In this document: positions 1 to 54,742 of the stretch, in pieces
Layout of the letters: each line of letters starts with the position of its first letter
Numbering within the stretch: the stretch's first letter is position 1
NCBI GenBank assembly: GCA_008933615.1
Contig: WBUR01000028.1
Span: forward strand, 1-54,742
Direction of reading: 5' to 3'
DNA from: a bacterium
GTDB taxonomy: Bacteria; CLD3; SB21
Length of the DNA: 54,742 nucleotides
Position numbers and translations under genes: made by a program
The notes under the pieces: model-generated
The model's database searches: none
What the model was told of the DNA's origin: nothing
The model's input: the letters and a program-made list of their open reading frames with translations, nothing else

Positions 1-360
1 GGTAAATTCGGCTCGACCAATAAAAACATTGGAGTTGACAAAGAACAGATCCGGGTTGAATTAAAAAACTTGTTGGACGATTGCCGCTATTGGATTGAAA
101 ATAAGATATTTCCTGAAGATGAGATCGCAATTCGATTTAGTCATCGTATCGTTTCTATTCATCCTTTTGTGAACGGGAACGGAAGGCATGCGCGCCTTAC
201 CGCGGACATTCTAGTGAGTCACGGATTTGGCCTGTCTTACTTCACGTGGGGAAGCGTTTCATTAACAGTAAAAGGAACGGCAAGGACCGCTTACCTCAAA
301 GCATTACGCGATGCGGATGAAAATGATTACAAAGAGCTGATTGAATTTGCGAGAAAGTAG
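1..360 (+). CDS. Fic-family protein, mobile mystery protein B type (5' truncated by window edge)
   Basis: The frame is open from base 1, so the true start lies upstream; 119 codons and the TAG stop are visible. The Fic core HPFVNGNGRHAR is at bases 160-195. Fic proteins usually transfer AMP or other nucleotide parts to protein side chains, with the motif His as base and an acidic residue after HPFx holding magnesium. Here that acidic position is Asn. This, with the preceding FSHRIVSI and the short C-terminal tail, matches the 'mobile mystery protein B' branch. That family is normally encoded beside a small XRE-like helix-turn-helix protein (mystery protein A), which would lie upstream of this window. 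A toxin-antitoxin-like role is possible but not shown. The family call is firm; the activity is not. Confidence 0.85.
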   Translation, partial: GKFGSTNKNIGVDKEQIRVELKNLLDDCRYWIENKIFPEDEIAIRFSHRIVSIHPFVNGNGRHARLTADILVSHGFGLSYFTWGSVSLTVKGTARTAYLKALRDADENDYKELIEFARK

Positions 361-423
361 ATTGAAAAGATTGTCTCAAACGACCAGGTTTGTTTTCGTT
401 TTTCCACCCGCTCTCATTTCTGA

Positions 424-954
424 TCATTTATTCTCCGACAACTCCTTAAACAGCATCAATTGTTTCCGGTGCATGATAAGGTTTGCCCAAGGCAAGAAAT
501 AACGCATAAAAAACCCCAACGGCCCGCGATTGAATTTTCGTTTGATTTTGACGAGAAGCCGTGAAGAGTGGTCATCGATGGAAATGATCCGGTAGCTAAG
601 CAAAATATCACCGAAAAGAAATTTTCCGAATGAACGAGATTTTACACGCAGCGTAAGGTCGTAAGAAGGATTGAATTGCACGACATCAAAAATATGCATC
701 ATGGTCTGTCCGAATCGCAGATCAGGCTGATCTTTCAATAAACGGCGCGGACTGGTACGGCCGAGATTATTGATCCAGTCATAACTGTACGGAGCGATTC
801 GCATTTGAGTGAGCCATTGGAATATGACAGCCGGTTCGGCGTGAATGGTTATTCCGCGAAAATAGATTCCGTCAAATGTGTCCGCGACGGCATCGCATGG
901 AAACGGCAGAGATTCTTCCCCAAATAACATTCCCCATGAGGTATGACTAGGCAT
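424..954 (-). CDS. SRPBCC (START/polyketide-cyclase fold) family protein
   Basis: A 176-residue protein without signal peptide or membrane helix. The segments IHAEPAVIFQWLTQMRIAPYS and YDWINNLGRTSPR (about residues 37-70), and a later run of alternating hydrophobic strands, are typical of the SRPBCC family, whose helix-grip fold forms a cavity for lipids or other hydrophobic ligands. No ligand can be read from the sequence. The start has no good Shine-Dalgarno site; an internal Met eight codons later is an alternative. It lies downstream of htpG on the same strand, 139 bases away across an imperfect inverted repeat, so co-transcription is uncertain. Family confident, role unknown. Confidence 0.7.
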   Translation of the reverse strand: MPSHTSWGMLFGEESLPFPCDAVADTFDGIYFRGITIHAEPAVIFQWLTQMRIAPYSYDWINNLGRTSPRRLLKDQPDLRFGQTMMHIFDVVQFNPSYDLTLRVKSRSFGKFLFGDILLSYRIISIDDHSSRLLVKIKRKFNRGPLGFFMRYFLPWANLIMHRKQLMLFKELSENK

Positions 955-993
955 GGGTCAAAGGCCAATCCGCATTAAGACATTCGAATATTC

Positions 994-1079
994 TTCCACG
1001 AAATACCCAAAAAACACAATCACAATAACAAAAGACTTCCCTGAATTGGTTTTCGTGTTGTTTCGTGTGTTTTGTGGAA
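994..1079. repeat. Imperfect inverted repeat of CCACGAAA type, copy 1
   Basis: The left arm begins TTCCACGAAATACCC and the right arm ends GTGTTTTGTGGAA, giving an imperfect hairpin between the stop of htpG and the start of the SRPBCC gene. The same kind of element occurs at 43850-43961 and 49070-49129, each time just past the 3' end of a gene. The arms are degenerate and there is no U-tract, so it is not a standard intrinsic terminator. Confidence 0.5.
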
Positions 1080-1093
1080 ACATTTGTATTGAA

Positions 1094-2968
1094 CTACACG
1101 ACCTTCGCATTCTCCACCATGATCTTGGACATGGTTTTTGAAAACGCAACAGGGTCTTTGAGTTTAGAGCCTTCCAGTAATAAAGCCTGATCGTAAAGTA
1201 ACCTTGCGTATTCTTTCAGTATCGGATGATTTTTATCTTTTTCAAAAACGGCATTCATCGACTCGATCAGCGCGTGCGCAGGATTGATTTCCAAAATTCG
1301 CTTGCTTTGCGGCATCGCCTGCCCCATAGCCTTCATCATGCGTTCTAAATTCTGATCCATATCCCCTTCATCGGCAACGAGACAGCAGGCGGAATCTTTT
1401 AATCGTCCGGAAACACGAATGTCTTTGATGTCGTCCTTGAGTTCGTCCCGAATAAGATCAATGACTTTTTTGAATTTTTTCTCTGCATCTTTTTTGTCCG
1501 AATTATTATCCTTATCGAGTTCTACGTCGCCTTTAGTCACGGATTTGAGTTTCTTGCCTCCGTACTCCAGATCGGGCGCGATAAAATCATCGATCTCATC
1601 GAGCATCAGAAGCACGTTATAATCTTTGTCTTTAAACGCCTCCAGATACGGCGACGATTCCATCTCTGCGCGGGAAGTACCGGTCATATAAAAGATAAAC
1701 TCCTGATCGGGTTTCATCAGATCTACATACTGTTTGAGTGTCGTAAATTTTCCGGATTCTGTCTTGATTGATTCAAACAGTACCAGATCTTTCAAAACAT
1801 CTTTTCTTTGATGATCCAGATACAAACCCTCTTTGAGTGATTTATGGAATTCTTTGTAAAATTCGAGATACTTCTCAAATTCCGTATTCTTCATATCGGT
1901 CAATGTATCCAGGATCTTTTTCGTGACGTTTTTCTTGATCACTTCGATCTGTTTATTCGATTGCAAAATTTCACGCGAGACATTCAGCGGAAGGTCAGAC
2001 GATTCCACAACCCCTTTGACAAATCGCAGATATATCGGAATGAGTTCCTCGCAATGATCCATAATTTGCACGCGCTTCACATATAGCGTCGGCCCGATCT
2101 TGTAATCTTTGTAAAACATATCGAAGGGAGCTTTGGTAGGGATAAACAACAGCGCTGAAAATTCCCGCGTTCCTTCCGCCTTAAAGTGGATTACCTTAGC
2201 CGGATCGGAAAAGTCATGGCTGACGTGCTTGTAGAATTCTTTATATTCTTCCGTCGTTATTTCCGATTTATCTTTCAGCCATATCGCTTTCCTGGAATTT
2301 AAAACCTGTTCTTCCGTTTTTTTATCTTTTTCAACGTCCATACAGATCGGATGCTCAATATAATCGGAATATTTTTTGACGACGCTCTTGATTTCCCATT
2401 CGTCCAGGTATTTTTTGCCTTCCTCGCTCATAAATAAAATCACGTCCGTTCCGCGTGAGTCTTTTTCAAATGTCTCGACGCTGAAAGTTCCGTCTGCTTT
2501 GGATTCCCAGCGAACGGCTTTTTCTTTTGCATCGCCCGCTTTTCTGGAAATAACCACGATACGCTCAGCAACCATGAATGCAGAATAAAATCCGACGCCG
2601 AATTGCCCGATCAATTCCGGGTTATCTTTAACCTGCTTCTCAGATAACGTACGTAAAAAATCTTTGGTCCCGGAATGGGCTATCGTGCCAAGCGCACGTA
2701 CGATCTCTTCCTCATTCATGCCAATCCCGTTATCGCTTACGGTCAAACGATTGTCTTCTTTATTGACCTTGATCCGTATTTTCCAGTTATCGTCTCCTCC
2801 GAGCAGAACATTATCCGTCAATGCGACATAACGAACCTTGTCAATTGCGTCGGATGCATTTGACAGCAATTCACGCAAGAAAATTTCCTTATGGGAATAC
2901 AAAGAATGGATCATCAAATGAAGCAATTCTTTGACTTCAGTTTTAAATTCCAACGTTTGAGAAGACAT
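1094..2968 (-). CDS. htpG: Molecular chaperone HtpG (bacterial Hsp90)
   Basis: A 624-residue ATP-dependent cytosolic chaperone that remodels late folding intermediates. The N-terminal GHKL ATPase domain is complete: FLRELLSNASDAIDKVR, DNGIGM, GTIAHSGTKDF and GQFGVGFYSAF are the Hsp90 nucleotide-binding motifs. The middle domain contains YVKRVQIMDHCEELIP, LRFVKGVVESSDLPLNVSRE and the C-terminal dimerisation domain follows. The length matches the family. I place the start at ATG 2968 because GAGGTGA sits five bases upstream; a GTG three codons earlier lies inside that ribosome site. No CIRCE or other heat-shock operator is visible upstream. It follows the GAF-PAS gene by 104 bases. Confidence 0.98.
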   Translation of the reverse strand: MSSQTLEFKTEVKELLHLMIHSLYSHKEIFLRELLSNASDAIDKVRYVALTDNVLLGGDDNWKIRIKVNKEDNRLTVSDNGIGMNEEEIVRALGTIAHSGTKDFLRTLSEKQVKDNPELIGQFGVGFYSAFMVAERIVVISRKAGDAKEKAVRWESKADGTFSVETFEKDSRGTDVILFMSEEGKKYLDEWEIKSVVKKYSDYIEHPICMDVEKDKKTEEQVLNSRKAIWLKDKSEITTEEYKEFYKHVSHDFSDPAKVIHFKAEGTREFSALLFIPTKAPFDMFYKDYKIGPTLYVKRVQIMDHCEELIPIYLRFVKGVVESSDLPLNVSREILQSNKQIEVIKKNVTKKILDTLTDMKNTEFEKYLEFYKEFHKSLKEGLYLDHQRKDVLKDLVLFESIKTESGKFTTLKQYVDLMKPDQEFIFYMTGTSRAEMESSPYLEAFKDKDYNVLLMLDEIDDFIAPDLEYGGKKLKSVTKGDVELDKDNNSDKKDAEKKFKKVIDLIRDELKDDIKDIRVSGRLKDSACCLVADEGDMDQNLERMMKAMGQAMPQSKRILEINPAHALIESMNAVFEKDKNHPILKEYARLLYDQALLLEGSKLKDPVAFSKTMSKIMVENAKVV

Positions 2969-3072
2969 GGAGATCACCTCGTATTTAAAATGTAGAAATT
3001 ATGATGGTTTAATTTGCTTGGGAAATTATAAAAATGAATGGAAAAAATCAACCGGGCGTAGAAAAAGAAAAA

Positions 3073-4209
3073 TTATGAATTTTCAAAATCTTCCGGATAC
3101 AGTTTGCGGGCACAGTCCGGGCAAATTCCGTGCGTAAAATCAGCCTCAGAATGCTTTTCAATGTAGATTTCGAGTTGATTCCAATATCCGGTATCATCAC
3201 GAATTTTCTTACAGGACGAACATATAGGTAAAAGTCCGGATAGCGTCTTAATATTTGCCAACGCATCTTTTAATTCAGTAATCAGGCGTTCACGTTCACG
3301 GCTGTTCTTTTTTCGTTCTGTGATATCACGAACAAATGTAATAATATAATGACGCTCGCCTTGAAAAAAATCAGATACGGAAGCTTCCAATTCAACTAAA
3401 ACTCCGTTGTCGCGTCTTTTGATCTTGAATTCATACAAATTCGGGGCATGTTCTCCGCGGGAACGTTTTCGGCCGTAGTCAAGCAATCGATCCAGATCTT
3501 CCGGTGCAGCCAGTTCCGATATGTGCAGTCCGATGAGTTCTGCCGGACCCCGGCAGCCAAAGAGTTTAGCATAAGCCGTATTCATAAAAATGACGCACTC
3601 TTCTTCTTCAACCAATATTCCGTCGCGCGAGGTTTCCAATATCTCCTTAAATCGCTCGCGGTCCCGATGAATGAGTTCCTGCGCGATTTTCTGCTCACGT
3701 GCCGCCTTCTCAAGCTGAAGTATATCTCGCCGTAACTCCATCTGATCTTCAACTTGATGAGCCAATGCTTTGAGCGCTTTCAGTTGTTCTACTGAAAGTT
3801 GCCTTGGCTGGCGGTCAAGTACGCAAAGCGATCCCAGCGCGAGGCCGTCGTAAGATAAAACGGGCACGCCGGCATAAAAACGCACATGTGGCTTTTCCAA
3901 CACAAGAGGATTGTCAGCAAATCGGCTGTCCAGAAAAGCGTCTTCGACAACAAGCAGTTCGGGTTCAAGAATAGTATGGGCGCAAAACGAAACATCACGA
4001 CGTAGAACAAGCGGAGGATAGCCGATACTCGATTTGGTCCACTGACGATCCGAGTCGATTAAACTGATCATTGCAGCCGGTGTTTGACAAATATACGAAG
4101 CAAGAAAAGCCAAATCGTCAAAATGTTTATCCGCGCTCGTGTCAAGAATTTGATAATCGGTAAGGCGTTCTAGACGTTGAACTTCGTTGGTTGGTTTTTG
4201 TATGTTCAT
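3073..4209 (-). CDS. GAF-PAS sensory protein with C-terminal double CxxC module
   Basis: A 378-residue soluble protein. Residues about 20-165 form a GAF domain (AAMISLIDSDRQW, SFCAHTI and FYAGVPV are typical). A short coiled coil leads to a PAS domain at about 185-305 that ends FVRDITERKK. The tail holds C330xxC333 in LPICSSCKKIRDDTGYW and C363xxC366 in HGICPDCARKLYPE, a likely metal-binding module often found at the C-terminus of GAF/PAS signalling proteins and response regulators. No kinase, cyclase or HD output domain is present, so this is a sensor or adaptor without a recognisable catalytic output. It has no clear Shine-Dalgarno site and lies 39 bases after the second DoxX gene, probably in one transcript. 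Confidence 0.85.
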   Translation of the reverse strand: MNIQKPTNEVQRLERLTDYQILDTSADKHFDDLAFLASYICQTPAAMISLIDSDRQWTKSSIGYPPLVLRRDVSFCAHTILEPELLVVEDAFLDSRFADNPLVLEKPHVRFYAGVPVLSYDGLALGSLCVLDRQPRQLSVEQLKALKALAHQVEDQMELRRDILQLEKAAREQKIAQELIHRDRERFKEILETSRDGILVEEEECVIFMNTAYAKLFGCRGPAELIGLHISELAAPEDLDRLLDYGRKRSRGEHAPNLYEFKIKRRDNGVLVELEASVSDFFQGERHYIITFVRDITERKKNSRERERLITELKDALANIKTLSGLLPICSSCKKIRDDTGYWNQLEIYIEKHSEADFTHGICPDCARKLYPEDFENS

Positions 4210-4248
4210 GAATAATTTTTTTACGACTAAATAATAACAACCATAAAA

Positions 4249-4692
4249 TCATTTTACTGCCGGGGACGGTTCCGGTTTTTTTGCGCCGATGTAATTATCT
4301 AAAGCATACGATCCGGAACCAAACAAAAAATAGATTATTAAAAGCATAAGTACCAGGGAGGCTAACTCCAGCGACTGCCCGACCGTCATCAGGCCTTGCT
4401 GCAGGTGAATGAAAAATACGGCGCCGGCAAGAATCGGAATTTGCAGTAGCGCGGCGAGACGGGTCATAAAACCAACGGCGAGCAAAAAGCCGCCTATCAA
4501 ATGGCCCGCGATGATATACGAGTACATCATGTACACCTGTTGCGCGCCGGCCAATGTGGTAATGGCAGACGGGTCGGACAGAAGAATCAATCCGCGCAGG
4601 AATAAAGCGATTCCGAGATAGATGCGCATAATGGTGTAAGCGTAATCGCGACGGACCTCTAGCCAATTTTTTAGTTCATCAAGTCGTTTCAT
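4249..4692 (-). CDS. DoxX family membrane protein
   Basis: A 147-residue protein with about four hydrophobic helices (for example LGIALFLRGLILL and MYSYIIAGHLIGGFLLAVGF), of the DoxX/DoxD-like family of small inner-membrane proteins whose biochemical role is poorly defined and sometimes tied to quinone or redox stress. I chose ATG 4692 since AAGGAGAAATT precedes it; the longer open frame starts inside the upstream DoxX gene and would lack a ribosome site. It lies 37 bases after a second, different DoxX gene, and the two may form a heteromeric complex (inference). Confidence 0.82.
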   Translation of the reverse strand: MKRLDELKNWLEVRRDYAYTIMRIYLGIALFLRGLILLSDPSAITTLAGAQQVYMMYSYIIAGHLIGGFLLAVGFMTRLAALLQIPILAGAVFFIHLQQGLMTVGQSLELASLVLMLLIIYFLFGSGSYALDNYIGAKKPEPSPAVK

Positions 4693-4729
4693 AATTTCTC
4701 CTTGGATAAGTTGATAATTTAAACCCAAA

Positions 4730-5116
4730 TCAGTTTGGCTCTCTTGCAATAATGGCGATCAAAGAAGCGATGAGCAGCGCGCTGTATTCCATTCCACCGG
4801 TACTATGTCCTACAACGAACCAGCCGTTCTGAAAATGAACCAACACAATACCCATGATCTGGTGAAAAATGAAAATAACCCCAATGATGCGGGTATATTT
4901 TCCCAGAGCAAGTAAAGACCCGCCAAGCAATTCAAAAACAGTAATGCCCCACGCGACGGCTACACCCAGCGGAAATCCCTTTGCAATCAGGAACTCTCCA
5001 AACCCCCCCACCGTGCCGGCATAGGTACGAATCGCTCCGTGGGCAACAAAGATAATACCTACTGTAATTCGAAGAATTGCAATAGCATGATTCGTTGTAA
5101 TAAATGGGAACTTCAT
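4730..5116 (-). CDS. DoxX family membrane protein
   Basis: A 128-residue, four-helix membrane protein. ILRITVGIIFVAHGAIR in the first helix and ELLGGSLLALGKYTR in the second and its loop are typical DoxX motifs. It starts 12 bases after the amidase stop and is followed closely by another DoxX gene, so amidase, DoxX and DoxX are likely one transcript. The two DoxX proteins are only distantly alike, so this pair is not a recent duplication. The C-terminus is short (IAREPN), with no extra domain. Confidence 0.85.
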   Translation of the reverse strand: MKFPFITTNHAIAILRITVGIIFVAHGAIRTYAGTVGGFGEFLIAKGFPLGVAVAWGITVFELLGGSLLALGKYTRIIGVIFIFHQIMGIVLVHFQNGWFVVGHSTGGMEYSALLIASLIAIIAREPN

Positions 5117-5128
5117 AATAGCCTTCGA

Positions 5129-6790
5129 TTAATTTAGTTTCGGATGTTTTTTGTGATGATCGGTAGCATCTTGAAATTGTTTTGCAACGGCTAGTACTTT
5201 GGCCTCGCCGAAAAGTTGTCCGTTAAAACAAATACTTTTGGGCAATCCTTTTTCATTGAACCCTACCGGCAAAACGACGCACGGATGTCCGGTTAAGTTT
5301 GTCAGTAAAAGGTTTTCGCCTTCAAAAGACGGAGAAAGGTAAACATCTATATTCTTCATGACCGACTGCATGTCCTGAATAACCAACGTTCTGATCCGAT
5401 TGGCCTGAATGTATTCAACTGCAGGAATGAATCGAGAAGCGCGAAATACGTTGGGCCAGGCGTTCTTGATCTGACGAACAAGCAAATCGTCTTTTCCGCT
5501 GCGGGTTAATTCATCAAATGCCGCGCCTGCTTCAGCAGTTAAAATTATCGCGAGATCGTTCATCGGATATTTAGGCAGTTCAATGGGAATTAAAGTCGCG
5601 CCTAGCTTTTTTAATTCCGCAAAAACCGCATCGTGATAAACTTTATTTATGCTGTCTTTGTCAAAATCCGTTTTCAAATAGCCGATCTTCAACTGGCTCA
5701 GTTTGACGGCCGGGTCATAATTAAACGGCGCTTCATATAAGGTTGGATCGATTCCGTCAGGTCCGTAAATCGCGTTGAACACGATAGCGCAATCTTCGAC
5801 CGTTCGGCAGATCGGCCCGATCTTATCCATAGACCAACTCAACGCCATGGCGCCGTGACGGCTCACGCGGCCATACGTCGGACGAAGGCCCGTCGTCCCG
5901 CATTCCGTTGACGGAGAAACAATAGACCCCCATGTTTCCGTTCCGATCGAAAATGCGACCAGTCCGGCAGAAGTTGCCGAGGCGGAACCGGCGGAGGAAC
6001 CGCTTGAGCCGCGCTCGGTGTTCCACGGATTACGGGTTTTACCTCCGTACCAGACGTCGCCCCATGCCAGCGCGCCCATGGTAAGTTTTGCGATAAGAAC
6101 TCCGCCCGCATCTTCCAGACGCTTGACCACCGTAGCGTTTTCGTCGATCACTTGATCTTTATAAGGCATAGCGCCCCAGGTAGTTTTGTAACCTTTCACA
6201 GATAGCAGATCCTTCACGCCAAAAGGAATTCCATGCAGCGGTCCGCGGTATTTCCCTCCGGCAATTTCTTCATCGGCAAGTTTAGCCTGTTTAAGCGCGA
6301 GTTCTTCTGTAATGGAAATGACGCATTCCAATTTTGGGCCGTATTTTTTTAACCGATCTATATACATTTTAGTTAATTGTTCAGAACTCACTTTTCTATT
6401 TTTGATTAGATATGCCAGATCCGATACGGAATAAAACGCCAGATCGTCTAAGTTCGCAGGCAAAACAACGGCGCCGGTCTTACTTTGCTTAAACGCTTTC
6501 TTTTCGGATTCAAATTTAAATCCAGATGGGATCGGGTTAAACAGAATCGAAGGTAAAACGTTATTTGCGAGAGGAACTTTCCGCATGTTCTGATAATTCC
6601 CGAGCTGTTCCTGCAGTCCGTCGATCATGGAGTCGCGCTTTGCGTCTGAAAATTCAAGCCCGATGATCTTTTCGGCTGAAGCGATAAGATCCCTGGTAAT
6701 GATTGAGGGCGAATTTTGAACTGCCATTCCTGCCAAAAACGCGATTGCTGCAAATGCAAGCGGCAAGAAACATCCGATTTGTTTTTTCAT
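5129..6790 (-). CDS. Exported amidase, amidase-signature family
   Basis: A 553-residue hydrolase of amide bonds. The signature triad is readable: Lys193 in GIPFGVKDLLS, cis-Ser265 in the stretch GSSGSSAGSA, and nucleophile Ser289 in GTETWGSI. The family usually has Asp where Trp287 stands, which places this in a less studied branch. The first about 22 residues (KKQIGCFLPLAFAAIAFLAG) form a signal peptide or anchor, so it should act in the periplasm; GatA-like glutamyl-tRNA amidotransferase activity is therefore unlikely. Residues about 30-110 are an N-terminal extension before the amidase core. ATG 6790 is chosen because AAAGGAA precedes it and the signal peptide begins there. Substrate unknown. 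Confidence 0.88.
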   Translation of the reverse strand: MKKQIGCFLPLAFAAIAFLAGMAVQNSPSIITRDLIASAEKIIGLEFSDAKRDSMIDGLQEQLGNYQNMRKVPLANNVLPSILFNPIPSGFKFESEKKAFKQSKTGAVVLPANLDDLAFYSVSDLAYLIKNRKVSSEQLTKMYIDRLKKYGPKLECVISITEELALKQAKLADEEIAGGKYRGPLHGIPFGVKDLLSVKGYKTTWGAMPYKDQVIDENATVVKRLEDAGGVLIAKLTMGALAWGDVWYGGKTRNPWNTERGSSGSSAGSASATSAGLVAFSIGTETWGSIVSPSTECGTTGLRPTYGRVSRHGAMALSWSMDKIGPICRTVEDCAIVFNAIYGPDGIDPTLYEAPFNYDPAVKLSQLKIGYLKTDFDKDSINKVYHDAVFAELKKLGATLIPIELPKYPMNDLAIILTAEAGAAFDELTRSGKDDLLVRQIKNAWPNVFRASRFIPAVEYIQANRIRTLVIQDMQSVMKNIDVYLSPSFEGENLLLTNLTGHPCVVLPVGFNEKGLPKSICFNGQLFGEAKVLAVAKQFQDATDHHKKHPKLN

Positions 6791-6965
6791 AATGCATTCC
6801 TTTAGTTGTGTAATACGAAAATGAAAATAATTTCTCAAATTTCCAAAGAAAATTCCGCGTCGTCTGCCGCATTAAGAGATTTTTTTCGCTTTATTTTCTG
6901 TCTGATAAGTGATACCTTGAGCGCGTTTATGAAACGTTACATTATTTAAAAGGAAATGTCTGTTT

Positions 6966-8060
6966 ATGCCTTTAAAATGCGGAATTGTAGGCTTACCGAA
7001 TGTCGGAAAATCGACTATTTTTAATGCGCTCACAGCGGCCGGCGCGCTTGCGGCCAATTATCCGTTTGCAACCATTGAACCCAATATTGGCGTGGTACTA
7101 GTTCCTGACCCGCGCATCGATCAATTATCCGCATTGCTCAAACCGAAAAAGACTTTGTATACGACTGTTAATTTTGTTGATATAGCAGGACTCGTCAAAG
7201 GAGCGAATGAAGGCGAAGGGTTGGGAAATCAATTTCTCAGCCACATACGTGAGGTTGATGCGATCGGCCACGTGGTAAGATGTTTTGATGACACGGAAGT
7301 GGTGCACGTAGAGGGAAGCGTAAATCCGGAACGGGATATGGCCATTATTGATACAGAACTGGTTCTCAAAGATATGGAAAGCGTACAAAAACGTTTTTCA
7401 CAGATGGAACGTACGGCAAAAACCGGGGATAAAGACGCCAAAGCCGCATTGGAAGTTTATGGCAAAGTAAAACAGCAATTGGACGACGGCAAACCCGTTC
7501 GCCACATGAATCTTTCGGAACACGAACAAAAAGTAATCGCCGATCTTTTTTTGCTGACCGTCAAGCCCGTGCTTTACATTTGCAACGTGAATGAAAACGA
7601 TGTGCTTAAAGAAAACGATTACGTAAAACAGGTTCGCGCTATTGCGGCCAAAGAGAACGCACGCGTTGTTGTTATTTCCGGAAAAATCGAAGCGGAAATT
7701 GTGGAGTTGCCCGAAGAAGAGCGAAAAGGATTTCTGGAAAGCCTCGGGTTAAAGGAGCCCGGCCTGCACAAGCTCATTCATGAAACTTACGCCCTGCTTG
7801 ACCTTGTCAGTTTCTTGACAGCCGGGCCGGACGAAGTACGGGCCTGGACGATTCACCGTGGAACCAAGTGTCCGCAAGCCGCAGGCACCATTCATACGGA
7901 TTTCGAACATGGGTTTATTTGCGCCGATGTGATCTGGTGGGAAGATTACGTCAAATACCGCACGGAACAAGCGTGTAAGGACAAAGGCCTGTTGCGCACA
8001 GAAGGAAAAGAATATGTGGTTCGTGACGGCGATGTAATGCATTTCAAGTTTAACGTATAA
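6966..8060 (+). CDS. ychF: Ribosome-binding ATPase YchF (Obg-like)
   Basis: A 364-residue P-loop protein of the Obg/TRAFAC class. GLPNVGKST (from residue 9) is the Walker A motif and NFVDIAGLVKGA the G3 region. The G4 site reads NVNE in place of NKxD, the change known to switch YchF from GTP to ATP. A coiled-coil insertion (about 130-200) and a C-terminal TGS domain ending FKFNV complete the usual architecture. The family binds ribosomes and is linked to stress control. It is divergent from the amidase gene; the 175-base gap should hold both promoters. Confidence 0.97.
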   Translation: MPLKCGIVGLPNVGKSTIFNALTAAGALAANYPFATIEPNIGVVLVPDPRIDQLSALLKPKKTLYTTVNFVDIAGLVKGANEGEGLGNQFLSHIREVDAIGHVVRCFDDTEVVHVEGSVNPERDMAIIDTELVLKDMESVQKRFSQMERTAKTGDKDAKAALEVYGKVKQQLDDGKPVRHMNLSEHEQKVIADLFLLTVKPVLYICNVNENDVLKENDYVKQVRAIAAKENARVVVISGKIEAEIVELPEEERKGFLESLGLKEPGLHKLIHETYALLDLVSFLTAGPDEVRAWTIHRGTKCPQAAGTIHTDFEHGFICADVIWWEDYVKYRTEQACKDKGLLRTEGKEYVVRDGDVMHFKFNV

Positions 8061-8132
8061 TAAGTTTTGATATAATTTTTAGAAACAACGGCGGACTTAT
8101 AGAGAATAATCCGGCATGGCATTGAAAAAATC

Positions 8133-9275
8133 ATGAATACGCTTCAAATAAATCTCGGCGAACGTAGCTATCCTATTTTTCTCTCTCATGACCGGCTGGA
8201 AACGTTACCGGACAATTTTCAGCAGCAATTTGCGGAAAAACAGTTATTTTTTATAACGGATACCATCGTTGCGGGGTATTATGAGAAGAAAATCCGCAAC
8301 GTATTCAAATCGTTAAGCCGGCGCATTCATGTGATCATTATTCAGGAAGGTGAAGATTACAAAAACCTGACAACGGCGGAAAAAATATTTACCGAACTCA
8401 TTCAACAGGGCGCCGATCGGAAATCAGTGATTGTTGGTTTTGGCGGAGGAGTGGTTGGCGATATTTCCGGATTCGTAGCTTCCACTTACATGCGCGGAGT
8501 TCCGTTTGTACAGATCCCGACCACATTGCTCGCGATGGTGGACAGTTCCGTCGGCGGCAAAGTTGCGGTAAATCATGTTTTAGGAAAAAACATGATCGGC
8601 GTTTTTTACCAGCCAAAATTCGTTTTCATCGACGATATTTTCCTGCGAACGATTTCACGACGAGAAATAATTTGCGGACTTGCCGAAATAATGAAATACG
8701 GACTCATCCTGGATAAAACGTTTTTTGAATGGACTGCCGCAAATTATGAAAAACTTTTTTCATTCGATAAAGCCGCAGTGGAATACGCTATAAGTCGTTC
8801 GTGCGAACTCAAAGCTCAAGTTGTAGAAAAAGACGAAAAAGAAAACGATATCCGTGCGATACTTAATTTCGGACACACGTGGGCCCATGCCCTTGAAAAC
8901 CTGGGAAATTACCGCATCCTCAAACACGGGGAAGCGGTTTTTTTCGGTATGCTGGCCGCTTCACACGTTTCATGGATGAATTACAGGCTTAATGATAAAG
9001 AGTTTAAAGAGATTGAAAAGACGCTCCTGAGCTTTCTCAAAGAAATTCTTGCAGACAAGGACATAACCCAATTCTTGGATTCTGTAACATGGGACCGGGT
9101 TTGGAATAAAATGTTGTCAGATAAAAAAGCGTATCAGAATAAATTACGCTGGGTTGTATTAAATCGTATCGGCGAAGCCGCAACCGAAGAAAACATTGAC
9201 CCGACGCTTGTCGAAAAGAGTTTTGTATACCTTAAGTCGACTATCCAAAAAGCAGATCATGTCATCCACAATTAA
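8133..9275 (+). CDS. aroB: 3-dehydroquinate synthase
   Basis: A 380-residue, NAD- and metal-dependent enzyme that converts DAHP to 3-dehydroquinate, step two of the shikimate pathway. It has the family's glycine-rich GFGGGVVGDISGF, the IPTTLLAMVDSSVGGK substrate region, GLAEIMKYG, and FGHTWAHALE with metal-ligand His residues. No other shikimate gene is next to it. The ribosome site is weak. Its last 17 bases overlap the start of the Lon-N protein gene, indicating coupled translation. Confidence 0.97.
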   Translation: MNTLQINLGERSYPIFLSHDRLETLPDNFQQQFAEKQLFFITDTIVAGYYEKKIRNVFKSLSRRIHVIIIQEGEDYKNLTTAEKIFTELIQQGADRKSVIVGFGGGVVGDISGFVASTYMRGVPFVQIPTTLLAMVDSSVGGKVAVNHVLGKNMIGVFYQPKFVFIDDIFLRTISRREIICGLAEIMKYGLILDKTFFEWTAANYEKLFSFDKAAVEYAISRSCELKAQVVEKDEKENDIRAILNFGHTWAHALENLGNYRILKHGEAVFFGMLAASHVSWMNYRLNDKEFKEIEKTLLSFLKEILADKDITQFLDSVTWDRVWNKMLSDKKAYQNKLRWVVLNRIGEAATEENIDPTLVEKSFVYLKSTIQKADHVIHN

Positions 9276-9903
9276 AATTCCGTTGTTTCCATTAGGTGTC
9301 GTTCTGTTTCCGGCCATGCCTTTGCCGCTGCACATATTTGAAGAACGTTACAAACTTATGATCAGCGAATGTATCGAATCGGATTCGGTATTCGGCGTGG
9401 TATATTATACCGGAGAAAACTTTTATCGGATCGGATGCACATCCATGATCAAACAGATTCTGAAAAAATTTGATGACGGACGTATGAATATTCTTGCCGA
9501 AGGGCGGGAGCGTTTTTCGATTCACCACATTACAAACGATAAACCGTATCTTCAGGGTGAAGTGGAAATATTTGATGACAAAACATCGGAGAATAAGACG
9601 GAATTACGAGATCTCTCGGCCGCCGCATCGCAACTGTACAAACAGACAGTTAAAAATCTCACTCCGCAGGAGAGTCTCGAACTGATCGGGAGCCTTGAGC
9701 CTAAAGAATTTTCATTTTTGATTGCGGCCAGTTCCGGATTTAGCCTTAATGAAAAACAAGCCTTTCTTGAAATGACTTCAACCGCGGAGCGGCTGAAGAA
9801 ATCAACCTCTGCGTTGATGCGCATGAGCGAACGCCAAAAAACAACCAAAGAAATTGAAGGCATGATCAGCGGTAACGGGTATTTGCACAATAAAATTTTA
9901 TAA
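9259..9903 (+). CDS. Lon N-terminal-domain (LON substrate-binding, PUA-like) protein
   Basis: A 214-residue protein consisting of only the Lon N-terminal domain. IPLFPLGVVLFPAMPLPLHIFEERY at the start and the IKQILKKFDDGRMNILAEGRERF block are the hallmarks. It lacks the AAA+ ATPase and Ser-Lys protease domains of full Lon, so it may be an adaptor or substrate-binding protein; its exact role is not known. The start is set at ATG 9259, where this conserved motif begins. The longer open frame runs far back into aroB and reads aroB-frame-shifted sequence. Confidence 0.88.
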   Translation: MSSTIKIPLFPLGVVLFPAMPLPLHIFEERYKLMISECIESDSVFGVVYYTGENFYRIGCTSMIKQILKKFDDGRMNILAEGRERFSIHHITNDKPYLQGEVEIFDDKTSENKTELRDLSAAASQLYKQTVKNLTPQESLELIGSLEPKEFSFLIAASSGFSLNEKQAFLEMTSTAERLKKSTSALMRMSERQKTTKEIEGMISGNGYLHNKIL

Positions 9904-9998
9904 CGGCGGTTCGGCGTGCAGTTTCTTTCTGTACCAGCCGATAACTTGAAATTTAAGTCATGAATTAATCCGATGCTGTTGTTACGAAAAGATCGCCG

Positions 9999-11621
9999 AT
10001 GACCGGAAAAAATAAAATTACGGAAACTAACCCAAAGCACAAAGTCTTCAGGACACAACAGGCCGGCATGGCCGCGCTCTTTGTGACTCTGGCGACTCTG
10101 CTGAGCACAGTGCTGGGACTCGTTCGCGGCAAAGTGATGGCGCATTATTTTGGCGCAGGACTTGAGACCGATTTTTATAATTACGGAACCACCATTCCGG
10201 ACTCTCTTCAGAATATTTTGATCATGGGCGTTACGTCAGCGTCTTTCATTCCGGTTTTTGCGGAACACGTAGCAAACTATTCAAAAGAAGAAGCGAACAA
10301 ACTGGCGAGCAGTTTCCTGAATATCACGTTGATCGTATTTTCCGCCGTTTGCTTGCTGGTTGGAATTTTCATGCCTCAGATCACGGACGTCTGGCTTACG
10401 CAGGATATTCCGATTGAAAACAAAACCGCTATCGTAGAGATCACCCGGCTGTTTCTTTTGGCACAAATCGCATTTGCCATGAGTAAGGTATTTAGCGGTA
10501 TCTTACAAACACATAAACATTTTACGGCGTATGCGCTCGCGCTTCTCGTTTATAATCCTGCAATTATACTGGGTATGATACTGTTCCATAAGGAACACGG
10601 CATTTATTCCGCCGCCTACGGAGCTGTAGCCGGCGCATGTTTAGTTATGGCGGTTAACCTGCTTGACTTGAGGGGAACGGATTATCGATATAATTTTTCT
10701 TTCGACTATAAAAGCGCCGGAATAAAAAACATTTACAGTTTGGCAATCCCGAATTTTCTGAATATGGCTCTATTGCAGATAGTTTTCATTGCCTATTCAA
10801 AGATTTCAATTGATCTGGAACCGGGCAGTTACTCCGCCTTTCGTTATGCACTGGATTTTGAGAACTTTCCGGTGAATATTTTCGGAATCTCTTTTGTCAC
10901 CGCGATTTTCCCTTTTCTGGCAGAAAATGCGAGTAAGAAAAATTTTGTTAATTTTAATTACAATATTCAAAACTCCATTCGGCAGATATTATATTTGACG
11001 CTGCCGGCAGGAGCCGGAATGGCGGTTTTGTCAACTGAGATCATCGGCCTCATTTTGGGCGGGGGTAGGTTTGGCGCAAACGAAATCGAAGTTACGGCGT
11101 CAATTTTATTCTTCTATGCGTTGATCGTTCCGCTTGAAAGTTTATGGTATCTGTATGCCCGCGCATTTTATGCAATGAAAGACACGTGGACGCCGTTTTA
11201 TTACCGGTTGGCCGGAACCGTGATTAACCTGGCAATAAGTTATATCCTGGCGTATAAAATAGGTCCTTCGGCTTTTTCGATTGGTTTGCTCGTGGCATTC
11301 CTTATTCAAATTGGATTATTTACTTTCGGGTTGAAGCGCAAAGTAACGGAATTTGATCTAAAACATGCGGCAACCGTATCTTTGAAACTACTTGGATGTA
11401 CGGCGGCCATGGTCATTCTGGTTATGTTATGTAATTACTACTTACAGCACACGGCTTGGGTGCAGCCGTACTCCGGCCGTATGCAATACCTGTTGCGTAC
11501 ACTGATCGGCATCGTCATCGGCAGCGTATCGTATATTGGTTTAACGGTTGTATTCAAATGCGCTGATTTTTCTGTGTTAACACGGGTCATGGGAAGAATA
11601 TTTAAAAAAGATGTAAAATAA
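9999..11621 (+). CDS. murJ: Lipid II flippase MurJ (MviN)
   Basis: A 540-residue inner-membrane protein of the MOP/MATE-like exporter superfamily that flips lipid II to the periplasmic face for peptidoglycan synthesis. STVLGLVRGKVMAHYFGAG, the DFYNYGTTIPDSLQNI stretch and ASFIPVFAEH are typical of the first helices. About 13-14 hydrophobic segments follow. A polar N-terminal tail of about 25 residues precedes the first helix. The gene lies 95 bases after the Lon-N gene and 15 bases before the sigma-54 regulator, so it probably shares a transcript with the latter. Confidence 0.95.
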   Translation: MTGKNKITETNPKHKVFRTQQAGMAALFVTLATLLSTVLGLVRGKVMAHYFGAGLETDFYNYGTTIPDSLQNILIMGVTSASFIPVFAEHVANYSKEEANKLASSFLNITLIVFSAVCLLVGIFMPQITDVWLTQDIPIENKTAIVEITRLFLLAQIAFAMSKVFSGILQTHKHFTAYALALLVYNPAIILGMILFHKEHGIYSAAYGAVAGACLVMAVNLLDLRGTDYRYNFSFDYKSAGIKNIYSLAIPNFLNMALLQIVFIAYSKISIDLEPGSYSAFRYALDFENFPVNIFGISFVTAIFPFLAENASKKNFVNFNYNIQNSIRQILYLTLPAGAGMAVLSTEIIGLILGGGRFGANEIEVTASILFFYALIVPLESLWYLYARAFYAMKDTWTPFYYRLAGTVINLAISYILAYKIGPSAFSIGLLVAFLIQIGLFTFGLKRKVTEFDLKHAATVSLKLLGCTAAMVILVMLCNYYLQHTAWVQPYSGRMQYLLRTLIGIVIGSVSYIGLTVVFKCADFSVLTRVMGRIFKKDVK

Positions 11622-11636
11622 TTATCCGGAGGTTTT

Positions 11637-13016
11637 GTGAGCAATATTCTGATCGTTGATGACGAAAAAAACATCCGCCGGTCCGTTGAAATGATTTTGC
11701 AGCATGAGGACCATTCCATTTTTCTCGCGGAAAACGGTAAAGAAGCCGTAACAGTCGTCGGCGAGAAGAAAATGAATCTGGTCTTTTTAGATTTGCTGAT
11801 GCCGGAAATGAACGGTATTGAGACGTTGAAACAAATCAAACTTAATGATCCGGATGTAGTCATTGTAATGATGTCCGGGCACGGCACGATCGAAAATGCG
11901 GTTGAAGCGGTTAAACTCGGCGCGTATGATTTTATTGAAAAACCGTTGACCAAAGAAAAAGTTTTGATCACGGCCAAGAATGCATTGGAGCGAGTAAATC
12001 TGCGCAACGAGAACCGTAATTTAAAATCCGAAATCTCAAAACAGTTCGAAATGGTCGGTGAAAGCTCCGCCATGCATGACGTTAAAATTCAAATAGCCAA
12101 AATCGCGGCAACCAACGTGCGCGTGCTGATTCTCGGAGAAAGCGGGACGGGGAAAGAACTAGTTGCCCGGGCGATTCACGAGCTCAGCCCTAGAAAAATC
12201 AAGCCGTTTGTTAAAGTCAATTGCGCGGCCATTCCGGAAGAACTGATCGAGAGTGAACTTTTCGGCGCAGTCAAGGGCGCTTATACCGGTTCCGTAGCCG
12301 ATCGGGACGGCAAGTTTTCTCAGGCGCATTCCGGAACGATTTTTCTTGATGAGATCGGCGATATGAGTTTAAAAGTTCAGGCGAAAGTTCTGCGCGCACT
12401 GCAGGAAGGCGAGTTTGAAAAAGTCGGTGGAACCAAAACGATCAAAGTTGACGTACGCGTTCTTGCGGCAACCAATAAGGATCTTAAGACTGAAGTTCAA
12501 AAAGGTACTTTTCGTGATGACCTTTTTTTCCGTTTAAATGTGGTGCCGATAGTCATGCCGGCTTTGCGTCAACGTAAGACGGATATCCCCCTTTTGATTC
12601 AACATTTTATTAAACAGTGCTGCGAAGAAAGTGTTTTGAAGAAAAAATCATTTTCTGATTCGGCTGTGAAGCTGATGATAGAGTATGAATGGCCCGGCAA
12701 TATTCGGGAACTGCGTAACGTGGTCGAACGAATGATGATTTTGGGCGCCGGAGACGTTGTGCAGGGTGAAGAACTGCCGGTCAATTTTTTTAAAAGCGAA
12801 TCAACCTACATTAAGAACGCAAGCGGGAATAAATCATTAAAAGATTTAAAGGAAGAAGTCGAACGTTCACATATAATAGCGGTGATGGAAAAAAATAACT
12901 GGAACGTCACACGTGCGGCTCAGGAACTGGATATTGAGCGAACCAACTTGCACAAAAAATTAAAATATTATAATATTACATCAGAAAAGATATCGGAAAA
13001 CGAAAACAAACTCTAG
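11637..13016 (+). CDS. Sigma-54-dependent response regulator (NtrC family) with variant GAYTGS loop
   Basis: A 459-residue regulator with a receiver domain (phospho-acceptor Asp52 in LVFLDLLMPEMNG), an AAA+ domain (Walker A GESGTGKE at 167-174, Walker B FLDEIGD) and a Fis-type helix-turn-helix (NWNVTRAAQELDIERTNLHKKL). The loop that touches sigma-54 reads GAYTGS at 214-219 where most family members have GAFTGA. GTG start, with CCGGAGG four bases upstream. No partner histidine kinase is adjacent. Such proteins activate promoters of the -24/-12 class; targets cannot be deduced here. Confidence 0.95.
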   Translation: MSNILIVDDEKNIRRSVEMILQHEDHSIFLAENGKEAVTVVGEKKMNLVFLDLLMPEMNGIETLKQIKLNDPDVVIVMMSGHGTIENAVEAVKLGAYDFIEKPLTKEKVLITAKNALERVNLRNENRNLKSEISKQFEMVGESSAMHDVKIQIAKIAATNVRVLILGESGTGKELVARAIHELSPRKIKPFVKVNCAAIPEELIESELFGAVKGAYTGSVADRDGKFSQAHSGTIFLDEIGDMSLKVQAKVLRALQEGEFEKVGGTKTIKVDVRVLAATNKDLKTEVQKGTFRDDLFFRLNVVPIVMPALRQRKTDIPLLIQHFIKQCCEESVLKKKSFSDSAVKLMIEYEWPGNIRELRNVVERMMILGAGDVVQGEELPVNFFKSESTYIKNASGNKSLKDLKEEVERSHIIAVMEKNNWNVTRAAQELDIERTNLHKKLKYYNITSEKISENENKL

Positions 13017-13021
13017 ATTTT

Positions 13022-13053
13022 CTTATTTGTAATATTTGTGCATAACAAATAAG
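13022..13053. other. AT-rich inverted repeat after the sigma-54 regulator gene
   Basis: CTTATTTGT at 13022-13030 pairs perfectly with ACAAATAAG at 13045-13053 across a 14-base loop. It begins six bases after the regulator stop. A 9-bp AT-rich stem without a U-tract is a weak terminator candidate; it also overlaps the 3' end of a small open frame on the other strand. Confidence 0.35.
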
Positions 13054-13121
13054 GTTCCGCAAAAAAAGAGGAATAAAGACACGAGCAGAATTAACAGCAA
13101 CATTTCGTTGAATTCAGACAT
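13023..13121 (-). CDS. Candidate 32-residue single-helix membrane protein
   Basis: This minus-strand frame runs from ATG 13121 to TAA 13023. It reads MSEFNE, then a strongly hydrophobic stretch (MLLLILLVSLFLFFCGTLF), then a short basic-aromatic tail VMHKYYK, exactly the layout of small single-pass inner-membrane proteins. No Shine-Dalgarno site precedes it, and AT-rich DNA often gives such frames by chance. It sits alone between the convergent ends of the sigma-54 regulator and glmS. Tentative. Confidence 0.3.
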   Translation of the reverse strand: MSEFNEMLLLILLVSLFLFFCGTLFVMHKYYK

Positions 13122-13255
13122 GAAACAGTGCGGTTTTTTAAAAAGTTGAATAGCTTGTGAGTTAGTTAATTATACAAAAGGAATGACCATTCGGTCAGCA
13201 GACAATATCGATGCGGCAATGTCTGAATGCATAGCGAGGTATCATCAATATAAAC

Positions 13256-15088
13256 CTATTCAACCGTAACACTTTTTGCCAAATTCCTCGGCTGATCCAC
13301 ATTGCATCCGCGCAAAACGGCCATGTGGTAGGATAAAAGCTGCAAAGGAATGACCGCCAGGATCGGGCTCAAAAAATCATGTGTTTTAGGGATGTAGATC
13401 ACATGATCGGCTTTTTCATTGATCTCGTTATTGCCTTCAGTCGTAATTGCAATGATCTTTCCGCCCCGCGCCTTTACTTCTTCTAAATTACTCATCACCT
13501 TATCATAAATAGCGTCTTTTGGGGCAATGATCACCGTCGGCATATCGTCGTCGATAAGCGCGATAGGGCCGTGCTTCATTTCTGCCGCAGGATAGCCTTC
13601 CGCATGAATGTATGAAATTTCTTTCAGTTTAAGCGCGCCTTCAAGCGCAACCGGAAAATTATATCCTCTGCCTAAATACAGAAAATTTCTCTTGTCCATA
13701 TACGTTTCAGCAATCTCCCGGATATAATCCGAATTCGTCAATATGGACTTAACTTTTTCAGGAATGGCGAGAAGTTCTTCAATGATCTGTTTGCCTTCCA
13801 CGGCGGACATGTTACGTAAACGGGCAAAAAGAAGCGTGATAAGCGCAATAACCGTAAGCTGTGACGTAAACGCTTTCGTCGAAGCTACGCCGATTTCCGG
13901 GCCCGCGTGAATGTAAACGCCCGCATCGGATTCTCGTGCAATAGAACTGCCGACCACGTTGCAAATTCCGAATACGGCCGCGCCGCGGCGCTTGGCTTCA
14001 CGCATGGCGGCAAGCGTATCGGCGGTTTCACCCGACTGACTGATGACGAAGACCACGGTATTTTTTTCAATGATCGGATTTCGGTAACGAAATTCCGACG
14101 CGTATTCGACTTCAACGTTGATACGCGCGAATTCCTCCAGCATGTATTCTCCGACCAAAGCGGCATGCCATGACGTTCCGCAGGCGATAAAAATTATTTT
14201 TTTCGCCTTAACCAGCGTATCCATATGTTCTGCCAGCCCGCCAAGCCGCGGCAATCCTTCATCCGGAACCGTACGTCCGCGCATTGAATCAAGAATGGTG
14301 CTTGGCTGCTCAAAAATTTCCTTAAGCATGAAGTGGGCGTACCCGCTTTTTTCGATCTGACTGATATCGTAGGTGATCTCTTCGACTTTTTTTACAACGG
14401 GCTGATTGTCGATCGTCGTGATCTTAATGCCTCTCGGTGAAAGGATTGCCATCTCATGATCGTCCATGTAGGTCACCTGGCGTGTATGCGTGACGATGGC
14501 GGACGCATCGGAAGCAACGAAAAATTCATCCTTGCCATAACCCAATACCAGCGGGCTTCCCTGACGGGCCGCGATGATCTTATCAGGCTCGTGTCTGCAT
14601 AAAAACACAAAACCGTACGCGCCGGTTATGCAGTACAGGGCTTCGCGAACGGCCTTTTCAAAATCATGGTTAGCTTCATAAAACTCTTCTACTAAATGAA
14701 CGACGGTTTCCGTATCCGTGTCGGTATGAAAGGTATGCCCTTTGGATTCGAGTTCAATCTTTAAGGAAGCATAGTTTTCAATGATACCGTTATGAATAAC
14801 GGCAAAGTTACCGGATTCCCCCGTGTGCGGATGCGCATTGGTTTTGTTGGGTACGCCATGCGTCGCCCAGCGCGTATGTCCCATGCCGACGGTACCGTGA
14901 AGCTGAACGCCATCGACCAGTTTTTCAAGTTCGCCTAATTTGCCCGCTTCTTTGATTATCTCAAGGCTGTTGTTCTCAACTATAGCAATACCGGCGGAAT
15001 CGTATCCGCGATATTCCATCCGTTTCAATCCATTCATCACGATCGGTAGGGCTTGCTTTTTACCGACGTATCCTATAATTCCACACAT
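13256..15088 (-). CDS. glmS: Glutamine-fructose-6-phosphate aminotransferase (isomerizing)
   Basis: A 610-residue enzyme that makes glucosamine-6-phosphate, the first step to UDP-GlcNAc for peptidoglycan and LPS. MCGIIGYVGK gives the N-terminal catalytic Cys2 exposed after Met removal. GHTRWATHG, HPHT and HNGIIENY belong to the class II glutaminase domain. Two SIS sugar-isomerase domains follow (CGTSWHAAL, SQSGETADT, and LGRGYNFPVALEGALKLKE), ending in LAKSVTVE. GGAGG lies five bases upstream of the ATG. The leader (15089 on) has an 8-bp inverted repeat but no recognisable glmS ribozyme. Confidence 0.98.
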   Translation of the reverse strand: MCGIIGYVGKKQALPIVMNGLKRMEYRGYDSAGIAIVENNSLEIIKEAGKLGELEKLVDGVQLHGTVGMGHTRWATHGVPNKTNAHPHTGESGNFAVIHNGIIENYASLKIELESKGHTFHTDTDTETVVHLVEEFYEANHDFEKAVREALYCITGAYGFVFLCRHEPDKIIAARQGSPLVLGYGKDEFFVASDASAIVTHTRQVTYMDDHEMAILSPRGIKITTIDNQPVVKKVEEITYDISQIEKSGYAHFMLKEIFEQPSTILDSMRGRTVPDEGLPRLGGLAEHMDTLVKAKKIIFIACGTSWHAALVGEYMLEEFARINVEVEYASEFRYRNPIIEKNTVVFVISQSGETADTLAAMREAKRRGAAVFGICNVVGSSIARESDAGVYIHAGPEIGVASTKAFTSQLTVIALITLLFARLRNMSAVEGKQIIEELLAIPEKVKSILTNSDYIREIAETYMDKRNFLYLGRGYNFPVALEGALKLKEISYIHAEGYPAAEMKHGPIALIDDDMPTVIIAPKDAIYDKVMSNLEEVKARGGKIIAITTEGNNEINEKADHVIYIPKTHDFLSPILAVIPLQLLSYHMAVLRGCNVDQPRNLAKSVTVE

Positions 15089-15423
15089 GGTATCCTCCGA
15101 AATAGTACATGACCAATCAATGGTTCATTATACAAAAAAAGTATCTGATTGGTTGTGCCCATGATACTAAAAAACGTATGTGTAATCAAGGTTTATTATA
15201 ACTCCGTGTGCATATCCGCTTTACTCACCATGATGTATGTGATTCAAGCAGATATGCATGTAACTCAGACACAAGAAAACGCTTGTTTAAACATTGTTCA
15301 TGTAATATATTAATTTTAGTGAATTTTTTCCTGAAAAAGGAATAAGTCTAAGCTATTGTACGTTTAAATTTATGTTAAGCGGCGCGCCAAATAACCAACC
15401 GTAAAGAGGCAGAAAAAAACGGC
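15089..15423. other. Divergent glmS-rel intergenic region
   Basis: These 335 bases separate the divergent starts of glmS and rel and should carry both promoters. Near glmS, ACCAATCA (15112-15119) and TGATTGGT (15146-15153) form a perfect inverted repeat that could be an operator. Further on lies a palindromic element at 15209-15258, listed separately. AT-rich sequence fills 15290-15380. I see no gene. Confidence 0.5.
15209..15258. repeat. Small palindromic intergenic element, copy 1
   Basis: Arms of 13 bases (TGCATATCCGCTT at 15209-15221; AAGCAGATATGCA at 15246-15258) pair with one mismatch. Inside is the 18-mer 15225-15242, TCACCATGATGTATGTGA, preceded by TTTAC. The same 18-mer occurs in reverse orientation, with one mismatch, at 21392-21409, also preceded by TTTAC, within the larger palindromic element 21375-21505. 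Confidence 0.6.
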
Positions 15424-17736
15424 ATGTTAGAGACCCGATCAAAAAAACCTCAAATCAGGAAAGCCAAAACCGCAGAGTCGTCGCGCGAAAGCATGAAACC
15501 TCAAAAAGACAAATCCGTTTTGCCTGAGGATCCTGCCGCAGAAAAAAAATACGATAAAAAGTATTATGATCAGAAATTTCTTGGTATCATCCGTGAATAC
15601 CGCTCCTATTCGAAGAATACGGAGATGTCTTTGCTTCAGCAGGCATTTGATTACAGCTATAATTCACATGAGGGACAATTTAGAAAATCGGGACTTCCTT
15701 ACTTTGACCATATCATCGAAGTCGTGCAGATCCTTGTCGATCAAAACATGGATCAAACCACGCTGGTAGCGGCTTTTCTTCATGACACCATAGAAGACAC
15801 GGGAAAGACCTATGACGAAATCTCCGCTAAATTCGGCGAAGACGTTGCCAGGCTGGTGGACGGACTTACGAAAATAAGCGGGTTTGAATTCGGCAGCCTC
15901 GAGATCAAGCAGGCTGAAAATTACCGAAAAATGCTTCTGTCGATTGTCAAAGATATTCGCGTGATCATTATTAAATTTGCCGATCGGCTGCACAATATGC
16001 GTACCATCGATTCACTTCCTCCAAAAAAACAGGAACGGATTGCCATTGAAACGCGTGATGTTTATGCGCCGCTTGCCCACCGATTTGGTATGGCGCGAAT
16101 TCGATGGGAACTGGAAGATCTTGTTTTAAAGACGCTGGATCAGGAAGTGTACTGGGAGTTATCAAAACTAATATCCGATAAGCGGGAGGAACGCCAGGAG
16201 TATATTGAAAAGATAGCAAAACCTCTGAGGGAGAAATTAGCGGAAAATGAAACCCCCGCACAAATAATCGGAAGGCCAAAACATTTTTTCAGTATTTACA
16301 ACAAAATGAAAAAACGCGGCAAACCATTTCATGAAATTTATGATTTGCTGGCGATTCGAATCCTGGTAGAATCCAAAGAGGATTGTTATAAAGCGCTAGG
16401 CGTCGTACACAGCACGTACACGCCTGTGACAGAGCGGTTTAAAGACTACGTTGCCGTGCCGAAGATCAACGGGTATCAATCCATTCATACGACGGTCATC
16501 GGCCCGGACGGGAAAATGGTCGAAATACAAATTCGTACCAAAGAAATGAATCAGGTTGCGGAAGAAGGTATCGCAGCGCACTGGCTCTATAAGGAAGGAA
16601 AACTGCAAATGGATCAGCTGGATCGGCAAATCGGGTGGATACGCCAGTTGATCGATCGGCAGCAGGACAACAGCGATCCGGGTGAGTTTCTTGAAGATCT
16701 AAAGATCGATCTCTTTCAAGATGAAGTTTTTGTTTTCACTCCGAAAGGCGATCTTTTCAATTTGCCAAGAACGGCAGGTCCGATCGATTTTGCATTTGCA
16801 GTTCACTCGGAAGTGGGGCTTCATTGCATCGGGGCAAAAGTGAACGGAAAAATGGTTCCGCTGCACAGCGAACTTTCCAGCGGCGATATGATAGAAATTC
16901 TCACATCGGAACAGCAGACGCCAAGCCTGCATTGGCTTGAAATTGCAAAAACTACCAAAGCGCGAAATCATATTAAGCGCCATTTTCGAAATATTGAACT
17001 TGAACAAAGCGTGTCTCTTGGACGGAACTTACTGGAGCAGGAACTCAGGGATCTACTGCAAAAGAAACAGCTGCCGGATTTCAAGGGCGAATTAGACAGA
17101 ATGGTCGAAGAATTAAAATTTGACAACAAAGACATGTTATTGTCATCTATAGGGAGGGGCAACGTTTCCGCTCAAAGCGTAGCCCAGAAAATCGCCGCGC
17201 GTGTCATTCCCAAAGAACAAATACAACCGGACCAGTCCTTCTTTACGCGTTTTATCAAACGGGCACGAACGGAATCGAAGGGAATTGCGATCAACGGGAT
17301 GGATAATATGATGATCCATTTTGCCAAATGCTGTAATCCGATTCCCGGAGATGATGTCTTGGGATATGTAACGAAGGGACGCGGAATTAATATTCATCGG
17401 GCCGACTGCACCAACATTAATGAAGCGATAAAAAAAGAACCCGAGCGGTCCATGCCTGCGCGATGGCAGGTAGATGAATCAAAAAATTTTATGGTACAAA
17501 TTCGTATTCTCGGCTATGATCGAAAAAATTTCCTCAACGATATCACGCAGAAAATATCTTCAGCCGACACCAATATTGTAAGCGCCGACGTCAAAACCAC
17601 AGGCCATGAGACCGTCAATATGTTTGTTATCCAAGTTCGCAATATATCTCATCTCAACCTCATATTGGATAAGATTCGAAAAATACAGGGCGTGATAAGC
17701 GCAACACGCGTAGATGCGAGTTTGTTGAATAAATAG
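15424..17736 (+). CDS. rel: Bifunctional (p)ppGpp synthetase/hydrolase (Rel/SpoT)
   Basis: A 770-residue stringent-response protein. The HD hydrolase domain has His96 in YFDHIIEV, His120-Asp121 in AAFLHDTIEDT and FADRLHNMRT, the set needed for ppGpp breakdown. The synthetase domain holds RFKDYVAVPKINGYQSIHTTV and EIQIRT. TGS (EVFVFTPKGDLFNLPR), a zinc-finger-like region with CCNPIPGDDVLGY and a C-terminal ACT domain follow. A lysine-rich extension of about 45 residues precedes the HD domain. Both catalytic domains look intact, so it is probably bifunctional. Followed 23 bases later by the MBL hydrolase gene. Confidence 0.96.
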   Translation: MLETRSKKPQIRKAKTAESSRESMKPQKDKSVLPEDPAAEKKYDKKYYDQKFLGIIREYRSYSKNTEMSLLQQAFDYSYNSHEGQFRKSGLPYFDHIIEVVQILVDQNMDQTTLVAAFLHDTIEDTGKTYDEISAKFGEDVARLVDGLTKISGFEFGSLEIKQAENYRKMLLSIVKDIRVIIIKFADRLHNMRTIDSLPPKKQERIAIETRDVYAPLAHRFGMARIRWELEDLVLKTLDQEVYWELSKLISDKREERQEYIEKIAKPLREKLAENETPAQIIGRPKHFFSIYNKMKKRGKPFHEIYDLLAIRILVESKEDCYKALGVVHSTYTPVTERFKDYVAVPKINGYQSIHTTVIGPDGKMVEIQIRTKEMNQVAEEGIAAHWLYKEGKLQMDQLDRQIGWIRQLIDRQQDNSDPGEFLEDLKIDLFQDEVFVFTPKGDLFNLPRTAGPIDFAFAVHSEVGLHCIGAKVNGKMVPLHSELSSGDMIEILTSEQQTPSLHWLEIAKTTKARNHIKRHFRNIELEQSVSLGRNLLEQELRDLLQKKQLPDFKGELDRMVEELKFDNKDMLLSSIGRGNVSAQSVAQKIAARVIPKEQIQPDQSFFTRFIKRARTESKGIAINGMDNMMIHFAKCCNPIPGDDVLGYVTKGRGINIHRADCTNINEAIKKEPERSMPARWQVDESKNFMVQIRILGYDRKNFLNDITQKISSADTNIVSADVKTTGHETVNMFVIQVRNISHLNLILDKIRKIQGVISATRVDASLLNK

Positions 17737-17759
17737 TACTTTTTAGTAATAAAGGCTTC

Positions 17760-18521
17760 ATGGAAATTCTTTTTCTTGGTACAGGGACATCACATGGAAT
17801 TCCTGTTATTGGCTGTGCCTGCGCTACATGTGCGTCTACCAACGAGAAAAACAAGCGCTTACGTTCCTCGGTATTAATTACGGTGGATCAACGGAACATT
17901 CTTATCGATACATCAATCGATTTCAGGCAGCAGTCACTTCGGTATCGTATTGAACGCGTGGATGCAGTTCTCTTTACACACCATCATGTGGATCATATTT
18001 TTGGCTTGGATGACACACGGGTATTTAACAAGATGTATAAAAAGAAGATTCCGTGTTATGCCGGCCGGGAAACCACACAGAAGCTAAAACACATTTTTTC
18101 TTATATTTTTGATTATCCCGATATACCCGGCGGAATTCCGATGCTTGAATTTACGACCGTGGATGACCGGCCTTTTGATGTGCTTGGAACGCAAATCATT
18201 CCGATTGAGATCATGCATGGAACGATGCCGATCAATGCCTATCGAGTTGGAGACACTATTTACGCTACGGATTGCAGTTCTATTCCCGATCGTTCCATGG
18301 AGAAATTTATGAATGCGGATATTCTCATTCTCGACTGTCTTCGGATAAGAAAACACCCAACGCATTTCAATTTAGACCAGGCGTTGAGCGTTGCACAAAA
18401 AATCGGAGCGAAACAAACTTATTTTACGCACATGTCTCATGAAATTGAACACGAAGCCGTGACCAAATCATTGCCTGACCGTATCGCGTTAGCCTATGAC
18501 GGTTTAAAATTAATTATTTAG
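17760..18521 (+). CDS. MBL-fold metallo-hydrolase, PhnP-like
   Basis: A 253-residue beta-lactamase-fold hydrolase. The start LFLGTGTSHGIPVIGCACATC and the metal-binding THHHVDHIFGLDD motif match the branch that contains PhnP, a cyclic-phosphodiester hydrolase; later ligands appear in MHGTMPI, ATDCSS and THMSHEIEH. There are no phosphonate genes nearby, so a phn role is not implied and the substrate is open. Cys18 and Cys20 in GCACATC are a feature of this branch. It lies between rel and the TPR lipoprotein gene with gaps of 23 and 10 bases, suggesting one operon. Confidence 0.85.
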   Translation: MEILFLGTGTSHGIPVIGCACATCASTNEKNKRLRSSVLITVDQRNILIDTSIDFRQQSLRYRIERVDAVLFTHHHVDHIFGLDDTRVFNKMYKKKIPCYAGRETTQKLKHIFSYIFDYPDIPGGIPMLEFTTVDDRPFDVLGTQIIPIEIMHGTMPINAYRVGDTIYATDCSSIPDRSMEKFMNADILILDCLRIRKHPTHFNLDQALSVAQKIGAKQTYFTHMSHEIEHEAVTKSLPDRIALAYDGLKLII

Positions 18522-18531
18522 GACGGAAAAC

Positions 18532-20835
18532 ATGTTTCGAAAAAAGATATTAATATTCACGATACTTTTATCGCCGTATGCGTCAGGCTGCGCTTTTTTT
18601 AACACATTTTATCATGCCCGTAAATCCTATAATAACGCGGTCGATATCATTGATCATAATAAAGAAAAGAACCAGCCTCAGCTGAGCAGCGCCGACGTTC
18701 CTGTCGATCGTTTTTCGGTAGAACTGAAAACAATTTCACCGGATGCAAATCAGTTTCTTGATGTAGCTATAGAAAAGGCCAATAAAGTTGTAGTATTGTA
18801 CCCCAAAAGCGGCTGGGCGGAGGACGCGACGCTGCTCCTCGGTAAAGCTCATTATTTACGCGCCTATACGAATGATTTATACGACGCCAAGAATCGGTTG
18901 GAAGTTTTCATGGCACGTTATCCTGAAAGCAAAAAATTAGAAGAGGCGAAACTATGGTACGGTAAAACACTTTGGAAACTAAATCTGATCGATGAAGCAG
19001 AAGAACAATTTCGTCAAGTGTCTGAGTTTGCTGAAAAATCGAACCTTAAGGCCGAGTCGTTGATTTTCCTGGGCGATATTGCTGTTAACGATGAGGACTA
19101 TATAGCTGCGTGTAAGTACTATGCCGCGGCTTCGGATATGGCGAAAGTCAAAGGCGTCAGGAAATCTGCACTGTATAAAGCTTTTTATGCTTATTTCCAT
19201 ACCGGTAACTTTAAGCTGGCCGCCGGTTACTTAAATGTATTAACCAGAATGGATCTTGAAGTAAGTGAAAAGTTCGATGTCTTTTTTATGATGGCGAGAA
19301 CTTTAAAAATGGCAGGGCAATATGATGAAGCCATCCGGGTTCTTAACGGATTTATTGGAAACTTGCGATACAAAAACTATTTTGTCAAAGCTGAATTCGA
19401 AATTGCAGATGCGCTTCGTCTGGCGGGAAAAAATAGTGAAGCAGTAGAACAATTTAACTACGTCATTGACACGTACAAAAATCCGAATTTTACCGGAGAC
19501 AGTTACTATTTTTTAGGAATCATTAATGATAAGCCGATCGTGTCACAAACCGAAAGTTTTGTTTCAGACGCTGAACTGGCAAGAAAATATTATTATCTTG
19601 TAAAAACAAAATATACCAACTCACCCTTCTTTTCTAAAGCCTCAGAGCGCTTTGACTATTTGGCAAAAATGGATATGCTCAAGGGTTCGATACGATGGGA
19701 CGAAACCCTGCTTCACGTGATCGACAGGAGAATCCAGGACAGCGCCTTTGTCATGGATAGTTATTTTTTAGCCGAGGATACGGCATCGCTCGCAGATTTG
19801 GATATGAATGTCGGATCTGAGCCGGTAAAAACCAAGGCTAGTGTCGATTCGAAAAATGAAGTTTTAAATGTTTTGCTTTCTAATACAGAGCTGGACGAAA
19901 AAATTCAGCAAGTTCAAGTGGAGTTATTAGATGTTGGGCAAACAACCAACCCCGACACGCTGGCCGGAAAAAGAAGCATCGCGTTCGATGCGTTAGCGTC
20001 TGATCACATTCTTTTGGCCGATTATTTTTATTTTAATCTTTCAGAATACGATTCCGCCGACTTCTATTATCAATACGTAATTGATCATTTTAAAGAAAGT
20101 TCTATGTTGGAATTTGCTTTGTATGGCCATGCGCGAATTCAACACAAGAAAAACAACCCGAACTATTTATCATTGTATGAATTTGCTTATAATAAGTTTC
20201 CCAATGGAAAACTTGCCGATATTGGACGAAAGGTTTTGAGTTTAGAAGAAAATGTGACGGACAGTATTCAGGTGTATTTCAAACAGGCGGAGGATCAATT
20301 TTTGCGGAAACAGAATTATACGGAAGCCCTTCAGAGTTATACCAAGATCGCTCTCAGCGGCAGTACAGTTCACAAACTACAGGCCCTGTATGCCATGGGA
20401 ATTTTGTACGAAAAGCACTTGAACAATTCGTTCGAAGCTTTTCGAACTTTTAACACGTTGATATTTGCCGGCCCTAATTCGGATTTCGCTAAAAAGGCAA
20501 AACCGAAAGTCGATGCGTACGCCAAAGAGAATAAAATTACACAGGATTCATTGGCGTTCTGGGTTAACAGTGATTTTTTTAAAATAACGATTCCTAAAGT
20601 AAAACCGGATACAATGAATTCAAAAGCGGACGCAGTAACAGCAATTCAAAAGGATTCGTTGATTGATTCAACCCTTAGCCGCATTCCCGGAGAAAATTTA
20701 CTTCGGGACGAGGAGGTGATGCCTGCGGACACTGTACGGGCGAATAAAAACAAAAAAAACAGAAACATTAAATCTCCAATCAAGTCGGACGAAGCAATAA
20801 GGGAAAAAGAAAATGATAATATTATCGAAGAGTAA
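18532..20835 (+). CDS. TPR-rich outer-membrane-type lipoprotein
   Basis: A 767-residue protein with a lipoprotein signal (lipobox ASGC, Cys20) followed by the NTFYHARKSYNNAV segment seen at the N-terminus of TPR lipoproteins in the FCB group. About ten TPR-like helical pairs run to residue 670, for example ANKVVVLYPKSGWAEDATLLLGKAHYL and the repeated 'GKxLWKLNLIDEAEEQF' type units. The last about 100 residues are charged and probably disordered. It may scaffold an envelope complex in the way BamD-like lipoproteins do, but I cannot name its partner. Its end overlaps the rlpA-like start by 23 bases, implying translational coupling. Confidence 0.78.
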   Translation: MFRKKILIFTILLSPYASGCAFFNTFYHARKSYNNAVDIIDHNKEKNQPQLSSADVPVDRFSVELKTISPDANQFLDVAIEKANKVVVLYPKSGWAEDATLLLGKAHYLRAYTNDLYDAKNRLEVFMARYPESKKLEEAKLWYGKTLWKLNLIDEAEEQFRQVSEFAEKSNLKAESLIFLGDIAVNDEDYIAACKYYAAASDMAKVKGVRKSALYKAFYAYFHTGNFKLAAGYLNVLTRMDLEVSEKFDVFFMMARTLKMAGQYDEAIRVLNGFIGNLRYKNYFVKAEFEIADALRLAGKNSEAVEQFNYVIDTYKNPNFTGDSYYFLGIINDKPIVSQTESFVSDAELARKYYYLVKTKYTNSPFFSKASERFDYLAKMDMLKGSIRWDETLLHVIDRRIQDSAFVMDSYFLAEDTASLADLDMNVGSEPVKTKASVDSKNEVLNVLLSNTELDEKIQQVQVELLDVGQTTNPDTLAGKRSIAFDALASDHILLADYFYFNLSEYDSADFYYQYVIDHFKESSMLEFALYGHARIQHKKNNPNYLSLYEFAYNKFPNGKLADIGRKVLSLEENVTDSIQVYFKQAEDQFLRKQNYTEALQSYTKIALSGSTVHKLQALYAMGILYEKHLNNSFEAFRTFNTLIFAGPNSDFAKKAKPKVDAYAKENKITQDSLAFWVNSDFFKITIPKVKPDTMNSKADAVTAIQKDSLIDSTLSRIPGENLLRDEEVMPADTVRANKNKKNRNIKSPIKSDEAIREKENDNIIEE

Positions 20836-21256
20836 TTCTGTTTTAATAATTTTGACGTCCGTAATTCTAATTTCAGGCTGTGTACCGCAGCCTATCTATA
20901 AATCCATTTCCACACCGGTGATAACCCGTAGCGGAGAGGTATCAGAAAAAATCACCGAATCGTTTACAGGAACGGCTTCGTACTATGCCGACAAATTTCA
21001 CGGAAGAAAAACTGCGAGCGGTGAAACGTTTAATATGCACGATCTGACAGCTGCGCATAAAACATTGCCGTTTGGTACGATTGTAAAAGTTACCAATCTA
21101 AAAAACGACAAATCGGTAAAACTTAAAATCAATGATCGCGGGCCGTTTGTAAAAGATCGCATTATAGATGTGTCGCTCGCCGCAGCCAAGGAGCTTGACA
21201 TGCTGGGAACCGGTACTGCGGAAGTTCGTGTCGATATTGTCGGAACTGAAAAATAA
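20813..21256 (+). CDS. rlpA: RlpA-like septal ring lytic transglycosylase lipoprotein
   Basis: A 147-residue lipoprotein (ISGC, Cys23) with one double-psi beta-barrel domain. GTASYYADKFHGRKTASGETFN, AAHKTLPFGTIVKVTN and INDRGPFVKDRIIDVSLAAAKEL are classic RlpA motifs. RlpA cleaves peptidoglycan strands lacking stem peptides. The C-terminal SPOR domain present in E. coli RlpA is missing, so septal targeting must work differently. It overlaps the TPR lipoprotein gene by 23 bases in another frame. Confidence 0.92.
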   Translation: MIILSKSNSVLIILTSVILISGCVPQPIYKSISTPVITRSGEVSEKITESFTGTASYYADKFHGRKTASGETFNMHDLTAAHKTLPFGTIVKVTNLKNDKSVKLKINDRGPFVKDRIIDVSLAAAKELDMLGTGTAEVRVDIVGTEK

Positions 21257-21374
21257 CGCAACCATTAATCATTTGTGTTTATTATGTTTACGCTATAATA
21301 AAGTTTTTTTTCATTTTTCATACCCGCAAAATACCTTGACTTGTCCTGCTAAGTTCGGTACATTATAAAGTAAT

Positions 21375-21505
21375 GTGCTTATCGGGTTTACTCACATACG
21401 TCATGGTGAGCGGAGTCGAACCATGACCAAGTTTAGTAAAATCAGTCTTCGACTTCGCTCAGACTGAAGTATTCCCTTCCTTTTGTGATCCAACCCGATA
21501 AGCAC
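21375..21505. repeat. Nested palindromic intergenic element, copy 2
   Basis: Perfect 14-base outer arms, GTGCTTATCGGGTT (21375-21388) and AACCCGATAAGCAC (21492-21505), enclose three inner structures: the 18-mer 21392-21409 shared in reverse with 15225-15242; GTCATGGT/ACCATGAC (21400-21427); and TCAGTCT/AGACTGA (21442-21467). The last two each contain GAGCGRAGTCGAA, once per strand. The element lies between the rlpA-like gene and xerC and looks like a non-autonomous palindromic repeat of a kind common in FCB genomes. Confidence 0.7.
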
Positions 21506-21554
21506 GTAAAGTAATCAGATTGATTTTTTATCAGCAAGGCGGCACCACAGCATA

Positions 21555-22463
21555 ATGAGAGCCCATCTTGATCAATTTCTCAGGTACCTTGACGCCGAAC
21601 GAAACTATTCCAACAAAACAATATCAGCCTATCATATTGATTTAGATGAATTTATAAGTTTTGTTGAACAACGCTTCGACTCCCGTTCATTTAGTTTGAA
21701 AGAGATTTCCAAGAATGAAATCCGTTCGTTTTTAGGTCACCTTGCGCGAAAAAAATTAGAAAAGAAGAGTATCGCAAGAAAATTGTCCGCAGTGAAGTCT
21801 TTTTTTCGTTATCTAATGAAAAACCAATTTGTTGATTCAAATCCGTCAAAACTGATTTCCACGCCTAAATATGAAACAAAAGTTCCTTCCTTTTTTACAC
21901 AAGAGCAGATAACGGCGTTATTTGATCTGATAGACACAACGACCGTTGAAGGGTGCAGGGACAAAACGATACTGGAGCTTTTTTATACATCAGGAATGCG
22001 ATTAAGCGAATTGATTCGTCTCGATCTGCGCGACATTAATTTTTCAAACCGTACCATTTCCGTTTTCGGGAAGGGAAGTAAACAGCGAATCATTCCGATC
22101 GGATCGAAAGCTTTGAGCGAGTTAAAAAATTATATATCCATACGTTCAACCGTTTCAAAATACGCCGAAAGTACGGACCCGCAAGCTTTATTTATTGTGC
22201 CGTCCGGCAAGAGAATCACGCCGTTGGCAGTTCAGAGACTCGTCAAAAAATATTTGTTACGGATATCGGACGCAAAAAAATTAAGTCCTCATGTTCTGCG
22301 CCATTCTTTTGCTACTCATTTGCTCGACAACGGAGCCGACATGCTTGCAGTAAAGGAACTTCTGGGCCATGAAAATCTATCGACAACACAGATATATACT
22401 CACGTCACCATGGATCGGCTGAAAAATGCTTATAAAAAAGCTCATCCACGGGCTGTCAAATAA
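21555..22463 (+). CDS. xerC: Tyrosine recombinase XerC/XerD type
   Basis: A 302-residue recombinase. The SAM-like core-binding N-domain (FLRYLDAERNYSNKTISAYHIDL) is followed by the catalytic domain with the complete set Arg149 (TSGMRLSEL), Lys173 (FGKGSKQR), His246 and Arg249 (SPHVLRHSFATH), His272 (LLGHENLSTT) and Tyr281 (IYTHV). Such enzymes resolve chromosome dimers at dif. Its length, the absence of integrase or transposition neighbours, and the following hpf gene match the housekeeping Xer locus of FCB bacteria rather than a phage integrase. XerC and XerD cannot be told apart with certainty. Confidence 0.92.
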   Translation: MRAHLDQFLRYLDAERNYSNKTISAYHIDLDEFISFVEQRFDSRSFSLKEISKNEIRSFLGHLARKKLEKKSIARKLSAVKSFFRYLMKNQFVDSNPSKLISTPKYETKVPSFFTQEQITALFDLIDTTTVEGCRDKTILELFYTSGMRLSELIRLDLRDINFSNRTISVFGKGSKQRIIPIGSKALSELKNYISIRSTVSKYAESTDPQALFIVPSGKRITPLAVQRLVKKYLLRISDAKKLSPHVLRHSFATHLLDNGADMLAVKELLGHENLSTTQIYTHVTMDRLKNAYKKAHPRAVK

Positions 22464-22500
22464 TTCCTTTTATTTTACTCATCTACAAAAGGAGAACCAC

Positions 22501-22833
22501 ATGAAAATCCGAATCACTTCCCGCCATCAGAAATTAGCCCCCAAATTGAGAGAATATATAGAGGAAAAACTGGATCGAGTAGAACGGTACTATGATCGTA
22601 TCATTGATTGTGAAGTGGTTATTGTTAAAGAAAAAATTGCAGAAAAAGTCGAAATTAGTATCAAAGTATACGGTAAGTCCCTCAATGTTAAAGCGAAAGA
22701 TCCCGATTTAACCAAGGCAATTGATCTGTGTATGGACAAGCTGGAGGTTCAATTGAAAAAATTCAAAGGTAAAATGAAGAGCCGTCCGCATGTACGCATA
22801 TCCGAGGTTTTAGCCGGTACGGCGGAAGAATAA
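22501..22833 (+). CDS. hpf: Ribosome hibernation-promoting factor, short form
   Basis: A 110-residue HPF/RaiA/YfiA-family protein that binds the 30S decoding region and inactivates ribosomes in stationary phase or stress. The IRITSRHQKLAPKLREYIEEKLDRVERYYDRI start and DLCMDKLEVQLKKFKGK end are typical. The C-terminal dimerisation domain of long HPF is absent. ATG 22501 is chosen because AAAGGAGAACCAC precedes it; the longer frame would begin inside xerC. Together with rel it makes a stress pair in this region. A strong terminator follows. Confidence 0.94.
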   Translation: MKIRITSRHQKLAPKLREYIEEKLDRVERYYDRIIDCEVVIVKEKIAEKVEISIKVYGKSLNVKAKDPDLTKAIDLCMDKLEVQLKKFKGKMKSRPHVRISEVLAGTAEE

Positions 22834-22864
22834 CATTGAAAAAATAAATTATCTTCGTACATTC

Positions 22865-22898
22865 AACAGGTCAGAAGAATTCTGGCCTGTTTTTTTTC
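22865..22898 (+). terminator. Rho-independent terminator after hpf
   Basis: A 12-bp stem (AACAGGTCAGAA with TTCTGGCCTGTT, one G-U type pair) around a 3-base loop is followed by eight T residues. It ends the xerC-hpf transcript just ahead of the kinase gene. Confidence 0.92.
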
Positions 22899-22925
22899 AT
22901 CACACCTGATCAATAATACCACTAT

Positions 22926-24533
22926 ATGGAAAAAGTTATTCAAAGCTATGAGGTTGTAAAACAGATAGGCGCCGGCGGTATGGCGACGGTTTTTATGGGG
23001 CGTCATCCGACGTTGGATAGGCTGGTTGCGATCAAAGTTGTCAAAGGCGACAATAAAGATAAGATCAAGCGATTCGAACGGGAAGCAATTCTCTCCGCGT
23101 CGCTGAAGCAGGAAAACCTGCCGTCGATTTACGACTATTTCATGGATGCACAGAAAAATCACTATTTGGTAATGGAATACGTGGAAGGGATTGACGTAAG
23201 CGAAATTCTGAAATCGCGCGGACCGCTGCCGCCTGGAATTTGCGCGATGATCATTCGCGAAGCGGCGCGCGGGCTGGAACATATGCATGAAAACGGCATT
23301 ATTCACCGTGACATCAAACCCAGTAATGTTCGGCTCGGAAATGACGGCCAGGTCAAGCTGATGGATTTCGGGATTGCGAAACAGGAAGACGACGATGCGC
23401 ATAGAAATCTTACGTCAACGGGTATCATCGTCGGCACACCGTCGTACATGTCGCCGGAGCAAGCTTCAGGAGACAAACTAACCGTTCAAAGCGATATATT
23501 CAGCCTCGGCACGATGATGTATGAACTCCTTTCCGGCAAGAAGCCGTTTGCGGCGGATAGCAATCTGACCCTGATCACTCTGATCGCACAGGGCAAGTTT
23601 GAGTCGCTGTATCACATAAATGCGCAGCTTCCGCATGCATTGGTGGAGATAGTTCACAAAGCAATGTCGAAGAATCTGCATAACCGATATCAGCTAATAG
23701 GCCATCTGATCAAGGATTTGAACAATTTCCTTCAGGCTATTTCGCAATCTCAGATCAAGGATTATCTGACCAAATACTACGGCGCCGTTACTTCCAAAGA
23801 TAAAAAAATAGATTTGGCTAAATTTGATATTCCCGTAAATGCGGATTTTACATCTACGGCCGTTGATCTTTCCTATTCAAGTTTGTCTTTTACTTCCTAT
23901 TTCAAGCACATCAGAAAATTTCGATGGTTTTACACATCTTCAGCCGCTTTCGTATTAGCCGTATTCCTGTTGATTTTCCTCTATGCAAATGAGATGATTT
24001 TTCAGGAACCGCCGTTCGGGAAAGTAGAAATCGGCCTAAAATCCAAACGACAAAATATTTTGCGTGATACGAAATTATATATTAACGACAGAGAATATGC
24101 ATTGGGCGACGCCTTCAACGGATCTGTATCATTAAACAAATTTCAATACGGCAAAAACACTATTCGTTTCAAATTTCCTGTCATGTACAGTACACAGGAA
24201 TTTCATTTTACGCTTAAGGAGGAAACGGATAGTCTGAATTTCAATTTTGACGTAGATAAAGCGATTGATGATATGGACATTTATGCTCCCGAAAACAAAA
24301 AAATAGGCGTTAATGTGTCCAGTATTCCTCAAGGCGCGGCAGTTTATGTAAATAACGATTTGAAGGGCACATCGCTCAGAACTCCGTATTCGCAGAACTG
24401 GGGGAGTTTTAGAACTCCGGTACAAAGTTTTATTCTGAAAAAGGAAAATTTTCTGACTATGAAGATTTTAGGCCCGTTTCCCTCTAATGAGAGCTTCGGT
24501 CTTCATGTATATTTAGAGCCTAATAAAAAGTAG
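22926..24533 (+). CDS. Membrane-anchored Ser/Thr protein kinase with C-terminal PEGA-like domain
   Basis: A 535-residue Hanks-type kinase. The glycine loop is IGAGGMATVF, the ATP-binding Lys37 is in VAIK, catalytic HRDIKPSN is at 127-134 and DFG at 147-149; activation-segment GTPSYMSPEQAS is intact, so it should be active. A single membrane helix lies at about 334-357. Outside, IGVNVSSIPQGAAVYVNNDLKG resembles a PEGA domain, a small beta module that binds cell-surface ligands or polysaccharide. The gene follows the hpf terminator, so it has its own promoter. Its stop is four bases before the rlmD start. Confidence 0.93.
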   Translation: MEKVIQSYEVVKQIGAGGMATVFMGRHPTLDRLVAIKVVKGDNKDKIKRFEREAILSASLKQENLPSIYDYFMDAQKNHYLVMEYVEGIDVSEILKSRGPLPPGICAMIIREAARGLEHMHENGIIHRDIKPSNVRLGNDGQVKLMDFGIAKQEDDDAHRNLTSTGIIVGTPSYMSPEQASGDKLTVQSDIFSLGTMMYELLSGKKPFAADSNLTLITLIAQGKFESLYHINAQLPHALVEIVHKAMSKNLHNRYQLIGHLIKDLNNFLQAISQSQIKDYLTKYYGAVTSKDKKIDLAKFDIPVNADFTSTAVDLSYSSLSFTSYFKHIRKFRWFYTSSAAFVLAVFLLIFLYANEMIFQEPPFGKVEIGLKSKRQNILRDTKLYINDREYALGDAFNGSVSLNKFQYGKNTIRFKFPVMYSTQEFHFTLKEETDSLNFNFDVDKAIDDMDIYAPENKKIGVNVSSIPQGAAVYVNNDLKGTSLRTPYSQNWGSFRTPVQSFILKKENFLTMKILGPFPSNESFGLHVYLEPNKK

Positions 24534-24537
24534 TATT

Positions 24538-25941
24538 ATGGAGAAGGTAGCACATCTTGAATTGAAAAAAGGCGATGAAGTTGAGATAACTATTGATTCG
24601 GTATCATTCGGCGGGCAAGGGGTTGGCCGCATCGATGATTTTGTCGTTTTTGTAAACGGCGCCATTACAGGCGACACGGTCCGGGCCAAAATATTCAAAA
24701 AGAAAAAAAGCTTTGCTGAGGCTAAGACTCTTGAAATAGTAATACCATCCCCTAACCGGACGGCAGCCAAATGTCAATATTTCGGAACCTGCGGCGGTTG
24801 CAAAATGCAGGATGTAGATTATGCGGCGCAGCTTGAATTTAAACGTCTCAATATACAGGATGTATTTCAACGAATCGGCGGCTTCGATCAATTATCCATC
24901 CCGCCTCCGCTAGGATCCCCTAAAATATTTCATTATCGCAACAAAATGGAGTTTACGTTCGGTGATCGGGCTTGGCTTACGGAACGGCATATTGACACGG
25001 AACCGTCGCAGTTTGTTTTAGGCATGCACGTGCCTCAGCGGTACGACAAGGTGCTGGATATAAACGAATGTTATTTGCAATCCTCATTGGCGTCGGAAAT
25101 AGTTAATTGGATTCGAACGTTTGCGCAGCAAAGCGGTCTGCCGCCTTATTCGGTGCGCACGTACGATGGATTCTGGCGGTTCCTCGTGATTCGTCAATGT
25201 GAACACACGCCGGGATTGATGATAAATATCATTACCAAAGAAGAGAACTTGCAGCTGATGTCCCGATTAAAAAATGAAATCCTGAAATTCTTTCCGCAAA
25301 TAACATCTTTAATTAACGGGGTGAGCAAAAAACAATCGCAAGTTGCTTTTAGCGATTACGAAGTGTTGTTATTCGGACAGCCGGTGATTGTTGAAAAACT
25401 CGGCAGCTATGAGTTTGAAATCTCTTCCAATTCATTTTTTCAAACCAATACGTTGGCCGCTGAAGTATTGTATAAAACCATTCTGGAGTTATCACAATTG
25501 CAGGGAGACGAAGTGTTGTATGATCTGTACTGCGGAACCGGAAGCATTGCCTTATATCTCAGCAGTTATGTCAGGAAAGTCATAGGAATAGAATTGATCG
25601 AAAACGCCGTTGAAAACGCGAAGAAGAATATGATGCATAACCAAGTCGGTAATTGTGAATTTATCAGCGGCGATATGCGGATTACCCTTAAAACGTTGAA
25701 TCACCGGCCCGATGTGATTGTCTTGGATCCGCCTCGTTCGGGCATGCACGACGACGTCACACAGACACTGCTGGAAATTCACGCGCCTAGGATCGTATAT
25801 GTAAGTTGCAATCCAAGCACGCAAGCGCGCGACCTGGCCATACTATGCAAAGAAAAATACCGTATTGATAATATCCAGCCTGTTGATATGTTTCCCCATA
25901 CCTATCATATCGAGAATGTTGTTTTGTTGCTGAGGAATTAA
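24538..25941 (+). CDS. rlmD: 23S rRNA (uracil-5-)-methyltransferase, RlmD/RumA type
   Basis: A 467-residue SAM-dependent enzyme making 5-methyluridine in 23S rRNA. A TRAM RNA-binding domain (GDEVEITIDSVSFGGQGVGR) leads to the [4Fe-4S] cysteines C79, C85, C88 and C178. The methyltransferase core has DLYCGTGSIALYLS, the VLDPPRSGMHDDV motif and catalytic Cys424 in YVSCNPSTQARDL. RlmD, RlmC and the dual RlmCD cannot be told apart here. The start lies four bases after the kinase stop, and the next gene starts three bases after this stop, so kinase, methyltransferase and regulator are tightly coupled. Confidence 0.92.
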   Translation: MEKVAHLELKKGDEVEITIDSVSFGGQGVGRIDDFVVFVNGAITGDTVRAKIFKKKKSFAEAKTLEIVIPSPNRTAAKCQYFGTCGGCKMQDVDYAAQLEFKRLNIQDVFQRIGGFDQLSIPPPLGSPKIFHYRNKMEFTFGDRAWLTERHIDTEPSQFVLGMHVPQRYDKVLDINECYLQSSLASEIVNWIRTFAQQSGLPPYSVRTYDGFWRFLVIRQCEHTPGLMINIITKEENLQLMSRLKNEILKFFPQITSLINGVSKKQSQVAFSDYEVLLFGQPVIVEKLGSYEFEISSNSFFQTNTLAAEVLYKTILELSQLQGDEVLYDLYCGTGSIALYLSSYVRKVIGIELIENAVENAKKNMMHNQVGNCEFISGDMRITLKTLNHRPDVIVLDPPRSGMHDDVTQTLLEIHAPRIVYVSCNPSTQARDLAILCKEKYRIDNIQPVDMFPHTYHIENVVLLLRN

Positions 25942-25944
25942 ATT

Positions 25945-27402
25945 ATGAATGCTCAAAGAGTACCGCTTTCCATTCTATGCGTCGATGATGAGCCGTCCAT
26001 TTTGAGTGTCTTACGTAAATTGCTTGAAGAGGACTATAACGTTTATACTGCGTCCAACGGCCTTGAAGCATTGAATATATTGAACGATCACGAAATCGCA
26101 GTCGCATTAGTTGATCAGAAAATGCCGAACATGACGGGTATCGAACTTCTCACGAAGATCAAAGATTTATATCCCAATACCGTCCGCATTATTTTGACCG
26201 CTCATACGGAAGTTCACGATCTGGTAGATTCGATTAATGTGGGCGAGATTTTCAGACATATCAACAAACCGTGGGAACCCGACGTATTGACCGATTGCAT
26301 CCGGGAAGCGGTTCTGAAGTTTGAACAACACCGCGCCATTATTAAACATAAAGACGAATATGAAAAATTAGCAACCGAAAAAGCTAATCTCGAGCGTGAA
26401 ATAGTTCTTCTAAAATCCGAGATTGAAAAAGAGTATTCTCTCGATAACATCATCAGTATCAGCCCGGAAATGAATAACGTGCGCCGGCTGATTAATGCCG
26501 CGTCTCTGAGCGATGAAACCGTACTCGTACAAGGCGAAAGCGGAACGGGAAAAGAATTGGTAGCGCGCGCGATTCATTATAACAGCAAACGACACCACAA
26601 AAAATTCCTTGCCGTCGATTGCGGCGCGCTGACCGAAACGCTGCTGGAGGGAGAACTCTTTGGCCATAAAAAAGGGGCGTTTACAGGAGCCGTTCAGGAT
26701 CAAAAAGGGCTGATCGAAGATGCCGTAGGTGGAACGGTCTTTCTAGACGAAATTTCTAATACCAGTTTGTCTTTACAGGCCAAATTGCTGCGCGTGATCC
26801 AGGAAAAGGAAATTCGGCGAGTAGGTGAAACTCAATACCGGCAGGTCGACGTCCGCATCATAGCCGCAACCAACAAGGATTTACTGGAAGAAGTTCAGAA
26901 ATCAAATTTCCGGATGGATCTGTATTATCGTCTTAATGTTCTAAATGTGCAATTACCCGCGCTGAGGGACAGGCGTTCGGATATTCCGCTTCTGATTAAC
27001 CATATCATCAACGAATACAATCAAAAATCCGAAAAAAAAATCAAATCCATTTCCAGGGAGGCTCTGAATCTTTTGTCATCTTTGCCGTGGAACGGAAATA
27101 TACGTGAATTAAAAAACATTATTAACCGTATGATCATATTCACGCATGCCGAACATCTCGATATTCATGACGTTCCTGATGAAATTCGAACGGGCGGCCT
27201 TCCGACAGCGCAGCCCAGCTTCTCTTCCGATGCCGGCAGCTTTAATTTTTCAGTGTCTGCTCCAAAAACAATGGACGAATTGGAAAAAGAATATATCAGA
27301 TTCATATTAGCTAAAACTTCTTCCAATAAAGCCGAGGCAGCTAAATTACTTGGGCTTAAAAGAACAACCCTGATCATGCGCATGAAAAAACTAGGGCTTT
27401 GA
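25945..27402 (+). CDS. Sigma-54-dependent response regulator (NtrC family)
   Basis: A 485-residue regulator. The receiver domain holds phospho-acceptor Asp57 in VALVDQKMPNMTG and resembles the receivers of RpfG-type proteins (FRHINKPW). A coiled coil at 130-165 joins it to an AAA+ domain with Walker A GESGTGKE (197-204), canonical GAFTGA (244-249) and Walker B VFLDEI. The C-terminal helix-turn-helix is SSNKAEAAKLLGLKRTTLIMRM. It lies in an operon with the Ser/Thr kinase, three bases after rlmD. No histidine kinase is present in the window. Confidence 0.95.
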   Translation: MNAQRVPLSILCVDDEPSILSVLRKLLEEDYNVYTASNGLEALNILNDHEIAVALVDQKMPNMTGIELLTKIKDLYPNTVRIILTAHTEVHDLVDSINVGEIFRHINKPWEPDVLTDCIREAVLKFEQHRAIIKHKDEYEKLATEKANLEREIVLLKSEIEKEYSLDNIISISPEMNNVRRLINAASLSDETVLVQGESGTGKELVARAIHYNSKRHHKKFLAVDCGALTETLLEGELFGHKKGAFTGAVQDQKGLIEDAVGGTVFLDEISNTSLSLQAKLLRVIQEKEIRRVGETQYRQVDVRIIAATNKDLLEEVQKSNFRMDLYYRLNVLNVQLPALRDRRSDIPLLINHIINEYNQKSEKKIKSISREALNLLSSLPWNGNIRELKNIINRMIIFTHAEHLDIHDVPDEIRTGGLPTAQPSFSSDAGSFNFSVSAPKTMDELEKEYIRFILAKTSSNKAEAAKLLGLKRTTLIMRMKKLGL

Positions 27403-27411
27403 TATAAAAGG

Positions 27412-28008
27412 ATGCACCGCACCATCAGATCATATATCCTTTTCTACAAGCCGTATGGTGTGCATTCCCGATTTACAGCCGATTCGGGTCAGGTGACGTT
27501 AAAAGATTACGGTTTTCCGAAAGGCGTTTATTCTATAGGACGTCTTGATGCGGACAGCGAAGGCCTTTTAATTCTTACGAATGACGGGCAGTTTAAACAC
27601 CTGCTTATTGAACCGAAATATGATCACTCGCGTACGTATGCCGTTCAAATTGAAAATATTCCGGAGGAGCGCAGTATGGAATCGTTGCGAGCGGGTATAG
27701 TGATTAATGGGAAAAAAACAAAACTGGCACAGGTTAGATTTCTGAGTCCCGATCCGCTTTTTCCTCCCCGTTCAAAACCGATTCGTTACCGCGCTAATAT
27801 TCCAACGTGCTGGATTGAAATTATTCTGACTGAAGGAAGAAATAAACAAATACGTAAAATGACGGCAGCCGTGGGTCATCCTACTTTACGGCTGATTAGA
27901 ACGCATATTTTGTCGCTAAGTCTGGACGGTTTATCGCCCGGGGAATGGCGGAATATGGAGGACGCAGAAGTGGAAAAAACAATAATGACGCTGCGCAAAA
28001 AACTATAA
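27412..28008 (+). CDS. rluE: 23S rRNA pseudouridine synthase, RluE-like
   Basis: A 198-residue enzyme isomerising uridine to pseudouridine in rRNA. Catalytic Asp46 is in SIGRLDADSEGLLILTNDG and the C-terminal EGRNKQIRKMTAAVGHPTLRLIR is the RsuA/RluE family ending. There is no N-terminal S4 domain, as in RluE. The start follows the regulator stop by nine bases. Its last six bases overlap the convergent cytochrome gene. Confidence 0.88.
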   Translation: MHRTIRSYILFYKPYGVHSRFTADSGQVTLKDYGFPKGVYSIGRLDADSEGLLILTNDGQFKHLLIEPKYDHSRTYAVQIENIPEERSMESLRAGIVINGKKTKLAQVRFLSPDPLFPPRSKPIRYRANIPTCWIEIILTEGRNKQIRKMTAAVGHPTLRLIRTHILSLSLDGLSPGEWRNMEDAEVEKTIMTLRKKL

Positions 28009-28368
28009 ACCCGGCGGAAAGGTTTTGGTTTGAACCTGCCCGCGATGGCATGTATAACAATTAATCTCTTCCTTGGCGTTTTTGAAATAGGAGTCGTTTA
28101 ACGCGTACATCATCTTAATCATGTCGCGGGCAATATCTTTTTCCTTTTTCTCATCGCTCGCATAATCATCGGTGTTATGGCAATATTCACATTCGACGCC
28201 AAGTGACAAGGTAAAATTCCGCATAAATTCTTTCATTTCTTCGGTGCTCATATCCGTATCTTTGATAACCTTAAGATTTTTTGGTTTGTTAGTCTGGCAG
28301 CTTACCATGGTGTAAAACGACAGCCCCATAACTAAAAGAATAAATAAAAATACGGATACCTTTTTCAT
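28003..28368 (-). CDS. Exported di-heme c-type cytochrome, reaction-centre cytochrome family fragment
   Basis: A 121-residue protein with two heme-attachment sites, CEYCH (60-64) and CYTCH (104-108). The signal region ends TMVSC (Cys24), so it may be a lipoprotein. MRNFTLSLGVECEYCH, DIARDMIKMMYALNDSYF and INCYTCHRGQ match the photosynthetic-reaction-centre cytochrome c subunit family, but only two of four hemes are present and nothing else here is photosynthetic. Short forms of this type occur in non-phototrophs and their role is unclear. Of two adjacent ATG codons I choose 28368, which gives the better spacing from GAGG; 28371 is equally possible. Confidence 0.88.
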   Translation of the reverse strand: MKKVSVFLFILLVMGLSFYTMVSCQTNKPKNLKVIKDTDMSTEEMKEFMRNFTLSLGVECEYCHNTDDYASDEKKEKDIARDMIKMMYALNDSYFKNAKEEINCYTCHRGQVQTKTFPPGL

Positions 28369-28516
28369 CATACACCTCACGGATGTTTTGTTGAATACTT
28401 TCTAATTCAGGAAATGAAGCTAATACCGGCAGGATAAGCAGAAATGAATTATGATCAATCTAAAAAACGAGTTTACTTTAGTCAAGATAAAAACCAAAAA
28501 GGCACATCTGAAACGC

Positions 28517-29254
28517 CTAATGGCGCAGGATAAGTGAACTGAGCAAAAACAACCCTACTCCGATAAATACCATCAAAGGCATCCACCGCTGGTGAGAATC
28601 ATTAATGCGTGGAATGAGATCAGTCGTGGCGACGTGGATGAATGTTCCCGCCGACATGGCGAGGGCGAAGTCTTTAAAGAACCACTCTTTATTCTGAAAT
28701 ACAAAAACCAATAGCGTTCCCAAAACAGAACTTAGCGCCAGTAACACCGTGCCCATTAATGCGTATCGTTTGCGGTGATGAGAGGCAAACATAATCGAAG
28801 AGATGGTAAATCCTTCCGGAAGTTTGTGTAAAACGGTTCCGATGAAAATGATCCAGCCTATCGCTTCACCGGTCAACATGCCTGAGCCTATAGCTACGCC
28901 GCTGAAAAAATTATGCACCATCAGGCCGATCAAGGCTGTAGTACTGACGATATTGGACACCAGATGGTGATGCGTCTCTTCTCCATAGTGAAAGTGCGGA
29001 GTAAAAACATGTTCAAATAAATGAACGATCAAATAACCGACAATCACAAAATGCATAGAATAAGGACTGGTGTGAAACGCTTCCGGTATCATGTCAAGAA
29101 ACGCGACGGCAAGTATGTATCCCGCGCCTAACGCTATAAACAAGTCGAGATGTTTATCGTTCCATGTGCGCCGTGACGCAAATATCCAACCGCCCAGCAT
29201 AATAATAAGACCGGAGATCAGGCTCAGCGTAAAAGGAAGTAGAAAATTTTCCAT
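28517..29254 (-). CDS. ZIP-family metal transporter
   Basis: A 245-residue membrane protein with about eight helices. Metal-site motifs are VHNFFSGVAIGSGM in helix 4 and VLHKLPEGFTISS in helix 5, both typical of ZIP proteins that import zinc, iron or related divalent ions. A His-rich loop (TPHFHYGEETHHH) lies between helices 3 and 4. ATG 29254 is preferred to a TTG one codon earlier. No metal regulator such as Fur or Zur is nearby. It ends 148 bases before the cytochrome start. Confidence 0.92.
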   Translation of the reverse strand: MENFLLPFTLSLISGLIIMLGGWIFASRRTWNDKHLDLFIALGAGYILAVAFLDMIPEAFHTSPYSMHFVIVGYLIVHLFEHVFTPHFHYGEETHHHLVSNIVSTTALIGLMVHNFFSGVAIGSGMLTGEAIGWIIFIGTVLHKLPEGFTISSIMFASHHRKRYALMGTVLLALSSVLGTLLVFVFQNKEWFFKDFALAMSAGTFIHVATTDLIPRINDSHQRWMPLMVFIGVGLFLLSSLILRH

Positions 29255-29280
29255 CAAGAACGGATGTTAAAAACAGCAGA

Positions 29281-30183
29281 TTAGTCGCCAAAGAGCTTTA
29301 GATCAACTTTCATACCCTTTTGACGAACAAGGGTTATTAAAGAATCAAATTGAGCGGCAGCGTTGTTTAGCCGAAGATAAACCGATTCGTCATACACCAT
29401 CTTTCCAAGATTACCTTCTCCGCGGCGAACTTTACTGACGATACTGTCTAAGGATGAGGTTACATTTTCAATAGACGCAGTGACATGTGACATATTATTA
29501 AATGTCGTGTCAAGGCGAACATCAGTTTTTTCAATGACCGTTCTGAGAATTCTGGTTGATGTTGCCAAACGGGTGAGAATCGAATCGATCTTTGTATCAC
29601 TTTTGTTGACAATGATTTTCAGTCGCGCGGTAGTGGAATCTAAATTAAAAATAGCTTTCTTCAGCGACACAATAACCGATTTATCGCCGACGAAACTGTG
29701 GACGCCGATCAGCACGCTGTCTACTTTTTCCAAAGTACCCTTTACGTCGCTGGCTATTTCCCTCAGTTGGCTCGTCAGTTCTGTCAAGTCAGGCTCACGT
29801 ACACCATACAGCCGCTTGGATTTATCAAAGGTTTTATCCGACCGTCCGGTATTCAATTCGATTCGTTTTCCCCCGAAAAAATCAACGGTAGTCATCGTCG
29901 CGGATGCGTCAAATTGCAGAGTAACGGAATTGGATAAACTAACGGATACGATGACGGAATCGGCCTCAAGTTCGATATCCGTGACCTTCCCCACCTTTAA
30001 GCCGCTGACGGTGACCGCATCGCCGATTTGTAATCCCGCGGTATTGCGAAATACAATAGTTGTCTCGAATGTGTTTGGTTTGAATGTAATTCCCTTTAAC
30101 CATACGATAGCCAGAACAAATAGGGTCAATCCGACTAAAATAGTTATACCAACTTTGATCTCTAGAACTTTGGTGTCGTTCAA
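29281..30183 (-). CDS. MlaD/MCE-family lipid transport protein
   Basis: A 300-residue protein with one N-terminal membrane helix (ITILVGLTLFVLAIVWLKG) and one MCE domain (NTAGLQIGDAVTVSGLKVGKVTDIEL), followed by a long helical tail. MCE proteins form hexameric rings that carry lipid between the inner and outer membranes. The usual MlaE permease and MlaF ATPase genes are not in the neighbourhood. The start is TTG 30183; GAGAGG lies five bases upstream. It follows hprK by 22 bases and the ZIP gene follows it by 26. Confidence 0.88.
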   Translation of the reverse strand: MNDTKVLEIKVGITILVGLTLFVLAIVWLKGITFKPNTFETTIVFRNTAGLQIGDAVTVSGLKVGKVTDIELEADSVIVSVSLSNSVTLQFDASATMTTVDFFGGKRIELNTGRSDKTFDKSKRLYGVREPDLTELTSQLREIASDVKGTLEKVDSVLIGVHSFVGDKSVIVSLKKAIFNLDSTTARLKIIVNKSDTKIDSILTRLATSTRILRTVIEKTDVRLDTTFNNMSHVTASIENVTSSLDSIVSKVRRGEGNLGKMVYDESVYLRLNNAAAQFDSLITLVRQKGMKVDLKLFGD

Positions 30184-30205
30184 TCAATCCTCTCTCGTTT
30201 CCAGA

Positions 30206-31231
30206 TTATTCGAAGTCTTTCTCGAGATAATTCTGGAGGTTTTTCTTTTTTGCGTTCTTATTTTGTATTTCCTGCATCAACTTGTCGCTGAATTCCTTAG
30301 CGGCATCGTATCCGTAAATTTTTAATAAAAGATTCAATGCTATCGCCTCGGCAATAACGGTGATGTTTTTTCCAGGATAAATGGGCAATTTTATGGTAGG
30401 AATATCTACGTTGAGCACTTTGCCGGTCTGTTCATCCAGCCCCAGGCGTTCATATTCTTCTTTGCCGTCCCATAATTGCAGATCAACCTGGACTTCCAGC
30501 CGTTTTTGTACTCGTACAGCGCGTATGCCGAACATCTCCCGGATATCCAGAATTCCCACGCCGCGAATTTCAATAAAATGACGCAAATTATTATGGCCGC
30601 GGGCCATTAAGATGTTTTCAGAAATTCGTCGGATCTTTACGGTATCATCGGCAACCATCCGATGTCCCCTTTCAACCAAATCGAGGGCAATTTCGCTTTT
30701 TCCGATACCGCTTTTTCCTGTAAACATCATACCGATTCCGTATACATCCACCATGGAACCGTGAACAGAAATTTCCGGAGCAAATATTTCATCCAGATAG
30801 CCCGTTATAAGATGGATCGCATCCGTTGAAGATACATCTGTTACTGCCAGCGGAATGGATTTTTGTTTGCAAAATTCCAACATATACGGGATAACTTTAT
30901 TTCCGTTCGTAATAATAATGCACGGCATATCAAAACGAAATACTTTTTCAAGCGACTGCTTGAGTTCTGATTCGGATAAACTGAGTAAGTAATAATTTTC
31001 TGTATTGCCCAGGATCTGGATTTTATCGTGAGTAAAAAGTTCAACAAATCCCGCTAACGCCAATCCGGGACGGTGCAGGTCACGTTGAGTAAGATAACGG
31101 GTTTCTAAACCTTCGGTAACCAGAAAGTTGAAATGAAGCTTTTCGCGCAAATCTTCGAAAAGTTTGCTCACAAGCATCTTTTCAACGATCCGTATGTTGC
31201 CGCTTTCGGTTTTGTAAACGATTTCATCCAT
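30206..31231 (-). CDS. hprK: HPr kinase/phosphorylase (HprK)
   Basis: A 341-residue protein. The N-terminal domain (residues 1-130) is followed by His147 in VHGSMVDVYG, Walker A GKSGIGKS (162-169) and the HprK signature EIRGVGILDIREMFG. In Firmicutes it phosphorylates HPr to control carbon use. In FCB and proteobacteria it often occurs without a full PTS and with an unknown target. No HPr or EI gene is seen here. The gene sits between uvrA and the MCE gene on the same strand. Confidence 0.93.
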   Translation of the reverse strand: MDEIVYKTESGNIRIVEKMLVSKLFEDLREKLHFNFLVTEGLETRYLTQRDLHRPGLALAGFVELFTHDKIQILGNTENYYLLSLSESELKQSLEKVFRFDMPCIIITNGNKVIPYMLEFCKQKSIPLAVTDVSSTDAIHLITGYLDEIFAPEISVHGSMVDVYGIGMMFTGKSGIGKSEIALDLVERGHRMVADDTVKIRRISENILMARGHNNLRHFIEIRGVGILDIREMFGIRAVRVQKRLEVQVDLQLWDGKEEYERLGLDEQTGKVLNVDIPTIKLPIYPGKNITVIAEAIALNLLLKIYGYDAAKEFSDKLMQEIQNKNAKKKNLQNYLEKDFE

Positions 31232-31271
31232 AACTTAATAATGTAAAGAATTCAATATAATCTTTCAATCT

Positions 31272-34199
31272 TTAATTCATTTGACGAATTCGGTTAAGCT
31301 CTTTCTTCAGAAATTGTCCGGTGTATGATCTTTTAATCGTTGCAATTTTTTCAGGCGTTCCGGATGCGACGATATCGCCGCCATTTTTCCCGCCCTCAGG
31401 GCCCAGATCAATGATCCAGTCGCAGCATTTAATGACATCCATGTTATGTTCGATGATAATAACGGTGTTCCCTTTGTCAACTAATTTTCCAAGAACGTCC
31501 ATCAGCATCTTAATATCCTCGAAATGCAACCCCGTTGTGGGTTCGTCAAGTATATACAATGTTTTGCCTGTGCTGCTTTTTGACAATTCCTCGGCAAGTT
31601 TTACGCGTTGGGCTTCTCCGCCTGACAGCGTCGTTGCCTGCTGGCCTAAATGAATGTAGTCCAATCCGACATCGTGGAGGGTTTGTATCTTTCTCTTTAT
31701 TTTAGGAATAGCGTCAAAAAAATTCAGCGCCTCCGCGACGGTCATTTCCAAAACTTCAGAAATGTTCTTATTTTTGTATCTGATCTCTAAGGTTTCCCTG
31801 TTATATCTTTTTCCTTCGCACGTTTCGCAATGAACGTAGACGTCAGGCAAAAAATTCATTTCAATTTTTTTAAGACCTGCGCCCTGGCAGCCTTCGCAGC
31901 GGCCGCCCGGTACATTGAAACTGAAACGGCCGACTTTATACCCGCGAATTTTGGATTCTTGTAAACCCGCGTACAGATCTCGAATGAGCGAAAACAGGTT
32001 CGTATATGTTGCAGGGTTACTTCGCGGCGTTCGCCCGATAGGCGATTGGTCAATATCGATAACCTTGTCAATTTCATCTAATCCCGAAACGGATTTGTAG
32101 GGCAGCGGAGCGGTGGTCGCATTATAGAAATGTCTTGCTAGTACACGGTAGAGCGTTTCGTTGATCAGGGAACTTTTGCCTGAGCCGCTCACGCCGGTGA
32201 TACAAACGAGTTTCCCGAGCGGAATTTCGAGATTTACATTTCTCAAATTATTACCGCTGGAATTTTTCAGAACGATTGTTTTTCCGTTTCCGGTTCTCCG
32301 TTGTGCAGGAATATCGATTCGTTTTTCGTAACGCATGTACGCTCCGGTAACGGATAGCGGGAATTTAATAAATTCCTCAGGTCGGCCTTGCGCAACGATA
32401 AGTCCGCCTAACCGTCCTGCGCCGGGCCCGAGATCGATCAAATGATCGGCATGTTCCATCGTGTCTCTGTCATGTTCCACAACAAGCACGGTGTTGCCGA
32501 GATCGCGCAGATCCATAAGGGCATGAATTAGTTTTTCGTTATCCCGCTGATGAAGGCCGATACTGGGCTCGTCGAGAATGTACAAAACGCCGACCAACTG
32601 AGAACCTACTTGTGTGGCGAGACGAATGCGCTGCGATTCTCCGCCGGAAAGCGTTCGCGCGGAACGGTTTAGCGTCAGATAGTCCAGGCCGACTTTAAGC
32701 AAAAACCCCAGCCGTTCATTTATTTCTTTGAGGACCGGCTCGCCTATTTTTTTGATACGTTCCGGCAATCTAATAGACGAAAAGAAATCGCGCGCTTCGG
32801 CAATAGACAGATTGACGGCATCGTTGATATTACGATTATCGATTTTATACGACAGCGCCTCTTTTTTTAAGCGGCCGCCGTTGCATGTTGGGCAGGTTTT
32901 TTCTGACATAAAACCTTCCGCCCAATTACGCATATGGTCGGACATAGTCGAACCGAAATAATGTTTAACGATGCCTACGACGCCTTTGAAAGCGCCCTTG
33001 TAATTTTTCTTTTTATTGCCTGAATAATAGTAAAAATGGTGTTTAGTGGAGCCGGTTCCGTGCAGCAGCGCGTCATACGCTTTGACGGACAGTTTTTTGA
33101 TCGGAGTGTCAAAATCAAAACCAAACGAATTGAGAATAATTTCCATTTGCAGATAAAACCATGTCTCGGTTTTTGGATTATCGTAAGGCTTTATTGCGCC
33201 TTGACGCACGGAGAGATTCTTATCGGGAATCACAAGATCTTCATCAATTTCACGAATGACGCCCAGGCCTTCGCAGGCCGGGCACGCGCCGTAAGGGCTG
33301 TTGAACGAGAAGGCTTTAGGAAACGGTTCGTCGAAGCTGATGCCGCATTTCAAACAGGCAAGATGCTGACTGTACGTGATATCGGCATTTTTTGAGGATT
33401 TAGATTCTTCCAATACCCGTACCATCATTACGCCTTCGCCCAATTCCAGAGCTTGTTCGACGGAATCGATCAATCGTTGTTTATTTTTCTCGTCGATCTC
33501 CATACGGTCGACCACCACTTCAATGTTGTGTATATGGTACCGGGAGACTTTGTCCACGGATTCCAGTTCTTTAACTTCGCCGTCAATTCGAACTCGGACA
33601 AATCCGCTTTTTCTGAGTTTTTCGAATAATTCCTTGTAGTGGCCTTTTCTTCCGCGAACGACCGGCGCAAGGATCAGAATTTTCGCGCCGCTTTTGTTCT
33701 TTGAAATCGTTTCGATGATCTGATCCCGCGTTTGTTTTTTTATTTCATCCCCGCAATTATAACAGTACGGCGTGGCGATCTTGGCGAAAAGCAAACGGAG
33801 GTAGTCGTAAATTTCCGTCACAGTTCCTACGGTAGAGCGCGGATTGCGGCTGGCTGTTTTCTGTTCAATGCTGATAGCGGGGCTCAGGCCGTCGACGAGA
33901 TCGACGTCGGGTTTTTCCATCATGTTAAGAAATTGGCGCGCGTACGCTGAAAGCGATTCCACATAACGCCGCTGTCCTTCCGCATAAATAGTATCAAAGG
34001 CGAGAGAGGATTTACCGGAGCCGGATAATCCGGTGATAACGGTGAGTTTATCTCTGGGAATTTCGATGTCGATATTCTTGAGGTTGTGTACACGCGCGCC
34101 GCGAACAATGATCTTGTCTTTAAACGACGTAGTATCGAACTCCTCAGGCTCAACCCGGACGGGCGACGAACCGGGATTATCAAAAAGAGATAATGTCAT
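31272..34199 (-). CDS. uvrA: Excinuclease ABC subunit A
   Basis: A 975-residue DNA-damage sensor for nucleotide excision repair. Two ABC ATPase modules are complete: Walker [10 protein letters not shown] (first) and GVSGSGKSS (second), and two LSGGE signatures ([20 protein letters not shown]). Zinc-binding Cys pairs appear in [29 protein letters not shown] and CETCEGKR. The protein begins with about 28 extra residues before the usual [15 protein letters not shown] start. hprK follows 40 bases downstream on the same strand. Confidence 0.98.
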
Positions 34200-34284
34200 G
34201 CGCCATTAGTCTTGTTATGAAGGTTATGAATTTGCGGGACAATATATTAAGCGAAGCAGTGAATATCAAGCATGCAAAATAGGA

Positions 34285-34312
34285 TAAAAAAAGCCCCGAA
34301 CGCGTCGGGGCT
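34285..34312 (-). terminator. Rho-independent terminator of the TPR gene, minus strand
   Basis: AGCCCCGA and TCGGGGCT (34292-34312) form a GC-rich stem; on the minus strand it is followed by a run of seven T residues. It lies directly downstream of the TPR gene 34336-35730 and separates it from uvrA. Confidence 0.93.
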
Positions 34313-34335
34313 ATTAGAAACGAGTAATTAGTCTG

Positions 34336-35730
34336 CTACTTCTTTTTTCCTGCTTTCTTTTTCAAGATACCGATATTCTTTTTGATGATACTTGCGTCGG
34401 GCTGATCCGGGTCCAGTTCCAGGCATTTTTGTAAATACAGCGCGGCCAACGAAGCTTCCTTTTTATCATTCATCAGCAGAATTCCAAGATTACGGTGCGC
34501 GGCCGCGTTATGGGGATCATATTGCACGGCCAATTCGTATTCCTTACGCGCGCCGGCAAGGTCTTTCTGTAGTTTGAGTAGAATACCCAAATTCAAGTGG
34601 GCTGCCGCCAATGTATTATCCAGTTCAATGGCGCGGCGATAGTATTTGGCGGCATTGACGGCGTCGCCGTTTTTATCATAAGCCAAACCGGCATAATAGT
34701 GTGACGTTGCCTTTTTATCATCGACGGAGAGGGCTTTTAGATATGCGGCGACGGCTTCAGAGCTCCTGCCCTCCTCCATACAAACAAAACCGATATTCCT
34801 ATACGCGTCAAGGTTAGTAGAATCTATGGCAAGGGACCGGCGATAATTGGTTATCGCATTGTCATAATCTTTTTTATTTTTGTATACGTTACCGAGATTA
34901 TAATAAGCTTCGCTGCTCTTCGGATTAAGCTGAATTGATTTGGTATAATCACCCGCGGCTTCGTCCCATTTGCTTTGTCCGTACAATTGGTTTCCGCGCA
35001 GCAAATAGGTTTTAGATAATACGGATCCCAAGTTTAGCGCATTGGATTCGTCCAGGATCTTCGCAGTTTCGAAAAAACGAACGGCGTCCTCGTACTTATT
35101 GAGACTGCTTGCCGCAATACCGTCGTCATAATTTCGCAGAGCCATCCAGCTTTTGATGTAAGCCTTATATCCATCGTAGTCTGCCGCCAATTGCCGCGTC
35201 TTATCACGGCTGTTCGTTACCGCATCCCGGGTGAGATTTACATCAAAAGAAATGAGTAGATCATACAGCGATTCCGTCAACTGCGCCATCAGGAAATAAA
35301 ACCCCTTGAAGTCATGAAAAGCGCCTTGAACCGTAACAGGCGAACTGCAAGAGCTCCGGATAAGATTGCAAACGCGGGCCTGAATGATGAGCGTATCCGC
35401 GTTCACGGTGAAACTGCCGATTATGAAAATATTGGTATTCCATGTTGACTGGTACTTTGCAAAAACGAGATTTGGTTTCCCGTCTAAAACGGAATCCAAA
35501 TTGATTCCGGGATCTGAGACGGCTTTATGAATCTGATCCTGAGGAACGGCATTGAAAATTCCGGTGTTATTCATGCTTTCCGTGACCATATAACTCAGCC
35601 CGTAGGTCAGCCACTCGTACTTTTTATCCGTTTTGTTTTGGAAAGGAAAAACCGAAATCGCGGTTTTCTCCTGTGCGGCAAGTGTTTGCACAAACAAAAA
35701 TATGCATACGATCGCATTTTTAAGTTTCAT
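34336..35730 (-). CDS. Exported TPR protein with N-terminal LpoB/CsgG-like domain
   Basis: A 464-residue protein. Signal peptide MKLKNAIVCIFLFVQTLA is cleaved near AQE. Residues 25-160 (TAISVFPFQNKTDKKYEWLTYGL, then ESMNNTGIFNAVPQDQIHKAV) resemble the periplasmic TolB/CsgG/LpoB-type fold. From about 245 to 445, at least six TPR units run in order (SSEAYYNLGNVYKNKKDYDNAITNYRRSL is the clearest). The tail is Lys-rich. ATG 35730 is set by AGGAGG seven bases upstream; the longer frame has no ribosome site. Similar N-terminal folds occur in the LPP20/CHAT locus beyond the barrel gene, so a functional link is possible but not shown. Confidence 0.8.
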   Translation of the reverse strand: MKLKNAIVCIFLFVQTLAAQEKTAISVFPFQNKTDKKYEWLTYGLSYMVTESMNNTGIFNAVPQDQIHKAVSDPGINLDSVLDGKPNLVFAKYQSTWNTNIFIIGSFTVNADTLIIQARVCNLIRSSCSSPVTVQGAFHDFKGFYFLMAQLTESLYDLLISFDVNLTRDAVTNSRDKTRQLAADYDGYKAYIKSWMALRNYDDGIAASSLNKYEDAVRFFETAKILDESNALNLGSVLSKTYLLRGNQLYGQSKWDEAAGDYTKSIQLNPKSSEAYYNLGNVYKNKKDYDNAITNYRRSLAIDSTNLDAYRNIGFVCMEEGRSSEAVAAYLKALSVDDKKATSHYYAGLAYDKNGDAVNAAKYYRRAIELDNTLAAAHLNLGILLKLQKDLAGARKEYELAVQYDPHNAAAHRNLGILLMNDKKEASLAALYLQKCLELDPDQPDASIIKKNIGILKKKAGKKK

Positions 35731-35894
35731 AATAACCTCCTGATAATTCAAAGATATTTTAAGGTATAAATTTAGGTAACGGATTACAATAAAAAAACCC
35801 AAGACGAGCTGTTTAGCAATAATTAGCTGATTTGTTTAAACTTACGGCATAAAAATACGATTTCCTGTGCGAAAAAAGTTCAAACTGCTTTACA

Positions 35895-36124
35895 GGAAGA
35901 CGCCCACGCATTAAGGAAACCAACCCTGCGCGGAAAGGAACCGACTTTGCGCATTAAGGAACCAACCCTGCGCACTCAATGCCAAACTTTGGCATTAAGG
36001 AACCTGACTTGCGCACGAAGAAACCGACTCGCGGAATAAAGGAACCGGGTCGCGGAACGAAGGAATCAACCTTGCGCGGAAAGGAACCGACTCTGCGAAC
36101 GAAGGAACCGAACCTGTGCACGTA
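35895..36124. repeat. 21-bp tandem repeat (minisatellite), about 10 units
   Basis: Units start GGAACCGACYYTGCGC and end in five A-rich bases. The exact 21-bp units start at 35937, 35999, 36020, 36041, 36062, 36083 and 36104; those at 35895 and 35915 are 20 and 22 bases. Unit 35958-35998 carries a 20-bp insertion with its own palindrome (AATGCCA ... TGGCATT). The period is a multiple of three; on the minus strand, 35954-36181 reads as a 75-residue frame with heptads of the form VGSFVRR. The repeats are degenerate, and there are no spacers as in CRISPR. The rest of 35731-36324 shows no gene. Confidence 0.9.
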
Positions 36125-36324
36125 GGACTCAGGGCTAAAACTCACTTCCACCAAAAAAAACATGACCATTGTCATTGACATTTGATATCCGGCTTAGTAC
36201 ATTTTCTTGCAATTCGTAGTCTAAGCTATGGGGTTCAAAATGACCGTTTTAACCAGTCGATCACTGAAATTACGTTAAAAGACGAATGCAAAGTGATGTT
36301 CTTGCAACATCGATAACAAAACAT

Positions 36325-37038
36325 ATGATAAAATATTTTTATCTCTTCCTCATGTTTCCTGTTCTACTTGTTGCTCAGGATCAAAAAATAAGATTTGAAC
36401 CCCATCTGGCATTCTTTTTTCAGAAGATCGATTTTCCGGTTAATCAGTTCAAGCACGAGTATCAGCCGGGGCCGGGATTGAATCTGAGAATACCGTTTTA
36501 TCAGGTCGATAATTTAGGATTTGCTTTTGTCACCGGTTACAAGTACCTGCCTCTGAAAGAGATCAAACTGAACATAATCATATCTCAGGACGGCGACTCC
36601 TTTGATTATTATACGCGAAACGGTTCGCTGGTGATTATTCCGATCTTATTCGATGGCCGAATTGCCGCTCAATCAGGCCGGATAAGGCCGTATGCCGGGG
36701 TCAGCGCCGGTTTTCACAGGATATCTATGAGTATGAAGAACAGGCAGTATAACACCAATACCTATGAATTATCAACTTCTGTAGACGGCTCGGATGCGTC
36801 TTACATAAAAACTTTCGCCGGCTACGGGGGAATTGCTTACCATTTCAACGATCGTTTGAATATTTTCACCATGATAAACGCAGATTACTACATGTGGGAG
36901 CATGAGGAGTTTAGCTATACGATAAAGCGACATAGTGGTGGTTCCTGGATTGGATACGATCAAAATCATCCGACCTATGAGGTTGATCAAAATGAGGTTA
37001 ATGTATATTTCACCTTCGGTATTGGCTACAGATTTTAA
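36325..37038 (+). CDS. Outer-membrane beta-barrel protein
   Basis: A 237-residue protein. MIKYFYLFLMFPVLLVAQ is a signal peptide; the mature part alternates polar and hydrophobic residues in many short strands and ends with GIGYRF, an aromatic C-terminus typical of OmpA/OmpX-like barrels. No specific family could be named. ATG 36325 is chosen because the signal peptide begins there; the longer frame adds 13 polar residues. It is the only plus-strand gene between the minus-strand TPR gene and the LPP20/CHAT genes, and may be a surface partner of that system (inference). Confidence 0.68.
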   Translation: MIKYFYLFLMFPVLLVAQDQKIRFEPHLAFFFQKIDFPVNQFKHEYQPGPGLNLRIPFYQVDNLGFAFVTGYKYLPLKEIKLNIIISQDGDSFDYYTRNGSLVIIPILFDGRIAAQSGRIRPYAGVSAGFHRISMSMKNRQYNTNTYELSTSVDGSDASYIKTFAGYGGIAYHFNDRLNIFTMINADYYMWEHEEFSYTIKRHSGGSWIGYDQNHPTYEVDQNEVNVYFTFGIGYRF

Positions 37039-37158
37039 TAGTAAGCAAAGGATGTTTGTTAACCCGCCCTTGGCAAAAAAGATTACCGTTGTCTGCAGCG
37101 GACCGAGTCGGTTCAAACCTATCAGTCACGAAGACCTTTTAGGTTTCTACTAATAAAA

Positions 37159-37187
37159 AATCCCCTGCAGAAATTCTGCAAGGGATT
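37159..37187. terminator. Bidirectional terminator between the barrel gene and the CHAT gene
   Basis: AATCCCCTGCAG pairs with CTGCAAGGGATT around a short loop. A run of A residues on the left and T-rich sequence on both sides make it usable in either direction, fitting its place between the convergent ends of the plus-strand barrel gene and the minus-strand CHAT gene. Confidence 0.8.
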
Positions 37188-37212
37188 AATTAAAAAAACG
37201 ATTTGGATAACT

Positions 37213-39600
37213 TTACTTCGGATTACCGATCATCACATACGGCGCCCAGAAAAACGGGTGAATGTGAAAATCGCCTTTTCTGATCAGCGCGATCTGCGCC
37301 TGACGCATAGCTTCGGCTTTCGTAAGCCCTTTTTTTAGCCCGTCATAGAAATTGATCATGATGATCTTCGTTGACTCGTCGTCCACCGGCCACAGCGTAG
37401 CAACTATCGTGGGCGAACCCGCAATGGCAAATGCGCGCGATAAGCTGATCAGTTCCACACCGGTTGCGCTTTTGCCCATCGACGTATTGCAGGCGGATAA
37501 TACGATAAGTTCATTTGCATCTTTCAGAGGCAGTTTCAGGATTTCACTGATGGTCAATTTATCGTCTTCGTTTTTTGCCGCGTTAGGGGCCATAAGTAAA
37601 AAGGACTTCTGCGGCTCATCGCTCGAGAGAAATCCGTGCGTTGCAAAATGGACCACGTCCGTCGTTCCGGCAAGTTGTTTGGCTTTGTCTTTGGTTGCTT
37701 CCAGATTCTTGTACAATTTAGCATTCGTATAGGACGCCTGGATCACCTTTGCTTCTTCTTCCGCGCCGGGTAAACTTCCGTCAGGATTGCCAAATACCAG
37801 CACATTCGAAATGCCTTTTGATTTTTTCTTCGAAACCAGATCCATCAGCGTTGCGGCTGTAAGGTAATTCACCGCTTTTTTCTCTACCAGAAAACTGATA
37901 TCGCCGTCTTTCGTTTCCGTTGCGAGACACTGGAATGGAATGTAATATAAACTTGCCGCCGGAATGATCGTCACGTTCTTGATCTTGTCGTCTTTGATAT
38001 TATCCCAGACAGGCAAGATCAGGTAGTCGGACAATTGAACCATAATATCACGAAGCGGCTTAGAGTGCCGTTCGTAAAACCGATCGTCGCCGCCCGGTTT
38101 CCAGTTGGCCATCTTGGTATCAAACCGGCCGCGCTTCATCAGCGAGGTCACATCGTTGATATAATAGCGGAACTTATTGACCAGTGAATCAAGTTGTGTG
38201 GCCGCAACGGGTACCGATTTCGCTTCGATCTTATCTTTGGTGATCATGAATATATACAAGGCATCGTCGGCAGGAAAATACTGAAGCAGGACCACGTCGT
38301 CATCGAGCTGTTTCTGTAAGTCGCTGAGTTGGATCGGATCAACTTTGATCACCTGGTAAATATTGGGATATTTCGTTTCCAGGTCGATCATCAACGCATT
38401 AAAATCACCCTGACTTTGCGTAAGCGTTTTGCTCAGATTATCAATTTTGCTTAAATCCTGTTTGTCGGCCGGTTTCGCTTTTTCTTCGGCTAACTGCTTC
38501 TGCAAATCTTCATTTTGTTTTTGAAGATCCTGAATTTTGTCTAATTTCTTTTGTTCGTTCTTGTCCGTGACCTGCAGTTTAGTAGCGTTCAGGACATCGT
38601 TGGACATTTTCGCTTTGCTGCGTTCAATATACTGGAAAGCTTCGGCGTTATTGCCCGCTTGTTTTAACAAGGAAATTAATTTTCGGTAAACCGGATTCTT
38701 GTCTTTCAAAAAGCTGTCGAAGAATTCCTTGTTGGTGAAATTGCCGCGCATGCTTTCAATGTGCTCAACCGATTTTTTCAGAGCGGTAATAGCATTCTGG
38801 CGGTCGGCGGCGGCTTTCTGATCGTCGCCCAGAATTTGACTTTCCTTCATTGCGCTTTCATAAAGCGTTCCAATGAAAGAATACGTCCGCCACAATCCTT
38901 CACGGTCACCGATCTCTTCCAGAATGCCCGCGCTGCGCTGATATAATTTCAATGCGCTGGCCTGATCTCCGATTTTCATATTCAACCGGGCCATATTGGC
39001 AAGATCGTACGCAATGCCGCCTTTGGAATTAATTTCTGTGTGCAGCTTCAACGCTCTATTCAAATAATCGGTGGCTTCGTCATAAAACTCGCCTTCAAAA
39101 TACATGGTGGAAATATTGGTCAGGTCGTTTCCTACGCCGACTTTATCTTTAAGTTGTTCGTGATACTGCATGGCTTTAGTGTGGAAGGCGATGATTTTTC
39201 CGATGTCGTCCAGCGTGAGTTTTTTATTTTGCTGTCGGGCTTCGGCTTCCTTTACGCGAAATGAAGAAATGCCCCAATTGGCCAACGCGCTCGCGGCGCC
39301 GGATTTATTGCCGGTCTGCAAAAATTGCGTGACGGCCTCATTAAAATATCCCGCTGCTTTTGCGTGCTGATTCAAAATCTGATGCAGTAATCCGAGATAA
39401 TTATTAGCGTCACCCATCTTTGCTTTATTCTGGGCTGCCGTGTAGGCTGACAGAGCGGAATTAAAAGAAGTGACCGCTTGTTCGTATTGGCCGTTTTCAT
39501 AGGCAGCGACTCCGTTCCTAAAATCGGTGTCTCCGTTTTGAGAAAATGCCATCGAGGTGACGGCGAAAAGACAGACGATGGTGGTGAACAGTTTATTCAT
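37213..39600 (-). CDS. Secreted TPR-CHAT protease
   Basis: A 795-residue protein with signal peptide MNKLFTTIVCLFAVTSMAFS. Residues about 25-330 are TPR repeats (for example FRNGVAAYENGQYEQAVTSFNSAL); 345-405 is a coiled coil (QDLQKQNEDLQKQ). From about 470 the CHAT caspase-like domain has catalytic His655 in VVHFATHGFLSS and Cys704 in LIVLSACNTSMGK, with the WPVDDESTKIIM and HPFFWAPYVMIG endings. The dyad is intact, so it should cleave peptides. The signal peptide separates it from cytosolic CHAT effectors such as those of type III-E CRISPR. It is the last gene of a unit with the LPP20-C and lipoprotein genes. Target unknown. Confidence 0.9.
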   Translation of the reverse strand: MNKLFTTIVCLFAVTSMAFSQNGDTDFRNGVAAYENGQYEQAVTSFNSALSAYTAAQNKAKMGDANNYLGLLHQILNQHAKAAGYFNEAVTQFLQTGNKSGAASALANWGISSFRVKEAEARQQNKKLTLDDIGKIIAFHTKAMQYHEQLKDKVGVGNDLTNISTMYFEGEFYDEATDYLNRALKLHTEINSKGGIAYDLANMARLNMKIGDQASALKLYQRSAGILEEIGDREGLWRTYSFIGTLYESAMKESQILGDDQKAAADRQNAITALKKSVEHIESMRGNFTNKEFFDSFLKDKNPVYRKLISLLKQAGNNAEAFQYIERSKAKMSNDVLNATKLQVTDKNEQKKLDKIQDLQKQNEDLQKQLAEEKAKPADKQDLSKIDNLSKTLTQSQGDFNALMIDLETKYPNIYQVIKVDPIQLSDLQKQLDDDVVLLQYFPADDALYIFMITKDKIEAKSVPVAATQLDSLVNKFRYYINDVTSLMKRGRFDTKMANWKPGGDDRFYERHSKPLRDIMVQLSDYLILPVWDNIKDDKIKNVTIIPAASLYYIPFQCLATETKDGDISFLVEKKAVNYLTAATLMDLVSKKKSKGISNVLVFGNPDGSLPGAEEEAKVIQASYTNAKLYKNLEATKDKAKQLAGTTDVVHFATHGFLSSDEPQKSFLLMAPNAAKNEDDKLTISEILKLPLKDANELIVLSACNTSMGKSATGVELISLSRAFAIAGSPTIVATLWPVDDESTKIIMINFYDGLKKGLTKAEAMRQAQIALIRKGDFHIHPFFWAPYVMIGNPK

Positions 39601-39659
39601 GGCGAGTGACCTTTATATTTTAATATGGTATAGGCTTATGATTTTGCCATTAATTCAAC

Positions 39660-40274
39660 CTAACTTGGTATGGTAAGCAGCTTTTTTTTCTCCGCCATAA
39701 AGAACTCATGAAAGTTCTTTTTGAACGATTCCTCAGCGCCTTCTTTCAGGTAATGTGATTTGGTGCCGACGGTTACAACAGCCGTCTCGATCACATCGTA
39801 CCCGGCCATGAGCGGCATTTCCATATACGCAAATGTCGTATCTTCTTTTTGGGACCTTTTGTATTCGGAAACGGAACTGCCTTTGAGCTGAATACTTTCT
39901 TTTCCAAAATATTCTATTATGCCTTTGGCAAATGCCGCCGTATCAAGGTCTCCGGCAAAGAGATCTTTCTGAATGACGGAGAATTCTCTCATCAGCAGAA
40001 CGGCGTCATGGGTCAGGGCCTTTATGATATCGACGCGTCCTTTAAGTTCCGCCTGTGAACGCGCCGTCGATTCCATTTTCAAGACGGAAACGCCGACTCC
40101 TTCATACACCAGGTCATCCATCGTGGTTTCCGATTTTTCGGTGGTTTCTGTAGATTCAGAAACTTCTTTTTTTTCAGCCGCTTCTTCTTTTTTGACATCT
40201 TGTTTTTTTGCCTCGCCGCAATTCAAGGAGAACAAGGTGAAAACGAACGAAAACATCCACGTAATTTGTTTCAT
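39660..40274 (-). CDS. LPP20-like lipoprotein
   Basis: A 204-residue protein with a lipobox ending FSLNC (Cys19), followed by a charged linker of Lys, Glu and Thr (about 20-50). The rest begins LVYEGVGVSVLKMESTARSQAELKGRVDIIKAL and ends with FAYMEMPL and VTVGTKSHYL strands, the same order (GVGV, A-rich helix, YA strand) as the LPP20 domains in neighbouring genes, though without YWPP. It follows gene 40298-41866 by 23 bases and precedes the CHAT gene by 59, so these three are one transcript. Assigned by pattern, not by close identity. Confidence 0.65.
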   Translation of the reverse strand: MKQITWMFSFVFTLFSLNCGEAKKQDVKKEEAAEKKEVSESTETTEKSETTMDDLVYEGVGVSVLKMESTARSQAELKGRVDIIKALTHDAVLLMREFSVIQKDLFAGDLDTAAFAKGIIEYFGKESIQLKGSSVSEYKRSQKEDTTFAYMEMPLMAGYDVIETAVVTVGTKSHYLKEGAEESFKKNFHEFFMAEKKKLLTIPS

Positions 40275-40297
40275 GGCAACTCCACTAAAATTTAGAA

Positions 40298-41866
40298 CTA
40301 TTTGAGTGCTTTGTTTAATCCTTCGAGGATCTCTTTGGACGCTTCTTTGCTCAAATTGGTTAAAGCAATGATACCCGCTTTTTCAGCGGCGCCGATCGAG
40401 ATGCCTTTGACCTGCTGTTTGTCGCTGTTGGCGATGGTCTTACCCGTCTCCAGATCGATAGCGCGAATGGAACAACTTGCCCATGCGGATACACGGTTAC
40501 TTGATCCGCCGCCGTAGGGATTAGTGGAGCCACCGACCGATTCCATCGCTTTCACGTTGCCGATAATAAGCACGTCGGCGACGCTTTTCAATGCGGCCGA
40601 TACGGCGTCATCGTTACTGCTTTCCGCGGAAGCCTTAGCCTGCTCACGGCTCACGGCCTTGTACACTTCATTTTTGTCAATGACCTTGAATTTGTTGGAG
40701 ACCAATTGTTTTACAATATCGCCTTCAACGATGGAGTTGGCCTGTTCTTTCCCGATATTTTCTTCAAAAAGTAATATGACGATTTTTGTGATGGCGGAAC
40801 CTTTGGCGGTGAAAGTAAACTCCTTAAACACTAATTTTGCTTTTTCGACCGCGCCGGGGAGTTGCTGCCTGAAGGCTTCAAAATCTTTTAAGTTTAGTCC
40901 GATTTTGACTTTGTTAACGCCGCTGGGATTTACAGATTCCACGGAATGAACGGTAAATTTTGCAAGTCCTTCGCCGTCGGCTTGCGCTTCTTCATCGGCT
41001 TTGACCACGGTGGGCGCAACGGAGGATGAAACTAAATTGGCATTTTTAACGGCCGAGACGACGCCGTTATTATCATAGACAAGTTTGGCAACGAGCGGCT
41101 GTGCCAGCGGCTCGCCTTTGACGCCGCGCTGTCCGTCGCCGCCGGCGATCTCAACGCGCATTTTTCCGAGTAAGTTTTTCAATTTCGTGTCAAAACTTGC
41201 TTTGATCGAAACCTTTGCTCCGGTTCCTTCAATATCGCCTTCGATCGGCTCTTTATTGATCATTTCCGCCAAAACAACTTCCTTTGCGCCGGCAAGATAC
41301 TGGCTCAACGCGAGATAATAATCGCCGGTGGATTCAGCTGATTTGCCGGACTGATAATACGTTTTTGCGATATTAACCGCTTTTTTTAATCGTTCTGCAA
41401 ATTGTCTTTCCACTTCGGCAATGGAAATTTCGCAGTAGGCATAATGCTTTTTACCTTTTTTCTCGTCTCGGTGAAACTGAACTTTGAGGTTTTTTAACGT
41501 CTCGCTGGAAAACGACTCGGTAACTTCGTTGAAACTTTCCGACATAGAACTCGCTCCGCCCACGGTCGTTTCCTCGACCACATTGGTTACTTTGTTTGTA
41601 ATTTCGGAACGGATCGCACGAACGACCATGGCGCGCGCATCGGCTTCCGCCTTGTTGGCGTCGTCCGATTGATTTTTTGTAACGGGCACTGCGCCTAATC
41701 CCTGATAATACCCGTCTTTGATCGGCATATTCGGTAAACTTTTTATCCAATCGCCGCCGCCGCCTTTGGATCCTTTAGCGTTTTTCTTTTGTGCCGCGGT
41801 ATCTCCCGCGGGTAAAAGCATCAGTGCCATGATGATAACCGATAACATCATCGATAACTTTTTCAT
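40298..41866 (-). CDS. Exported LPP20 protein with C-terminal CsgG/FlgO-like domain
   Basis: A 522-residue protein. The signal peptide runs to DTAAQ. An LPP20-like domain at about 35-160 (DWIKSLPNMPIKDGYYQGLGAV, then ANKAEADARAMVVRAI) is followed by a helical region with YYQSGKSAESTGDYYLALSQYLAGAKEV, a beta-rich middle domain, and a C-terminal domain (about 345-522) with VFKEF, FKVIDKNEVYKAVSREQ, VADVLIIGNVKA and AIDLETGKTIAN, which match CsgG/FlgO/LpoB-type folds. ATG 41866 is used because AGGAGG precedes it by eight bases; a TTG two codons earlier would overlap that site. This architecture recalls FlgT-type proteins, but no flagellar genes are here. Confidence 0.75.
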   Translation of the reverse strand: MKKLSMMLSVIIMALMLLPAGDTAAQKKNAKGSKGGGGDWIKSLPNMPIKDGYYQGLGAVPVTKNQSDDANKAEADARAMVVRAIRSEITNKVTNVVEETTVGGASSMSESFNEVTESFSSETLKNLKVQFHRDEKKGKKHYAYCEISIAEVERQFAERLKKAVNIAKTYYQSGKSAESTGDYYLALSQYLAGAKEVVLAEMINKEPIEGDIEGTGAKVSIKASFDTKLKNLLGKMRVEIAGGDGQRGVKGEPLAQPLVAKLVYDNNGVVSAVKNANLVSSSVAPTVVKADEEAQADGEGLAKFTVHSVESVNPSGVNKVKIGLNLKDFEAFRQQLPGAVEKAKLVFKEFTFTAKGSAITKIVILLFEENIGKEQANSIVEGDIVKQLVSNKFKVIDKNEVYKAVSREQAKASAESSNDDAVSAALKSVADVLIIGNVKAMESVGGSTNPYGGGSSNRVSAWASCSIRAIDLETGKTIANSDKQQVKGISIGAAEKAGIIALTNLSKEASKEILEGLNKALK

Positions 41867-42194
41867 TGACAATTCCTCCTTAGTGAATGAGACCTATATA
41901 GATTATTGCAGTTAAATTTAGTTTTGTATGTATCGCAGCAACAAGAAATTAGAAATGAAAAATTAGAAATCAAAAAAACAAATTAAAAATTAGAAAATTA
42001 CAGGACTATTTTTTTCTGATCGGCCTCGTGTCATACTGAAAGAATCTTTTTTGAGTAAAGCAAAATCTATAATTCAAAAAAGATTCTTTCAGAATGACAA
42101 CCACCTCGGGTTAGTTCATTTAATCCACAAAATTCCCCGATGCCTTTACCGGTTTTGTCTTCAAAAGCTATTTCTATCGCAGAAATAAAGTTCA
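41867..42194. other. Intergenic region with low-complexity stretch and palindrome
   Basis: This 328-base gap lies between two minus-strand genes. It holds an A-rich stretch at 41943-42000 in which AAATTAGAAA recurs several times, then the large palindrome 42029-42099. AT-rich sequence with no open frame fills the rest. The promoter for the gene at 40298-41866 should be in this gap. Confidence 0.45.
42029..42099. repeat. Large near-perfect palindrome with CTGAAAGAATCTTTT arms
   Basis: Two 26-base arms (42029-42054 and 42074-42099) pair with one mismatch around a 19-base loop; each arm contains CTGAAAGAATCTTTTTTGA. A related core (CATTCTGAA...GAATCTT) is a known interspersed palindrome in FCB genomes. 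It lies between two LPP20 genes. Confidence 0.8.
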
Positions 42195-43718
42195 TCAGTC
42201 TAACTGATCAAGCGCTGCGTTGAGTTTTTCAAGAGCCGCCTTGGCGCTTTCACGCCCGGATGATAATATTTTTTGTGCATTATCTTCCTGCGAAGTTGCT
42301 TCAGGAACTTTTATGGTTTGCGATGCTTTCCGTTTTATTTTTGCAAGCATGCCGCCGGTGTAAAGCCGCGACAAGGCATAAAACGTTTGTTTGCCGGCCT
42401 TATCCGTTGCAACAAAAGTGGCCATGATCTGCGAGCCTTCCAGAGAAACATCGGTGGCCTCTTTTGTTATTTCCGACATGTAATCGTTGAGAGGTTCGCC
42501 CCCGAATGAACTGCCCTCAGATTCAATCCAGGTTTTGGTAATGTTTTCGATCTGAACGCCGATCGTTTTGGCTAACTTTGTTCGAGCCGATTCTTTAGCT
42601 TTTTCAATTCCTTTTGTTTGCGAAAAATATTTCCCTTCATCCATACCTACGGCAAATACGGCGCCTTTGTCTTTTGGAATTTTGTTGATCCACACCGGAT
42701 ATCCGTTTTGCATCTTCAAATAATCACGATTGATCAATTTTCCTAACTTGTCACTCAGGCCTTTGAGTTTTTTCGGATCTTTAACTTTTTCTTTGGCCTT
42801 CTCATTTACGTGACTGATCACCTGCGATAACGACATGCGTGTTAGCGCGTAATGCCATTTTGAACTTCTATCATACCAGGTTTCGACAATCTGGGAGCCG
42901 CTGAGCGTTGCTTCAGAAACGGAATTGGTCATTTCTTCGATAAAACTTTGTCCGGCGGCGCCCGACGCTTCGCCGGAATTAACCTCATACCAGTCGGTGA
43001 GTATGGCCTGAACTTCGCTTTTGATCGTTTGCCCCAATTCACCCCGTGATTTATCTTTTGCGGCTTCTCGGCCGTTCACATAAAAATAATAACCTTCGGC
43101 AATGCCTACGGCGTAGATGGCGTCGTCCTCTTCGGGAAGCGCTTTGATCCAATCCGGCTTGTCTTTCCGAACGTACGACTTTGGATCTTTTAAGCCTTTT
43201 AAGGAAACTTCTAATTTCTCAATTTTTTTTGGATCTTTCTTACCGGCAGTTTTTTTAGCTTCGTCGACCACTTTCTTTTGGATAGCGCTGACCGCGCCTG
43301 CGAGCGGCAATTCGGCAAGTGCATACGTCAGACCTTCAGGGTCCACCCATGTTTCCAGAATTTTGGCATTTTGCACGGAGGCAAGAACGTCTTCATCAAT
43401 ACTTTTTTCGAGCGAAGATACTAAACCTGAAGCCGAGGAGCCCGACCATGTGCTGGTAATTGTTTTGACGTTCACTTTGATCGTTTGAGCGAGTTCCGCT
43501 CTGGCTGATTGCGCCGCCGCTTCTTCGCCGGCTTTTTTGTCAAAATACCGGTTTACCATTCCGACGGCAAAGATGGAACCCGGGGACATCGGCAACTCAT
43601 TTACCCATTTGGGCGCATCTTTTTTCCCGGTTTCCTTGCTCTGCGAATAGACCGGGCTGCTGCTCAGGGCTATGATCAGAAATAATTTTATCAGGCCATG
43701 TTCAGAGCCGATATACAT
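42195..43718 (-). CDS. Exported protein with three tandem LPP20 domains
   Basis: A 507-residue protein. ATG 43718 is set by GGAGGAGAGATC just upstream and starts a signal peptide ending SSPVYSQ. Three domains of the same kind follow at about 36-145, 187-300 and 340-455: each opens with W(V/I)NxxP or WIKALP, then AVG(M/I), a helix with A.(S/K).RAELAQTI or GELGQTIK, and a strand near YAL(A/T/S)xLxL. LPP20 proteins in Helicobacter and the flagellar FlgP are outer-membrane lipoproteins; this one lacks a lipobox. The C-terminal helix (ESAKAALEKLNAALDQLD) resembles the tails of the neighbouring genes. The tandem copies are diverged, so the triplication is old. Confidence 0.82.
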   Translation of the reverse strand: MYIGSEHGLIKLFLIIALSSSPVYSQSKETGKKDAPKWVNELPMSPGSIFAVGMVNRYFDKKAGEEAAAQSARAELAQTIKVNVKTITSTWSGSSASGLVSSLEKSIDEDVLASVQNAKILETWVDPEGLTYALAELPLAGAVSAIQKKVVDEAKKTAGKKDPKKIEKLEVSLKGLKDPKSYVRKDKPDWIKALPEEDDAIYAVGIAEGYYFYVNGREAAKDKSRGELGQTIKSEVQAILTDWYEVNSGEASGAAGQSFIEEMTNSVSEATLSGSQIVETWYDRSSKWHYALTRMSLSQVISHVNEKAKEKVKDPKKLKGLSDKLGKLINRDYLKMQNGYPVWINKIPKDKGAVFAVGMDEGKYFSQTKGIEKAKESARTKLAKTIGVQIENITKTWIESEGSSFGGEPLNDYMSEITKEATDVSLEGSQIMATFVATDKAGKQTFYALSRLYTGGMLAKIKRKASQTIKVPEATSQEDNAQKILSSGRESAKAALEKLNAALDQLD

Positions 43719-43849
43719 GATCTCTCCTCCTTCAGTGGTAACGCTGGACAAGATGATAAGAGCGGGGACACATCTAAAAAGTGAGATTTTATAGTAAAAG
43801 AATCAATAGTTAATACCATTCAGTAAGAATGCTCCGCTGATAACCACTA

Positions 43850-43961
43850 GCCCACGAAACACACGAAATAACACAGAAAAAATTAAACTAGAATCTACAA
43901 TCAAAAAATAGAGTGACAATCCATAAAAAAATTTTTGTGTCCGTTCTTGTATTCTGTGGGC
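43850..43961. repeat. Imperfect inverted repeat of CCACGAAA type, copy 2
   Basis: The left arm starts GCCCACGAAACACACGAAA at 43850 and the right arm ends TTGTATTCTGTGGGC at 43961, so the ends pair as an imperfect stem with an AT-rich middle. The motif CCACGAAA followed by CACGAAA is shared with 994-1079, and the shape with 49070-49129. It lies just past the stop of the CsgG-LPP20 gene 43971-45074. Confidence 0.5.
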
Positions 43962-43970
43962 AACGAGCCC

Positions 43971-45074
43971 TTAATTCGGCGATTGTTCCCATTTGCCAAT
44001 CGCTTTGTCGAGAGCCTTCAATGCATCTTCCGCGCTGGCTTTTACGGCCTTTATCCGTTTTTTAGCAATATCGGATTGTACTTTTTTCTTAAACTCATCC
44101 ACCAAAGATTCTTTCTTTAAAACGACTTTGGCGTAAAATTTGAATTTAGTGTCCGATTTTTTTTTGGCAGATAATTTAAACTTTTGCGGTTTTTCTGTGT
44201 ACGGCGGCCAATAATCTTCAGCGGCAGAATTTTTCATAACTGTATTAGTGATACTTTCCTTGATTTTCTCAAAATATTCCTTCGCTACTACTATTTTGTT
44301 TCTATCATCGATAGTTCCAACTTCTTCGATAAAACTTGTTGTCAGGTTTTTGATATATGTCTGAATCATTTCTTCTATGTATTCACGACCGTTTTCTTCG
44401 GCTTGTATTATTGCTTTTTGCGCATCGGTACTCTCTCCTACCCCTACCCCGACAAAAATATTACCATACAGACCGCTTCTTGAAAGCCATTCGGGCATTT
44501 CGCTCTTTTCCGCCGACACACCGCCGCTTTCATCTACTGTTTTCCTAGTCGATACTGACGAATTTTTATCAGTCAAAGTCTTGGTAGTTGTTTTAGCCGG
44601 AGCTGTTTTACCCGATACTGTATATGCCAAGGCTTCGATCATGTCGAGTAGACCTTCTTTTTTCCCTTCATAATTCTCGGATTTAGTTCTAACAATCTTA
44701 CCGGTAGTTACATCAATAATTCGAATATCAATGGTATAAACCTGCCCAAATTGACCTACTTTTCCGGCAACCATGAGTTCCACTCCTAACAGTTGTCCAA
44801 TCTGGATCGCACACTCTGCGGAATTGCAATTGTCCGTCATGGTGAAGTCTTGAGCTTTCAGGATTGCATCCATTTTCTCTCGTTCCAATACCGTATAAAC
44901 GTCAGTATTGACAAGATAATTGTTAAAACGGTCGGTTAGAATGGAAATTTCATTCTGATCAACTCCACCGGAATTTACAAAATTCAATACGGCTATAGTA
45001 CTCTTCTTTTCCTGCGCAAATGCACTTGTCCACAGAGCACCACAAAACATGATTAGAACGTAATAATTTTTCAT
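43971..45074 (-). CDS. Exported CsgG-like/LPP20 fusion protein, copy B
   Basis: A 367-residue protein. Signal peptide MKNYYVLIMFCGALWTSAFA, then a CsgG/LpoB-like domain at about 24-160 (STIAVLNF, YTVLEREKMDAIL, LGVELMVAGKVGQFGQVYTIDIRIID), a Thr/Ser/Lys linker, and an LPP20 domain at about 190-320 (PEWLSRSGLYGNIFVGVGVGE, TTSFIEE, DYWPP, KFYAKVVLKKE). The tail ends ALDKAIGKWEQSPN. Its first 180 residues are nearly identical to those of copy A, only two residues apart; the LPP20 parts differ strongly. 33 bases follow copy A. Probably exported to the periplasm; no lipobox. Confidence 0.82.
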   Translation of the reverse strand: MKNYYVLIMFCGALWTSAFAQEKKSTIAVLNFVNSGGVDQNEISILTDRFNNYLVNTDVYTVLEREKMDAILKAQDFTMTDNCNSAECAIQIGQLLGVELMVAGKVGQFGQVYTIDIRIIDVTTGKIVRTKSENYEGKKEGLLDMIEALAYTVSGKTAPAKTTTKTLTDKNSSVSTRKTVDESGGVSAEKSEMPEWLSRSGLYGNIFVGVGVGESTDAQKAIIQAEENGREYIEEMIQTYIKNLTTSFIEEVGTIDDRNKIVVAKEYFEKIKESITNTVMKNSAAEDYWPPYTEKPQKFKLSAKKKSDTKFKFYAKVVLKKESLVDEFKKKVQSDIAKKRIKAVKASAEDALKALDKAIGKWEQSPN

Positions 45075-46356
45075 ATGAATTTTCCAATCTGAACATGTAT
45101 GGTGAAATTAATTGTCCAGCGACTGTTCCCATTGCCCGATGGCTTTGTCTAGAGCCTTCAATGCATCTTCCGCATTGGCTTTTACAGCCTTTATCCGTTT
45201 TTCAGCAATATCGGATTGAACTTTTTTCTTGAATTCGTCAGCCAAAGATTCTTTCTTTAAAACAATTTTCGCGTAAAATTTGATTCGATTACCTGTCATT
45301 TCGCCGTTAGGTGGCCAATAGTCCATTACGCTAGCCTGTTTTAACAACGCCTTAGTAATACCTTTAATAATTTCTTGAAAATATTGTTGTGTGGTGACAT
45401 CAGTTATTTTTTCTTCGCCTATCGCGCTGACTTCTTCCATAAAATTGGATGTAAGGTCTTTGATCATCTTTTGAATCGTTTCTTCAATTTTCTTTCGACC
45501 AGCAATCTGTGCTCGACTTTTACCAATTTGGACTGATGTGCCTTCACCAATTCCAACACCTATAATGACCCTGTCATATAATCCTGTTTTCGAAATCCAG
45601 CTTGGAATTCCGTCGGTTAATGTTGATTCCTCGTCAACATAATTAGTTGTTTTCCTAGTCGATACTGACGAATTTTTATCAGTCAAAGTCTTGGTAGTTG
45701 TGTTAGCCGGAGCTGTTTTACCCGATACTGTATATGCCAAGGCTTCGATCATGTCGAGTAGACCTTCTTTTTTCCCTTCATAATTCTCGGATTTAGTTCT
45801 AATAATCTTACCGGTAGTTACATCAATAATTCGAATATCAATGGTATAAACCTGCCCAAATTGACCTACTTTTCCGGCAACCATGAGTTCCACTCCTAGC
45901 AGTTGTCCAATCTGGATCGCACACTCTGCGGAATTGCAATTGTCCGTCATGGTGAAGTCTTGAGCTTTCAGGATTGCATCCATTTTCTCTCGTTCCAATA
46001 CCGTATAAACGTCAGTATTGACAAGATAATTGTTAAAACGGTCGGTTAGAATGGAAATTTCATTCTGATCAACTCCACCGGAATTTACAAAATTCAATAC
46101 GGCTATAGTACTCTTCTTTTCCTGCGCAAATGCACTTGTCCACAGAGCACCACAAAACATGATTAGAACGTAATAATTTTTCATATGAATTTTCCAATCT
46201 GAACATGTATGGTGAAATTAATTGTCCAGCGACTGTTCCCATTGCCCGATGGCTTTGTCTAGAGCCTTCAATGCATCTTCCGCATTGGCTTTTACGGCCT
46301 TTATCCGTTTTTCAGCAATATCGGATTGAACTTTTTTCTTGAATTCATCGGCCAAA
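44538..46356 (-). repeat. Tandem duplication: 709-bp block 44538-45246 repeated at 45648-46356
   Basis: The two copies are spaced 1,110 bases apart and differ at only six positions that I could find (44592, 44693, 44789, 45186, 45237 and 45240 in copy B). Each block covers the start half of a CsgG-LPP20 gene, the upstream intergenic spacer and the C-terminal part of the preceding LPP20 gene. Before 44538 and after 45246 the identity drops sharply. This shows recent unequal crossing-over or gene conversion. Confidence 0.95.
45108..46184 (-). CDS. Exported CsgG-like/LPP20 fusion protein, copy A
   Basis: A 358-residue paralogue of the next gene downstream. The signal peptide and CsgG/LpoB-like domain are the same as in copy B except at two positions. 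The LPP20 domain (PSWISKTGLYDRVIIGVGIGE, SNFMEEVSAI, MDYWPPNGE) is its own version. The tail ADEFKKKVQSDIAEKRIKAV, ending ALDKAIGQWEQSLDN, is identical in protein sequence to the tail of the lipoprotein gene 46218-46808. The gene lies 33 bases after that lipoprotein and 33 bases before copy B. Expected location: periplasm. Confidence 0.82.
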   Translation of the reverse strand: MKNYYVLIMFCGALWTSAFAQEKKSTIAVLNFVNSGGVDQNEISILTDRFNNYLVNTDVYTVLEREKMDAILKAQDFTMTDNCNSAECAIQIGQLLGVELMVAGKVGQFGQVYTIDIRIIDVTTGKIIRTKSENYEGKKEGLLDMIEALAYTVSGKTAPANTTTKTLTDKNSSVSTRKTTNYVDEESTLTDGIPSWISKTGLYDRVIIGVGIGEGTSVQIGKSRAQIAGRKKIEETIQKMIKDLTSNFMEEVSAIGEEKITDVTTQQYFQEIIKGITKALLKQASVMDYWPPNGEMTGNRIKFYAKIVLKKESLADEFKKKVQSDIAEKRIKAVKANAEDALKALDKAIGQWEQSLDN

Positions 46357-46808
46357 ACTTCTTTTTTGAAAACGACTTTGGCGTAAAATTTATAACGATT
46401 ATCCGTTTTTTCGCCGTAGGGCGGCCAGTATTCTTCTACAGCTGCGCCTTTTACCAATACATCGGTGATACTTTGCGTGATTTCCTGAAAATATTCCTGC
46501 GCGGCGGCTGTTTTGCTTTTTTCATCGATCGTGCCGGCTTCTTCCATAAAATTAGTTGTCAGGCTCTTAATTTGCGTCTGGATCGTTTCTGCAATACGTT
46601 TACGGCCGTTAAGGTCGGCCTGCGATTTTGCCTTTTGCTCGCTTAATCCCTCGCCGATTCCCACGCCGATAATAATATCTTCATACAAACCGGCCTTGGA
46701 AATCCACTCGGGAGCTTTGTTCTTGTCGGTAGATCCGCTGCCGCCGGCGCATCCTGTCATTGCAAACATTACGATCGAAAAAACGAATAGCTGAAAATTC
46801 TGTTTCAT
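46218..46808 (-). CDS. LPP20-domain lipoprotein
   Basis: A 196-residue lipoprotein (lipobox AMTGC, Cys20). One LPP20 domain fills most of it: PEWISKAGLYEDIIIGVGIGE, GRKRIAETIQTQIKSLTTNFMEE, YFQEIT, EEYWPPYGE, and RYKFYAKVVFKKE. The C-terminal helix (IKAVKANAEDALKALDKAIGQ) is shared with three other genes. It is the lipid-anchored member of the set and likely sits at the outer membrane. It is first of a three-gene unit (with copies A and B), started after the terminator at 46840-46879. Confidence 0.85.
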   Translation of the reverse strand: MKQNFQLFVFSIVMFAMTGCAGGSGSTDKNKAPEWISKAGLYEDIIIGVGIGEGLSEQKAKSQADLNGRKRIAETIQTQIKSLTTNFMEEAGTIDEKSKTAAAQEYFQEITQSITDVLVKGAAVEEYWPPYGEKTDNRYKFYAKVVFKKEVLADEFKKKVQSDIAEKRIKAVKANAEDALKALDKAIGQWEQSLDN

Positions 46809-46839
46809 ATGGTTTCCTATCGTATTTTGATGGTTTTAA

Positions 46840-46879
46840 AAAAAAATAACCGTAGTCCCGATACGCCAGGACTACGGTT
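46840..46879 (-). terminator. Rho-independent terminator after the first LPP20 gene, minus strand
   Basis: AACCGTAGTCC (46848-46858) and GGACTACGGTT (46869-46879) form a perfect 11-bp stem with a 10-base loop. On the minus strand it is followed by a T-rich run. It separates gene 46902-47564 from the lipoprotein gene downstream. Confidence 0.9.
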
Positions 46880-46901
46880 TTCTGTTTAACAGGTCACAAG
46901 C

Positions 46902-47564
46902 TTATTCTACAGCTTCTTCGCCTTCGTCAGAACTGATAGGGCCATTGTTGCTCGTCTTTTCCCATTTTTCAATGGCTTTATCGAGCGCGCCTAAAGCATC
47001 TTCAGCAGACGCTTTGACACCGGCGATTTTCTTTTTGGCAATTCCATCCGCCATTTGCTTCTTATATTCGTCGATCAGAACGGATTTCTTTAACACCATT
47101 TTGGCGTAAACTTTATATTTTCCGTTCGTGCCTTTTTCCAGAGGGCGGCCCGGCCAATATTCTTCGGCTTTAGAGCCTTCCAAATATTGTTTTGTCATAC
47201 CGGTTGTAATTTCAGAAAAGTACTGCTGAGCGGCTCCGCTTTCGCCTTCTTCAGTCGTTGTGCTGGCTTCTTCCATGAAATTAGTGCTTAAACTCTTAAT
47301 TTCAGTTCCGAGCGTAGCTGCAATCTGTTTACGTCCGTCTAGTTCAGAACGGCTGATCGCTATGTTTTCGCTCGTGGCTTCGCCGACACCGGCTGCAACG
47401 ATCACATCTTCATACAGGCCCGGTTTGTTGATCCATTCCGGAGTGGAATTTTTCTTCTTTTTTTTCTTTCCTTTCTTTTGAGCCATGGCGTCATTGCTCA
47501 TTAATGAGAATGATAGTAATGCCACGAAAGAGTAAAAAAGTATTTGACCTAAATACCTTTTCAT
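46902..47564 (-). CDS. Exported LPP20-domain protein
   Basis: A 220-residue protein with signal peptide ending MSNDAMAQ, then an unusual basic stretch (KKGKKKKKKNS), then an LPP20 domain: PEWINKPGLYEDVIVAAGVGE, GRKQIAATLGTEIKSLSTNFMEE, YFSEIT, EEYWPGRP, and KYKVYAKMVLKKS. The helical tail (IAGVKASAEDALGALDKAIEKWE) precedes an acidic C-terminus. AAGGAGG precedes the start by seven bases. It is the first gene of the locus and has its own terminator, so it is probably expressed alone. Confidence 0.85.
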   Translation of the reverse strand: MKRYLGQILFYSFVALLSFSLMSNDAMAQKKGKKKKKKNSTPEWINKPGLYEDVIVAAGVGEATSENIAISRSELDGRKQIAATLGTEIKSLSTNFMEEASTTTEEGESGAAQQYFSEITTGMTKQYLEGSKAEEYWPGRPLEKGTNGKYKVYAKMVLKKSVLIDEYKKQMADGIAKKKIAGVKASAEDALGALDKAIEKWEKTSNNGPISSDEGEEAVE

Positions 47565-47902
47565 ACCGTTCCTCCTTAGAGTTAAATGATGAGAGATCCT
47601 AAGAGTTTGAACAACCCTTGTTTATTTAAAAGAAAAAAATTGTTCTAAATGATATATCGTATAGCGTTAATATAAATTTTATTAAAGAGGTAAGTGATTT
47701 GAGAGTGACCTAAATTTATTTAAGGTGCTGTCCAAAGTCAAGTAAAACATTTTTCGGTTCTTTTTGATTGTTTCCTTAAAGCAGAATGAATATGGGATAG
47801 AAAAAAAAGGTAAACGGTGATAATTAAAAGTGTTATATTTTTCAATCCTTGAAGGCGGAGGGCGTATGCCGTATTTTACGGATAAGAAACCCGAAACAAC
47901 CG
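47565..47902. other. Divergent intergenic region upstream of the LPP20 locus and hemW
   Basis: A 338-base AT-rich gap between divergent genes. It should hold the promoter of the LPP20 locus and that of hemW. I see no clear operator, hairpin or open frame in it. Confidence 0.4.
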
Positions 47903-49039
47903 ATGTCTGAATTTAATCTCTACATTCATATTCCGTTCTGCGAACGCGTCTGTATCTATTGTGATTTTTACGTGACGACCGCGCGCAAGCACATGGACGG
48001 TTTCACACAGGCGATGACGAAGGAAATAACTCTTTACGCGCAGCGTTACCCGGGCGCGAAACTACGCACCGTTTATTTTGGAGGAGGAACGCCTTCTTAT
48101 TTACCTGCTGAAAATCTCACTACAATAATGAATCAACTGCGATCTTCATTTAACATAGATCAGAATGCCGAAATCACGTTGGAAGCTAACCCGAATAACC
48201 TTTCTCATGAAAAACTGAAAAATTTGCAGGATATCGGAATTAACCGCCTCAGTATCGGTGTCCAGTCGTTTAGGGAAGAAGACTTGAAATTTTTGACGAG
48301 AAATCATAACGTGAATCAGGCGCGTGAATCAATTACTTACGCAAAAGCAGCAGGGTTTGATAATATCAGCATCGACCTGATCTTCGGTTTGCCTGAACAA
48401 ACGCTAAGTACATGGGAACAAAATATCACGGAAGCGCTGGTTTTCAGCCCTGAACATATCTCCGTTTACAATCTTACCGTGGAGGAAAGAACGCATCTGA
48501 GCAAAATGGTTCAGCAAAAAAAGGTCAACCTGCAGGACGAGAAGATTGAATTGGAGATGTTTTTGAAAACGATTCAGTTACTGACGCAGGCAGGATACGA
48601 ACATTATGAAATTTCCAATTACGGGAAGTCCGGCTTCTATTCACGCCACAACAGCAGTTACTGGCAAGGCTCGAGTTATCTTGGCCTGGGCCCGTCGGCG
48701 CATTCATTTGAAGGCAAACGCCGATGGTGGAATGTCAGCGATATCAGAAAATACATCGAAATTTTAGAAACAGGTAACACGCTGCCGGTAGACGTTACGG
48801 AGGAATTGAACGTACAACAAAAATGTATGGAATATATCTTTTTGAATTTACGCAAGAAAGAAGGTTTGGATATTCGTGAGTTTGAAAAAATAGGCGGGTT
48901 TAGTTTTTTTGTCAAATTCAATAAAGCGCTGGAGAAAAGCAGAGAATTTATTATTCAGGAGAACGGGCGAATACGATTGTCGGATAAAGGATTTTTCTTA
49001 TATAATAAAATTTGTGAAGAGTTTGTTTCTGAACTATAA
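47903..49039 (+). CDS. hemW: Radical SAM protein HemW (coproporphyrinogen oxidase-like heme chaperone)
   Basis: A 378-residue protein. The radical-SAM cluster ligands are Cys13, Cys17 and Cys20 in FCERVCIYCDF; YFGGGTPSYL and SIGVQSFREEDLKFL follow, and RHNSSYWQGSSYLGLGPSAHSF is the HemW signature before the C-terminal HemN-like domain. HemW proteins bind and insert heme; the coproporphyrinogen oxidase HemN has a different N-terminus. ATG 47903 is used because the conserved YIHIPFC starts right after it; no ribosome site is clear and the longer frame begins at a TTG. Confidence 0.92.
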   Translation: MSEFNLYIHIPFCERVCIYCDFYVTTARKHMDGFTQAMTKEITLYAQRYPGAKLRTVYFGGGTPSYLPAENLTTIMNQLRSSFNIDQNAEITLEANPNNLSHEKLKNLQDIGINRLSIGVQSFREEDLKFLTRNHNVNQARESITYAKAAGFDNISIDLIFGLPEQTLSTWEQNITEALVFSPEHISVYNLTVEERTHLSKMVQQKKVNLQDEKIELEMFLKTIQLLTQAGYEHYEISNYGKSGFYSRHNSSYWQGSSYLGLGPSAHSFEGKRRWWNVSDIRKYIEILETGNTLPVDVTEELNVQQKCMEYIFLNLRKKEGLDIREFEKIGGFSFFVKFNKALEKSREFIIQENGRIRLSDKGFFLYNKICEEFVSEL

Positions 49040-49069
49040 ACACGTTTCCTTAAGCGGCAAATTGTATTT

Positions 49070-49129
49070 CCCGCGAAACAGGCGAAATAACAAAACATAA
49101 AATAACTTTTCTTTCGGTTTTTTGTGGGC
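49070..49129. repeat. Imperfect inverted repeat of CCACGAAA type, copy 3
   Basis: The left arm CCCGCGAAACAGGCGAAAT and the right arm TTCGGTTTTTTGTGGGC pair imperfectly across an AT-rich loop. It sits between the convergent ends of hemW and the HEAT-cyclophilin gene and resembles 994-1079 and 43850-43961. Confidence 0.45.
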
Positions 49130-49155
49130 AAGACTTTTCACGCCCCATTCCTTTA

Positions 49156-51228
49156 CTAATGCCAAATAATTTTTACGTGTGAGATAGTATCGCCCACCTG
49201 TATTGCATCCGCAACGTCTAACCCATTTCGAACTCGTGCAAATATCGTATAACGCCCGTCCAGATGCGGCTGAGGGGAATGGGTGATAAACCACTGGCAC
49301 CCCTCGGTATCTTTGCCGGCGCTGGCCATACCGATGGTGCCGCGCTCGTAGCGAAGCGAACTAAATTCCGACCGGATAGAATAACCCGGCCCGCCCCAAC
49401 CTGTGCCCAGAGGGTCGCCGCCCTGAATAACAAAATTAGGAACCACGCGGTGAAAATGTAACTGCTCAAAAAACTTTTTCTCGGATAGTCGAACAAAATT
49501 TATCACTGTCATTGGCGCATCGTCAATATAAAACTCGATTTCGATCCGGCCTTTACTGGTTTCGATCACTGCCGTCGGTTTATGCTCTTTTAGCTTTAGG
49601 AAATATGCAAAATCAATCGGATTGATTTTCTTGCCGGCCGTTACAGCCCTATTCTGTTTTTCTCCGGTAATCTTCTCCGTATTTTTGGCTGCGTTTGCCG
49701 CAACAACGTAATTGGTATCGGCGAGATATGACCTAAGGAATTCCGCTGAGACGGGACTTTTAAGATCGCCCAGCGCGTCAAATACTGCCGACTGCGATTC
49801 TACGTCGATCGGCGGTTTGATTTGCTGAAAAGAACGAATAATTAATTGTGACAGCGTGTCGCATTTTATCTGGTTTTTCTTAACCGCTTCATCAGCCGAT
49901 AATATTCCGGCCGCGATAGAAAGCAAGGTAATATCTTTTGTATGCAATGATTGAACGATCAGATGTTCTGCCCGGCTGTCTTTGATCTTGCTCAACGCAT
50001 CCAACGCATTGTTCTGTACTAATCCAAATGTGTCGTGCAAAGCTTGTTCCAGATAGACTAGAGCGGTCGGCGAATTAGTGTTTCCCAATGCTTCAACAAC
50101 ACGGGATCGCAGATAACCGTCGGGGCTTTTCAACAGCGCTTCAATTTGCGCACCCAGTGTTTCATCGGACAGTATTTTTTCGTTTAACATCGTAGCAAGC
50201 GCAATGAGAATTTCTCCTTTTTCCTGCCGTTCTGAGTTCTGCAAAAACCGCCCGGTAAACTGCTTAAGAAAACCTCCGACATCTTTCACATCGCTATCAT
50301 AGCTCTTTGCCATCGCGCGGATCGCCGAGATCCGGACGTGAAGGTTTGAGTCTTTTTTCCCTTCGAAAGCAACGAGAAAATATATTTTCTTGAGATCATC
50401 GAGTTTAAATTTGAAATTGCTTAGCGCATTGACGGCATTCACGCGAACTTTCCAATCTGCATCATTGAATACACTGACAATCAATTCCTGAACGATTTCT
50501 TTATACTTCAGGTCTTTTGGCTCCAGTTTCATCAAACCCAGCGCTCGCACGGTCTCCATTCGAACGCGATCATCGTTGTCTTTCAGTGACGACAGAATAG
50601 CCGACGCAGTTTTTTTATCATGAATTCGCATCAACGCGTACATATTTACCCACCGTACCGTCGCATTCGGGTGCTGTAAGTTTTGAATCAAACCCGGATA
50701 GGTTTTCTCATTTCGCAAATTTCGTATCGCCATACGCGCGCAAGCAAGGGCGGATTCTTTGCTGACTGAAACAGAGGTATCGTTTAAAGTTTGTTCGATC
50801 AAATCAAATGAACGATCAGAACCGGTTTTGCCAAGCGCTTCGAGAATGGAAGTTTTTATCGATGTGCTTTTAGTATTATCAAACAATTCCTGAAGGGCCG
50901 TTTCAATTTTTAGTTGCGCCGATACACCGGGAGAAACCATCCCGATCTGCCCGAGAGCAAAAACCGATTTTGGGGATATTTCAGGTAATAAATGCCGCGC
51001 GAAAAAAATCAAACTGTCAATCGCGTTTGTGTCCTGTAATTGACCCATTGCCGCGACGGTACGTATGTTTAGAAACGGATCCGGATGCCGGAGAAAAGGA
51101 TATAGACTGTCAGGTGAAGTTCGGTTATCCAGAAACGTCAAAATTTTTTCAAGCTCCGTATTCGATTTTTTGTCCTGTGTCGCACATGCGGCGCAGAGTA
51201 AAATCAATACTGCATATAATGTTTTCAT
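49156..51228 (-). CDS. HEAT-repeat protein with C-terminal cyclophilin-type peptidyl-prolyl isomerase
   Basis: A 690-residue exported protein, probably a lipoprotein (LLCAAC, Cys15). About ten HEAT-like repeats fill residues 40-510 (for example VRMETVRALGLMKLE and VRVNAVNALSNFK). The C-terminal domain, from about 535, is a cyclophilin: FHRVVPNFVIQGGDP, GTIGMASAGKDTEGCQWFITHS and HLDGRYTIFARV keep the active-site Arg, Phe and His region. Such fusions are known in FCB bacteria and would help fold periplasmic proteins. ATG 51228 is set by the signal peptide and a GAGG six bases upstream. It follows thiolase by 10 bases. Confidence 0.85.
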   Translation of the reverse strand: MKTLYAVLILLCAACATQDKKSNTELEKILTFLDNRTSPDSLYPFLRHPDPFLNIRTVAAMGQLQDTNAIDSLIFFARHLLPEISPKSVFALGQIGMVSPGVSAQLKIETALQELFDNTKSTSIKTSILEALGKTGSDRSFDLIEQTLNDTSVSVSKESALACARMAIRNLRNEKTYPGLIQNLQHPNATVRWVNMYALMRIHDKKTASAILSSLKDNDDRVRMETVRALGLMKLEPKDLKYKEIVQELIVSVFNDADWKVRVNAVNALSNFKFKLDDLKKIYFLVAFEGKKDSNLHVRISAIRAMAKSYDSDVKDVGGFLKQFTGRFLQNSERQEKGEILIALATMLNEKILSDETLGAQIEALLKSPDGYLRSRVVEALGNTNSPTALVYLEQALHDTFGLVQNNALDALSKIKDSRAEHLIVQSLHTKDITLLSIAAGILSADEAVKKNQIKCDTLSQLIIRSFQQIKPPIDVESQSAVFDALGDLKSPVSAEFLRSYLADTNYVVAANAAKNTEKITGEKQNRAVTAGKKINPIDFAYFLKLKEHKPTAVIETSKGRIEIEFYIDDAPMTVINFVRLSEKKFFEQLHFHRVVPNFVIQGGDPLGTGWGGPGYSIRSEFSSLRYERGTIGMASAGKDTEGCQWFITHSPQPHLDGRYTIFARVRNGLDVADAIQVGDTISHVKIIWH

Positions 51229-51238
51229 AACAACCTCA

Positions 51239-52423
51239 TTACTTATTTTCCCGTTCGATAAGCAGCGCCAAACCCAGCCCTCCGCTAATGCACAAGGTGG
51301 CAAGTCCCAAACGGGAATCACGTTTAATCATTTCGTGAACCAGCGTCGTTGTAATTCTGGCGCCGGTGCAGCCGGTCGGGTGACCGAGTGCGATCGCGCC
51401 GCCGTTGACATTCAGTTTAGCGCGTTCGAACTTCAGGTCTCGGTCGCAGGCCAAAACCTGCGCGGCGAATGCCTCGTTGAGTTCGATCAGGTCGATATCT
51501 GATAATTTCAATTTCGTTTTTTCCAGCAGTGTGCGTACGGCAGGTACGGGCGCAATCCCCATATCGTGCGGATCGACTCCGGCAGAACTGTAAGCGACTA
51601 TTTTCGCCAACGGTTTTAGGCCAAGCTCTTTCACCGCGTTTCCTCCGGCCAATATAATAGATGAAGATGCATCAGTGACTCCCGAAGAACTGCCTGCGGT
51701 GATCGTTCCGTCCTTTTTAAAGACCGGTTTAAGTTTTTTCAAGTCGTCTAATGTTGTTCCGAAACGGGGATGTTCATCCTGATCAATAACCGTAATTCCT
51801 TTTTTTGAAGTGAGTTCAATCGGAACGATTTCGTCCTTTAATTTGCCGTTTTTTATCGCTGCTTCGGCGCGATGTTGTGATTCCACCGCATATGCATCCT
51901 GCTCTTGTCTTGAAATTCCATATTTTTGCGCGAGTTCTTCTGCAGTAGCGCCCATCAGTTTATCTGCCATCGGGCAAAAATATCCGTCGAGATGATTGGA
52001 GTCAATAATTTCGCCGTGTCCCATGCGATAACCCCAGCGAGCCTGCATAAGAAGATACGGAATATTACTCATGCTCTCGACGCCGCCGGCGAGGACAAGT
52101 TCGTTGTCGCCAAGCACAATAGAAGTGTAGCCATTGATAATGGCTTTCAATCCCGAGCCGCAGGCTTTGTTGATCGTGTAAGCCGGTTTGGACGAAGGCA
52201 CACCGGAATTAAATGCGATTTGCCGGGCGATATTTGGGCCTATGCCGGCCTGGCGCGCACAGCCGAAAATAGATTCGTCTATCTGCTCGGGAACAAGTCC
52301 TGCCCTGCGAATTGCATCTTTTGCCGAAAGAACACCCAATTCATTTGCTTTTAGTGACGATAAACTGCCTCCAAATTTACCAATGGGCGTTCGTACGGCA
52401 CTGATAATATATACCTGATTCAA
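51239..52423 (-). CDS. Acetyl-CoA acetyltransferase (thiolase)
   Basis: A 394-residue thiolase. Acyl-accepting Cys88 is in NKACGSGLKA, His348 in ALGHPTGCTGA and Cys378 in LCISGGLG. It should condense two acetyl-CoA into acetoacetyl-CoA, or cleave it; biosynthetic and degradative types are hard to tell apart by eye, though length and GGVESMSN favour an AtoB/ThlA-like enzyme. No other fatty acid or polyhydroxybutyrate genes are next to it. Confidence 0.94.
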   Translation of the reverse strand: MNQVYIISAVRTPIGKFGGSLSSLKANELGVLSAKDAIRRAGLVPEQIDESIFGCARQAGIGPNIARQIAFNSGVPSSKPAYTINKACGSGLKAIINGYTSIVLGDNELVLAGGVESMSNIPYLLMQARWGYRMGHGEIIDSNHLDGYFCPMADKLMGATAEELAQKYGISRQEQDAYAVESQHRAEAAIKNGKLKDEIVPIELTSKKGITVIDQDEHPRFGTTLDDLKKLKPVFKKDGTITAGSSSGVTDASSSIILAGGNAVKELGLKPLAKIVAYSSAGVDPHDMGIAPVPAVRTLLEKTKLKLSDIDLIELNEAFAAQVLACDRDLKFERAKLNVNGGAIALGHPTGCTGARITTTLVHEMIKRDSRLGLATLCISGGLGLALLIERENK

Positions 52424-52735
52424 AGTAATCTTAATTGTAGGGTGAGGAAAATTTAGTGTTTCAATTTACTTGTGAAACGTCATTTATACAAGTTAAAAAT
52501 ATTTAGTTCTAATAATTGCTTTAAAGTCAATGTTTTCAACATATTGAACCATCCAAATTGATGTAAGCATATAAGAGAAAAACCTTGCTTTTTCAACGCT
52601 TGATTCGTATATTGCGAGCGAATTTTTAATCCAAGTTTTTGTATTTTAACCCTCAAAACACAAAACAAAAAACCCTCGACTAAGGTAGATTTAATGTGTT
52701 TGGTATCCTTCGTCGAATAATTAAGGAGAATGAAA
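52424..52735. other. Divergent intergenic region between thiolase and the helical lipoprotein
   Basis: A 312-base, AT-rich gap between divergent starts. Near 52721 a TTAAGGAG ribosome site leads to the lipoprotein gene. No hairpin or gene could be recognised in the rest. Confidence 0.4.
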
Positions 52736-53281
52736 ATGGTAAAGAGAACATTATTGGCGCTGGGCCTAGCAGCATTCGTATTAATCGGCTGCGGCGGTCC
52801 TCCAAAAGAAGACATCGAAAAAGCCGGCAAAGCTAAAGTTGCTGCCGATGCTGCGAAAGCCGCTGATTACGCAAAAGAGAACTATGATGCTGCTGCCAAG
52901 TCGATGAACGATGGCGCCGAAGCCGTCAAGAAGAGCGAGTGGGAAAAAGCCAAAAAAGCTTATATGGACGCCACTGCTAAATTCACAGCCGCTGCTGCTG
53001 AAGCTCCTGCCAAAATGGAAGAAATGAAGACGGCCGCTACTGCTAAAGTTGACGAACTGAAGAAGATGATGGAAGCTACCGGTAAAGACAAAATGGTTAT
53101 GGCTGCAATGAGAGGTAAAGACAAAGCCAAATTTCAGGCGATGACCAAAGAAGCCGGCGATATGATCACTGAAGGCGAAGGTATGATCGCTGAGAACGCA
53201 ATGGGCGCTATGGAAAAACTGACTGCTGCCGCTGCGAAGTTAGATGAAATCAAGATGATGGCGAATCCCGGTAAGAAGTAA
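52736..53281 (+). CDS. Small Ala/Lys-rich helical lipoprotein
   Basis: A 181-residue lipoprotein (LIGC, Cys19) whose mature part is almost only Ala, Lys, Glu, Met and Asp, predicted to be two or three long amphipathic helices (AADYAKENYDAAAKSMNDGAEAV). It resembles DUF4398-type and other Lpp-like helical lipoproteins, but no family can be assigned. The start is ATG 52736, seven bases after GGAG; an ATG two codons before is too close to the site. A strong ribosome site and terminator suggest an abundant protein transcribed alone. Confidence 0.75.
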   Translation: MVKRTLLALGLAAFVLIGCGGPPKEDIEKAGKAKVAADAAKAADYAKENYDAAAKSMNDGAEAVKKSEWEKAKKAYMDATAKFTAAAAEAPAKMEEMKTAATAKVDELKKMMEATGKDKMVMAAMRGKDKAKFQAMTKEAGDMITEGEGMIAENAMGAMEKLTAAAAKLDEIKMMANPGKK

Positions 53282-53300
53282 TCTGATTTAATTTTTATTA

Positions 53301-53342
53301 AAAAACCCCCGTGAGCCAGTGGCATGCGGGGGTTTTTGTTTT
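53301..53342. terminator. Strong rho-independent terminator, usable both ways
   Basis: AAAAACCCCCG (53301-53311) and CGGGGGTTTTT (53327-53337) form a perfect 11-bp stem with a 15-base loop. T- and A-runs flank it, so it can stop the helical lipoprotein gene from the left and the convergent coaA gene from the right. Confidence 0.95.
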
Positions 53343-53369
53343 TTACACTGCTGGAAACATTTCTTAGAT

Positions 53370-54353
53370 TTACAATTTTCTAAGTTTCACGTATTCTACT
53401 CTGTGATTATGGCCTTTTTTCAGAATGAGCTGCGCGCGGTTGCGTGTCGGCAGAATGTTTTCCCGTAGATTGAGCCCGTTAATCTCTGTCCATATTTTTC
53501 GGGCAAGGAGCCTTGACCCTGCGACAGACAGTTTTGAGAACCGGTGAAAATACGACGCACTATCGCGAAAGATCGTTCGTCTGAGGGTCAGAAAGCGGTC
53601 AATGTACCAACGGATAATATCTTTTTCCTCTGCATCCACGTAAATCGAAAAATCAAAAAAATCTGATAAAAAAACCTGCGGTTTGTGCCGTCGTTTTACG
53701 CCATTACTTTGGAGTACATTAAGCCCTTCGATTATCATAATATCAGGCTGACGGATGGTTTGCATTTTTGCAGGTATAATATCATACGTGACATGGGAAT
53801 ACATGGGAGCGGTCACTTCGGCGCATCCGGATTTTACGTCCGCAACAAACTGTATCAGCCTTTTCTGGTCATAACTCTCCGGGAATCCCTTTCGGTTCAT
53901 GATACCCTTTTTATCTAAAGTACGATTGGGGTACAAAAACCCATCCGTTGTTACAAGATCGACTTTGGGATGATGAGGCCACCTGGCCAAAAGCGCCTGT
54001 AGAATGCGCCCCGCCGTGCTTTTACCGACAGCAACGCTTCCGGCAATCCCGATCACGTAAGGAACTTTTGCAGAACGGTTGGAAATAAATGTGTCAGTGA
54101 CTTTATATAACTCCTGGGAAGCGGCGACGTAAAGATTGAGCAGGCGTGAAAGGGGTAAATAGATATCGACCACCTCTTTCAATGAAACTTTTTCATTGAT
54201 ACCGTGAAGTTCGCTCAAGTCGGCTTCAGATAATGTCATCGGGGTGTTTGCGCGGAGTTTAGCCCACGCGCTTCTGGAAAACTGCTGATAGGGAGAAAAT
54301 TGTTTGTCAGAAGGAGTTCGTCTGGTCATATTAGGCTTCCCGTATGTGGGCAT
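53370..54353 (-). CDS. coaA: Type I pantothenate kinase (CoaA)
   Basis: A 327-residue kinase for the first step of coenzyme A synthesis. Walker [15 protein letters not shown] and the [19 protein letters not shown] and [10 protein letters not shown] motifs are typical of the PanK-I family. The protein begins with a basic stretch of about 20 residues ([13 protein letters not shown]); an internal ATG at 54329 is an alternative start. No other CoA genes are adjacent. It converges on the lipoprotein terminator. Confidence 0.95.
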
Positions 54354-54509
54354 AGTATAACCGGATGACGATTGACTTTCAAGTGAATATTTACCCGATC
54401 AAAATTCGATTGTGATTTCTAATGAAAATACATTATATTTTTTTCAAGTAGTTGAATAATTGGATCCGCTTAGCTCCGCTCTCAGTACATTCAAAAAAAC
54501 CGAGATTGC

Positions 54510-54742
54510 ATGTTTAGCCAAAAACCGCTTCATACATATGCTGAACTCATATTACTTTTTTTTGTATTTGTCCCCGGGCAATTATTCGGGCAAGTGAACA
54601 CAGAAAAATTGAGAAATTACGAAGCACAAAAGGGATTTCAGAATACCGCCGGACTCGGATTTGGATTTTTAGCCGGTAACTCCGAACAATATCGTGTTGC
54701 CGCTAATTATCGTTTGGATTGGCTGACGACCAATTATTATTC
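54510..54742 (+). CDS. Start of a DUF481-like outer-membrane protein (cut by window edge)
   Basis: 77 codons are visible from ATG 54510 before the window ends. The first 28 residues (ELILLFFVFVPGQLFGQ) form a signal peptide. The mature part reads VNTEKLRNYEAQKGF, then GLGFGFLAGNSEQYR, then alternating strand residues (AANYRLDWL), as at the N-terminus of DUF481 outer-membrane barrels. No ribosome site is obvious. The stop and most of the barrel lie beyond the window, so the call is tentative. Confidence 0.55.
   Translation, partial: MFSQKPLHTYAELILLFFVFVPGQLFGQVNTEKLRNYEAQKGFQNTAGLGFGFLAGNSEQYRVAANYRLDWLTTNYY

Follow-up and report, generated by a model that had tools for sequence, protein, structure and literature searches.

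How two adjacent genes can share almost identical front halves, together with the spacer and the end of the gene before them, while the remainder of their products differs, is the question raised by a locus on contig WBUR01000028.1. The window analysed is the whole 54,742-nucleotide stretch of this contig, and the source genome (G000) is a 97-contig, 99%-complete draft. The two genes, here called CL1 (45108..46184, minus strand; 358 amino acids) and CL2 (43971..45074, minus strand; 367 amino acids), encode fusions of a CsgG-type domain to an LPP20-type domain. In CL1, a CsgG/LpoB-like part at residues ~21-155 is followed by an LPP20-like part at residues ~190-358.

Comparison of 44538-45246 with 45648-46356, at an offset of 1110 bp, bore out the original prediction of a 709-bp near-identity that includes the spacer and part of the upstream gene. 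Exactly six of the 709 positions are mismatched (44592, 44693, 44789, 45186, 45237, and 45240), and the longest exact run covers 396 bp (44790-45185). Divergence between the copies is 0.85% of bases over the whole block, compared with about 7.5% between species, and a scan of both strands identified the block as the sole repeat of at least 40 nt in the window. Each copy contains the last ~139 nt of an upstream gene, a 33-bp spacer, a signal peptide, and the CsgG domain, up to codon 179. Copy 1 (45648..46356, minus strand) joins the tail of LPPB to the signal peptide, CsgG domain, and linker of CL1, and copy 2 (44538..45246, minus strand) joins the tail of CL1 to the same parts of CL2. At the left edge, which lies in the coding linker, identity drops immediately to about 50-67%; at the right edge it drops to about 74%, and then to chance level. 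An AlphaFold2 model of CL1 has two domains connected by a linker at residues 167-190 with pLDDT below 50, and since the block ends at codon 179, within this disordered segment, it stops at a domain boundary. The LPP20 remainder had been described as widely different. This is true of the middle ~400 nt, where silent sites are saturated, but not of the last ~180 nt, which encode the C-terminal helix and in which LPPB, CL1, and CL2 share 84-86% identity. Over the entire LPP20 part, CL1 and CL2 have 54% amino-acid identity.

The pair lies within an array of LPP20 genes whose order along the minus-strand transcript is LPPA, LPPB, CL1, CL2, LPP3x, LPP524, a 204-aa gene, and a TPR-CHAT gene. LPPA (46902..47564, minus strand), the first gene of the array, encodes a 220-aa LPP20-like exported protein that is 99% identical at the amino-acid level in G001, a genome of the same genus. 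It is followed by a strong intrinsic terminator hairpin (46848..46879, minus strand; 14 pairs and then a T run), suggesting that LPPA is transcribed apart from LPPB-CL1-CL2. An Rfam search of the window returned no RNA. LPPB (46218..46808, minus strand) encodes a 196-aa LPP20-like lipoprotein with the lipobox MTGC, and its last ~70 nt are unlike those of the G001 orthologue and match CL1 instead. Downstream of CL2 are LPP3x (42195..43751, minus strand), a 518-aa protein with three LPP20 domains (Pfam 4.5e-25 over three stretches), and LPP524 (40298..41872, minus strand), with one LPP20 domain and a long C-terminal part.

Other members of the neighbourhood also vary between genomes. Orthologues of LPP524 in G004, G005, and G006 (L043 5253-7457, L044 5647-7818, and L046 327-2525) have one more LPP20 domain, N-terminal and LPPB-like, than those of G000 and G001, and this is another domain gain or loss within the LPP20 array. 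The 204-aa lipoprotein-like gene (39660..40274, minus strand), a member of the conserved neighbourhood, encodes 264 amino acids in G001 (L042 1790-2584), where an internal insertion contains a direct repeat of 39835-39911. The TPR-CHAT gene (37213..39600, minus strand) closes the neighbourhood, as it does in several other genera (G004, G005, and G006), and its product has a weak match to the model of the TPR-CHAT protein Csx29.

Rates of silent change indicate that the parts of the CL genes have very different ages. The CsgG halves of CL1 and CL2 have a dS of 0.008, which represents one silent change and has a wide error, whereas G000 and G001 differ by a dS of 0.28-0.45 in HemW, LPPB, LPP3x, and LPP524. 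Between the LPP20 cores of CL1 and CL2 dS is saturated, and between these cores and LPPB it is 1.2-2.3. In the gene tails it is 0.04 for CL1 and LPPB, and 0.475 for CL1 and CL2. This contrast indicates that the LPP20 cores had separated well before the species did, and that the block came to be shared long afterwards. The proposal of a recent duplication or conversion beside diverged LPP20 parts is thus upheld, with a CsgG-half dS of 0.008 and saturated cores set against a value of ~0.3 for interspecies orthologues. Two simpler histories were rejected. The LPP20 cores are too old for a simple tandem duplication of a 1,110-bp unit, so that conversion, or unequal crossover between units with already different cores, is required. 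A recent de novo fusion from LPPB is inconsistent with the silent sites, which differ from those of LPPB by the same dS of 1.2-2.3.

Comparison with relatives reveals how the pair sits in the array. In G001 the flanks are 92.5% identical and LPPB directly adjoins LPP3x; the same adjacency is found in G003, G004, and G005, genomes of the same family in which the locus is intact and in the same order but without CL genes. Two exact 27-nt direct repeats, one on the LPPB side (46286..46312, minus strand) and one on the CL2 side (44036..44062, minus strand), are the upstream and downstream boundaries of a 2,250-bp gain or loss, and both sit within codons for the LPP20 C-terminal helix. Removal of the 2,250 bp between them reconstitutes the G001 LPPB gene in a gapless 680-bp alignment at 95% identity. 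A four-way alignment of LPP20 tails agrees: the G001 gene resembles G000 LPPB before the 27-nt identity and CL2 beyond it, the 3' tail of CL2 is the counterpart of the 3' end of LPPB in G001, and the tail of G000 LPPB is that of CL1. The gapless join at the repeats indicates gain or loss through recombination inside the C-terminal-helix codons. Two further observations were made in this comparison. The spacer 3' of CL2 (43817-43970) does not align with G001, and part of it matches short sequences on contigs C3, C60, and C24. The tract 46831-47730, which contains the LPPA gene and its flanks, is only ~1.2% diverged from G001 (dS 0.045), compared with 7-10% on either side, and was probably exchanged recently between the lineages of the two species, if it is not exceptionally conserved.

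These observations are probably best explained by homologous recombination among the tandem genes of an LPP20 array, which gained the CL pair and recently homogenized or duplicated the tail-spacer-CsgG segment. CL1 and CL2 would then be tandem CsgG-LPP20 fusions inside a conserved array, LPPA-LPPB-[CL1-CL2]-LPP3x-LPP524. Each LPP20 gene ends in near-identical codons for the C-terminal helix, and homologous recombination between these codons would have brought the pair into the array, or removed it in relatives. Later, when the cores had already diverged, a non-reciprocal event would have copied a segment of LPP20 tail, spacer, signal peptide, and CsgG domain between units, either as gene conversion or as an equivalent unequal crossover joining two units with a common segment. 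Copying may have halted within the disordered linker, at the point from which the cores begin to lose homology. General recombination of the RecA type would presumably be responsible.

The direction of the change bears on the origin of the pair. We place the gain, with probability rather than certainty, on the G000 branch as a transfer from a lower-GC relative, a comparison that uses one close genome (G001) and three distant ones; in G002, the other genome of the same genus, a contig gap covers the locus, with contig ends at window positions ~43.5 and ~48.3 kb. A tree of the LPP20 cores gives CL1 and CL2 long branches (0.63 and 0.72) beside the LPPB of the genus, with modest support (93/93), and in a tree of CsgG modules from the phylum the CL modules stand alone on a long branch, without a donor in the genus. 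Among 116 sampled genes of the genome, the two have the second and fourth lowest GC3, at 35.7 and 37.0%; this hints at horizontal gain, and it could also be drift in fast-evolving paralogues. Taken together, the core tree, GC3, and the isolated CsgG branch would favour gain from an unsampled relative of lower GC content. In the opposite direction, an old pair in the genus would have been lost from G001 when the tails of LPPB and CL2 recombined, and the G000 block would be a conversion product all the same. Such a deletion would produce precisely the LPPB gene seen in G001, and the cores did diverge before the species split, but loss seems quite unlikely given that the intact loci of G003, G004, and G005 have no such pair either, that no copy was found elsewhere in the nine genomes of the phylum, and that GC3 of the CL genes is low. 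Searches of plasmids and viral contigs identified no relative. A scan of genome contigs matched only JAEUSJ010000113.1, which is the G001 record, and two weak CsgG-like sequences.

A near-identical block in a draft might itself be an artefact of assembly or of a strain mixture, with one real CsgG-LPP20 gene, or some other copy number, and two variants misjoined through the repeat. The 396-bp exact repeat and the fragmentation of the draft allow for this. Against it, the tail variants specific to CL1 are no more than a read length away from the unique CL1 core and from the SLDN tail and spacer. Near the core, these variants continue directly into a tail and spacer of the LPPB type, which makes a second CsgG copy after CL1 likely to be real. 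The repeat also has two entrances and two exits, and LPPB-CL1-CL2 is the sole linear path that uses all edges. We therefore regard misassembly as very improbable, and the earlier judgement that an assembly error is unlikely was reasonable, except that the exact repeat could conceal collapsed copies; it is possible that there are more CL1-type units than were assembled.

If recombination in the array is the preferred explanation, it may still be asked whether CL1 and CL2 began as alleles of a single locus whose CsgG half was constant and whose LPP20 half varied between strains. The alleles would have come to lie in tandem when two chromosomes crossed over unequally, one at its CL1 tail and the other at its LPPB tail, and the 709-bp identity would be allelic identity within a species. 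This has the merit that one step accounts for the near-identical LPPB tail, spacer, and CsgG domain, as well as for the LPPB-type tail on CL1 and the old tail on CL2, at a locus that seems prone to homologous exchange (the LPPA tract, at ~1% divergence). We give it an outside chance, since it requires saturated LPP20 divergence between alleles of one species and since the cores of CL1 and CL2 retain all 32 of the 32 columns invariant across 14 relatives, which indicates conserved function rather than hypervariation. An unlikely reading takes the locus as a natural site of allele shuffling, in which a constant CsgG/LpoB-like carrier half receives strain-specific LPP20 halves, with ordinary recombination at the conserved CsgG block next to the linker and at the conserved codons of the C-terminal helix; were this so, strains would display different periplasmic LPP20 modules.

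The suggestion that a dedicated cassette or antigenic-variation system, of the pilE-pilS or vlsE type, swaps LPP20 variants onto the constant CsgG half has a probability close to nil. The constant N-terminal and differing C-terminal halves invite it, as does the presence of about ten CsgG-like N-domain proteins with unrelated C-termini in the genome. The search for the components of such a system argues otherwise: silent LPP20 copies are absent, matches to the CL1 LPP20 domain in G000 are confined to the array, and Pfam LPP20 was found on WBUR01000028.1 only. The locus has no inverted repeats, adjacent recombinase, or special sites, each CL copy is an intact gene that has a signal sequence of its own, the CsgG domain of the pair is only ~50% identical to other CsgG modules, and the LPP20 cores are conserved at the invariant columns. 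The cassette part of the original prediction is accordingly not supported. The CsgG/LpoB-like paralogues are located on contigs C3, C6, C16, C22, C25, and C31 (L004-L007 and L009-L012), a count that comprises eight sequences inspected over their full length and others that are weaker matches. Their C-termini, labelled by eye, are PEGA-like, FISUMP-like, barrel-like, or TM-ended. Such a range of partners indicates that the CsgG-like domain is promiscuous over evolutionary time.

What the fusions might do can be approached through their domains. Pfam CsgG (PF03783) matches CL1 at 1.5e-12 and CL2 at 7.9e-12, with scores for the pair of 45.4 and 47.8 bits, above the cut-off of 20.8, but the matches span only positions 6-102 of the 210 in the profile. 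The signal sequence, MKNYYVLIMFCGALWTSAFAQ, reads as lacking a lipobox, so CL1 and CL2 have neither the full profile nor the N-terminal lipobox of a CsgG curli secretion pore. Structural matches to the N-terminal domain of CL1 include LpoB, GNA1162, TolB, PelC, and CsgG (E 1.6e-7 to 1e-3), and FlgT (3w1e) also matches CL1. For LPP20 (PF02169), with a cut-off of 25.9 bits, LPP3x scores 88.3, LPPB 24.4, and CL1 16.6-20.2, and CL2 was not listed; the membership of the CL C-terminal halves in this family is sub-threshold by sequence, and their relatedness to LPPB, judged from amino-acid identities of 69% and 63% over the domain, is firm. The model of the LPP20 half has a pLDDT of 89.5, and its best PDB matches are weak (Tip-alpha, E 0.012; HP1454, E 0.047; TM ~0.3); PDB sequence searches with CL1 and with an LPP20 profile returned nothing. 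From the folds and the lipobox of LPPB we propose that the proteins may be periplasmic or associated with the outer membrane, where the LpoB/TolB-N-like domain could dock to a partner and the LPP20 domain could join an assembly with LPPA, LPPB, and LPP3x. Of 386 genomes searched, only one has the CsgG-LPP20 domain order, with no other match spanning both halves of the fusion; a G074 match covering residues 8-269 was considered as a second fusion and set aside, as by eye it has no LPP20 domain. A literature search returned no paper naming LPP20 and CsgG together, and one on gene conversion in lipoproteins yielded nothing of use.

Several known systems resemble parts of this locus. The N-terminal domain of CL1 matches the fold group of LpoB, the TolB N-domain, PelC, and CsgG, and differs from it in that the CL proteins lack a lipobox, cover about half of the CsgG profile, and are fused to LPP20. 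FlgP, Lpp20, and FlgT, which are periplasmic flagellar and outer-membrane proteins, have an SHS2-like fold in common (PMC12222027); unlike them, the CL proteins place a CsgG/TolB-N-like domain first and score below the Pfam cut-off for LPP20, and no flagellar genes were noted in the window. A constant N-terminal region with differing C-terminal regions recalls the CdiA/Rhs polymorphic toxins (PMC3150448), from which the CL proteins differ in having C-termini that are homologous and conserved at key residues. Pfam identified no toxin family, there is no immunity gene, and the genes downstream are conserved LPP20 genes. A further parallel is the lpl cluster of Staphylococcus aureus (PMC4470592), an example of tandem lipoprotein paralogues in arrays with unequal crossing-over or gene conversion. 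Both consist of tandem, exported, lipoprotein-type paralogues with content that varies between genomes and with homogenized segments beside diverged ones. The CL locus differs from lpl in its protein families, in its two-domain fusion, in a homogenized tract that crosses a gene boundary, and in crossovers that fall in the C-terminal helix. With its sharp edges between young and old segments, and its change in copy number between relatives at junctions in shared sequence, the CL locus is well supported as ordinary homologous recombination within an array of tandem paralogues, and it reveals no new mechanism of recombination. It provides a clean and datable example, in an uncharacterized bacterial lineage and a rare domain fusion, of how exported multi-domain paralogues are gained, lost, and homogenized when homologous recombination falls at the conserved edges of modules, which here are the C-terminal helix and a disordered linker.
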